In this document: positions 1 to 44,412 of the stretch, in pieces
Position numbering within the stretch: the first letter of the stretch is position 1
Layout of the letters: every line of letters starts with the position of its first letter
Source: Candidatus Cryptoclostridium obscurum
Lineage (GTDB): Bacteria > Bacillota > Dehalobacteriia > UBA7702
Direction: 5' to 3'
Assembly (NCBI GenBank): GCA_904420535.1
Contig: CAJFVQ010000007.1
Coordinates: 1 to 44,412 of the forward strand
Length of the DNA: 44,412 nt
Made by a program: the position numbers and the translations under genes
Notes under the pieces: model-generated
What the model was told of the DNA's origin: nothing
Databases searched by the model: none
What the model saw: only the letters and a program-made list of their open reading frames with translations

Positions 1-1556
1 ATTGCGCCAGATCGGGATTAATATTGGTGTTTTCATCCTCATAACGATAGTCGTCAACATAGTGAAAAATAACGATATCGCCTGATTGGTGGTGGAATTG
101 GAAGGATGTTTCCCGTTGATAATATACATGCGCCGTTGGTGAATTCGGCCAATTCATAGCTGTAATGGAGGAAATATAGCTACTGTCGGGGCCTTTGTAC
201 ATCAGAACTGCCGCATCAACAGCTTATTGGAAAAGATCTCTTACCGTAGATCCATGTTTCACCGTAAATGTAGAACTGATGAGACGGAACGACACTTCAA
301 TATGTTCTTCCCCTTCACCAATGACAAAGATTTCTGCGACCGCGCTGTAGGATTTCGCCGCAGCGCCTTCCAAAGTATCCGTGGCAACACAACGATAGTA
401 GGTCAAACCTTTTTCCGCAGTGAAGGGAGTATAGGCAACATTGGTTGCACCGTCCAGACCCGTTCACTGCTTTCCATCGATACTGGATTACCATTGATAG
501 GAAACGGAACCTCCATCGGTGACTAAAGTGCTGACTATCAGAGCTTCCGCTTCGGAGTCTACGGTATAGGGAATACGTTCTGTCAACAAATTTGTATCGA
601 AATTAGGTAACTTCACTTTTGTGCTTTGGAACTTAAAAAGATAACCGCTGTTATTGGTACAATAAAGCGCTCATTTTTGGTCACAGGCAAGCTATTCAAA
701 GGTATAATTGGCAACGGAAGGCCTGATCAACGCTTTCAAACTACCTTCGGTTCTTCCAAATAGTAGATGGAACTTCCACCATATTCCTGGACATAAACGT
801 AGACTTTATCGTTTTCTTTGTCCTCATAGAGAATGAGAGTACTTTGAATCTTTTGATTGGCGCCTTTAGACAAATATGGTATCGGCATCGTAAACGGCAA
901 CGGTGTCGCTGTCGCTTCCTTGACCAGCAACGCAAACACGATCACCACTGATTACCGGCATGCAGGTCGTAGTAAAATCAGTTTGTTTTTGATCAGGGAA
1001 GAATCAATGAATCTTCCCGTTTCTTTGTCGATACTGACGGAGCATATAAATGCCACCATTGCATCGGCCCAGTAGAGTTTGCCATCGCTATATGTGACAC
1101 CAGGTTGAAGTACGGAACCCCATTTTTTGAATGCAACGTCGGTGGCATAATTGTAGCTGCCTTCAAGGTTTTTTACGATCTTACCGGTGGTACCATCATA
1201 GACATTACCGCCGGTTACGACACAACTGTCGACGTACTGTGCCGAGCAATCATTCATATTATTCACCGTGGTATTCCAAAGCACGGTAAAGGAGTCAGGA
1301 TCAACGGTCGTGAGATACATAGATTAAACCGTCACCGTACATCTTATAGCTGAAATGATAACCGCCGCGACCGGCACAATCTTTATCTTTCATAGTATCG
1401 AAAATCTCACCGGTGTCTTTACGAATCTTATAGAAGATCCCGTTTCACCACCGAGTTTGAATCCCCCATGTCCTGAGCGCAGACATAAGTATAAACGTAA
1501 TCATCAATTACGATCATGCTTTCTCTGTCTTTTCCGGAGCCGTAGGAAGCATCGCG
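1..1556 (-). pseudogene. Decayed secreted beta-propeller / Ig-like / DUF4430 protein, 3' end outside window
   Basis: Reading the minus strand gives a recognisable protein only when several frames are joined. PQQ/WD-like propeller segments come first (GKLYWADAMV, SIDKETGRFID and CTNNSGYLFKF types). An Ig-like domain follows (TYYRCVATDTLEG...SAVAEIFV), then a DUF4430-like domain (GSTVRDLF, YISSITAMNW, IVIFHYVDDYR) that stays open to the window edge. The frame breaks near 1457-1466, 1435-1440, 1315-1322, about 981 and about 866, with another break in 660-740. The final frame contains in-frame stops at 488-490 (TAA), 464-466 (TGA) and 224-226 (TAA). No start codon with a ribosome site is left at the 5' side. 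Proteins of this architecture are large cell-surface proteins of Clostridia-like bacteria. The call as a pseudogene is firm unless this stretch is unusually error-rich; the domain calls are by eye. Confidence 0.8.
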
Positions 1557-1852
1557 TCTAAGATTGTATCATTGTTTTTTATGGGATATTTTGTCATTTC
1601 CTTTGATATTTTTTGTTATCATTAATATAATACTTATTTTCTTATACTTACAATTTTTAGAATCATGCTATAAAAAACCAAATACAAGATTTCACTGCTG
1701 TTGCACAATAAAAGACGCAAAAGCTTTGAATGCTTTTGCGTCTTAAACCAAACTTCATTTGTATTGTAGGTTATAAAAGTTAATTCTATCATGACAAATC
1801 ACCTAGGGGACAGCAAAAAACCATAACGCATTTTGCGCTAGGACTTTATGTT
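1557..1852. other. Gene-free spacer between pseudogene and DUF1667 gene
   Basis: No credible coding frame is seen on either strand. It contains the terminator at 1706-1742. Upstream of the pseudogene on the minus strand it is A/T-rich, with only weak promoter-like hexamers (TTGTAA and TATATT, 18 apart). A short GGGGACAG sequence near 1805 matches half of the palindrome found at 21515-21536. Confidence 0.6.
1706..1742 (-). terminator. Rho-independent terminator after the oxidoreductase/DUF1667 operon
   Basis: On the minus strand an 11-bp perfect stem (GACGCAAAAGC / GCTTTTGCGTC, 1714-1724 with 1732-1742) has a 7-nt loop and is followed by a TTTTATT tract. It lies about 110 bp after the stop of the DUF1667 gene and ends the long minus-strand unit. 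Confidence 0.9.
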
Positions 1853-2221
1853 TCAGCTTGGAAAAAGGGATTTTGTAGCAATCATATCAATACCGCTGTC
1901 ACAAATATTTGGGATCACCACGTCCCCTACTTCAATGCCGGAACCGATAACTACCGCCAAATTGTCAATGGTAGCCATACAAGGAAAAATTAAATCTTTT
2001 GGCAGAGGTTCCGCAGAACGGATCGAAAGCAAGCGACCGTCATCGACCCGAACAGTAGTCGTTAAAGTACGAACAGGATTGACACATTCTTTCCGGGCAT
2101 ATTCTTCGCCACGCTTGCACTCATTGCCCGAAACCTTCAGAACTTTGCCATCTTCCATCTCCACAGTAAGGCGGCAGCCAACCGGGCAGACAATACAAGT
2201 CAAATATCTTGTTTCTTTCAT
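1853..2221 (-). CDS. DUF1667 family cysteine-rich protein
   Basis: A 122-residue protein of the DUF1667 family, which in anaerobic Firmicutes is usually encoded with a GlpA-like glycerol-3-phosphate dehydrogenase and a second FAD oxidoreductase. The sequence shows a C-x2-C-x3-C cluster near the N-terminus (C9, C12, C16), then NECKRGEEYARKEC (C35, C46), consistent with a metal or Fe-S site. Its ATG overlaps the stop of the upstream oxidoreductase by four bases (ATGA), so translation is coupled. Its role as an electron-transfer or small subunit of that oxidoreductase is inference from context; no activity is established. It is the last gene of the unit. Confidence 0.9.
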   Translation of the reverse strand: MKETRYLTCIVCPVGCRLTVEMEDGKVLKVSGNECKRGEEYARKECVNPVRTLTTTVRVDDGRLLSIRSAEPLPKDLIFPCMATIDNLAVVIGSGIEVGDVVIPNICDSGIDMIATKSLFPS

Positions 2222-3486
2222 GACGGCATCTCCACTTCTACAGTAATCTCATCATCATTGATGGAGGCCACCACATCGTTTTTCAACACAACAGTAGCCA
2301 TTTCCCCCGGCGTGACAATTTTTCGTTTTCTATGATATAGCGTTTCTCCATTACAGGATACCTTCAAATATGCGTCCCGATAAACGCCATCGGAGCGGAA
2401 GAACAGTTTCAAATCTTCATTGACATTTTCAATGACCTGAGGTACAACATAACGGACACCGACACCTTTTTTTACAACAACCGGTCGGCCCGTATTACGG
2501 CGCCCCAAAAGATAACGCGCTGCGGCACGCCCTGCAATCTCTGCTTCTTCCGAAACATAATCTACCACATCGTGAACGTGGAGCACATTGCCGCAGGAAA
2601 ATATTCCCGGAACTGAAGTTTCACGACGGGAATTAACTACTGCACCGCCGGTAATAGGGTCCAAAGAAACTCCGGCCTTTTTTGCCAGCTCATTTTCGGG
2701 AATGAGACCTACGGACAAGAGCACTGTATCGCAGGAAATATATTGAGAAGAGTCGGGGACATATTGACCATCGTCGCCCACCTCGCAAACGGTAACACCT
2801 TCCACCCGCTGCTTGCCGTGAATCTGCACCACCGTATGACTGAGCATCAAGGGAATCTCAAAATCATCCAAACATTGCACAATGTTCCTTTTGAGACCAC
2901 CACTGTAAGGAAGATATTCCAAAACCGCTTTGACATGAGCCCCTTCCAAAGTCATTCGGCGAGCCATAATTAAGCCGATATCACCGGAACCGAGAATGAT
3001 AACTTCTTTCCCAGGAAGCATTCCTTTTAAATTCACAAACTTTTGAGCGGCGCCGGCAGTATATATCCCTGCGGGGCGGCTGCCCACAATTTGAAGAGGA
3101 CCGCGATTTCTCTCACGACAACCCATTGCTAAAATAATCGCGTGAGCATAAATTCGGGATACACCGTATTCTCCCACGGCAGTGATCACCCTTTGAGAGG
3201 TAAGATCCGTCACTGTGACGCCAAGGCGATATTCAATTCCCAATGTTTTAACGCGCCGTTCATAACGATCTGCATATTCGGGACCTGTCAATTCTTCATT
3301 AAATTTATGAAGACCAAATCCATTATGAATGCATTGCTGTAAAATACCGCCAAGGAATTCTTCTCGCTCCAAAATGAGAATTCGATCTAGTCCTTCTTCC
3401 TTCGCGGCAATGGCTGCTGCCATTCCTGCAGGACCACCGCCAATGACCACAAGATCATAATGCTCTTCACGTTTGGTTTCTCTCAT
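2218..3486 (-). CDS. NAD(P)/FAD-dependent oxidoreductase, partner of the GlpA-like dehydrogenase
   Basis: About 422 residues. It has an N-terminal FAD-binding GGGPAG motif and a second dinucleotide-binding motif (GSGDIG) in mid-protein, typical of the pyridine nucleotide-disulfide oxidoreductase family. The CIHNGFGLHKFNEELTGPEYADRY segment after the first FAD motif is characteristic of the subfamily that sits between a GlpA-like gene and DUF1667. I chose ATG at 3486 because AGGTG lies six bases upstream; an upstream GTG at 3495 would place that ribosome site inside the coding region. It probably takes electrons from the upstream dehydrogenase and passes them to NAD(P) or another acceptor; this is inference. 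It is coupled to DUF1667 by a four-base overlap. Confidence 0.88.
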   Translation of the reverse strand: MRETKREEHYDLVVIGGGPAGMAAAIAAKEEGLDRILILEREEFLGGILQQCIHNGFGLHKFNEELTGPEYADRYERRVKTLGIEYRLGVTVTDLTSQRVITAVGEYGVSRIYAHAIILAMGCRERNRGPLQIVGSRPAGIYTAGAAQKFVNLKGMLPGKEVIILGSGDIGLIMARRMTLEGAHVKAVLEYLPYSGGLKRNIVQCLDDFEIPLMLSHTVVQIHGKQRVEGVTVCEVGDDGQYVPDSSQYISCDTVLLSVGLIPENELAKKAGVSLDPITGGAVVNSRRETSVPGIFSCGNVLHVHDVVDYVSEEAEIAGRAAARYLLGRRNTGRPVVVKKGVGVRYVVPQVIENVNEDLKLFFRSDGVYRDAYLKVSCNGETLYHRKRKIVTPGEMATVVLKNDVVASINDDEITVEVEMPS

Positions 3487-3495
3487 GACATTCAC

Positions 3496-4926
3496 CTACT
3501 TCGTCTTCCCATACAGAATAAAGGAACCCGGTCCTTTTTTGGTTACTTGCTCCATAGGAATTCCCATTTCCCTACTGAGAATTTCCGTTACAGAAGGCAG
3601 GCAAAAACCTCCCTGGCAACGCCCCATCCCACTGCGGGTACGACGTTTAATTCCGTCTACCGTAGTGGCAGGAGGGTTCCGATGAATGGCGTCAATAATC
3701 TCCCCTTCGCTAATCTCCTCACAGCGGCAAACAATTCTACCAAATCTCGGATCTTTCTCAATCCATTGATTTCTTGCATCTTCCGGCAATGTCCGCAAAT
3801 CAGGAATGCCATGGCGATAGGGATTAAAATGAAATTTTTTCGGTCCCAAATAACCGTATTCTTTCAATAGGCGAATCACATAGGTGGCGATTGCTGGGGA
3901 AGATGCCAGTCCCGGCGACTCAATTCCCGCAACATGAAGGAAACCAGGTGCAAACTGGGAAAAACCGATGATGAAATCTCCGGTACTACCCACGGCACGA
4001 AGGCCAGAAAAGGTGGTAATCACCTGTTTTAACGGAAGAGAGGGCAAGGTTTTTCCGGCATCAATAATAACCTTCGATTGACCATTGGTGGTGGTATCAT
4101 AGTCATCTTTTTCCATCAAATCTTCAGCATTGGGGCCGATCATCAAATTACCGTGAACCGTTGGCGTCACTAAAACTCCTTTCCCCATAGGAGTCGGCGC
4201 CTGGAAAATCGTATGGCGGACCGTGCCGCCCAATTCACGATCAAAAAGCAAGTATTCCCCTCTGCGAGGATGGATAGAAAAGGAACGATCCCCTACCATC
4301 GCCGCAATATCATCGGCAAAAAGCCCGGCAGCGTTGATTACAAAACGGGCCTCCACCATGAAACCTCCGGAACAAATCTGGTAGTAATCTCCTCGAGGAC
4401 AAATTTCCTCCACCGGGAAATTACATTGTAAAGAAACACCGTTATCCATGGCATTTCCCATAGCGGCAACGGTAAGCGAGTAAGGGCAAATTATCCCCGC
4501 CGTCGGGGCGTAAAGAGCACCCACGGCGTCAGAAGAAATATTTGGTTCCAACGCATGAAGTTTTTCAGCGTCAATGATTTGTAAATCCGTTACACCGTTG
4601 ACAATCCCCCGAGAATAAAGATTGCTCACAGCATTCATATCATTGTCATCAAAAGCCACCACCAGAGAACCGTTCCGGCGATATGCCACGCCCAATTCTT
4701 CCGCAACTTGGGACATCATGGCGGAACCTTCCACATTGAGACGGGCTTTTAAAGTTCCGGGAGAAGCATCAAAACCGGCATGGACGATGCCGCTATTAGC
4801 AGCAGAGCTTCCCTTGGAAACATCCTCTTCTTTTTCCAGAACAATTACGGAATTTTCATAGCGCGCCAATTCTCTGGCAATCATGGAACCTACGACCCCG
4901 GCACCAATGACGGCAAAATCAAACAT
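3496..4926 (-). CDS. GlpA-like FAD-dependent glycerol-3-phosphate dehydrogenase with BFD-type Fe-S domain
   Basis: 476 residues. The N-terminus has the FAD motif GAGVVG at residues 8-13, followed by a DAO/GlpA-type oxidoreductase domain to about residue 370. The C-terminus is a BFD-like [2Fe-2S] domain with cysteines C400, C402, C437 and C442. This matches GlpA-like dehydrogenases of anaerobes, which oxidise sn-glycerol 3-phosphate to dihydroxyacetone phosphate. A related FAD-dependent hydroxy-acid substrate cannot be excluded. There is no glpK or glpF in the window. The upstream ribosome site (AAAGGAGAG) lies inside a small inverted repeat at 4928-4941. The next two genes complete the usual three-gene set. 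Confidence 0.85.
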   Translation of the reverse strand: MFDFAVIGAGVVGSMIARELARYENSVIVLEKEEDVSKGSSAANSGIVHAGFDASPGTLKARLNVEGSAMMSQVAEELGVAYRRNGSLVVAFDDNDMNAVSNLYSRGIVNGVTDLQIIDAEKLHALEPNISSDAVGALYAPTAGIICPYSLTVAAMGNAMDNGVSLQCNFPVEEICPRGDYYQICSGGFMVEARFVINAAGLFADDIAAMVGDRSFSIHPRRGEYLLFDRELGGTVRHTIFQAPTPMGKGVLVTPTVHGNLMIGPNAEDLMEKDDYDTTTNGQSKVIIDAGKTLPSLPLKQVITTFSGLRAVGSTGDFIIGFSQFAPGFLHVAGIESPGLASSPAIATYVIRLLKEYGYLGPKKFHFNPYRHGIPDLRTLPEDARNQWIEKDPRFGRIVCRCEEISEGEIIDAIHRNPPATTVDGIKRRTRSGMGRCQGGFCLPSVTEILSREMGIPMEQVTKKGPGSFILYGKTK

Positions 4927-5008
4927 GGGAGAGACCTCTCCTTTCGGACAATGATGATATCGTTATATTACAACGGAAGCATGGACTTTCATACACGGAA
5001 CAGAAAAC

Positions 5009-5824
5009 TTATTCCAATTCGGCCAAATCATTACGGACATAACCGCTTTCACCGTTTTCCAAAATAATATGGTACCAACCGTCAACTTCTTCCAAATAGA
5101 TTCCCGTTTCTCCCTGGTTAAGGCGGGTTACTTCTTCAGAATCAGTGGAGGCAGCAGAACGAATCCTGGCAAAACTGTTGGTAATGACTACATTTCGTGT
5201 CGGCGCAGAGGATGGTTCAGAACCTTCTGTTTCTTCTACCAAATCGGCAGAAACATAACCTTCCGTATCATCAGCCATACGTACATGAACCCAACCGTCT
5301 GATTCAGACAGTTTTTCCATAGTATCTCCTTCCAAAGCAACGGAGAGAATCTCACTTTCCTGAGAAGCTTCGGAACGGACATTGAGATAAAGACCAACAG
5401 GAGTTATCAGCGTAACCTCTCCGTTATCAGAACTTTCTGAGGCTCCATCATTTTCTCCATTCGTATCACCGGCAGCAGTATCCTCTACCAAAGACATTTT
5501 GACAGAGGGAACATAACCGGCAACACCATCCATTACTTCAATATATAACCAATTCGGTTCATCCTGATGAATACAAGTCACTTCGGTATTTTGAGGCAGA
5601 GTCATCACTACTTCGGAATCCATATCCGCCTGTTCATGGACATTGACGACATTTTCACCGGTTGTAACTGTTTTTCCGGCAAGGTCTTTTGAAGCCGCAT
5701 CTCCAAAGCCCAACATCGCGGGGAGTCCTGAAATTCCCCCATTTTGATTAATATGTCCTAACAGGAAACCACCTGCTAAACTGGCGATTGAAATAATGAA
5801 CACTACAATTACTTTTTTCCACAC
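5009..5824 (-). CDS. Membrane-anchored protein with three bacterial SH3 domains
   Basis: About 271 residues. An N-terminal transmembrane helix (VVFIISIASLAGGFLLG) is followed by three SH3b-type repeats (roughly 55-115, 137-197 and 210-271), each with the NVR/IRSAAS...V..L.....W..I.......GYV pattern. An acidic, Ser-rich linker separates repeats one and two. SH3b repeats commonly bind peptidoglycan, so it is likely anchored in the membrane and facing the wall; there is no catalytic domain. I prefer GTG at 5824, which has AAAGGTGA eight bases upstream; an earlier GTG at 5836 would overlap that site. It lies 41 bp downstream of the WecA-like gene and probably belongs to the wall-polymer unit. Confidence 0.82.
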   Translation of the reverse strand: MWKKVIVVFIISIASLAGGFLLGHINQNGGISGLPAMLGFGDAASKDLAGKTVTTGENVVNVHEQADMDSEVVMTLPQNTEVTCIHQDEPNWLYIEVMDGVAGYVPSVKMSLVEDTAAGDTNGENDGASESSDNGEVTLITPVGLYLNVRSEASQESEILSVALEGDTMEKLSESDGWVHVRMADDTEGYVSADLVEETEGSEPSSAPTRNVVITNSFARIRSAASTDSEEVTRLNQGETGIYLEEVDGWYHIILENGESGYVRNDLAELE

Positions 5825-5865
5825 GATCTGACTCACCTTTCTAAAGCATGAAGAACTGCTCCATA

Positions 5866-6885
5866 CTATTTTTCTTTATGGATACTCAATACACCGATTT
5901 TTACAGCCCCAACCATAATTAGAGCGGAAGCAAAAATCAACAGGAAAATGCTGTAAACCGAGGGCAATAATGTTACCATAACGGCAAAAGCTCCCAAAAG
6001 GAATGTAATGGCATAAATAAATAATACCGTATCTTTATGACTAAAGCCTCGGGCCATTAATTGATGATGCAAGTGGCCTTTATCAGCCTCAAAAACCGGT
6101 TTATGATTCATCTTTCTGCGGATAATGGCAAAAAGCGTATCGAGAATCGGAATTCCCAATACCATAATGGGAATAAAGAAAGAAATAATCGTCGCCCCTT
6201 CCGACAAACCGAGAATTGACAGTGCGCCAATCACAAAGCCTAAAAACAGGGCGCCGCAATCTCCCATAAAAAGCTGGGCCGGATGGAAATTATAGCGAAG
6301 GAATCCCAAAATCCCTCCGACCAAAATCAAAGCAATGCAGCCGCTTACCGTAAATCCTTTGGCCAAAGAGACGACAGCCAGAGACAATGCCGCAATTCCA
6401 GAAACCCCCGATGCCAAACCATCAAGACCGTCAATCAAATTTACGGCATTGGAGACCCCAACCAGCCATAAAAGGGTAATCGGATAACCGATCCATCCCA
6501 AGTCAAAAATTGCCCCGGTAATGGGATTAGTAATGAACTCCAGACGCACATCAAAACAGATCAAAACAATCGCAGCAATGATTTGCCCCAACAGTTTCAT
6601 TTTGGGCGAGATATTTTTAATATCGTCATAAAGCCCGACGGCTACGACGATGGAGGCACTGAGCGCAAGCCCCAAAAGGGTACGGGAAAATTCACCGTAT
6701 ACGAGAATCCCAGCAATGAAACCGCAATAAATACCAAGACCTCCCAAGCGAGTCATAACTCCAGTATGAACTTTGCGGGCATCGGGCTCGTCATAAACGC
6801 CAAAGTGCATGGCCATTTTTTTTGTTAAAGGCGTTACCAGCAACGAAATGACGATACCGGCCAGAAATGCGATTAATAATCTCAT
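5866..6885 (-). CDS. wecA/tagO: MraY/WecA/TagO family undecaprenyl-phosphate sugar-1-phosphate transferase
   Basis: 339 residues, highly hydrophobic with about ten or eleven transmembrane segments. It carries the family motifs: DDIKNISPKMK, NLIDGLDGLASG, FMGDCGALFLGF and the basic HLHHQLMARG loop. Members transfer a sugar-1-phosphate (usually GlcNAc-1-P) from a UDP-sugar to undecaprenyl phosphate at the inner face of the membrane, the first step of teichoic-acid-like or secondary wall polymers. The HLHH motif favours the WecA/TagO branch over MraY. ATG 6885 is preceded by GAGGTAGTT. It follows murJ with a 27-bp gap, in one unit with the CsaB-like and SH3 genes. Confidence 0.92.
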   Translation of the reverse strand: MRLLIAFLAGIVISLLVTPLTKKMAMHFGVYDEPDARKVHTGVMTRLGGLGIYCGFIAGILVYGEFSRTLLGLALSASIVVAVGLYDDIKNISPKMKLLGQIIAAIVLICFDVRLEFITNPITGAIFDLGWIGYPITLLWLVGVSNAVNLIDGLDGLASGVSGIAALSLAVVSLAKGFTVSGCIALILVGGILGFLRYNFHPAQLFMGDCGALFLGFVIGALSILGLSEGATIISFFIPIMVLGIPILDTLFAIIRRKMNHKPVFEADKGHLHHQLMARGFSHKDTVLFIYAITFLLGAFAVMVTLLPSVYSIFLLIFASALIMVGAVKIGVLSIHKEK

Positions 6886-6912
6886 AACTACCTCAAAACA
6901 CGCCGCCCCTAT

Positions 6913-8448
6913 TTAGGCGGAATTTCGTTTAATTTTACGAAGCAGGATTTCCTTCATGTCGTCAAACTCCCGTAATTTCATCACGGAAGCAGCCAATAAA
7001 TAAACGGCAACTCCCGAAATGATCCCCAGTGCGACAATGATGAAATTACTTTCCATTCCCAAAAGGCGCAAGCACCATTCGACAACGGAAACAGCAGCAG
7101 CCATCAATAACGAGGAAAAAAGAATTTTTCCAAATGATTGTAACAAAGGGCGATAACGAAAATGAGACATATGTTTTTTCAAAGCAATAAAGAAAACCAG
7201 CATATTAGCGGTACTCGCGAGGGAAGTAGCCAAAGCCAGGCCATCGGAGCCCATCCATCTCACCGTGAGAAAACTTATAACAACATTAACAAGAATCCCT
7301 ATCATACCGGCATAAAGCGGCAATTTGTTATCTTCAAAGGCATAATACACCTTCATCATTACGAGAATCACAGCATAGGGCAGCAAACCCAAAGAATACC
7401 AGAATAAAGCGGAAGATGTATTCAATGTGGCGGCAGCATCAAAAGCTCCCCGCTGAAACAACAACGTAATAATGGGCTGTCGCAGAATCATTAACCCAAC
7501 GGCAGAGGGGATTCCCAAAAACATCACCAACCCCACACCCTTATGGATGATGCGGTCAAGTTTATCTTCTTCCCCTTTCATGGCGTATTCTGTCAGGTAG
7601 GGATAAATCGCCACGGCAATGGCAGCGACAAAAACACCGCTGGGAAGATTCACAACTTTACTGGCGTAATTCAATACTGAGATACTTCCCTCTGCAAGAC
7701 CGGAAGCAAAAATTCGATTCAAAATATAATAAATCTGGTTGACCGAGGTTCCCAACACAATAGGAATTAAGGAAACCATTGCCATACGCACATCAGGATG
7801 ATTCCAAGATAACTTGAAACGATAACGGAAACCTGTTTTGGCAACACTGGGGAAATGAATTAACATCAGGCCGATAAAGCCCAAAAGCGTTCCTACTGCC
7901 AAACCTTGGATTCGTGTTACAAACAACACAGAAACAATAATAATTGCACTGCATAATGCCGGCGCCGACGCGCTGACTAAAAAGCGATGATTGGCGTTTA
8001 AGTATCCCGATAAAACCATGCCAATGCTCATAAAAAGAATCGATGGGAACATGATGCGCGTTAACTGCACAGCGAGAGCGGCAGTTTCGTTGTCGAGACT
8101 GGGAGCTGTAACGGTCACCAAAATAGGAGCAAAAGCTATTCCCAATATGGTAATGACGAGCATGGCCAAAGCCACAAGATTTAGAAAATAATTTCCTACC
8201 AAATTGGCTTCTTTTTGATTATCTTCCAAAAGATATTTTGTCAACAATGGGACCGTTACTGTGACAAGAGCAGATCCCAAAACCGCCTGTAAGGAATAGG
8301 GAAGCGTATAGGCCACAAGATAGGCATCGGTGTACATTGTTGCGCCAAAAGCGCCGGCAATGGCCATTTCCCGAACAAATCCCAGGATCTTTGCCACCAG
8401 ATTCATCACAACGATGACTGCCGCCGCTTTTGTAATATTGTTTGCCAT
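6913..8448 (-). CDS. murJ: MurJ/MviN-family lipid flippase (copy 1)
   Basis: About 511 residues, 13-14 hydrophobic segments, MOP-superfamily MurJ family. Near the N-terminus it has KILGFVREMAIAGAFG, matching the conserved GxxRE region, and it keeps arginines in the cavity-lining helices. MurJ flips lipid-linked peptidoglycan precursors. Because a second copy lies at 16504, one of the two may instead serve the wall polymer built by this locus (inference). The chosen start is ATG 8448, preceded by AAAAGGAGA; a GTG at 8466 overlapping the upstream stop is less likely. It follows the degenerate CsaB-like gene closely and precedes wecA/tagO. Confidence 0.9.
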   Translation of the reverse strand: MANNITKAAAVIVVMNLVAKILGFVREMAIAGAFGATMYTDAYLVAYTLPYSLQAVLGSALVTVTVPLLTKYLLEDNQKEANLVGNYFLNLVALAMLVITILGIAFAPILVTVTAPSLDNETAALAVQLTRIMFPSILFMSIGMVLSGYLNANHRFLVSASAPALCSAIIIVSVLFVTRIQGLAVGTLLGFIGLMLIHFPSVAKTGFRYRFKLSWNHPDVRMAMVSLIPIVLGTSVNQIYYILNRIFASGLAEGSISVLNYASKVVNLPSGVFVAAIAVAIYPYLTEYAMKGEEDKLDRIIHKGVGLVMFLGIPSAVGLMILRQPIITLLFQRGAFDAAATLNTSSALFWYSLGLLPYAVILVMMKVYYAFEDNKLPLYAGMIGILVNVVISFLTVRWMGSDGLALATSLASTANMLVFFIALKKHMSHFRYRPLLQSFGKILFSSLLMAAAVSVVEWCLRLLGMESNFIIVALGIISGVAVYLLAASVMKLREFDDMKEILLRKIKRNSA

Positions 8449-8462
8449 GGTTCTCCTTTTAA

Positions 8463-10256
8463 TCACTCATCTTCGGGGGAGACCTTTTTTCCCTCACTTG
8501 CTTTTTTAAGGCTGTCAAGATCCACATAGGAAATATCGTTTTCCCGCTCCGAAGCGAAATCTGCAGCCTCTTCTTCTGCAGATTCCGCTGTTTCTGATTC
8601 CGCAGCTCTGGCTGCTTTACGTTCTTCCAGCATTGCGATCTTCTCCGCTCTGGTACGTTTCACATGACCGGAACGACGAATCACCCGCTGGATGATCACA
8701 TCCAATAAGAAATTAATTTGGTTCGCTTCCTCCGATAAACGGGGAAGGTTTTTTTCCAACGCGGCAACGGCGCTATCAGTATCCTCAACAATCTTCCGAT
8801 AATTTGCCAAAAAGGAATCATTGTTATATTGCTCTAGATCGCCGCATAGGGGGATTCCCGCTTTGTAACAGAACTCACGCACTTCCTCATCGCCGCTAAG
8901 AGCCGCAAAAGGTTTATATTTCAATGCCGCCATAATCAATACGGGAAGTTCCATCCCGAATACAAGATCAGCAGCAGCTATAATATCCATAACTTCCTGA
9001 GGCAATAATGCTTCGCCAGCATCAAAAAGTTCCGCGAACTCCGTCATCTGAGAAAGAACCGTCTTCGCAATGGGCAAGTCCCGTTCGTATTGAAAGGGTA
9101 CAAATACTACAGTATAACCGAAACGGACAGAGTCATCAGCCAATGTGACCAAATCAGCAATGGGAATCTCTCTTTCTTTTCCCTCTTCTCCGAGGAAAAA
9201 TACAGCGAGTTTCGTATCCTCCAAAGCCCATTCTTCAGGACGGGACGTCAACAGTCGATGGGAACAAGTCACATCATTCCGTAGTTCCTCAACGGGAACA
9301 TCAGCGGTATCCTCCGCTGTCTCTTCGGAACCTGCCGTCGCTTCATCCTGTCTGACAGAAGCTATGATCTCGTCAATGCTGTCACCAACAATGATTTCAA
9401 TTTCTACAGGAGTTTCTGCATCAACTGATTGATCAGCGGCTGCCAAGGATTCTTCTTTCGGTAAGAAATCGTCGGGCACCACCGTGGCAAATTGTTCCAT
9501 GGGAATATCAAGATTTTCCGCTGCATTAGTTTTCTCAAAAGATTTCTTCTGATCCAAAGCGGCAAATTCCTCGGGATCCATCATAACGATCTGCACTTCA
9601 AGGCCTTGATCTCCCGGATCGGAAAAGTTGTTTTTTGTTTCCTTTTGAGCAGCTCCCATTGCGGCATTCTCCTCTTTTTCTGCCTTGTCTTTCAGCTGTT
9701 CTGCCAAAGCAGTAAACTTTTCCACGTCCCAACAATGACTCAGAGAAGTGAGATTCAGCAACGGATTACCTGCAACACTGATGCGACCGCGCCGCAGTCC
9801 CCAATGGCGCAGGCAATCGAATGATTTTTGATCCCGCACCGTAATACGGGAAACTTTTTGCAAAGCACTCACTGCGAATTTTCGGGCCAAAGGATTTTCT
9901 ATATCTTCGGTAAAGCCCTGACCGTAGACGAAAATGGGCTTTTTACGCCGCACCGCCATACGGATGACCCGAGTGTAATGGTAACAAGAACGCAAATCTG
10001 TTTTTTCACGCATGAGACTACTGTCACCACAGATTACCACATCGCATTCACGAATTCCTTTATGGAGTTTTGACCATTGATGGCAATCGTAGGAAATAAC
10101 GCCATAGGCTTGGGCGGTGCCCTCAGGATCGTCGGAAAAAACAACAATTTCAACGTCTTCAATATGATTGCGCAACGATTCAATGATAGAAAGCAGGGTT
10201 GCTTCATCGGCGAGATTATCAAAGCCGTAATATCCAGTAATACAAACTTTTATCAT
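8463..10256 (-). CDS. Degenerate CsaB-like (polysaccharide pyruvyl transferase family) protein with acidic insert
   Basis: 597 residues. Residues 1-180 and 345-520 resemble polysaccharide pyruvyl transferases. They are interrupted by an Asp/Glu/Ala-rich, low-complexity segment (about 185-340), and the protein ends in a charged tail (about 545-597). Signature motifs seen intact in the second family member at 14244 are changed here. GYYGFGNSGDEA becomes GYYGFDNLADEA. GGGSLLQD becomes GDSSLMRE. The conserved R-L-H becomes E-L-P at residues 436-438. Loss of pyruvyl transfer activity is therefore likely, leaving a scaffold or regulatory role; this is inference. There is no signal peptide, so it is probably cytoplasmic. 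It is first in its transcription unit, behind a strong promoter, and directly upstream of murJ copy 1. Confidence 0.75.
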   Translation of the reverse strand: MIKVCITGYYGFDNLADEATLLSIIESLRNHIEDVEIVVFSDDPEGTAQAYGVISYDCHQWSKLHKGIRECDVVICGDSSLMREKTDLRSCYHYTRVIRMAVRRKKPIFVYGQGFTEDIENPLARKFAVSALQKVSRITVRDQKSFDCLRHWGLRRGRISVAGNPLLNLTSLSHCWDVEKFTALAEQLKDKAEKEENAAMGAAQKETKNNFSDPGDQGLEVQIVMMDPEEFAALDQKKSFEKTNAAENLDIPMEQFATVVPDDFLPKEESLAAADQSVDAETPVEIEIIVGDSIDEIIASVRQDEATAGSEETAEDTADVPVEELRNDVTCSHRLLTSRPEEWALEDTKLAVFFLGEEGKEREIPIADLVTLADDSVRFGYTVVFVPFQYERDLPIAKTVLSQMTEFAELFDAGEALLPQEVMDIIAAADLVFGMELPVLIMAALKYKPFAALSGDEEVREFCYKAGIPLCGDLEQYNNDSFLANYRKIVEDTDSAVAALEKNLPRLSEEANQINFLLDVIIQRVIRRSGHVKRTRAEKIAMLEERKAARAAESETAESAEEEAADFASERENDISYVDLDSLKKASEGKKVSPEDE

Positions 10257-10360
10257 CGTTCAATCCCTTCCCCAATCCGAGACATATTTTACAGAAAAGC
10301 CTCATATTTTACGGATTGATGGTTTTGTGTATAAATTCCCAAATTAAAAATTACTAATAT

Positions 10361-10389
10361 ATTATAATAAAAAAAAGACAATACATCAA
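10361..10389 (-). promoter_or_regulatory. Sigma-A-type promoter for the CsaB-like/murJ/wecA unit
   Basis: Minus strand: -35 TTGATG (10384-10389), 17-bp T-rich spacer, perfect -10 TATAAT (10361-10366). It lies about 105 bp upstream of the CsaB-like start and just past the terminator of the previous unit. Confidence 0.8.
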
Positions 10390-10445
10390 GTTTTTTCACA
10401 AGAAAAGTCAGAAAGCAACACAGAAAGCATCGTTACCCCTGCCAT

Positions 10446-10485
10446 TGAAGAAAATGCAAGAGTACGGTTGTGCATACTCTTGCAT
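10446..10485 (-). terminator. Rho-independent terminator after tagA
   Basis: Stem ATGCAAGAGTA / TACTCTTGCAT (10454-10464 with 10475-10485), 10-nt loop, followed on the minus strand by TTTTCTTC. It starts just after the stop codon of the TagA-like gene. Confidence 0.85.
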
Positions 10486-10491
10486 CCGATA

Positions 10492-11220
10492 TTACTTTTT
10501 GCAATCTTTTTTTACCAGAGACATAAATTTGGGCAACGCCATCATTCGTTTTATGCGTTTGGGATCCGTACAGAGGCGGTAAAACCACTCCATTCCCATT
10601 TTTTGAAACACCTTCGGCGCACGCTTCACATTGCCGGAAAGCACGTCCAAACTGCCGCCAACTCCGATGGCGACATGAATACCGGTCTCTTCCCTGTGTT
10701 CCATGATCCATTGATCCTGCTTAGGAAAGCCCATTGCCACAAAAAGGATATCGGTTTGAGCGGCGGCAATTTCTTGGGCAATGGCGGCGCTTTCCTCCTC
10801 CTTAAAATAACCGTCATGATATCCTACAATCGAAACATCGGGGTAATCGCTGTGAATCTTCATCATTGCCGTTTCAATCACATCGGGATGGGCCCCGAGG
10901 AAATAAAAGCGATGCTTTCCTCGAGCCAATAAATGCTGGACCAAGTCGATACCGGAGACTCGCTCCTTCAGGGGGGTACCATATCGTTCCGCTGCCCACA
11001 AAATTCCGGATCCATCGGCGGTTACATAATCCGCAGTTTCAATTATATGGCGTACCTTTTGATCCGTTGCCGCAAGATAAGCAATTTCCGCATTCATCGT
11101 GACGATACGAGCATACCCCTGTTCCGCCACGGTTTTATCGATGTATGCCAAAGTTTCTTCCATGGTACTGTCCGATACAGGCAGCCCCAAAACGCGAATT
11201 TCTCTACCCTTTGCAGCCAT
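10492..11220 (-). CDS. tagA: WecG/TagA/CpsF family glycosyltransferase
   Basis: 242 residues, the usual family length. It shows the TagA/WecG pattern: TMNAEIAYLA, then VTADGSGILWAA with the catalytic-type Asp, a GAHPDVIETA nucleotide-binding region, VAMGFPKQDQWI, and a basic C-terminal tail (FYRLCTDPKRIKRMM) that in TagA contacts the membrane. Family members add ManNAc or ManNAcA to lipid-linked GlcNAc, the step after WecA/TagO, so the two enzymes fit one polymer. It abuts the LCP gene without a spacer; its ribosome site GAAGGA lies inside the end of that gene. The exact sugar cannot be read from sequence. Confidence 0.92.
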   Translation of the reverse strand: MAAKGREIRVLGLPVSDSTMEETLAYIDKTVAEQGYARIVTMNAEIAYLAATDQKVRHIIETADYVTADGSGILWAAERYGTPLKERVSGIDLVQHLLARGKHRFYFLGAHPDVIETAMMKIHSDYPDVSIVGYHDGYFKEEESAAIAQEIAAAQTDILFVAMGFPKQDQWIMEHREETGIHVAIGVGGSLDVLSGNVKRAPKVFQKMGMEWFYRLCTDPKRIKRMMALPKFMSLVKKDCKK

Positions 11221-12309
11221 TTATTCTGATCCTTCCGAACTACTGGATTCCACAGATACTTTCCCGGCACTTTGCTCCATGGCCTCCATGACGTTTTCAG
11301 GCATTTCTTCGTAATTATTCAGAGCGTCAAAGAATTCATCACGGGTGGAATCGTAAATAAAGTAGTAACTCACACCGTCCTGATAGCGGCCTTCCCCCGG
11401 TGGGGTATAGGTCGTAAGATCCACACCGTCCTTCAAATTCATGAATATCTGTAAAAGCTGGGCACCGGTAAGATTTGTTGAAACATTGGACTTAATAGCA
11501 GTACAGAGATCCGGAATTCTCAGCAATGTACCGGCGGAAAATAGCTGACCTTTTAAAGCAGACATAAACATTTGCTGACGTGCCACGCGCCCGATATCCC
11601 CCTGGCCGTCGCTGCGAAAACGACAAAACTGAAGCGCTTGATCGCCGTCAAGCGTTTGCAATCCCGGCTGGAGGTCAATGCCCTCGTCGGCATACTTCAT
11701 ACGTATGGGCACATCAATGGTAACACCGCCTATTGCGTCGACAATGTCTCGGAAACCTTGAAAATCCACCTGAGCCATGAAATCAATTTCAATGCCAAAA
11801 TTATGTTCCAGCGTTGCCTTGGAAAGTTCGATACCACCATAAGCAAAGGCATGGTTGATCTTCGTATGCTGTCCGGCATAATTGCCGCCTTCTGGGGGAA
11901 TCTCGATATAAGTATCCCGGGGAATACTCAAAAGACGCATACTTTTTTGCTGCATATCAACGTAGGCGATCATCATCGTATCGGAACGACTGTTGGTTTC
12001 TCCGGGGCGAGCATCGCTTCCCATCATCAAAACCGTAAATTGATCCTTGCCAAAAGTAATTCCCGTGTCTTCAGCAGCTTCCAATTCGGCCGTGCCGCTA
12101 AGATCACCCCAAATTAGAGGATATACATAAGCTCCCACATAGCCGACCCATCCAAAAACCACGACACATACGGCAAGCACCCCTAGGAAGATCCAATTAT
12201 GAATTCGTTTTCTCCGTTTTAAACGGGATTTTTTCGAACTTCCCGAAACCGGAGATTTTTCAAATTCATAAATACTATCCTCTTGTTGGTTCTTTTTCTT
12301 TTTAAACAT
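11221..12309 (-). CDS. LytR-CpsA-Psr (LCP) family wall-polymer ligase
   Basis: 362 residues. A basic cytoplasmic N-terminus and one transmembrane helix (about 34-57) precede an extracellular LCP domain. The domain has MMGSDARPGE, SDTMMIAYVD, SIPRDTYIEIP, HTKINHAFAYGG and FCRFRSDGQGDIGRVARQQ, which carry the Asp/Arg residues used to bind the lipid pyrophosphate. LCP enzymes move undecaprenyl-linked glycopolymers onto peptidoglycan. A Ser/Glu-rich tail closes the protein. ATG 12309 has only a distant AAGGA. It is transcribed with tagA from a good promoter at 12350-12378, so ligation and a sugar-transfer step are co-regulated. Confidence 0.93.
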   Translation of the reverse strand: MFKKKKNQQEDSIYEFEKSPVSGSSKKSRLKRRKRIHNWIFLGVLAVCVVVFGWVGYVGAYVYPLIWGDLSGTAELEAAEDTGITFGKDQFTVLMMGSDARPGETNSRSDTMMIAYVDMQQKSMRLLSIPRDTYIEIPPEGGNYAGQHTKINHAFAYGGIELSKATLEHNFGIEIDFMAQVDFQGFRDIVDAIGGVTIDVPIRMKYADEGIDLQPGLQTLDGDQALQFCRFRSDGQGDIGRVARQQMFMSALKGQLFSAGTLLRIPDLCTAIKSNVSTNLTGAQLLQIFMNLKDGVDLTTYTPPGEGRYQDGVSYYFIYDSTRDEFFDALNNYEEMPENVMEAMEQSAGKVSVESSSSEGSE

Positions 12310-12349
12310 ATTTCTAAAATCCTTAACAGAAGATTCGTAAACCTGAGTA

Positions 12350-12410
12350 ATTATATCATATTATCTAAAATATTTCAAAAAAAACTTGTCAAATCGCGTA
12401 CTTTTGTCAA
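12350..12410 (-). promoter_or_regulatory. Promoter for the LCP-tagA unit, with two upstream TTGACA boxes
   Basis: -35 TTGAAA (12373-12378), 17-bp spacer, -10 TATAAT (12350-12355). Further upstream, two perfect TTGACA hexamers (12387-12392 and 12405-12410) lie 18 bp apart; neither has a properly spaced -10, so they may be part of a regulator site. Confidence 0.75.
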
Positions 12411-12452
12411 TTTTGCGCATTCAAACAAAAGAAAGACACCGATAATTCACAA

Positions 12453-13739
12453 TTACAACTCTTTCACAATGGAATCATAGTGGTATCGCACTTCAAAATT
12501 AACTTTTTCCAGATCAATGGTGGGAAATTCACCGTCGCGATAAACGACTTTTCCATCACACATCGTTAAACAAACATCGCTTCCTTCAGCAGAATAAATA
12601 AGGTGATTCAATAAATGGGTGGCAGGTTGCCAATGAGGAGCAGAAAGCTCTAAAACTGTAAGATCAGCCCGCATACCGGGTTTGATTACACCGCAATCAT
12701 CTCTTCCCTGGGCTTTTGCACTGTTGACTGTAGCAGCTGCTAAGGTTTCTGCCGGTGTAATCAAGGTAGGATCGCCGCTGTTGCCCTTGTGAATCAAAGC
12801 GAAAACATTCATTTCCTGAATCATGCTGAGATTATTATTACTGGCGACACTGTCGGTTCCCAAAGCGACATTAATACCTTTCTCAAAGAATTTCGCAACC
12901 GGGGCAATACCGCTTGCCAGCTTCAAATTGCTTACGGGACAGTGTCCCACGGAAACACCTTTCTCCGCCATGATATCCATATCATCTTCGCTCACCCAAA
13001 CACAATGGGCCGCTGTTGTGGGCAGATCAAAAATACCAAGTTCGCTGAAATATGCCGCAGGGGTCTTGCCATGACGTTCCAGGCAACCTTCCTGCTCTGT
13101 TTTGGTTTCTGAAAGGTGAAGATGCATATGACAATTTTTACTATGCGCGTATTCCGCCACACCTGACACAACTTTTGGGGAAGATGTGTATTCCCCATGA
13201 AGACTCATATCAATGCGGATCCTTCCATCCTCCGCCATATGATATTCAGAAAACAGTAATTCATTGGTAGGATAGTCATTCAGCTCATAAAAGCTACGAT
13301 CATCAAAACAAAGAGTACCAGTGCAGTAATTAGTTTTAGCCCCGCTTTCTATAAAGGCCTTCAGCAACGCTTCTGCTTGCATATACATATCTGTCGTAGC
13401 CACGGTGCCGCTGCGAAACATTTCTGCAATCCCCAACAGCGCGCCGTAATAAACAGAATCTGCCGTCAAATGGTCTTCAAAAGGAAAAATTTTCTGATTT
13501 AACCAATCTTGAAGCGCCATATTTTCCCCATAGCCCCGCATTAAAGTCATAGGAGTATGGGCATGGGAATTGTAAAAAGCAGACATCAACAGCTTTCCCG
13601 TGCCATCATAAACTTCACCAAAATCCTCGTTGGGCATTGTGTCCCCCACATAGGCAATATGACTGTCCTTGACACCAATGTAGCGGTTGGGTTCAATTTC
13701 AAAATCCTCGTTAAGTAAAAAAATATTTTTAAAAAGCAT
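12453..13739 (-). CDS. mtaD: 5'-methylthioadenosine/S-adenosylhomocysteine deaminase-type amidohydrolase
   Basis: About 428 residues, TRZ/ATZ amidohydrolase family. The metal-binding set is complete: NSHAH near residue 65, HLHLSET, AAHCVWV and GTDSVASNNNLSM. The GTDS(V)ASNN motif and overall length fit MtaD, which deaminates MTA and SAH to the inosyl forms in methyl-cycle salvage. Related deaminases acting on other purine or triazine compounds cannot be excluded. I start at ATG 13739, preceded by AGGAGG; an upstream start at 13766 would bury that site. It follows the C_GCAxxG_C_C gene by about 27 bp. Confidence 0.85.
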   Translation of the reverse strand: MLFKNIFLLNEDFEIEPNRYIGVKDSHIAYVGDTMPNEDFGEVYDGTGKLLMSAFYNSHAHTPMTLMRGYGENMALQDWLNQKIFPFEDHLTADSVYYGALLGIAEMFRSGTVATTDMYMQAEALLKAFIESGAKTNYCTGTLCFDDRSFYELNDYPTNELLFSEYHMAEDGRIRIDMSLHGEYTSSPKVVSGVAEYAHSKNCHMHLHLSETKTEQEGCLERHGKTPAAYFSELGIFDLPTTAAHCVWVSEDDMDIMAEKGVSVGHCPVSNLKLASGIAPVAKFFEKGINVALGTDSVASNNNLSMIQEMNVFALIHKGNSGDPTLITPAETLAAATVNSAKAQGRDDCGVIKPGMRADLTVLELSAPHWQPATHLLNHLIYSAEGSDVCLTMCDGKVVYRDGEFPTIDLEKVNFEVRYHYDSIVKEL

Positions 13740-13766
13740 GAAACCTCCTGCGCGTGTTAAAACCAA

Positions 13767-14180
13767 TTACTTCTGTTTCAAAGCGTCTAACAATTCACAA
13801 GCATACGCAATATAACCGGAACAAAGTTGCTTTTTATAAGCAGGGTCTTCTTTGGCTCGCTCATCCAGCAATTTCCCACATTTCAAAGTACCGTATTTGG
13901 TTTTAAACCCTTTGGTCAGTTCCCGCACGGTTTCATAAGTGTCAAGTTTTGTTTTGCCCACTCGTTCCAAGTCGGCATCGGAATACATTCCCGCCACCAT
14001 AATCATTCCGCTGACAGCGCCGCAAACGTCTTTCGTTCCCATACCGGCACCGAAACCTTCCGCCAAACGGTAAGCGATATTTTCATCGATCCCCAGCTCT
14101 TTGGCATGAGAACAGATCACTGCCTGTGCGCAATTATATCCGCAGGAAAATTTTTCTTTTGCATTTTCTCCGTGATTCAT
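13767..14180 (-). CDS. C_GCAxxG_C_C family putative redox protein
   Basis: 137 residues. The conserved cysteine layout that names the family is present: CGYNCAQAV, GAGMGTKDVCGAVSGM, then KCGKLL and LCSGYIA. These small proteins are common in anaerobes and are thought to be redox-active, sometimes binding Fe-S; the function is unknown. ATG 14180 is taken as start; TTG 14186 is equally well placed relative to AAAGGAT. It sits between the GT4-CsaB fusion and mtaD, all on the same strand with short gaps. Confidence 0.85.
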   Translation of the reverse strand: MNHGENAKEKFSCGYNCAQAVICSHAKELGIDENIAYRLAEGFGAGMGTKDVCGAVSGMIMVAGMYSDADLERVGKTKLDTYETVRELTKGFKTKYGTLKCGKLLDERAKEDPAYKKQLCSGYIAYACELLDALKQK

Positions 14181-14243
14181 CGTCAATAATATCCTTTCAC
14201 TCTTAATCGTTTCTATTTTTCTTTTCTATCATTACGGACGCTG

Positions 14244-16472
14244 TTATTGTTCTAAAAGTTCCCGTAAGTATGCTTCATTATGGTGTGCTTTTTCTGTCAT
14301 TATCATGGAGGTTCTTTTCACACGTTCCACATATTCGTCGTGGTGTTCTGTTAGATCATCAACGGTTTTTAAAAGCGCATTCAGATCAAGGTTTTCCACG
14401 TCGCCACCGTTTGGCATAGAAAAAGCATCAATATAGTAACGAATTTTTGGGTCATACACGAGTCCCATAAAAGGCACGTCCATATGAGCCGCAAAAATCA
14501 ACGTATGAAGACGCATAGCAATAACAAAATCCGCCGCGCCGATCACGCTCATCAGTTCTTCCGATGTCACCTGCTGGTCAAGGATACATGCGGGAGAATT
14601 CATGATTGCAATCACCTCACGGCTAATGTTAATGTCGTGGGGAATTTGCATCGGCACAAAGAGAATATTTTTATGATATTTTTGAAAAATCTCATCGCAG
14701 AGCGCCGCCATTTTTTCACAAAGATCGTTTCGTCCTGCCCAGTTACGAACGGAGACTACAACAAAGGGAACATCCGATGGCATACCGCAGCGTTCCAACA
14801 CGCTTTTGGCGTATTTTTTTGGTGGGGGATCCATAGTGAAAACAGGATCTCCGGTAACATAGAGACGTTTGTTGATAACCCCCATATTCCGCAGCTCTTT
14901 GGCAGAATTCTCATCTCGCAACGTAATGATATCAGCTTTATTCAATAACCAACGAACCAAACGACGATTGTTTTTTTTCCGTACCGGACCAATGCCGTTG
15001 GCATAAAGCATCACTTTTTTCCCCATCAGTTCCGAAAGGTAAATAATGGAAAGATAATACAATAGAGATCGGGTAGAGGTGCGGTCCTGCAAAAGACTGC
15101 CACCGCCAGAAACGAGAACGTCGCATTTTCGAATTGCTTGCAAAACAGAACGAAAATGGAAACGATGAGTTGTATGGTATCCATAACGCCGTCGAGTTTC
15201 CTCAGGTTCGTTGGATAATACCGAAATCTCAACATTACCATCCATCACAGACTGGATATTTGCATAAACTGCTTGTAAAATTGCTTCGTCGCCGCTATTG
15301 CCGAAACCATAATAGCCGCTAATCAAAACACGTTTTTTGGAATCTTCGGCCAAAACGGCATCATAAGCCTTCAGACAATCATCGGCCATACGGGCAACAG
15401 AATAATATTCGAAAATCACCTCACGGCCATAATTTCCCAAGGAAGCCTTTTCTTCCACGGATAAATCATGGAAGAAACGAACGATATCGTCAAACAATAA
15501 CTGTGGCGAGGAGGCCTGGCACCCTCGGCAACAAAAATTTCCCTCTTGGGCAACGGCTAAATGCTGTTGAGAGAAAAGGCCGATATATCCTTCATTTCCT
15601 GCTACGATAACCGGTTTTGCCGCTGCCATGGCTTCCAAAGCAGCACGTGAAACACCGACGAACAGATCTCCGACAGCCACAATATCATTAATATCGGTGC
15701 GTGGTCCTGTCATGGTAATACAGGTCCGTCCTAACTGCTCATTGATTTTCTTTGCTTTTTCGTTTAACTCATCGAATACATTGCCGCCTCCGGCAATCAG
15801 TAACTGCACACCGGGAATTTCATTCGATAATTGTGGCGCGATTTCAATAAGATGCCGCGCCACCAAGGCCCGATCTTCATCCATACGACTCACATAGGAA
15901 ATAATGGGTTTTGAAGAATCCAATCCAAATTCCGCCAATACTTTTTCCCCGCGATTCTGAGGAGAAAATTTATCAGTGTCGATCCCATTGATCGTTACAA
16001 AAATGTTTTCGGGAGCAATTCCGTAGTTGTCCATAAGATACTGTTTAATATCATCACTGACAGAAACGGTCTTTTGCCCCCAGTTGGATATATATTTTAA
16101 AATTCCCGAAGTATCAAATACCCAGTGAGCAGTGGTTACAAAATGGAACTTCATTTTTTTGTGCAGTTTCCCGCAAATAAATCCGGGAATTCTGGCATGG
16201 GCATGGACAATATCAGGTCGTTCTTTCTCAATAATCTGCTTCATTAAACGGTAAGATTTCCATATCGCGAAAACTTTGCGCCGATTCATGGGCACACAAT
16301 AATGGCGAATGCCGGCGGCCTCAACTTCGGGGACATAGACGCCGCCGTTGGAAGCAATGATCACGTCATAGCCTCTCTTTTTTAATTCTTTGGCTAATTC
16401 TACGATATGGGTCTCGGCTCCACCGATATCAAGACCCATGGTAGCCATTAAAATTTTGCAATTCTGTTCCAC
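14244..16472 (-). CDS. csaB: GT4 glycosyltransferase - CsaB polysaccharide pyruvyl transferase fusion
   Basis: 742 residues with two enzymes in one chain. Residues 1-375 are a GT-B fold family-4 glycosyltransferase (GLDIGGAETHIVELAKEL, HAHARIPGF, INGIDTDKFSP, SRAALEAMAAAKPV). Residues 379-742 are a CsaB-type pyruvyl transferase with intact motifs: GYYGFGNSGDEA, VSGGGSLLQD, YANGIGPV and R-L-H at 654-656. CsaB adds a pyruvyl ketal to a ManNAc residue of secondary wall polymers, creating the ligand for SLH domains. Fusion suggests that a sugar is added and then pyruvylated by one protein. The start is GTG 16472 behind TAGGAG. No SLH-domain protein is in the window, so the surface target is unknown. 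Confidence 0.88.
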   Translation of the reverse strand: MEQNCKILMATMGLDIGGAETHIVELAKELKKRGYDVIIASNGGVYVPEVEAAGIRHYCVPMNRRKVFAIWKSYRLMKQIIEKERPDIVHAHARIPGFICGKLHKKMKFHFVTTAHWVFDTSGILKYISNWGQKTVSVSDDIKQYLMDNYGIAPENIFVTINGIDTDKFSPQNRGEKVLAEFGLDSSKPIISYVSRMDEDRALVARHLIEIAPQLSNEIPGVQLLIAGGGNVFDELNEKAKKINEQLGRTCITMTGPRTDINDIVAVGDLFVGVSRAALEAMAAAKPVIVAGNEGYIGLFSQQHLAVAQEGNFCCRGCQASSPQLLFDDIVRFFHDLSVEEKASLGNYGREVIFEYYSVARMADDCLKAYDAVLAEDSKKRVLISGYYGFGNSGDEAILQAVYANIQSVMDGNVEISVLSNEPEETRRRYGYHTTHRFHFRSVLQAIRKCDVLVSGGGSLLQDRTSTRSLLYYLSIIYLSELMGKKVMLYANGIGPVRKKNNRRLVRWLLNKADIITLRDENSAKELRNMGVINKRLYVTGDPVFTMDPPPKKYAKSVLERCGMPSDVPFVVVSVRNWAGRNDLCEKMAALCDEIFQKYHKNILFVPMQIPHDINISREVIAIMNSPACILDQQVTSEELMSVIGAADFVIAMRLHTLIFAAHMDVPFMGLVYDPKIRYYIDAFSMPNGGDVENLDLNALLKTVDDLTEHHDEYVERVKRTSMIMTEKAHHNEAYLRELLEQ

Positions 16473-16503
16473 GATTATTCGCTCCTAATTTCCTATTCAA
16501 ATC

Positions 16504-18063
16504 TTACGAACGATGCAATAACTTTTTCACCAATGATAAGGCAGCCTTCCCTTCATCGATCCGCAATACTAAGGTAACAACAAAATAAACAAGCAATCCC
16601 GCCAAAGTCGGGACAAATACTGTCACCAATTTTCCTAACACACCGACAAAAAGATCATCCACCAAAAGTCGGACGCCATAAACAGCACATCCCATCACTG
16701 CAGCCGCCAAAAATACTTTCAATAAATCGAAGCAAAACTTTTTGGACAGGAATCCCAATCCCCGTTTTTCCAAAGAAATAATCAAAACCAAGGCATTGAT
16801 GATACAGGAAATCGAGGAAGCCACCGCAAGACCCGCCACATCAAAAGGATCTGTCAACACCATACATAAAAGGATATTGGAAACAATAGCGCAAACCCCG
16901 GCAATCAGCGGCACTTTGCCACTTTGTTCTGCAAAAAAAGCACGACTTAAAATTGTTTGCACTGTGTAACCCACCATCCCTAGAGATAGGAATACCAAAG
17001 CCCGGGCAGTAATATCCACGGAAAAGGCATCAAACTCACCGCCGCCATAGACCAGATCTACCAGAGGACGAGCCAAAGTCATCATCCCCACCATTAACGG
17101 CACCACAAAAAATAAAGAAGAATGAATGACGCTGGAAATGGTATCTCGAAAAGCAGTAGCTTCATTTTGAGCCGTGAGCTTCGACAATCTGGGGAAAATT
17201 ACATTTGTAACAGATAAAACAAAAACACCGGTGATGATCAAATACAGATTATTCGCAAACTCAATGGCAGAAACACCAGCCCCCTGAAAGAGATGGGAAC
17301 CGAACCGCGTATTGATGGCTAAATTGATGGGTTGTACCCAAGTACTGACCATGACGGGCAACATCAGGACGAACACCTTTTTCATTCCTTCCGAACGGAA
17401 ATGGAACGAAGGACGGTACAAATATCCTTTTTTCACAAGGGAAGGAACCTGAACCAAAGCCTGTAATAACCAACCCAATAAAAAGGCCAGGGCCAAACCG
17501 TAAATACCAAAGCGATCGTTAAAAAAGATGAAATATAAGATCACCGCGATATTGGAGACCACACTGATTAGGGCCGGAATATTAAACTCATCCATGGACT
17601 GGAGCACCCCGACCATGGAAAAAGCAATGCCCGTAAAAAGCACTGATGGAAACATCAATCGCGTCAAAGAGATACATAATTCCCTGGTCTCGGCATCATA
17701 ACCGTCGGCAAAAAGCGTAACCAGCTGATCGGCAAATACAATACCCAATACGGTGAGAATACAACAAAGCAGGGAGATCAGTGTAAAAAAATCATTGGAG
17801 AAACGAAATGCTTCTTTTTTCCCTTTGTTCGTCAAATATTCATTGAATACGGGAATGAAACAGGCTGCCACCGCAGAAGCAAACACAGCGTCGAAAAACA
17901 CCCGGGGAATGCGGCTTGCTGCAAGAAAGGCATTGGTTTCCATACCGCTGCCATAAGTAACGGAGAGCAAACGATCCCTTAAAAGGCCCAATATTTTGCC
18001 CAGTAGGGTCAAAACCATCACCCAACTCACTGTTTTTACCGCACTTTTTTTTCCCTTCGTCAT
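16504..18063 (-). CDS. MurJ/MviN-family lipid flippase (copy 2)
   Basis: About 519 residues and 13-14 transmembrane segments. The N-terminal KILGLLRDRLLSVTYG matches the MurJ GxxR(E/D) region, and ALISVVSNIAVILYF is typical mid-protein. It is clearly diverged from copy 1 at 6913. It heads the unit that continues with the GT4-CsaB fusion, 31 bp away, so it may flip the pyruvylated polymer intermediate rather than lipid II (inference). I prefer ATG 18063, with GAGGAGA upstream, over ATG 18114, which has no ribosome site. An in-between ATG at about 18093 also lacks one. Confidence 0.87.
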   Translation of the reverse strand: MTKGKKSAVKTVSWVMVLTLLGKILGLLRDRLLSVTYGSGMETNAFLAASRIPRVFFDAVFASAVAACFIPVFNEYLTNKGKKEAFRFSNDFFTLISLLCCILTVLGIVFADQLVTLFADGYDAETRELCISLTRLMFPSVLFTGIAFSMVGVLQSMDEFNIPALISVVSNIAVILYFIFFNDRFGIYGLALAFLLGWLLQALVQVPSLVKKGYLYRPSFHFRSEGMKKVFVLMLPVMVSTWVQPINLAINTRFGSHLFQGAGVSAIEFANNLYLIITGVFVLSVTNVIFPRLSKLTAQNEATAFRDTISSVIHSSLFFVVPLMVGMMTLARPLVDLVYGGGEFDAFSVDITARALVFLSLGMVGYTVQTILSRAFFAEQSGKVPLIAGVCAIVSNILLCMVLTDPFDVAGLAVASSISCIINALVLIISLEKRGLGFLSKKFCFDLLKVFLAAAVMGCAVYGVRLLVDDLFVGVLGKLVTVFVPTLAGLLVYFVVTLVLRIDEGKAALSLVKKLLHRS

Positions 18064-18158
18064 ACCCGGATTGTTCTCCTCAGAATCGATCATTGCAATA
18101 CAATTTGACGGCATGAAGCATTGTTACACAATAACACAAATCATTTAAGATAACCGCC

Positions 18159-18187
18159 ATTTTATCATAAAGATTATTGTACCCCAA
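18159..18187 (-). promoter_or_regulatory. Promoter for murJ copy 2 / GT4-CsaB unit
   Basis: -35 TTGGGG (18182-18187), 17-bp spacer, -10 TAAAAT (18159-18164) preceded by TGA, giving an extended -10. It lies about 95 bp upstream of the preferred start at 18063. Confidence 0.6.
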
Positions 18188-18433
18188 ACCGGCAGTATTT
18201 TCAACCGAAAACACCAAAGCCCACCAAAAAAACAAGAAAAAGTCGAGGGATTTTCCTCATGATCTCACAAGAGAAACTTGTGTTTCGTACATACAAAAAA
18301 TCAAATCAAACAATTTTTTTGTAAGATGCTGTCTTCCACTGGAAAACTTTGTGCAAAAACCGACTTAGGACAAAATCCCCTCTAACAGGTGATTTTTTCA
18401 TCAAAAAATCAAATGGATTACAAATATCTCGTC

Positions 18434-18461
18434 TTGCGTTTCAACAGTAATTCAGTAAAAT
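18434..18461 (+). promoter_or_regulatory. Possible promoter for DUF3786 gene
   Basis: TTGCGT (18434-18439), 16-bp spacer, TAAAAT (18456-18461). It is about 28 bp upstream of the start codon. Match quality is moderate. Confidence 0.45.
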
Positions 18462-18488
18462 GAAATCAGAGTATCCGAAAGGAGTTCG

Positions 18489-19115
18489 ATGATGAACGCT
18501 TATGATGAAATTTATCAGCAATTATTGCCCCGTTTAAAAACGTGCGATCTAAAGAAACATGCGGAAAATTTGGGATTAGACTACCAAAATAGCGAAATTA
18601 AAGTCGACTTTATGGGAGAAATTTTCACCGTTACCAATGAGGGAATTGTTCCTTATACCGAAGACGGCAACGCTTATCATGTCCCCATTACCCTTGCCTA
18701 TTATGTTTTATCGGAAGGGAAAGGCGAGCCTTCGGAAAACTTTGTCGCCCGCCATCATCTCGCCAATACTATGACGGGAATGTTTGACAAAACCAGAATC
18801 ACCGAGCCGATCTTAATCGCAACCCAAGGAGATTACAAAGTTTTTTCTCAGGCTGCCGTCAATCTGAAAGGAAAATATATTGGACAAAAAAAAGGCGGTT
18901 ATTTTTGGGTTTTTGATCCTCTCCCTAAAATCCCCGTTGGCTTTACTTTTATTGAGGCCGATGATGAACTCCCTGCAGAACTACTGATTACTGTTCCAGA
19001 CAATGCCACGGACTTTTTAGAATATGAATGTCTCGACGGACTGGAAGGAATTATTGTCGAACGCATTCGTCAAGAAGTGCGTCGTATCGTTCAGAAATCA
19101 CAGACGAAATCATAA
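18489..19115 (+). CDS. DUF3786 domain-containing protein
   Basis: 208 residues, no membrane segment or signal peptide. The pattern of an N-terminal YHVPITLAYYVL block, a central G-rich part, and a C-terminal PVGFTFIEADDELPAELLITVPDNATDFLEYECLDGL block fits DUF3786, a family of unknown function frequent in anaerobes. AAAGGAG precedes the start; ATG 18489 and ATG 18492 are both possible, and the second has better spacing. The split TauE/SafE permease follows 22 bp downstream on the same strand and probably shares the transcript. No function is assigned. Confidence 0.8.
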   Translation: MMNAYDEIYQQLLPRLKTCDLKKHAENLGLDYQNSEIKVDFMGEIFTVTNEGIVPYTEDGNAYHVPITLAYYVLSEGKGEPSENFVARHHLANTMTGMFDKTRITEPILIATQGDYKVFSQAAVNLKGKYIGQKKGGYFWVFDPLPKIPVGFTFIEADDELPAELLITVPDNATDFLEYECLDGLEGIIVERIRQEVRRIVQKSQTKS

Positions 19116-19137
19116 AAGCCTTTAGGAGTGAAAAGAC

Positions 19138-19859
19138 ATGGAAATAGGACTTCTACTATATCTTGTTTTCATGATCGCCCTCTCTGCCTTTGTACAAGGA
19201 CTAACTGGCTTTGGAATCGGTATCTTCCTCATGTGCTTTTTGCCGATTAAATTTGGATACCAGTTTTCTGTAATTATTTGCATTTTTGCGGGATCGTTAT
19301 GAGCTGCGTTCTAATGATTCAAATACATCAACGAATCGATTTTAAAACAATACTCCCAATGATGATCACCACCATGATTGTACAGTACTTTAGCACAGGT
19401 TATCTGTTTCATTTCACCGATCATAGTTTAAAGATAATTCTTGGAATTATCATGATATTTTTTGCAGCGATGTTTGCCTTCCCGCATAAACATTGGCCCG
19501 AAAAAATCCCCACTGTCTTTCATATCCTCGCCGGCGGCATCACCGGAATTTGTGGTTCTCTGGGCGTGGGCGGCCCGCCATTGGGATACTACTGCCATAG
19601 TATTTTCTCAGAAAATACAAGCTATATGATGAATCTGCAATTTTGCTTGCTGGTCACCAGCGGTTTTCTATTTGTACAACACTTTGCGGAAGGGGCTATT
19701 ACCGGAACCATGCTGTTATACTGCGCCATCGCCAGTATAATATGTATTATGGTGTTGATGCCTACAATGAAGTTGTTCCGTAAACTTAACCGTGAAAGGC
19801 TTACAAAAATAATTATTTTATTTCTCATCACTATGGGGATCATAAATTTTATTATGTAA
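19138..19859 (+). pseudogene. TauE/SafE-family membrane permease interrupted by a frameshift
   Basis: Two overlapping frames together encode one permease of about 240 residues. The first (19138-19302, 54 residues, start behind TAGGAGTG) has the first helices, including ALSAFVQGLTGFGIGI. It ends at TGA 19300-19302. The second begins at ATG 19299, overlapping as ATGA, and runs to 19859 with the remaining helices, including GICGSLGVGGPPLGYY, the second family repeat. Joining AGSL to MSCVLM restores a continuous TauE/SafE protein (sulfite or other small anion exporter family). A one-base indel, a sequencing error, or coupled expression of two halves could explain it. The substrate cannot be inferred. 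Confidence 0.7.
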
Positions 19860-19895
19860 CAATGCAAGCAACCAATTCTTTTCATGAAATAATAC

Positions 19896-19926
19896 AAAAG
19901 CGATACCGTGTAACGGTATCGCTTTT
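19896..19926. terminator. Bidirectional terminator between TauE-like gene and the ABC operon
   Basis: A perfect 13-bp stem, AAAAGCGATACCG / CGGTATCGCTTTT (19896-19908 with 19914-19926), has a 5-nt loop. The A/T flanks supply U-tracts in both directions. It lies between convergent genes. Confidence 0.92.
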
Positions 19927-19948
19927 CGCTAATAATTTTATTTAGATT

Positions 19949-20695
19949 TTATTGTTCTAAAGTCCGCTTGAGAAATGCTCTTGTTCGCTCATGTTTGGGA
20001 TTCGTAAAGATCTCTCGGGGATCGCCTTCTTCCACAATAATCCCTTGGTCCATAAAGACCACACGATCGGCAACATCACGAGCAAAAGCCATTTCGTGAG
20101 TTACTACCAGCATGGTGAGGCCCATTTCTGCCAGGGATTTGATTACTTTCAGCACTTCTCCCACCATTTCAGGGTCCAAGGCCGAAGTAGGTTCGTCAAA
20201 GAGCAAAGCATCGGGCTCCATAGACAATGCCCGGGCAATGGCAACGCGCTGTTTTTGGCCGCCACTGAGTTGAGAAGGACGAGCCTCAATGTATTCCGCC
20301 ATCCCCACCTGCTTCAGATATTTCATAGCGATTTCACGAGCTTCCTGTTTCGATTTTTTCAATACCTTGACCGGTCCTACTGTGCAATTATCCAAAACCG
20401 AAAGATTATTGAATAAATTAAACTGCTGGAATACCATACCCAGTTTTGTACGGTACTGGGCGCCGGTGATCTTCCCACCATGGATGCTCTCACCGCGGTA
20501 ATAGATTTCGCCGCTGGAGGCGATCTCCAGTAAATTGATACATCGCAACAGTGTACTCTTTCCCGATCCGGAAGAACCGATCACACAGACGACCTCGCCC
20601 TCGGATACGTCGAAGTTAATATCCTTTAAAACTTCGTTGGCACCAAAGGATTTTTGCAAATGACGCACTTCGATGACTTTTGTTTTATCGCCCAT
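19949..20695 (-). CDS. glnQ: Polar amino-acid ABC transporter ATP-binding protein
   Basis: 248 residues, the usual length. Walker [13 protein letters not shown]-loop VFQQFNLF, signature [15 protein letters not shown], Walker [15 protein letters not shown] and the H-loop VVTHEMAFA are all present. The GlnQ/HisP-type sequence energises import of a polar amino acid together with the upstream permease and binding protein. Its start overlaps the end of the permease gene by 11 bp. A terminator follows at 19896-19926. The specific amino acid cannot be read from the ATPase. Confidence 0.95.
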
Positions 20696-21491
20696 GGGTA
20701 TCCTCCACTTTAATTTCAGATTCCGGCGTTGTTTGGGAACCGTGAATGGTATAAGTTGCAGACCCGGCCAATTTCCGCTCCAAAAGACGAAGGAGGCGGG
20801 TAATGGTAAAGGTCATAATCAAGTACATGATACAGGTGATCAGGAATACCTGGAAGTACTTAAAGTTGATCCCAGCGATGGATCTTGAAGCAAAAAACAG
20901 CTCCGTAACGGAAATTACGCTCAGCACCGAAGTATCTTTGATATTGATTACGAATTCATTACCGGTGGCAGGCAAAATATTCCGGAGCACTTGAGGCATG
21001 ACAATATTGACCATAGTTTGCCAGTGATTCATGCCAATAGAATGAGCCGCCTCGAATTGGCCCTTATCTACGGCAATAATGCCGCCGCGGACGATCTCCG
21101 CCATATAAGCCCCGGTATTGATGGAAACAATCACAAAACCGGCCAGTAATACCGGCATGGATTTCCCCGTAGCAAAAGCAAGGCCGTAAAAAATAACCAT
21201 CGCCTGAACGATCATGGGTGTTCCGCGGAAAATTTCAATATAAACGGAAAGTACCCAGTTAATAACTTTAAAAAGCCCTTTTTTCAGCTTGGAATCGGTA
21301 GGGTTTACGGGAATGGTACGGATCATACCAATGATTAGACCAATCACCGAACCGGTGAGGGTACCGGTAATGGCGATCAATAACGTAACACCCGCGCCCC
21401 TTAAAAACATGGGCCAGTAAGTTTGCAGGATTTGCCAGGATTGTGCGATAAACCCGGGATCCGATGAAGTTGCAGCAGCAAGTTCAAACAT
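20685..21491 (-). CDS. glnP: Polar amino-acid ABC transporter permease (GlnP/HisM family)
   Basis: 268 residues with about five transmembrane helices. The cytoplasmic EAA loop ([21 protein letters not shown]) docks the ATPase, and [13 protein letters not shown] is typical of GlnP/HisM/YecS permeases. The start ATG 21491 has AGGAG seven bases upstream. A perfect 22-bp palindrome (21515-21536) lies between it and the binding-protein gene. It belongs to the three-gene operon with the binding protein upstream and the ATPase downstream. Confidence 0.94.
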
Positions 21492-21514
21492 AAGTAGCTC
21501 CTATTTCAGACATT

Positions 21515-21536
21515 GGGGACAGGCATGCCTGTCCCC
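21515..21536. repeat. Perfect 22-bp palindrome between binding-protein and permease genes
   Basis: Two 11-base arms, GGGGACAGGCA and TGCCTGTCCCC, meet with no spacer. There is no U-tract, so it is not a simple terminator. In mRNA it would form a GC-rich hairpin in the intercistronic gap, where such elements often protect the upstream message. The GGGGACAG core recurs once near 1805. Confidence 0.85.
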
Positions 21537-21566
21537 TATCATCCATCGATTTAATTCATATTCAAA

Positions 21567-22427
21567 TCATGATTCGGAAGCGGGTTGATTCATCACAGCA
21601 TTGTCCATAATTTCAAGACGCTCTTCGTCACTGATGCCTGCGAGGATTTCATTGATCTGTGCGACCAGATCATCTCTGCCCTGTTTAATGCCAACGGCGA
21701 TGGCAACATCGTCTTCACTGGCTTCAAAACCTTGTCCTTCCTCGAAAACGACAAAGGTGAAATTACTGTTGGCAGAAGAAGCAGAGATTCCCTCCGGACG
21801 CTCGGAAACATAGCCGTCAATAACGCCGGATTCCAAAGCAACACGCATTGCCGGGAAATCATCCATGGCAGCTTGTTTGTTTACCCCCTCAATCTGGTCA
21901 ATTACACTGTAATGGAAAGTATTAAGCTGGGCAGTCACTTTGGCGCCGGAAAAATCCTGAATGCTGGTGGCATTTTCATAAGGACTTCCTTTTTTCACGA
22001 CCATAACAAGGTCGCTTTCGTAATAGTTATCGGTAAAATCAATGGTTTGTTTTCGTTCTTCGGTAGGAGACATCCCGGCGATAATGGCGTCAATAGTGCC
22101 GGCCTGTAATGCCTGAGGAAGTCCGTCCCAACTGGTTTTTACAATCACAAGTTCTTTGCCGAGCCCCTCGGCAATTCTTTTGGCAATTTCCACATCATAA
22201 CCGCCGGCATAATCGCCGCCTTCAATGGGAACAGCGCCATTGCTGTCATCAAGCTGTGTCCAGTTAAAAGGTGCGTAACCACATTCCATCCCTACCCGGA
22301 ATTGATCGGAGCTTTCTTCTGTCGCAGCTTCTCCTTCGGCATCTTCGCTAGAGCTGCAGGAAGAAAAAGCGAGCACAGCAAAGGCCATCATAAAGACGGC
22401 AATCACTACCCCAAATTTCTTTTTCAT
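21567..22427 (-). CDS. Polar amino-acid ABC transporter substrate-binding lipoprotein
   Basis: 286 residues, solute-binding protein family 3. The N-terminus is a lipoprotein-type signal (MKKKFGVVIAVFMMAFAVLA, then a cysteine at FSSC), followed by a Ser/Glu-rich linker. The mature domain shows FRVGMECGYAPFNW, GYDVEIAKRIAEGLG, WDGLPQALQAGTIDAIIAGM and TEERKQTIDFT, the standard fold for glutamine, histidine, arginine or cystine receptors. I start at ATG 22427, nine bases after GAAAGGA; the longer frame to 22502 adds an implausible hydrophobic leader. It is the first gene of the importer operon and has its own promoter. Confidence 0.93.
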   Translation of the reverse strand: MKKKFGVVIAVFMMAFAVLAFSSCSSSEDAEGEAATEESSDQFRVGMECGYAPFNWTQLDDSNGAVPIEGGDYAGGYDVEIAKRIAEGLGKELVIVKTSWDGLPQALQAGTIDAIIAGMSPTEERKQTIDFTDNYYESDLVMVVKKGSPYENATSIQDFSGAKVTAQLNTFHYSVIDQIEGVNKQAAMDDFPAMRVALESGVIDGYVSERPEGISASSANSNFTFVVFEEGQGFEASEDDVAIAVGIKQGRDDLVAQINEILAGISDEERLEIMDNAVMNQPASES

Positions 22428-22481
22428 AATCTTCATTCCTTTCGCAATTTGTAAAAATACAATAAAAATAATGATAAAAAT

Positions 22482-22510
22482 ATTTTCTCCCAAAATAGCC
22501 AAAATGTCAA
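22482..22510 (-). promoter_or_regulatory. Promoter of the amino-acid importer operon
   Basis: Perfect -35 TTGACA (22505-22510), 17-bp spacer, -10 GAAAAT (22482-22487). It is about 55 bp upstream of the binding-protein start. Confidence 0.65.
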
Positions 22511-22679
22511 GATAAAATCACAGGGAAATATGGGATTCCTGGGAAAAACCATGAAAAATTCAATTTTCCGAAATCAAAACAGATAAGAAATATACCTGGG
22601 ACATCAAATTTTCCCCGTCATTCGCGGATCAACGAGTCTTAAGGAGAAATGAAATACACTTTCACCTCAAACGATGATG

Positions 22680-22688
22680 TGATATAAT
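22680..22688 (+). promoter_or_regulatory. Extended -10 promoter of asnS
   Basis: TGATATAAT (TG-n-TATAAT) gives a perfect extended -10; the -35 region (TTTCAC, 17 bp upstream) is poor. No T-box sequence is visible between here and the start codon. Confidence 0.6.
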
Positions 22689-22778
22689 AATAACCGTTAT
22701 TCACAGCATCATCCATGGACAAGTGGGAACTTTTCCAATCATATTTCCCGATCATGAAAGCGGAAAGGAGTGATTGAT

Positions 22779-24173
22779 ATGACAAAAACAATGCTAAGGA
22801 CCCTATTTTCCAATCCAAAAGCCTACGGAAATCAAACCATTACAGTATGCGGTTGGGTTCGTACCATTCGAAATTCCAAAGCTTTAGGCTTCATAGAATT
22901 AAACGACGGCACGTCTTGCCGCAATTTACAGATTGTTTTAGAACGGGACAAAATGCAAAACTTCTCGGAAATAGTCAAGGAAAATGTGGGGGCTGCTCTC
23001 ACCGTAACAGGCACTGTTTGGTTGACCCCCCAAGCGAAACAACCCTTAGAAGTCCATGCCGAGAAAATCCGGGTAGAAGCATCTTCAGCGCCGGATTATC
23101 CACTGCAAAAGAAACGCCATACCTTGGAGTATCTCCGCACCATTCAGCATTTCCGCCCCCGTACCAATACGTTATCGGCAATTTTTCGCCTTCGTTCTTA
23201 TGTGGCCTTGGCCATTCATAAATTTTTCCACGATAACGGATTCTATTATATCCATACACCGATCATCACCGGCAGCGACTGCGAGGGAGCTGGAGAGATG
23301 TTTCACGTTTCCACCCTGGACGTTAAAAACCCGCCATTAGATGAAAACGGAAACATTGATTATCAAAAGGATTTTTTCCGCAAAGCTACAAATCTCACCG
23401 TCTCCGGACAGCTGGAAGCAGAATGCATGGCCCTTGCCTTTTCCAGGGTTTATACCTTTGGTCCCACGTTCCGAGCGGAAAATTCCAATACGCCGCGGCA
23501 CGCCGCTGAATTTTGGATGATCGAGCCAGAGATCGCCTTTGCGGATCTCCACGATGATATGGAGCTTGCGGAAGCTATGGTCAAATCGGTGTTGAGGGAC
23601 ACTATGTCCCAATGCGCCGATGAAATTCATTTCTTCAATGATTTTTACGATAAAAATCTCATCGAGCGTTTGACGCAAATTATTGAATCAGATTTTGCCC
23701 GTACCACCTACACCCAAGCCATTGCCAAGTTAGAGGAAGTCAAAGACCGCTTTGAATACCCTGTCGCCTGGGGACTGGATCTGCAAACAGAGCATGAACG
23801 GTATCTTACCGAGGAAGTTTTCGGCAAACCCGTTTTCGTCACGGATTACCCCAAGGAAATTAAGGCATTTTATATGCGTCTCAATGATGATAAAAAAACC
23901 GTGGCCGCTATGGATCTCCTCGTTCCCGGTGTCGGGGAAATCATCGGGGGATCCCAAAGGGAGGAACGTTACGACTTGTTGCGAAAACGAATGGAAGAAC
24001 TCGGACTCAACCTTGCGGATTACCAATGGTATCTGGATTTAAGAAAATATGGCGGCGTTAAACACGCTGGCTTTGGTTTGGGATTTGAACGTTTGATCAT
24101 GTATCTGACGGGCATCGCAAATATCCGCGACGTTATTCCCTTTCCCCGCACCACAGGTCAAGCGGAGTTTTAA
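22779..24173 (+). CDS. asnS: Asparaginyl-tRNA synthetase
   Basis: 464 residues, class IIb synthetase. An N-terminal OB-fold anticodon-binding domain ([22 protein letters not shown]) is followed by the catalytic core. Motif 2 is [26 protein letters not shown] cut around FRAE, and motif 3 is [15 protein letters not shown]. The F-x-x-N-T-x-R-H-x-A-E-F context with AENSNT marks AsnRS rather than AspRS. It charges tRNA-Asn directly. The real start is ATG 22779, eight bases after AAAGGAG; a GTG at 22770 would overlap that site. It is monocistronic with no strong terminator seen downstream. Confidence 0.95.
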
Positions 24174-24267
24174 GAACATAAATATAACATAATTGCCACA
24201 CAAAAAACACAAAAAAGCTTTCTACACTAAACATCATACAGAAGATTAAAAGTTAGGAGGCATGACT

Positions 24268-24813
24268 ATGGCAAACGTAGTAATCTTTAATGGCAGCCCC
24301 AGGAAAAAGGGAGTCACATCACAAATGATCGAAGAAATGATCAAGGGTGCAGAGGAAAAGGGCAAAGAAGTCACGGTATTTCAGTTAAATGACAAAGGTG
24401 TTCGCGGTTGTCAAAGCTGTTTTTACTGCCGCCAGCATGAAGGCTGCGCCTGTAAAGACGATTTGCAGCCTATGTACGACGCCATCAAAAACGCTGACGC
24501 CATTGTATTTGGCTCCCCCATTTATTTCGGCCGTATCACAGGCCAAGCCAAATCTTGGGTAGATCGTCTTTATCCCTGTATTGACGGTAAGTTTCAACCA
24601 CGGTATCCTGGAAAAAAAGTAGCGGCAATTTATGTTCAAGGCGCTCCCGGCGATACTATGTTCCAAGACGAAGTCGAAACTATGGACAATGTTTTTAAAC
24701 GGTTCGGCTGGGAAGTCGTTGAAAACATCATCGTCAGTGGCACCAGTTCTCCCGAGTTTTCTCTCAGCGATGAATTGAAAGCCAAAGCACATGAGGTTGG
24801 CGCAAATCTTTAA
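24268..24813 (+). CDS. Flavodoxin-like NAD(P)H-dependent FMN oxidoreductase with cysteine cluster
   Basis: 181 residues, flavodoxin fold. The FMN phosphate loop is GSPRKKGVTSQM at residues 8-19. FGSPIYFGRITGQAKSWVDR is the second FMN-binding loop. Between them lies a compact CQSCFYC...C-x-C cluster (C-x2-C-x2-C-x5-C), reminiscent of the Fe-S motif of iron-sulfur flavoproteins. Its role is probably electron transfer or reduction of quinones or other small acceptors in an anaerobe; the substrate is unknown. ATG 24268 lies seven bases after AGGAGG; ATG 24262 is too close. It has its own terminator and precedes rubrerythrin. Confidence 0.87.
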   Translation: MANVVIFNGSPRKKGVTSQMIEEMIKGAEEKGKEVTVFQLNDKGVRGCQSCFYCRQHEGCACKDDLQPMYDAIKNADAIVFGSPIYFGRITGQAKSWVDRLYPCIDGKFQPRYPGKKVAAIYVQGAPGDTMFQDEVETMDNVFKRFGWEVVENIIVSGTSSPEFSLSDELKAKAHEVGANL

Positions 24814-24859
24814 TCAGGTACAGGAATAAAACAAATTGCATCGCGTCTCAATTACAATC

Positions 24860-24891
24860 AAAGAGCATCGTTTGTAACGATGCTCTTTTTT
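24860..24891 (+). terminator. Rho-independent terminator after the flavoprotein gene
   Basis: AAGAGCATCG / CGATGCTCTT stem (24861-24870 with 24878-24887), 7-nt loop, followed by a T-run to 24891. Confidence 0.92.
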
Positions 24892-24999
24892 ATGAATTCA
24901 AAACAACGATCTCCCCAGATCTTTCGGAAGGTTTTCAGAATTTTTTGGGAAAAAGTGGGCATATTAGTAAAAATGAAACATTGGGAGGAATTTTTTTCA

Positions 25000-25608
25000 A
25001 TGAAAACAGATTTTAATCACAGCGAAACAAAAATCAACCTATTACGCGCATTTGCCGGGGAAAGTCAGGCGAGAAATCGTTATACCTTTGCAGCTTCCGC
25101 TGCTAAAAACGCTAATCTTCATGTATTAGAAGCGGTTTTTACCTTTACTGCCGACCAGGAAAAGGAACATGCGGAAATTTTTTATAAACATCTTGCGGAA
25201 GCCGCAGGACAAAATATCACCATCGATGCAGCATATCCTGTGGACAAAGGGAACGATGTACTTTCCCTATTAAAAGCTGCACAACATAATGAATATGAAG
25301 AATATGGAGATGCCTACCCTGCTTTCGGAAAAATCGCAGAGGAAGAAGGTTTCCCCGTCATCGCCCAACATTTTAAAATGATCGCGGAAATCGAAAAAAC
25401 CCATGGTGATCGATTCGGCCAGTTTGCAGAGTTATTGGAACAAGAAAAACTTTTTATTTCTGATGTAGAAACCGGCTGGATGTGTTTGAACTGCGGCCAT
25501 GTGATGACAGGCCGACAAGCACCGATGGTTTGTCCTGTTTGCGATCATAACCAGGGATATTTTATTCGCCTCACTATGGCCCCTTTCGTAGGCTGTAATT
25601 CGAAATAA
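25000..25608 (+). CDS. rbr: Rubrerythrin
   Basis: 202 residues. The ferritin-like diiron domain has FAGESQARNRY, DQEKEHAEIFYKHL and the late MIAEIEKTHGDRF, together supplying the Glu/His ligands. The C-terminal rubredoxin-like domain binds one Fe with WMCLNCGHV and CPVCDHNQGYF. It reduces hydrogen peroxide in anaerobes, using electrons from rubredoxin or NADH oxidoreductase partners. Start ATG 25000 follows GGGAGG by 11 bases. A longer frame from 24880 begins inside the previous gene's terminator and is not credible. A terminator follows at 25657-25687. Confidence 0.95.
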   Translation: MKTDFNHSETKINLLRAFAGESQARNRYTFAASAAKNANLHVLEAVFTFTADQEKEHAEIFYKHLAEAAGQNITIDAAYPVDKGNDVLSLLKAAQHNEYEEYGDAYPAFGKIAEEEGFPVIAQHFKMIAEIEKTHGDRFGQFAELLEQEKLFISDVETGWMCLNCGHVMTGRQAPMVCPVCDHNQGYFIRLTMAPFVGCNSK

Positions 25609-25656
25609 TTTTATGTCTTTCAAGACATTTTTGGCTTTCAAGCCGTATCTCTGAAA

Positions 25657-25687
25657 GTAAAAAGCCGCTGATACAGCGGCTTTTTAC
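25657..25687. terminator. Bidirectional terminator between rubrerythrin and cdd
   Basis: A 14-bp perfect stem (25657-25670 with 25674-25687; core GCCGCTG / CAGCGGC) with a 3-nt loop has A- and T-runs built into the stem base. It serves the convergent rubrerythrin and deoC-cdd units. Confidence 0.93.
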
Positions 25688-25725
25688 TTTTTTCCTCTGA
25701 AAGATGCTTTTCCGCCCCAAGCTCG

Positions 25726-26127
25726 TCATTTCAACGAAAAACCATGGGGCAGCAATTCCTTCAAAGTATATACTGTATAGTCATTACAACTTTTGGCAAC
25801 AATGATCTCAAAATCGCTTTCACAAAATTCCGTCATGACCTGACGGCAACTTCCACAAGGGAAGCAATATTCTAAATGATCTTGTGTTTCCTCCCCTCCA
25901 ACAATGGCAATGGCCACAAAATGACGCTGACCATCGGCAATAGCAGAACAAAACGCAGTTCGTTCCGCACAGAGTGACAATGCAAATGATGCATTTTCCA
26001 CATTGCAGCCGCGATAAACAGTGTCATCCGAAGCGAGCAGCGCCGCACCGACAGTGAACCGGGAATAAGGAGCATAAGAAAATCTACGGACGTCCTCCGC
26101 CTCACGGATTAATGTTTCTAAATTCAT
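25726..26127 (-). CDS. cdd: Cytidine deaminase
   Basis: 133 residues, the size of the homotetrameric enzyme. FTVGAALL, GCNVENASFALSLCAERTAF and PCGSCRQVMTEF supply the substrate-binding Asn/Glu, the catalytic Glu and the three Zn-binding cysteines. It converts cytidine and deoxycytidine to uridine and deoxyuridine. ATG 26127 is preceded by AAAGGTGG at eight bases; GTG 26139 is less likely. It follows deoC by 32 bp, giving a nucleoside salvage operon. Confidence 0.95.
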   Translation of the reverse strand: MNLETLIREAEDVRRFSYAPYSRFTVGAALLASDDTVYRGCNVENASFALSLCAERTAFCSAIADGQRHFVAIAIVGGEETQDHLEYCFPCGSCRQVMTEFCESDFEIIVAKSCNDYTVYTLKELLPHGFSLK

Positions 26128-26159
26128 GGAAGTTACCACCTTTCCAAAAAGTTACGAAT

Positions 26160-26852
26160 TTATACTTCTCCATCGCTGCACAAAGCTTCCACAGCACGAC
26201 TGGAACCGATCCTGTCGCAGCCGAGAGAGAGAAATTGATTTATATCCTCCGCAGTACGGATCCCTCCTGCCGCTTTGATTTTCACATTGCTGCCAATGGA
26301 CTTCTTCATGAGAATCACGTCTTCTACCATCGCGCCACCGTCACCAAATCCTGTAGACGTTTTAATATAATCAGCGCCGCCGGCGGTCACGCAATCGCAT
26401 AGAGAATATTTCTCCTCTGTTGTAAGATAGCATGTCTCTATAATCACCTTTAGAATATGGGAACTGCAAACTTGCTTTACGGCCCGAATCTCATTGGTAA
26501 TTTTGGTAAAATCACCGTTTTTCACATCGCACAAATTTACCACCATATCGATTTCAGAGGCTCCTTGAGCCAAAGCCTGCTTCGCTTCAAATACTTTCAC
26601 TTCAGTTGTATGGTATCCCAAGGGAAATCCCACTACGGTACAAATGGTCAAATTTGGAAATGCGCTGTGAACTCGTTCTACATAGGACGGCGGAATACAA
26701 ACAGAGGCTGTACGATATGCTATAGCTTCTTCGCAAAGCTTTTTTATAGAAGGCCAGTCGGCAACGGCTTTTAATAGCGTGTGATCCACGTGAGATAAAA
26801 GGCTTTCTCTCTTTTCTAGTGTTCCCCGAATATCACCTTCTTGATTCAGCAT
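26160..26852 (-). CDS. deoC: Deoxyribose-phosphate aldolase
   Basis: 230 residues, class I aldolase TIM barrel. The catalytic lysines sit in HILKVIIETCYL and ADYIKTSTGF, and the start HVDHTLLKA and GASEIDMVVN are typical. It splits 2-deoxyribose 5-phosphate into glyceraldehyde 3-phosphate and acetaldehyde. ATG 26852 follows AGAGGGGGGGA. It is co-transcribed with cdd. A palindrome (26876-26893) overlapping the likely -10 may be the operator. Confidence 0.96.
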   Translation of the reverse strand: MLNQEGDIRGTLEKRESLLSHVDHTLLKAVADWPSIKKLCEEAIAYRTASVCIPPSYVERVHSAFPNLTICTVVGFPLGYHTTEVKVFEAKQALAQGASEIDMVVNLCDVKNGDFTKITNEIRAVKQVCSSHILKVIIETCYLTTEEKYSLCDCVTAGGADYIKTSTGFGDGGAMVEDVILMKKSIGSNVKIKAAGGIRTAEDINQFLSLGCDRIGSSRAVEALCSDGEV

Positions 26853-26875
26853 CGGAAAATCCCCCCCTCTCTGTC

Positions 26876-26900
26876 ATTGAATATCGATTCAATCATACCA
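26876..26900 (-). promoter_or_regulatory. deoC-cdd promoter with overlapping inverted repeat
   Basis: An extended -10, TGGTATGAT (TATGAT at 26892-26897), overlaps an inverted repeat ATTGAAT-ATCG-ATTCAAT (26876-26893). A repressor bound there would block transcription start; a DeoR-type regulator is an inference. The -35 is weak. Confidence 0.5.
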
Positions 26901-26929
26901 TATTTTTACTCAAATGAGAATCCCAGAAA

Positions 26930-26958
26930 TAAGCCACGGCCCAGATGGCCGTGGCTTA
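26930..26958 (-). terminator. Terminator after fhs
   Basis: 12-bp stem with core GCCACGGCC / GGCCGTGGC (26933-26941 with 26947-26955) and a 5-nt loop. The following minus-strand sequence is only moderately U-rich (CTTATTTC). Confidence 0.8.
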
Positions 26959-26994
26959 AATTAAATCACAAGAAAGAACTACAGGTTTCACAAA

Positions 26995-28752
26995 TTAGAA
27001 TAAACCCGAAACTTCTCCTGTTTCCGTATTAACATCAATGCGGCGGAAGGCCGGATCAGAACTGGTTCCCGGCATTAAAGAAATCGAACCCGCCATGGGA
27101 CAGAGGAATTTTGCGCCGCCGTACACAAGAATATCTCGAATGGGCAACCACCAGTTTTTAGGCACGCCTTTTAGTTGGGGATCATGGCTGAGGCTTAAAT
27201 GAGTCTTCACCATCATGGTGGCATATTCATTGTATTTGGGATCGCTTTCAAATCGTTTTGCCTTTTCTTTCGCTAAGGGAGACCATTCGACGCCGGCAGC
27301 ACCATAAACTTCTTTGGCGATTTTTTCTACGCGTTTCCGCAAAGGCAGATCCATAGGATAAAGGAATTTCAAATCCGAAGGTTCTTCTGCTGCTTCAATA
27401 ACAGCATCGGCCAATTCAAGAGCGCCATCGCCCCCATATTGCCAATGTTCCGAACGGGCACAACGCACTCCCATAGATTCACAAGCGCGTCGAATCAGAT
27501 TGATTTCCGCTTCCGTATCGGTGGCAAAAGCGTTGATACAAACCACCGGATTAATGCCGGATTTCTTGACCGTCTGGATATGATGGACGAGGTTTTCCAG
27601 ACCTTTTTCCAAAAGATCAAGATTTTCTTTGGTATATTCTTCTGGTAACGGTCTGCCAGGGAAAACTTGAGGGCCGCCGCCATGCATCTTTAAAGCGCGA
27701 ATCGTGCAAACCAAAACGGATACATTAGGTTTCAATCCGGACAAACGACACTTCACATTCCAGAATTTTTCAAATCCAATGTCTGCAGCAAAACCGCTTT
27801 CCGTTACATTATAATCATAGAGCTTCAATGCCATGCGATCGCCAACGATAGAGGACTGTCCAATGGCGATGTTGGCAAAAGGACCGGCATGCACAAGACA
27901 AGGTTGATGCTCCACGGTATAACAAAGGGTGGGATTGATCGTATTCCGCATCCAAGCAGTCATGGCGCCGTCTACTTCAAGATCACGGGTGGTAACGGGA
28001 TTGCCTTGTCGATCATAAGCCACCACGATGTTAGCAATACGTTCTCTCAAATCTTTCAAATCTGTAGCAATGGAAAGAATGGCCATGAGTTCAGAGCTTA
28101 CCGTAATCCCAAACTTCGACTGCATCATAAATCCATCTTTTGGGCCCCCGAGACCAATGACAATATTACGCAACGCTTGAGCGGCAAAATCCATGACCCA
28201 ACCCATTTCAATGTTCTTGGGATCGATGTCGAGACGGCGTAGTCCCCGTTCTGCCAGTTGTTCGTCATTATAATTGTTCTCGTGTTGCATCCGGGCGGTC
28301 AGAGCAACCATGGCCAGATTGTGGGCGTTGGTAATGTCGTTAATATCCCCGGTAAGGCCCAAGGAAAATTCAGTCATGGGAATAAGCAAAGCGTTGCCGC
28401 CGCCAGCGGCAGTGCCTTTGATATTCATTGTTGGGCCACCGGAAGGCTGCCGCAGGCAACCACCGACATTGACTCCACGCTTGCCAAGACCCTCAATGAG
28501 CCCTAAAGCAGTGGTGGATTTTCCTTCCCCCAAAGGCGTGGGGGTAATGGCTGTGACTTCGATGTACTTCCCGTCGGGACGGTCTTTCAACCGTTTCATA
28601 ATCTTTAGGAAGTCGAGTTTCGGGGTTTTTCCGAATGGAATAATTTCCTCCGGTAACAAACCAAGTTGTTCCCGAAAGGTTTCCACACTGGGAAGCCGTT
28701 TTTCTGCTTCAGCAGCAATTTGCCAATCTTTGTACTCTCTTGGATCTAGCAT
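26995..28752 (-). CDS. fhs: Formate-tetrahydrofolate ligase
   Basis: 585 residues, slightly longer than the roughly 556 of acetogen enzymes. The ATP loop is [15 protein letters not shown]. The catalytic region reads [14 protein letters not shown], while acetogen enzymes read LREPSLGPSFGIKG; this places it in a diverged branch. [15 protein letters not shown] and the C-terminal TGEVSGLF are typical. It makes 10-formyl-THF from formate, ATP and THF for purine synthesis and one-carbon metabolism. ATG 28752 follows AAGGAGAGG. Expression is under a ZTP riboswitch. No other Wood-Ljungdahl gene is in the window, so acetogenesis should not be inferred. Confidence 0.95.
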
Positions 28753-28801
28753 ACGCACCTCTCCTTCTCGGCTCTTCCTGGCCGGTAAAGTTTATTGAAG
28801 C

Positions 28802-28828
28802 AAAAAGAGCCCACCATTCCGGACTCTT
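28802..28828 (-). terminator. Intrinsic terminator of the ZTP riboswitch expression platform
   Basis: AAGAGTCC / GGGCTCTT stem (28821-28828 with 28805-28812, one U-G pair) is followed by TTTTTG. It begins immediately after the aptamer's last conserved bases, so ligand binding can decide between termination and read-through into fhs. Confidence 0.85.
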
Positions 28829-28895
28829 GCCCAGACGGTCGGCTCATTTAAGCTATACTCCATGTGGTTCATTCCACTTCCGTCAGTCGTATAAC
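28829..28895 (-). promoter_or_regulatory. ZTP (pfl) riboswitch aptamer upstream of fhs
   Basis: The minus-strand leader has the class's parts in order. A P1 helix pairs GTTATAC (28889-28895) with GTATAGC. Next comes the GACTGACGGAAGTGG block with an internal GTGG/CCAC hairpin and ACCACATGGAG. After a linker, the invariant CCGACCGTCTGGGC ends at 28829. Such RNAs sense ZTP/ZMP, which build up when 10-formyl-THF is short, and turn on folate/purine genes; fhs is a known target. A terminator follows directly. Confidence 0.92.
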
Positions 28896-28901
28896 ATAAT
28901 C

Positions 28902-28930
28902 AATTTAACATATTTTTTTATAAATTTCAA
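28902..28930 (-). promoter_or_regulatory. Promoter of the riboswitch-fhs transcript
   Basis: -35 TTGAAA (28925-28930), 17-bp spacer, -10 TAAATT (28902-28907) with TG one base upstream. It would start transcription just before the aptamer's P1 helix. Confidence 0.65.
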
Positions 28931-29140
28931 TAGTTTTTTGCGAAAAAATGTAAGTTTTTTTGTTTTAGAGAAGAAAATCCTCGGAAATCCATGAAAATTA
29001 ACGTCGTGTCATAATGATCAAGAAATTCTGATTTTTAGCAACAGAGCTCATCACGCCAATCCAATACCAAGTGACCTCCCCAAAACGATTTATGCCAATT
29101 AGAACATAATGATATGAACAACAACAGTCCAATCACGCTT
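28931..29140. other. Spacer between argG stop and the fhs promoter
   Basis: No gene and no clear terminator for the arginine operon is visible. A GCGTGATTGG-like sequence occurs twice (near 29115-29135 and 29045-29065) in partly rearranged form, with no obvious function. Confidence 0.4.
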
Positions 29141-30361
29141 TTATATATTTTCTTTCTCGGCAAGCAGCATTGCTCTGACTTTCAAAGGCAGACCAAACAA
29201 ATTGATAAAGCCTTCGGCATCGTGGTGGTCATAGAGGTCACCGGTGGTAAAGCTGGCCAGAGATTCGCTGTAAAGGGAATAAGGTGAAGTAGTTCCGGCT
29301 TTGATGATATTCCCTTTATAGAGTTTCATTTTCACTTCGCCGGTAACATATTCTTGGGTCGTTTCCACAAATGCCTGCAAAGCCTCGCGAAGAGGCGTAA
29401 ACCATTTACCTTCGTAAACAACGTCGGCAAATTGATTGGCAATATCCTTTTTCACATTAAGGGTGGCGCGATCCAAGATTAACTCTTCCAGCTGGGTGTG
29501 GGCTTCCATCAAGATGGTACCGCCGGGCGTTTCATAGATTCCACGGGATTTCATACCGACGACGCGGTTTTCGACAATATCAACGATACCAACACCATGT
29601 TTGCCGCCGAGGACGTTCAACTCCCGTACGATATCCGAGGCTTTCATTTCTTTGCCGTTCAGTGCAACAGGAACGCCTTGTTCAAATTTCATGGAAATAT
29701 ATTCCCCTTGGTCGGGCGCTTTTTCCGGAGTCACACCGAGAACAAGAATATGGTCATAATCGGGTTCTTGGGCAGGATCTTCCAATTCCAGCCCTTCATG
29801 ACTGATATGCCAAAGATTTCTGTCCCGGCTATAGCTGCTGTCTGCAGAAAAAGGAAGATCAATACCGTGTTCCTTGCAATAGGCTATCTCATCTTCGCGG
29901 GACTCCATCTTCCAAGTATCAGTGCAGCGCCAGGGGGCAATAATTTTAAGATCGGGTGCCAATGCTTTAATCCCCAATTCGAAGCGTACCTGATCGTTCC
30001 CTTTGCCAGTGGCGCCGTGACAAATGGCCACGGCCCCTTCTTTTCTAGCGACTTCTACCAGCTTTTTCGCGATCAGGGGACGGGCCATAGAAGTGCCCAA
30101 AAGATATTTATTTTCATAAACGGCATTTGCCTTTACACAGGGCATCACATACTCGTCGACGAATTCATCTACCACGTCGAGGATATAAAGCTTTGCCGCG
30201 CCGGACAGTTTGGCGCGTTCTTCCAAACCGTCCAATTCATTCCCCTGCCCCACGTCGATACAGGCGCAGATTACTTCATAATCATAGTTTTCCTTTAACC
30301 AAGGAATGATGGCGGTGGTATCAAGACCGCCGGAATAAGCCAATACAACTTTTTCTGCCAT
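29141..30361 (-). CDS. argG: Argininosuccinate synthase
   Basis: 406 residues. The ATP-pyrophosphatase motif AYSGGLDTT is at residues 8-16, followed by [15 protein letters not shown], the conserved [12 protein letters not shown] and [17 protein letters not shown]. It joins citrulline and aspartate with ATP to make argininosuccinate. It is the last gene of the arginine operon, 62 bp after argF. argH is not found next to it, so the final step is encoded elsewhere. Start ATG 30361 follows AAAAGGAG. Confidence 0.97.
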
Positions 30362-30423
30362 GAGATTTAACTCCTTTTACTGAGAATGTATATGAGTTTG
30401 TCACATCAATGATGCTTATGATT

Positions 30424-31371
30424 TTAAGGGATTAGCAGCGCCATCACTGCTTTTTGGGCATGGAGACGATTTTCCGCTTCATCGAAGATCGCGGAATGTT
30501 TCCCTTCCATGACCGCATCGGTGATCTCTTCCCCGCGGTGGGCCGGCAAGCAGTGAAGCACTATCGCATCGTCTTTGGCGACCTTCATCAAATCATCGTT
30601 GATCTGATAAATTCCTTCAAAAGCCTGGCGGCGTTGGGCCGCTTCTCCTTCCTGTCCCATACTGGCCCAAACATCAGTATACAGTACATCGGCGCCTTCC
30701 GCCGCCTCTTCGGGATCGCGGTAAATTTTAATGAAACTGCCGCTTTCTTCGGCAACTTCCTTGGCACGACGGAAGACCTCTTCATCGGGATCATAACCTT
30801 CGGGACAGGCCAAAGTCATGTCCATCCCCATTTTAGCGGAACCGTACAGCAAAGAATGCGCCATGTTGTTGCCGTCGCCGATATAAGTTAATTTTAATCC
30901 TTTTAAGTTTTTGCCTTTGTACTCGCGGATGGTCTGAAGATCCGCCAAGACCTGGCAGGGATGAAGTAGATCCGTAAGGCCGTTGATAATGGGAATATCG
31001 GCGTATTCCGCCAACTCTTCCACATCGCTATGGGCAAAGGTACGGATCATGATCGCATCGAGATAACGGGAAAGGACCCGAGCAGTGTCTTTGATGGGTT
31101 CTCCACGGCCAATCTGCAGATCATTGCCAGAGAGGAACAGCCCCGTCCCCCCCAACTGGTGGATTCCTACCTGAAAGGACACTCTGGTCCGCGTGGAGCT
31201 TTTGGTGAAAAGCATCCCCAAGGTTCGACCGGGAAGATATCCCATGGTACCCCCTTCTTTTTGCTCTTTTTTCAGCGCATCGGCCACATCAAGAAAATAT
31301 GCGATATCCTCACCGGTATAATCGTAGAGGGATAAGAAGTCACGGCCTTTGTACTTTGTTGTAATTTCCAT
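30424..31371 (-). CDS. argF: Ornithine carbamoyltransferase
   Basis: 315 residues. The carbamoyl-phosphate site STRTRVSFQ and the ornithine-side motif HCLPAHRGEEI are present, plus HPCQVLADLQTI. It makes citrulline from ornithine and carbamoyl phosphate. It follows argD with a single-base gap; ribosome site GAGGAGG lies in the end of argD. Its place in a biosynthetic operon supports an anabolic ArgF rather than catabolic ArcB. Confidence 0.97.
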   Translation of the reverse strand: MEITTKYKGRDFLSLYDYTGEDIAYFLDVADALKKEQKEGGTMGYLPGRTLGMLFTKSSTRTRVSFQVGIHQLGGTGLFLSGNDLQIGRGEPIKDTARVLSRYLDAIMIRTFAHSDVEELAEYADIPIINGLTDLLHPCQVLADLQTIREYKGKNLKGLKLTYIGDGNNMAHSLLYGSAKMGMDMTLACPEGYDPDEEVFRRAKEVAEESGSFIKIYRDPEEAAEGADVLYTDVWASMGQEGEAAQRRQAFEGIYQINDDLMKVAKDDAIVLHCLPAHRGEEITDAVMEGKHSAIFDEAENRLHAQKAVMALLIP

Positions 31372-31372
31372 A

Positions 31373-32551
31373 TTACGCCTCCTCTTTGAAAACTTTTTTC
31401 AGTATCGCTACGGCGGAATCAACCAATTCCTCCGTGATATTTAATGGCGGTAAAAAACGAATTACATTGGGTCCCGCGTTTAAGAGCAGTAATCCTTGTT
31501 TCAAACAGCTGTTGACCATGGGAGCGACCTCCACGGTCATTTCCATGCCCAAAAGCAGGCCCATACCGCGAATCTCTTTGATACGACTGTCATCGATGGC
31601 TGCAAGCTGATCCTTCAGATAAGCGCTGACCGTTTTGACATTATCCAAAAGGTGCTTCTCAGCAACAGTCTCAAGATAAGCATTCCCTGCTGCTGCTGCT
31701 ACAGGATTGCCTCCAAAGGTGGAACCGTGGCTCCCCGGGCCAAAAGAGGCCGATACTTCGTCTGTGGCGATGAAAGCGCCCATGGGCAAACCACCTCCCA
31801 AAGCCTTGGCCAAGGTGACGATATCGGGTCTCACGCCGTAATTTTCATAAGCAAACATTGTCCCGGTACGCCCCATACCGCACTGGATTTCGTCGAAGAT
31901 CAGCAGCAGACCTTTTTCTTCACAAAGTGATCGAACCTTTTTCAAATACCCGGCATCGGCAGGGTAAACGCCGCCTTCCCCTTGAATGGGTTCCATCATC
32001 ACGGCACAGGTACGGTCATTGACGGCTGCAGCCAACCCCTCGAAATCATTGTAAGGCACATAATGAAATCCCGGCATTAACGGGGCGAAACCCGTTTTTA
32101 CTTTATCCTGCCCAGTAGCGGTAAGGGTCGCCAAGGTTCGGCCGTGGAAGGACTTCACCATGGTAATGATCTCATTTTTGTCGGTTTGTCCTTGATCATA
32201 AAAATACTTTCGCGCCAATTTGATGGCGCCTTCGTTAGCTTCTGCGCCGCTGTTACAAAAGAACACTTTGCCCAGGCCGCTGTAGGAAACGAGTTTTTCC
32301 GCCAAAGCCACCTGAGGAATCGACCAATACAGATTGGAGCAATGAAACATTTTTGCCGCTTGTTTCTGTACGGCTTGAACAATGGCGGGATGGCATTGCC
32401 CCAGATTATTCACGGAAATACCGCAGGTAAAGTCGAGGTATCGCTTTCCTTCGGTATCCCATACCCAAGGCCCTTCTCCCCGTTCCAACACGATGGGGAA
32501 TCTGCCGTAAGTGCCCATCAAAACATTTTTGCCATCTTCGATATAATCCAT
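31373..32551 (-). CDS. argD: Acetylornithine aminotransferase
   Basis: 392 residues, class III PLP transaminase. The PLP lysine lies in TLAKALGGGLPMGAF. CNSGAEANEGAIKLAR, FHGRTLATLTATGQ and IFDEIQCGMGRTG are the standard cofactor-binding motifs. It transfers the amino group from glutamate to N-acetylglutamate semialdehyde. The ribosome site AAAGGAG overlaps the end of argB, with a 3-bp gap between the genes. Confidence 0.96.
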   Translation of the reverse strand: MDYIEDGKNVLMGTYGRFPIVLERGEGPWVWDTEGKRYLDFTCGISVNNLGQCHPAIVQAVQKQAAKMFHCSNLYWSIPQVALAEKLVSYSGLGKVFFCNSGAEANEGAIKLARKYFYDQGQTDKNEIITMVKSFHGRTLATLTATGQDKVKTGFAPLMPGFHYVPYNDFEGLAAAVNDRTCAVMMEPIQGEGGVYPADAGYLKKVRSLCEEKGLLLIFDEIQCGMGRTGTMFAYENYGVRPDIVTLAKALGGGLPMGAFIATDEVSASFGPGSHGSTFGGNPVAAAAGNAYLETVAEKHLLDNVKTVSAYLKDQLAAIDDSRIKEIRGMGLLLGMEMTVEVAPMVNSCLKQGLLLLNAGPNVIRFLPPLNITEELVDSAVAILKKVFKEEA

Positions 32552-32554
32552 AAT

Positions 32555-33454
32555 TCACTCCTTTGTTACCATGGTACCCACCCCGGAATCGGTAAAAAGT
32601 TCCAATAAAATACTGTGGGGAACACGCCCGTCAATGATATGTACGCCGTTTACGCCATCCTCAATGGCTTTGATACAGCTTTCCACCTTGGGAATCATGC
32701 CTTTGCTGATGATATGATCTTGGATCAGTAAAGGCATTTCCGACGCTTTAATCGAAGAAATCAAGGAATTCTTATCGTTCACATCCAATAAAATCCCTTC
32801 CACATCGGTAAGGAGAAATAGTTTTTCCGCGCCGAGGGCCGCTGCAATCTTACAGGCGGCATAGTCCGCATTGACGTTATACGTTCCGCCATCGCCATCG
32901 GTACCGATGGGAGCAATGACGGGGATATAATCATCGTCCAACATGTTATTGATGAGGGTATTATCGAAGGATTCTACCTCCCCCACCATGCCGATGTCAA
33001 CCTGATGCACCTTATCGCCGTCGGCGATCTTTGCATATTTTTTCCTGCATTTCATCATGGCGCCGTCTTTTCCCGAAAGCCCTACGGCTTTACCACCGAG
33101 ACGGTTGATCTCGGAAACGGTATTTTGGTTGATCTTTCCCACCAACACCATGGAAACGGTTTCCATAACCGCTTCATTGGTCACGCGGAGACCGTTTTTA
33201 AAGTCACTTTTAATATCCAGCCGCTGCAAATATTCTTCGATGGCCGGACCGCCGCCGTGTACCAAAACGGTACGGATGCCAATGAGATTCATCAAAATAA
33301 TATCTTTCAGCACAGCTTCTTTCAATTCTTCGTTGATCATAGCATTACCACCGTACTTTACGACGATGGTTTTCCCGTGCCAGCGACGCACATAGGGCAA
33401 ACACTCGATAAAGTGCTGTGCCTTTACATAATTTTTATCTAGATCAATGGCCAT
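32555..33454 (-). CDS. argB: Acetylglutamate kinase
   Basis: 299 residues, amino-acid kinase fold. KYGGNAM and VHGGGPAIEEY form the nucleotide and substrate site, and NVNADYAACKIAAALGAEKLFLLTDVEG is typical. An N-terminal helix before the kinase core (LDKNYVKAQHFIECLPYVRR) matches the extension of arginine-inhibited NAGKs. That fits a pathway with ArgJ, where NAGK is the feedback point; inhibition itself is inference. It lies between argJ and argD. Confidence 0.97.
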   Translation of the reverse strand: MAIDLDKNYVKAQHFIECLPYVRRWHGKTIVVKYGGNAMINEELKEAVLKDIILMNLIGIRTVLVHGGGPAIEEYLQRLDIKSDFKNGLRVTNEAVMETVSMVLVGKINQNTVSEINRLGGKAVGLSGKDGAMMKCRKKYAKIADGDKVHQVDIGMVGEVESFDNTLINNMLDDDYIPVIAPIGTDGDGGTYNVNADYAACKIAAALGAEKLFLLTDVEGILLDVNDKNSLISSIKASEMPLLIQDHIISKGMIPKVESCIKAIEDGVNGVHIIDGRVPHSILLELFTDSGVGTMVTKE

Positions 33455-33506
33455 TCTGTTTCACCTTAATTATTTTCGTTTTCTTATTTTGAAGCTACTG
33501 TCCAAA

Positions 33507-34733
33507 TCAAGTTCGATAATCGGCATTGATCTTTACATAATCATAGGTCAGATCGCAGCCCCAAGCTTTGCCCGAGGCGTTGCCGGACTTCAAGTCCACC
33601 ACAGCAAAAACATTCTCTTCTTTGAGGATATCTAAAGCCTCTTCTTCGTTGAATTCCAATCCACCGCCATTTTGGGCCACTAAAATCGAGCCGTTGGCGC
33701 TCTTTAAATAAATATCTACCAAAGAAGGATCAAAATCAACTCCGGCATAACCGGCGGCGCAAATGATCCGCCCCCAGTTGGCGTCTTTACCGAATATTGC
33801 CGCCTTTACCAAATTAGAGGATACGATGGATTTTGCGATCTTTCTGGCGCTTTTTTCATCCGGGGCATTGATGACTTCCGCTTCAAACAGATGGGTCGCC
33901 CCTTCACCGTCTCGGGCGATTTTTTTTGCTAAATACGCAGTGATCTTCAAAAGGGCTTCCATAAATAGATCATAATTCTTGGTTCCTTCTTCGATTTTGG
34001 CGTTACCGGCGAGACCGTTGGCCATCATCAACATGGTATCGTTGGTGCTCATGTCACCGTCCACGGAAATCTGATTAAAGCTGAGATCCGCCGCTTCCTT
34101 CATAAGTTTTTTTAATACATCTCCTTCAATGGAAGCGTCGGTGGTGATAAATGCCAGCATTGTCGCCATATTGGGACAAATCATCCCGGAACCTTTGGCC
34201 ATGCCGCCAATGGTAACGGGGACGCCATCCAAATCAATGGTATAAGAAATTTCTTTCAAATAAACATCCGTAGTTAAAATCGCCTGAGCAGCGTCATGGC
34301 CCCCTTCTGGACTGTCACTCAAAGCGCTGTGGGCCGAAGCAATTCCCTCTTTGATACGATCCATGGGAAGGGTATGGCCGATCACGCCGGTAGAACATAC
34401 CAAGACCTCATCGCTGTTGATTCCCATGAGCCCCCCGGCATATTCCGCTGTTTCCTTGACATCATCCATGCCTTGTTGGCCGGTGCATGCATTGGCATTG
34501 CCGGAATTGATCACGATGGCTCTGGCAACGCCTTTTTTTACAATTTCCATATCGTAACGAACCGGCGCCGCCTTGACCACGTTGGTGGTAAAGACCCCGG
34601 CAACTACACAAGGTACGGTAGAATAAATCATTGCAACATCTTTTTTTGTGTGATTGGAAGTTTTAATCCCGGCATGAACACCGGCTGCTTGAAACCCTTG
34701 GGCGGCTGTGACCGCGCCTGCAAATTTAGCCAT
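33507..34733 (-). CDS. argJ: Glutamate N-acetyltransferase ArgJ
   Basis: 408 residues. The self-cleavage site is intact: [21 protein letters not shown] is split at the Ala-Thr of MAT, freeing the Thr nucleophile. It moves acetyl from N-acetylornithine to glutamate, giving the acetyl-recycling route. Whether it also uses acetyl-CoA cannot be told from sequence; no argA is seen here. ATG 34733 follows TAAGGAGG, 17 bp after argC. Confidence 0.97.
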
Positions 34734-34750
34734 AATACCTCCTTATCCGA

Positions 34751-35788
34751 TTAAGGGAACACCGGAAGCATTGTCAATGCTTCGGTCTCATTGAATCCCC
34801 ACATCAAATTCATATTCTGTACCGCCTGACCAGCAGCACCCTTTACCAAATTATCAATGGCCGTAGATACGATGATTCGTCCTGTACGGACATCTACCGT
34901 AAAGCCTAAAAAAACAAAATTCGTTCCTTGAACCCATTTAGTTTCGGGCCATTGCCCCTGGGGAAGCAAGCGGATAAAGTACTCTTCGCCATAATACTGT
35001 TGAAACACTGCCGTGAGATCTGTCTCTAACCCCTTTTGATTCAGTTTTGCATAGGCTGTCGTTAATATACCGCGATTCATTGGTGTAAGATGCGGCGTAA
35101 AATTAATCACTACCGGTTCTCCCGCAGCTTCAGAATAATTTTGTTCAATTTCCGGCGTATGGCGGTGCGTCGCAACGCCGTAAGCCTTGATACTTTCCGA
35201 GGATTCGCAATAAAGCGACCCTTCCTTCAATCCGCGGCCTGCACCGCTGATACCGCTTTTACTATCCACAATGATGGAGTCCAGCACCAAAAGTCCCTCT
35301 TTTAACAGCGGCCAAAGGGCTAAAGTGGCCCCTGTAGGATAGCAACCGGGATTGGCGATAAAATTCTGTCCTTGAATGGCCGTTCTTCGGATCTCAGGAA
35401 GTCCATACACAGTATCGTGACAAATTTCTTTATAAGGATGCTCTTGGTACCACGCCTCATAAACGGAAGCGTCACGAAAACGAAAATCAGCTCCGAGATC
35501 TACGGCCTTTTTCCCGGCTGCGAGTATTTTTTTGACATGGGCTGCCGAATGACCGTGAGGCAATGCCAAGAACACCATATCGGAATCATTTAGATATTCA
35601 TCTGAATCGGTATCCTCCATCTCAATTTCCCCGAGCGAACCAAAAAAGGGAAAAACCTCGCCGAAAGATTTCCCCTTTTTGCTATGGGCCAAGAGATGCT
35701 TCAACCGACATTGGGGATGATTTGCCAAAATACGAACAACCTCTGCACCGGCATAACCCGAAGCCCCCAAAACGGCTACGTTAATCAA
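34751..35788 (-). CDS. argC: N-acetyl-gamma-glutamyl-phosphate reductase
   Basis: 345 residues from a TTG start at 35788, matching the family length. The NADP motif GASGYAGAEVVR is at the N-terminus, and the catalytic cysteine sits in FIANPGCYPTGA. TTG is chosen because GGAGGGA lies seven bases upstream and the protein then begins INVAVLGASGYAG. The in-frame extension to 35833 has no support, and the nearby ATG is out of frame. It reduces acetylglutamyl phosphate to the semialdehyde and leads the arginine operon. Confidence 0.95.
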   Translation of the reverse strand: MINVAVLGASGYAGAEVVRILANHPQCRLKHLLAHSKKGKSFGEVFPFFGSLGEIEMEDTDSDEYLNDSDMVFLALPHGHSAAHVKKILAAGKKAVDLGADFRFRDASVYEAWYQEHPYKEICHDTVYGLPEIRRTAIQGQNFIANPGCYPTGATLALWPLLKEGLLVLDSIIVDSKSGISGAGRGLKEGSLYCESSESIKAYGVATHRHTPEIEQNYSEAAGEPVVINFTPHLTPMNRGILTTAYAKLNQKGLETDLTAVFQQYYGEEYFIRLLPQGQWPETKWVQGTNFVFLGFTVDVRTGRIIVSTAIDNLVKGAAGQAVQNMNLMWGFNETEALTMLPVFP

Positions 35789-35821
35789 AACATTCCCTCC
35801 AAATTTTTCAACTTGACAAAT

Positions 35822-35860
35822 ATTATAAAACATATTTTATAATTATGCAAGTATAATTAT
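35822..35860 (-). promoter_or_regulatory. Promoter of the arginine operon with AT-rich direct repeats
   Basis: -35 TTGCAT (35845-35850), 17-bp spacer, perfect -10 TATAAT (35822-35827). Two copies of TATAATTAT (35838-35846 and 35852-35860) flank and overlap the -35. They are candidates for an ArgR/AhrC operator, though they are not perfect ARG boxes. Confidence 0.7.
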
Positions 35861-35910
35861 TATATTTCAACAGAGCAATTTATTCACAAGATCTGTTGTT
35901 GTCCTTCTTT

Positions 35911-36402
35911 TTAACGATAGTTGGTAAATTGCAGTTCCAGACCGTAATCTTTTTCCCGTAACATACCGATCACCGCTTGAAGATCATCTTTGTTTTTGCC
36001 GGAAACGCGTACCTGATCCCCCTGAATAGAGGCTTGCACTTTTAGCTTCGCATTTTTAATATCTTTCACAATGGCTTTGGCCTTCTCTGTCTCAATGCCC
36101 TGACGAATGGTAATCACTTGGCGGACCATACCACCGGATGCATCTTCCAACTTACCGTATTCCAGATTTTTAATAGCTACTTTTCGCGAGACCAAACGGG
36201 TCTTTAATACATCGATCACGCTCTTCAGACGGAAATCATCCTCGGTTACGATTTTAATGGAAGAATCGTCAAGGGATACCTCGGTTTTACTGCCTTTAAA
36301 ATCATAACGCTGAGAAATTTCTTTCTTCGCCTGGTTTACGGCATTCATTACCTCCTGCATATTCACTTCAGATACAATATCGAAAGAGCTGTCTTTTGCC
36401 AT
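35911..36402 (-). CDS. yajQ: YajQ family cyclic-nucleotide-binding protein
   Basis: 163 residues, the standard UPF0234/YajQ length. The N-terminal [33 protein letters not shown] and C-terminal [14 protein letters not shown] are diagnostic. Some family members bind c-di-GMP and others interact with RNA or ribosomal factors; its role in Firmicutes is unsettled. ATG 36402 follows AGGAGGG. It is 50 bp downstream of the aminopeptidase gene and probably shares the glnS transcript. Confidence 0.95.
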
Positions 36403-36452
36403 AACGGATCCCTCCTATATTCATTTTTATATGCACATTATACAATTTAGTC

Positions 36453-37406
36453 TCAAACCATCAGGACACCTTTTTCCATAATCAGGAAGTCATCCAAATA
36501 CAGAGTCGGTTCTTTAATCACGCCATCGATATGCAGCCGACAATCAACGGTACCGCCAAAATTTAGATTATCTCCCAAAGCGATATGAACTGTCCCCAAA
36601 GCTTTTTCATCATTCAAAATATCCCCTATGACTGTGGCGCAAGGATTGGTGCCAATGCCCAGTTCTGCCAGATTGGTGGCACCGCGGCCTGCTTCCCGCA
36701 GCATAGCTTCTAACAAAAGCCCTTCTTCACCGCCTTCGATTTTTGTTACAAGGCCTCGTTCAAAGGTCAACGTCATGGGAGATTTTAAAAGGCCGATACG
36801 GGTCATAGAGCCGTCGATGACGACTTTGCCATTGGCGGAACTTTCCACCGGGGCGATAAAGGCTTCTCCCGCCGGCAGATTTCCGAAATCTTTCGCGGCG
36901 GTATAAATACCAAAATCGGCAAAACCCGCTCGCTCTTCCAAGGACATCGTAAGACAAGAACCGTCGTTTGAAAGGAGATGTGCTGTATTGGCACTGTCAA
37001 GATAACGACTCATTTTCACGGACAGTCGTTTCAATTCTTCGTAATCCACCATGAGGGGACCAGCCAACATTTGCCTGGTAAACCCGGGCAAACAAGCAAT
37101 TCTGGTACCGCGATGGGTTGCTTTTTCCCGCGCTCTTGTATGGGTCATGGAATAACGTGTGATAATCAAGGCAACATCAACGTGATGTAGAGCGTCGGCA
37201 ACAATGGCCGGCGGTTCGGAACCATCCATTCCGACGGCGGGGATCTTTAACACCGCGGCGTCGATCTGATGCTTCCTTGCCACTTCATAAAAAAGATTGG
37301 CCAAGTTTCCCAGAATATCGTCGGTAATGATGAGAAGACGTTCATATTTTTTCAAACCGAGACAATAAAACAGTGCGCGTTCGATCCCCTTTTGGATTTT
37401 CTCCAT
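36453..37406 (-). CDS. M29-like aminopeptidase family protein
   Basis: 317 residues, short for M29 aminopeptidases (about 370-410). Early parts (LLIITDD, VALIITRYSMTHTRAR) and the C-terminal block (LAELGIGTNP, VHIALGDNLNFGG, HIDGVIKEPTLYLDD) fit the metal-binding half of the aminopeptidase T/leucyl aminopeptidase group. Candidate ligands are the Glu in AELG, the His in VHIALG and the His/Asp in HIDG. Peptide hydrolysis is likely but not certain. It abuts glnS with one base between and has its own AAGGAAA site. Confidence 0.72.
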   Translation of the reverse strand: MEKIQKGIERALFYCLGLKKYERLLIITDDILGNLANLFYEVARKHQIDAAVLKIPAVGMDGSEPPAIVADALHHVDVALIITRYSMTHTRAREKATHRGTRIACLPGFTRQMLAGPLMVDYEELKRLSVKMSRYLDSANTAHLLSNDGSCLTMSLEERAGFADFGIYTAAKDFGNLPAGEAFIAPVESSANGKVVIDGSMTRIGLLKSPMTLTFERGLVTKIEGGEEGLLLEAMLREAGRGATNLAELGIGTNPCATVIGDILNDEKALGTVHIALGDNLNFGGTVDCRLHIDGVIKEPTLYLDDFLIMEKGVLMV

Positions 37407-37407
37407 G

Positions 37408-39084
37408 TCAATTTCCTTTCTTAAAGCTATCCTTTAAAGATACAATGCGGTGAAACACTGGCTGTCCCTCTTTATTTTTTCCGTCGCACACAAAGTATCC
37501 CTGGCGAAGGAACTGATAGCGGGTACCTTGTTCCGCAGAGGCCAGGCTTTTTTCCAGCTTCGCATGGGGAATGATCACAAGAGAATCGGGATTCAAATGA
37601 TCGGTAAAGTCCCCGTCATTGGGATTTTCATCGGCAAAAAGACGGCTGTATAAGCGCACTTCACTGTCGACAGCGGCAGCGGCGGACACCCAATGGGCCG
37701 TACCTTTTACCTTGCGTCCATCGGGAGACCAGCCCCCACGGCTGGCGGGATCATAAGAACAAAGGAGCTCTACGACGTTACCCTGTTCGTCTTTAATCAC
37801 TTCGTCACAGGTAATATAATATGCGTGTTGCAATCGGATCTCTTTCCCCGGAGAAAGACGGTGAAATTTCTTAGTGGGATGCTCCATAAAATCGCTGCGT
37901 TCGATGTAAAGGTCGCGGCTAAAAACGACTTCCCGTTTTCCATCTGCCTCCCGCTCAGGATTATTGACGGCCTCAAATATTTCGGTTTGCCCTTCGGGAT
38001 AATTGGTAATGGTTACTTTCAAAGGATCCAATACCGCCATACGCCGTTGGGCCGTATAATTCAAGTGATCGCGAACAAAAAATTCTAGTTGCGCCATATC
38101 TACAATACTATCGGCCTTGGCTACGCCGACACTTTCACAAAAAGCCCGCAACGCTTCGGGAGGATACCCGCGATGACGCAAACCGGACAACGTCGGCATT
38201 CTGGGATCATCCCAACCATCGACGATGCCTTCATCTACCATTCGCTTTAATTTCCGTTTGGACATCACGTTATAATTGACATTAAGACGGGCGAACTCGA
38301 TCTGACGACTCTTTAAAGGCATATCCAAAGCATTCAGGCACCATTCATAAAGAGGACGGTGAGCCTCAAACTCCAGAGTACAAATGGAAAAAGTAACACC
38401 TTCCAAAGAATCGGATAGGGGATGAGCAAAATCATACATCGGATAAATACACCATTCATCTCCGGTGCGATGATGGTGAGCATGCTGAATTCGGTAAAGC
38501 ACGGGATCCCTCATATTAAGATTGGGAGAAGCCATATCAATTTTGGCCCGAAGCGTATGACTGCCATCGGGGAATTCACCGGCCCTCATTCTGCGAAAAA
38601 GTTCGAGATTTTCCTCTACAGAACGGTTGCGGTAAGGGCTTTCCTTGCCGGGTTCCGTTAAAGTGCCTCGATAGGCCCGTATTTCCTCGGCATTGAGATC
38701 ACAAACATAGGCCATTCCCTTCTCGATCAGTTTTTCCGCCAAGGCATAGAGCTGCGGAAAATAATCTGAAGCGAAATACATATGCTCCCAATCAAATCCA
38801 AGCCAACGAATATCCTCTTTAATGGATTCCACAAATTCCTGATCTTCCTTTTCAGGATTGGTATCGTCAAAACGAAGATTGCACACCCCGCCATATTTCT
38901 GCGCCAGACCAAAATTGAGACAAATTGCCTTGGCATGTCCCAAATGGAGGTAGCCGTTGGGTTCCGGCGGAAAGCGGGTTTGCACCGTATTGAAACGGCC
39001 ATTGGCCAAATCTTCCTCAATAAAATGCTCAATAAAATTTTTTGATTCTCTGTCTGTATTCGCGGCAGTCTCCACGCGTTCCAT
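37408..39084 (-). CDS. glnS: Glutaminyl-tRNA synthetase
   Basis: 558 residues, near the E. coli length of 554. HIGH is represented by [11 protein letters not shown] and KMSKS by [35 protein letters not shown] and the C-terminal beta-barrel anticodon-binding domain favour GlnRS over GluRS. It charges tRNA-Gln directly, an alternative to the GatCAB amidation route common in Firmicutes. ATG 39084 follows AAGGAGG. It leads a unit with the M29-like gene and yajQ. Confidence 0.96.
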
Positions 39085-39127
39085 GCGAATCCTCCTTGCT
39101 TCCTGATGATATCTACTTGAATACTCA

Positions 39128-39156
39128 ATTATACCATTTCTTACCTATATGCGCAA
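39128..39156 (-). promoter_or_regulatory. Promoter of glnS unit
   Basis: -35 TTGCGC (39151-39156), 17-bp spacer, -10 TATAAT (39128-39133) preceded by TGG, an extended -10. Confidence 0.7.
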
Positions 39157-39421
39157 CCATTACCACTGGAGAATATGCTCTGTTCCCCTTAATTTTTTAT
39201 TTATTTATTTTTGCTATATTTTCGGTATTTCGGTATTATGATCCACGCCGACACCGTAGATTACTTAATTGCCAATCATTTTTAAAATTCAAACGATCGA
39301 TATCAAAGATATCGGACGTGAACTCCTCGTTCTGGTTACATATTCCTTTCTATGGCCGGAAAAAACTAATCCCGACAGCAGACCAACAAATCAACCGTTT
39401 AGAAAAAATTTGCTCCATTGG

Positions 39422-39451
39422 TTGCGCAAGTTCCAGGCTTTATGGTATGAT
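39422..39451 (+). promoter_or_regulatory. Promoter of the proBA unit
   Basis: -35 TTGCGC (39422-39427), 18-bp spacer, -10 TATGAT (39446-39451) with TGG just before it. It lies about 40 bp upstream of the proB start. Confidence 0.6.
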
Positions 39452-39491
39452 AAAGTATTAGAAATCATACTGAAATAAAGGAGTCATTACC

Positions 39492-40592
39492 GTGACTGAC
39501 CTATTATCCAACTGTAAGCGAATTGTCTTTAAAATAGGCAGCAGTACATTGATGAAAGACAATGGTCAAGTAGACGGTGCCACCATCCACCGTTTGACTG
39601 CTTTATGGGCATCTTTATACGATGAAGGCAAAGAGATCCTTCTCGTTTCCTCCGGCGCCATGGCCATGGGATGGGGAGATTTAAACCTACAAGAAAAGCC
39701 CAAAGGCATTCCCGAAAAACAAGCCGCCGCCGCCGTGGGACAATCAAAACTTATGGCGCTGTATGATGATTTTTTTTCCGCTTGCGGCATCGGCGTAGGC
39801 CAGGTTTTGCTGACGAGGGATGATATTGCCGACCGCCATCGTTATCTTAATGCTCGCAATACTCTGAATGTCTTATTAAAAAACCGCATCATCCCCATTA
39901 TCAACGAAAATGATACGGTGGCCTTTGACGAGATTAAATTTGGCGAAAACGATTCCCTGGCAGCACTGGTAGGGAGTTTGATCGACGCAGACCTCATTTT
40001 AATTCTTTCGGATATTGACGGTCTTTATACTGCCGATCCCAGGAAGGATCCCAGCGCTGCATTAATTCACCAAGTGACGGAAATCAACGATGAAATTCGC
40101 AAACTGGCCGGCGGCGTAGGCACCGCCATGGGCAGCGGTGGAATGAAAAGCAAAATTGAGGCGGCAAAAATTGCAGGGCAAAGCGGTATCCCGCTTATGA
40201 TCTGCCAGGGGAAAGATGTGCCAAACATTGGCGAAGTCCTCAAAGGCGGAAAACGGTGCACCATTTTCCTTCCCCATGAGCAGGGATTGAAACAGCGCGA
40301 TCGCTGGATCGCCTACGGCAGCGCCATTGAAGGCAGCGTTACCGCCGACCACGGTGCAGTCCACGCTCTGATACGAGGGAAAAGCCTTCTCCCGGTAGGC
40401 GTCATCGCCTGCGACGGAGTTTTTGGTCGCGGTAGTGTCATCGCTGTCAAAGACCCCAGGGGGAAAGAGATTGCCCGAGGAATTACCAATTACCGAGCCG
40501 ACGACATTCGTGAAATTATGGGGAGGAAATGCGACGCTGAAGAAGATATATTTGAAGTAATTCACTGCGATAATCTTGTATTAAAGGACTGA
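39492..40592 (+). CDS. proB: Glutamate 5-kinase
   Basis: 366 residues. The amino-acid kinase domain (1-255; KIGSSTLM, SSGAMAMGWG, NENDTVAFDEIKFGENDSLAALV, GVGTAMGSGGMKSKIEAAKIA) is followed by a C-terminal PUA domain (275-355). It phosphorylates glutamate as the first step of proline synthesis and is typically proline-inhibited. The start is GTG 39492 behind AAAGGAG. Its TGA stop shares one base with the ATG at 40592. Confidence 0.97.
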   Translation: MTDLLSNCKRIVFKIGSSTLMKDNGQVDGATIHRLTALWASLYDEGKEILLVSSGAMAMGWGDLNLQEKPKGIPEKQAAAAVGQSKLMALYDDFFSACGIGVGQVLLTRDDIADRHRYLNARNTLNVLLKNRIIPIINENDTVAFDEIKFGENDSLAALVGSLIDADLILILSDIDGLYTADPRKDPSAALIHQVTEINDEIRKLAGGVGTAMGSGGMKSKIEAAKIAGQSGIPLMICQGKDVPNIGEVLKGGKRCTIFLPHEQGLKQRDRWIAYGSAIEGSVTADHGAVHALIRGKSLLPVGVIACDGVFGRGSVIAVKDPRGKEIARGITNYRADDIREIMGRKCDAEEDIFEVIHCDNLVLKD

Positions 40593-41848
40593 TGATTATG
40601 GAACAATACATCATAGCACTGGCTCAAAAAGCCAAAGAAGCAGCGCCTGTCATGGCACTGCAAACTACAGGGAAAAAGAATACAGCTCTCCAGACCATGG
40701 CCAATGCCCTTCGAGCCCAGAAAGATGAAATCATCGCCGCCAATGAAAAGGACATGGAAGCCGGCCGCACCAAAGGATTAAGCAAAGCCCTTTTGGATCG
40801 TTTGCTGTTGAATAACGAACGCATCGAAGCCATGGCCCAAGGGTTGGAATCCTTAATTCAGCTGGCGGATCCCATTGGCGAAACCATCGCCATGTGGCGC
40901 CAGCCCAACGGCTTGGAAATCGGCAAAAAACGGGTGCCTTTTGGTGTGATCGCCATGATTTATGAGGCTCGCCCCAATGTCACGGTGGATGCCGCCGGTC
41001 TGGCATTGAAAACAGGCAATGCCTTGATCTTAAAAGGCGGCAGCGAGGCTTTTGAGTCTAACAAATGCCTGGCACACATTTTACAGAAGGCAGTGGAAAC
41101 TTGCGGTCTTCCCTCCACGGCTATTCAGCTTGTGGAAACCACAGACCGGGAGGCAGTATCAATTTTGCTAAAACAACGTCAGTATATCGACGTGGTAATT
41201 CCTCGAGGCGGCGCGGGGCTGATTCAGTTTGTCGTCAATCATTCCGCAGTTCCCGCCATTGAGACCGGCACCGGGAATTGTCATGTATATATTGATAAAT
41301 ACGGGGAAATCCCCATGGGCGTTAATATTGTTTTCAACGCCAAGACCCAACGTCCTGCCGTATGCAATGCCCTGGAGACGCTGCTGGTTCATAAAGATAT
41401 CGCAGCAGAATTCCTGCCGGCTTTGGCAGAAAAGCTCAGGGAAAAACCTGTGGAGCTCAGGGGCTGCCAACGCACTTGCGCCATTCTCAAAGAAGCGGTG
41501 CCCGCCACAGAGGAAGATTGGAGCACAGAATATCTCGATCTCATTATGGCTGTAAAAATCGTAGACTCTCTCGACGAAGCCATGGCTCACATCGCAAAAT
41601 ACGGTTCCGGCCATAGTGAGGCCATCATCACGGAAAATTATACCCGCGCCAAAAAATTCATGGATGGCGTAGACGCCGCCGCCGTATATGTCAACGCTTC
41701 AACCCGTTTTACCGACGGCAACGAATTCGGTTTTGGTGCGGAAATCGGCATCAGTACCCAGAAATTGCATGCAAGAGGCCCCATGGGGTTGGAAGCCCTT
41801 ACCTCGGAAAAATATGTCATTTACGGTACGGGGCAGGTACGTAGTTGA
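40592..41848 (+). CDS. proA: Gamma-glutamyl phosphate reductase
   Basis: 418 residues, aldehyde dehydrogenase superfamily. The catalytic cysteine lies in ETGTGNCHVYID. RVPFGVIAMIYEARPNVTVDA, LKGGSEAFESN and VIPRGGAGLI are diagnostic. It reduces glutamyl phosphate to the semialdehyde using NADPH. ATG 40592 overlaps the proB stop by one base; ATG 40598 has better spacing from AAAGGA. nadD starts 5 bp after the stop. Confidence 0.97.
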   Translation: MIMEQYIIALAQKAKEAAPVMALQTTGKKNTALQTMANALRAQKDEIIAANEKDMEAGRTKGLSKALLDRLLLNNERIEAMAQGLESLIQLADPIGETIAMWRQPNGLEIGKKRVPFGVIAMIYEARPNVTVDAAGLALKTGNALILKGGSEAFESNKCLAHILQKAVETCGLPSTAIQLVETTDREAVSILLKQRQYIDVVIPRGGAGLIQFVVNHSAVPAIETGTGNCHVYIDKYGEIPMGVNIVFNAKTQRPAVCNALETLLVHKDIAAEFLPALAEKLREKPVELRGCQRTCAILKEAVPATEEDWSTEYLDLIMAVKIVDSLDEAMAHIAKYGSGHSEAIITENYTRAKKFMDGVDAAAVYVNASTRFTDGNEFGFGAEIGISTQKLHARGPMGLEALTSEKYVIYGTGQVRS

Positions 41849-41852
41849 TATT

Positions 41853-42464
41853 ATGAAAAAAATTGGAATCATGGGCGGCACATTCGATCCGATACATTTT
41901 GGTCATTTAGTTACAGCAGAAGCAGCGCGGGATGCCTTCGGCCTAGAAAAAGTAGTGTTCGTTCCTGCGGGACATCCGCCCCATAAAAGACACCGTACCG
42001 TCAGCGAAGCGCGGCACCGTATAGCTATGGTCAACCATGCTATCATATCGAATCCGGGATTTTCCCTTTCCACCATAGAAACGGAACGGGAAGGATATTC
42101 CTATACCATCGATACCGTCAACGAGTTTTTAACGATTTACGGGGATAATACAGAACTGTACTTTATTACCGGAGCCGATGCTATTATTGAAATTCTATCG
42201 TGGCACCGAGTGGAAGAACTTATTGAAAAGTGCCGTTTTATTGCCGCCACACGGCCGGGCTTTCCATTTAATAAAGATTCTCAAATTCCTCAAGAATACA
42301 GAGGACGAATCTTCCCCTTTAAAGTGCCTGCTCTGGCCATTTCTTCTTCACAAATTCGTGAAATGGTTTCCCAGGGACGCTCAATCCGTTATCTGCTCCC
42401 GGATACGGTAGAGGCATACATTCGCAAAAATAATTTATATCGAAAAGAGAATTTTCATGATTGA
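41853..42464 (+). CDS. nadD: Nicotinate-nucleotide adenylyltransferase
   Basis: 203 residues. The nucleotidyltransferase motif GGTFDPIHFGHL is at residues 8-19 and ISSSQIREM near residue 165 completes the ATP site. It makes deamido-NAD from nicotinate mononucleotide and ATP. ATG 41853 is chosen because the protein then starts KKIGIMGGTFDP; the longer frame to 41688 lies wholly in proA. The ribosome site is weak, suggesting coupling to proA. It overlaps yqeK by 8 bp. Confidence 0.95.
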   Translation: MKKIGIMGGTFDPIHFGHLVTAEAARDAFGLEKVVFVPAGHPPHKRHRTVSEARHRIAMVNHAIISNPGFSLSTIETEREGYSYTIDTVNEFLTIYGDNTELYFITGADAIIEILSWHRVEELIEKCRFIAATRPGFPFNKDSQIPQEYRGRIFPFKVPALAISSSQIREMVSQGRSIRYLLPDTVEAYIRKNNLYRKENFHD

Positions 42465-43020
42465 TATCAAACCGCTATCACCAAAACGCTTTACCCATTG
42501 TCTTGGTGTGGCAAAATGCTGCTACGATTTAGCGATGCTTTGGGGAGGAGACCCTATGAAAGCATATCTGGCGGGTCTTTTCCACGATATTGCCAGAGAA
42601 TTGCCAAAAGAGCAGCTCTTATCATTGGCGCGGGAGCACGACTATCCCATTGACCAAGCCACCCTTGATGCTCCCATTCTGGTCCATGGTGCGGTTAGTG
42701 CCATTATTGCCAAGGAAAATTATCACATTATTGACGATGATATTCTTACCGCTATGGAAAGGCATACACTAGGCCATGAGGATGCCGGTCTGTTGGATAA
42801 AATTTTATTTTTGGCCGATGCCATTGAACCCAATCGTCAATATGAAGGCGTAGAAAAACTACGAGAACTGGCGCGGAGGAATTTGCCCCTGGCTGTGCTC
42901 CGAGCAACGGAGCATTCCTTGCAATATTTGCAGGAAAGAAATCTTTCGCCGCATTCAAGAACCTTGGCAATGCAACGCCAATTACAACGGGAATTAAAAA
43001 CAAAACAAGATCAAGAATGA
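42457..43020 (+). CDS. yqeK: YqeK HD-domain bis(5'-nucleosyl)-tetraphosphatase (symmetrical)
   Basis: 187 residues. The HD metal site is visible: an early His (FTHCLGVAK), FHDIARELP, H in ILVHGAV, and RHTLGHEDAGLLDKILFLADAIEPNR. YqeK enzymes split Ap4A into two ADP, removing a stress-linked dinucleotide. It overlaps nadD and is followed by rsfS, the conserved Firmicute order. Confidence 0.95.
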   Translation: MIDIKPLSPKRFTHCLGVAKCCYDLAMLWGGDPMKAYLAGLFHDIARELPKEQLLSLAREHDYPIDQATLDAPILVHGAVSAIIAKENYHIIDDDILTAMERHTLGHEDAGLLDKILFLADAIEPNRQYEGVEKLRELARRNLPLAVLRATEHSLQYLQERNLSPHSRTLAMQRQLQRELKTKQDQE

Positions 43021-43046
43021 ATCATTAAAGGAGACGTTCTATATTT

Positions 43047-43448
43047 ATGTTAGCAAAAGAAAAAGCACTCATCGCCAAAGATGCCATTATCTCCAAAAAA
43101 GGTCGCGATGTACAACTCCTCGATGTTGCAGAGATTACGGAGATCGCCGAATACTTTCTCATTGCTGTAGCAGGAAATCGCAGCCAATCCCAAGCCATTG
43201 CCGACGAAGTCATGGACAAATTAGAGGAACAAGGAGAAACTCCCCTCAGAAAAGAAGGTTACGAGAACGGCGGATGGATCCTGATGGACTACGGCGATGT
43301 AATCATCCATATTTTCATGCCGGAAGAACGGGATTATTTTAATCTGCCCCGTTTGTGGCAAGATGCCAAGTTCACCAAATTTGATACTGATGGCAAGGAA
43401 TTGCCTCAAGAAGAAGTCGAAGAGATGCAGACCACCACAGAGGATTAA
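43047..43448 (+). CDS. rsfS: Ribosome silencing factor RsfS
   Basis: 133 residues, RsfS/Iojap family. KKGRDVQLLDVAEITEIAEYF, AGNRSQSQAIADEV, GWILMDYGDVIIHIF and FNLPRLWQDA are typical. It binds ribosomal protein uL14 and blocks subunit joining under starvation. ATG 43047 follows AAAGGAGACG. An acidic tail of about 15 residues closes the protein. It lies 26 bp after yqeK. Confidence 0.96.
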   Translation: MLAKEKALIAKDAIISKKGRDVQLLDVAEITEIAEYFLIAVAGNRSQSQAIADEVMDKLEEQGETPLRKEGYENGGWILMDYGDVIIHIFMPEERDYFNLPRLWQDAKFTKFDTDGKELPQEEVEEMQTTTED

Positions 43449-43451
43449 ACG

Positions 43452-44195
43452 ATGAAAGCATACGAAACACTGGCTCCTTATTACGACCGATTCATGTCTT
43501 TTCTCAATTATGAGGAAGAAGCAATACCTATCGGTAAATACATTACCGCAACAGGAGCCAAAAGGGTTCTTGACTTGGGAGCGGGCTCAGGCGGACATCT
43601 GATTCCTCTACTAGAGCAAGGTTTCACCATTGATGCGCTGGATATTTCCGAGTCCATGCTTCAAATTCTGCAAGACAAACTAAAAAGCAGAGGACTCGCC
43701 GCCACCTGCATTTGCGACGATATGTGCCGATATCTCAGCCAGGCAGCCTATGATTTTCTCTACGCCTTTGGAGATACGGTTCATCATCTTGCCAACCAAG
43801 ACGCGTTTTTGGCTTTTCTCCGTTGCTGCCACAGAAATCTATCCGAGGGCGGTTCTTTGGCATTTACCTGGAGAGAACGCGACTATTTTGAAGACATGGC
43901 GGAGCTTGGAAGTTTTTATGAACAACACGGCACCGACTACTTACTTTGGGCAGTAGACTATGAAAGCAGAAACAATAAAGCAACCATAGATTATACGGCC
44001 TTTATTTGCGGTGGAGACGGACGCTTTGATAAAATAGAAGAATGCCACCCTTTGCAAGTCTATACCGAAGATGAGATTTACCTGGCAGCCAAACAAACCG
44101 GTTTCGCTTTCCGCGATGACTTGGCCGAAGACTATTTCAAAACGGAACGCGACGCTGACGAATATCGTCAAATCGCTCTGCTGAAAAAAATCTAA
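43452..44195 (+). CDS. yqeM: Class I SAM-dependent methyltransferase (YqeM-like)
   Basis: 247 residues, Rossmann-fold methyltransferase. Motif I is VLDLGAGSGGHLIPLL; IDALDISESML binds the ribose, and YAFGDTVHHL is in the motif IV region. The position right after rsfS matches B. subtilis yqeM. The methyl acceptor is unknown. AGAGGA precedes ATG 43452, 3 bp after the rsfS stop. No terminator is seen between it and the tRNA promoter. Confidence 0.88.
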   Translation: MKAYETLAPYYDRFMSFLNYEEEAIPIGKYITATGAKRVLDLGAGSGGHLIPLLEQGFTIDALDISESMLQILQDKLKSRGLAATCICDDMCRYLSQAAYDFLYAFGDTVHHLANQDAFLAFLRCCHRNLSEGGSLAFTWRERDYFEDMAELGSFYEQHGTDYLLWAVDYESRNNKATIDYTAFICGGDGRFDKIEECHPLQVYTEDEIYLAAKQTGFAFRDDLAEDYFKTERDADEYRQIALLKKI

Positions 44196-44203
44196 AAAAA
44201 TCA

Positions 44204-44232
44204 TTGACAAGCGCAGTGGTCTATGGTATTAT
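44204..44232 (+). promoter_or_regulatory. Promoter of tRNA-Ala
   Basis: Perfect -35 TTGACA (44204-44209), 17-bp spacer, -10 TATTAT (44227-44232). Initiation would fall about 20 bases before the mature tRNA 5' end. Confidence 0.88.
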
Positions 44233-44259
44233 ATTTTTTGCCAACAAGAAAAAGCATCT

Positions 44260-44335
<76 letters not shown>

Positions 44336-44412
44336 AATGAAACATCGTCGAACTCAACATGTTATTTTTATTGATGCAAAGACGTTCGTGGTGTTTTACA
44401 AATTTTAAGAGC

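Follow-up and report, generated by a model that had tools for sequence, protein, structure and literature searches.

The ketalpyruvyltransferase CsaB (TIGR03609) is known from P. alvei and B. anthracis. In P. alvei, csaB, tagA, and tagO are transcribed as a unit, and the substrate of CsaB is the lipid-linked disaccharide, while later steps of the secondary cell wall polymer (SCWP) pathway have been named as unresolved (PMC6030368); the handover of SCWP repeats from the cytoplasmic enzymes to the flippase is an open question. According to mutational data, P. alvei CsaB variants R148Q, R148K, H308A, H308R, and R207D are inactive, H308S is active at a reduced level, K328R is only about eightfold slower, Y14A is dead, and Y14F and variants at F16 change the acceptor kinetics (PMC10435577). 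Similarly, His270Ala abolishes the function of B. anthracis CsaB in vivo (PMC3545897). Pvg1p of S. pombe belongs to the same Pfam family (PF04230) and has the same GT-B-type fold; its residues R217 and R337, conserved in homologs, contact phosphoenolpyruvate (PEP) according to the published model (PMC4872226). In the literature that we searched, neither DUF5693 nor a pyruvyltransferase pseudoenzyme was the subject of a paper.

Here, we consider a CsaB-like gene without the donor-site residues, pCsaB, in a stretch of 44,412 nucleotides from Candidatus Cryptoclostridium obscurum (contig CAJFVQ010000007.1), referred to as the window. The features of its locus are the following:

5866..6885, minus strand: WecA/TagO-like phosphoglycosyltransferase
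6913..8466, minus strand: MurJ1, an ortholog of the class's CsaB-linked MurJ
8463..10256, minus strand: pCsaB, degenerate CsaB-like protein of 597 aa, donor (PEP) site lost, single intact frame
10361..10389, minus strand: promoter-like site TTGATG-17-TATAAT upstream of pCsaB (10/12, consensus match only)
10440..10490, minus strand: terminator-like hairpin between tagA and pCsaB (-20 kcal/mol, z -2.9, then UUUUCUU; region 10430-10495 folded)
10492..11220, minus strand: WecG/TagA family transferase, predicted ManNAc-GlcNAc-PP-Und synthesis
11221..12309, minus strand: LCP (LytR-CpsA-Psr) glycopolymer transferase
14244..16472, minus strand: GT4-CsaB fusion, R-L-H intact, probable acting pyruvyltransferase
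16504..18114, minus strand: MurJ2, second MurJ, remote from MurJ1

Like CsaB, pCsaB has both Rossmann domains with the core motifs in the same order, and lies in an SCWP locus with relatives of TagA, TagO/WecA, and LCP proteins; it differs from CsaB in the loss of R306, H308, and K328, in about 110–165 extra acidic linker residues, and in an extra charged tail. The equivalent of Pvg1p R337 is Glu or Asp in pCsaB. Unlike pCsaB, GT4-CsaB has a fused GT4 domain and all donor-site residues intact, and adjoins MurJ2. The CsaB–MurJ fusions of two relatives (genomes G001 and G002) resemble pCsaB in that a CsaB domain is tied to a MurJ flippase, but their R-L-H is intact, the two parts form one polypeptide, and the MurJ part is remote from MurJ1.

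The coordinates, strand, length, and CsaB kinship of the frame, as given in the initial annotation, agree with our frame reading and with the PF04230, TIGR03609, and BLASTP results. pCsaB scores 88.6 bits with PF04230 (PS_pyruv_trans), above the gathering cut-off of 25.3. With the CsaB equivalog model TIGR03609, the window copy and its three orthologs score 178.3, 155.1, 133.6, and 124.4 bits, the first value being that of the window, all under the cut-off of 213.1, and GT4-CsaB scores 290. The two window proteins match each other with BLASTP E 3e-25 (CsaB domain 28–32% identical in two aligned blocks) and are the only PF04230 genes of this genome (G000). The nearest solved structures for pCsaB are UDP-GlcNAc 2-epimerases and glycosyltransferases with the GT-B fold; no match was produced by a PDB sequence search with the four-member pCsaB profile or by a scan of genome contigs with the single pCsaB sequence as query.

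We aligned the four pCsaB with 62 CsaB domains, 54 filed as stand-alone and eight as fusions; as the filing is by frame length, a truncated fusion, e.g., L022, counts as stand-alone. P. alvei residue numbers were carried over with the motifs as anchors rather than by aligning the P. alvei sequence. All 62 CsaB domains have R306 and H308, and 61 have K328, the remaining one showing a gap there. In pCsaB of G003, the window, G001, and G002, respectively, these positions are occupied by E/E/D/D, Y/P/Y/C, and R/E/R/R, the window residues being E436, P438, and E458; loop-1 R207 is lost as well. Thus, the change of R-L-H to E-L-P described in the initial annotation is found exactly at residues 436–438, and the replacement of GGGSLLQD by GDSSLMRE also holds. 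The change of GFGNSGDE to GFDNLADE is real at the sequence level, but only G>A departs from the family, since GFDNLGDE is ordinary in the 62-domain alignment. Losses that had escaped the annotation are K328 (E458), Y455, Q83>R, and D84>E.

On the other hand, the statement that every signature motif has been lost is too strong, as the window copy retains the equivalents of Y14, F16, S88, T94, and R148 (Y10, F12, S80, T86, and R141, respectively). The acceptor-site position Y14 is tyrosine in four out of four pCsaB. R148, present in 62 out of 62 CsaB domains, is kept in the window copy only and is Ala in the three other pCsaB; F16, S88, and T94 are also gone in these three orthologs, and hence acceptor binding is possibly lost there too. 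CsaB has 31 columns with at least 97% invariance; all four pCsaB keep ten of these and lack six, and the other 15 are mixed. The six lost ones are at ligand-site motifs, and structural glycines are kept. In another 15 columns, all pCsaB share a residue that is rare in CsaB. Some replacements are uniform in all four copies (R306>E/D, Q91>R/K, D92>E), and the pair Q83>R/K and R436>E/D, likewise present in all four, might, as a guess, reflect an exchange of charges between the two sides of the former cleft. From the sequence, pCsaB is predicted to be unable to bind PEP, and we strongly predict it to be catalytically inactive, although the loss of the histidine alone would not prove this, given that H308S retains activity.

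The alignment and AlphaFold models, the latter based on six sequences, divide the window pCsaB as follows:

9735..10256, minus strand: N-terminal Rossmann domain, residues 1–174, with Y10/F12, S80, T86, and R141 kept
9213..9734, minus strand: acidic insert (linker), residues 175–348 (about 174 aa), with a net charge of about -31 and predicted to be mostly disordered
8694..9212, minus strand: C-terminal Rossmann domain, residues 349–521, with E436-L437-P438 (formerly R-L-H) and E458 (formerly K328)
8463..8693, minus strand: charged C-terminal tail, residues 522–597, not in canonical CsaB

The reported acidic insert is therefore present. It was thought to split the fold; being a linker between two Rossmann domains and predicted to be disordered, it interrupts neither of them. 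In the AF2 model both domains are confident (blocks mostly 75–95), and residues 205–331 are disordered with pLDDT <50; the model of the G002 ortholog has equally confident domains (blocks mostly 75–95) and a disordered linker at about 177–300. The span from D149 to R306 is 294 aa in the window copy and 247–298 aa in the four pCsaB, compared to 120–161 aa (median 134) in the 62 CsaB domains, and its net negative charge is 20–38 in pCsaB, whereas in CsaB the median is 5 and no value exceeds 13. Position, acidity, and disorder of the insert are conserved across pCsaB; beyond composition, no sequence conservation of the insert was seen between the two genera (p 0.09–0.71 in shuffles). A candidate conserved motif, an IDYxGxEVEIEIRIV-like stretch, is common within genus g2 (G001 and G002) and not demonstrably shared with the window copy. 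By its most acidic 130-aa stretch, pCsaB ranks fifth among 282 sampled ORFs of the genome, so its acidity is unusual there, not unique.

pCsaB occurs in four out of four genomes of the order, all from one family with two genera, the orthologs being 28% identical to the window copy. All are full-length, lack R-L-H, carry the acidic insert, and lie directly upstream of MurJ. The initial annotation had named relatives with R-L-H, or frames broken by indels in close strains, as signs of recent decay; in the four genomes the frames are intact and R-L-H is absent, and recent decay is rejected as the main reading because of the open orthologs. No other pCsaB was found in the class (43 genomes) or in a 398-genome sample of the phylum: profile scores fall from at least 371 bits for pCsaB to at most 176 for the other class and phylum matches, and the fetched matches outside the family are CsaB with donor-site residues (for the phylum, 30 fetched loci were read for R-L-H). 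The matches of a profile scan of GTDB were the same three MAGs (two named as RUG isolates, one as “Peptococcaceae”) and two ordinary CsaB; the RUG names presumably mark rumen genomes. Every genome of the family has an intact CsaB domain elsewhere, in GT4-CsaB or in a CsaB–MurJ fusion.

Within genus g2, the pCsaB domains of G001 and G002 are 77% identical with low dN, and dN/dS is estimated at about 0.15 for the whole protein, about 0.11 for the N domain (dN 0.17, dS 1.52), and 0.31 for the insert. On these estimates, which are rough because dS is saturated, the folded domains look constrained. pCsaB combines the features of a pseudoenzyme, namely, a homologous fold, lost substrate residues with predicted loss of activity, and a gene kept in four out of four genomes; in this respect the earlier proposal of a retained pseudoenzyme stands.

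The gene order DUF5693–CsaB–MurJ–WecA is found in eight out of 12 fetched loci of the class, the others being cut by the contig end, without a MurJ match, or with a GT4 fusion. Since this slot holds an intact CsaB in other families of the class and pCsaB–MurJ1–WecA in this one, pCsaB looks like the ancestral CsaB and not like an additional copy. In G003, LCP and TagA also lie upstream as in the window, and the contig ends within WecA. G000 and G003 have no DUF5693, which in G001 and G002 lies before the CsaB–MurJ fusion. A quick tree agrees with the locus order: MurJ1 groups with the CsaB-linked MurJ of the class, unlike MurJ2 and the fused MurJ. In the CsaB tree, the four pCsaB group together (100/99) on long branches (0.86 for the stem, 1.08 for the window tip) with an unsettled sister group, neither an origin from GT4-CsaB (p-AU 0.15) nor one from the CsaB–MurJ fusion (p-AU 0.24) being rejected. 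Hence, the “CsaB paralog” of the annotation is a CsaB homolog, but more likely the gene of the ancestral locus than a paralog of the GT4-CsaB gene at 14244; a simple within-genome duplication is disfavoured by the locus order and the MurJ tree, although the CsaB tree is compatible with it.

The expected promoter was recovered as a promoter-like site behind the tagA hairpin, in a region with a total of 31 versus 26.8 ± 5.3 in shuffles. The terminator-like hairpin and the good -35/-10 match indicate that pCsaB is probably the first gene of a separate unit with murJ1 and wecA. The likelier start of MurJ1 is ATG 8448 behind AAGGAG, 14 nt past the pCsaB stop; the GTG start given in the program-made ORF list would overlap pCsaB by 4 nt. 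The suggested association with the neighbouring MurJ is reinforced by the conservation of the pCsaB–MurJ pair in four out of four genomes and by the natural CsaB–MurJ fusions in G001 and G002; a link to WecA would have its basis in gene order alone.

Given the lost donor site, the retained acceptor tyrosine, and the adjoining MurJ, we favour a retained pseudo-pyruvyltransferase that works with MurJ1 in a non-catalytic role, as an adaptor for the lipid carrier or as a gate, a reading to which we give an even chance. Of its competitors, the one we take most seriously, though we consider it fairly unlikely, is an enzyme with a donor pocket rebuilt for another donor (e.g., a nucleotide sugar or a cationic group) and the same lipid-linked acceptor. 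It is consistent with the GT-B neighbours among solved structures, with the partly uniform replacements, and with the 15 pCsaB-specific invariant residues; however, no recognised donor motif has been gained, cleft positions S88, T94, and R148 vary among the four copies, and a disordered linker has been inserted beside catalytic loop 1. Persistence of pyruvyltransferase activity in a rearranged site is highly improbable: R148, S88, Y14, and F16 of the window copy, and the tolerance of P. alvei CsaB to H308S and K328R, speak for it, but R306 has become an acid in all four pCsaB, K328 is Glu in the window, loop-1 R207 is lost, and R148, where even Gln and Lys are dead in P. alvei, is Ala in three orthologs.

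Pairs of a dead and a live homolog are common in enzyme families, and both kinds occur in every genome of this family, so pCsaB might instead be a subunit that pairs with GT4-CsaB or CsaB–MurJ and tunes pyruvylation. We regard this as distinctly unlikely, because the conserved neighbour of pCsaB is MurJ1, and the acting CsaB differs between genomes (the GT4 and MurJ fusions are separate in the tree), which makes a conserved specific pairing less likely. Still less probable is slow decay, i.e., a redundant CsaB drifting after takeover and kept open only as the leader of the murJ-wecA operon. The long branch and the dN between the window and G003, about twice as high for pCsaB as for MurJ1 (0.78 vs. 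0.39), would fit such drift; intact frames in four genomes of two genera, despite saturated dS, and the similarity of the G001 and G002 domains with their structural glycines do not.

For pCsaB as a partner of MurJ1, the following course can be proposed. The original CsaB of the csaB-murJ-wecA locus would have become a pseudo-pyruvyltransferase in the ancestor of the family, keeping the two-Rossmann GT-B fold and the acceptor tyrosine, with a flexible acidic linker between the domains. WecA and TagA would make ManNAc-GlcNAc-PP-undecaprenol on the cytoplasmic face; pCsaB may bind this lipid-linked disaccharide and hold, present, or gate it for MurJ1, possibly in direct contact, and the acidic linker may take part in the gating. 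A role as scaffold or sensor, as suggested in the initial annotation, is conjectural. SLH domains are found in 43 out of 43 genomes of the class (96 matches in G000), and thus the need for a pyruvylated polymer is to be expected, as is its supply by an intact CsaB domain; pyruvylation for SLH-domain proteins would fall to GT4-CsaB or, in relatives, to the CsaB–MurJ fusion. The full scenario, in which fusion copies from other CsaB lineages replaced the ancestral CsaB and the latter was re-used as the lipid-carrier adaptor of a MurJ-type flippase with the disordered acidic linker as a gate, is more tentative, a possibility somewhat on the doubtful side. A donor-less CsaB kept beside MurJ and CsaB–MurJ fusions in sister species suggest a physical link between the pyruvylation machinery and the flippase, and pCsaB, predicted to be inactive, would be a natural catalysis-free version for testing it.

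A third full-length MurJ of the window's genome (G000:C11, 18749–20062, L132) is a candidate housekeeping lipid II flippase; MurJ1 would then be available for handling a polymer. The CsaB–MurJ fusion, with an R-L-H-intact CsaB N-terminal to a divergent MurJ in one frame, has 893 aa in G002:C14 (L007/L022-L023), and is cut by the contig end in G001:C159 (L008/L024). GT4-CsaB fusions of about 730–750 aa are seen in the window, in L025 (3280–5502), and in L057, L058, and L098; in many f5 genomes of the class, GT4-CsaB is the sole form among their profile matches. In G001, a DUF2201 (VWA-like/metallopeptidase-like) gene runs divergently from pCsaB at the place of tagA in the window, and G002 has a similar gene (L021, 7339–8688, and L022, 15047–16432). 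Downstream of wecA, the window encodes a protein with three bacterial SH3 domains (5009–5836) with counterparts in G001 and G002.
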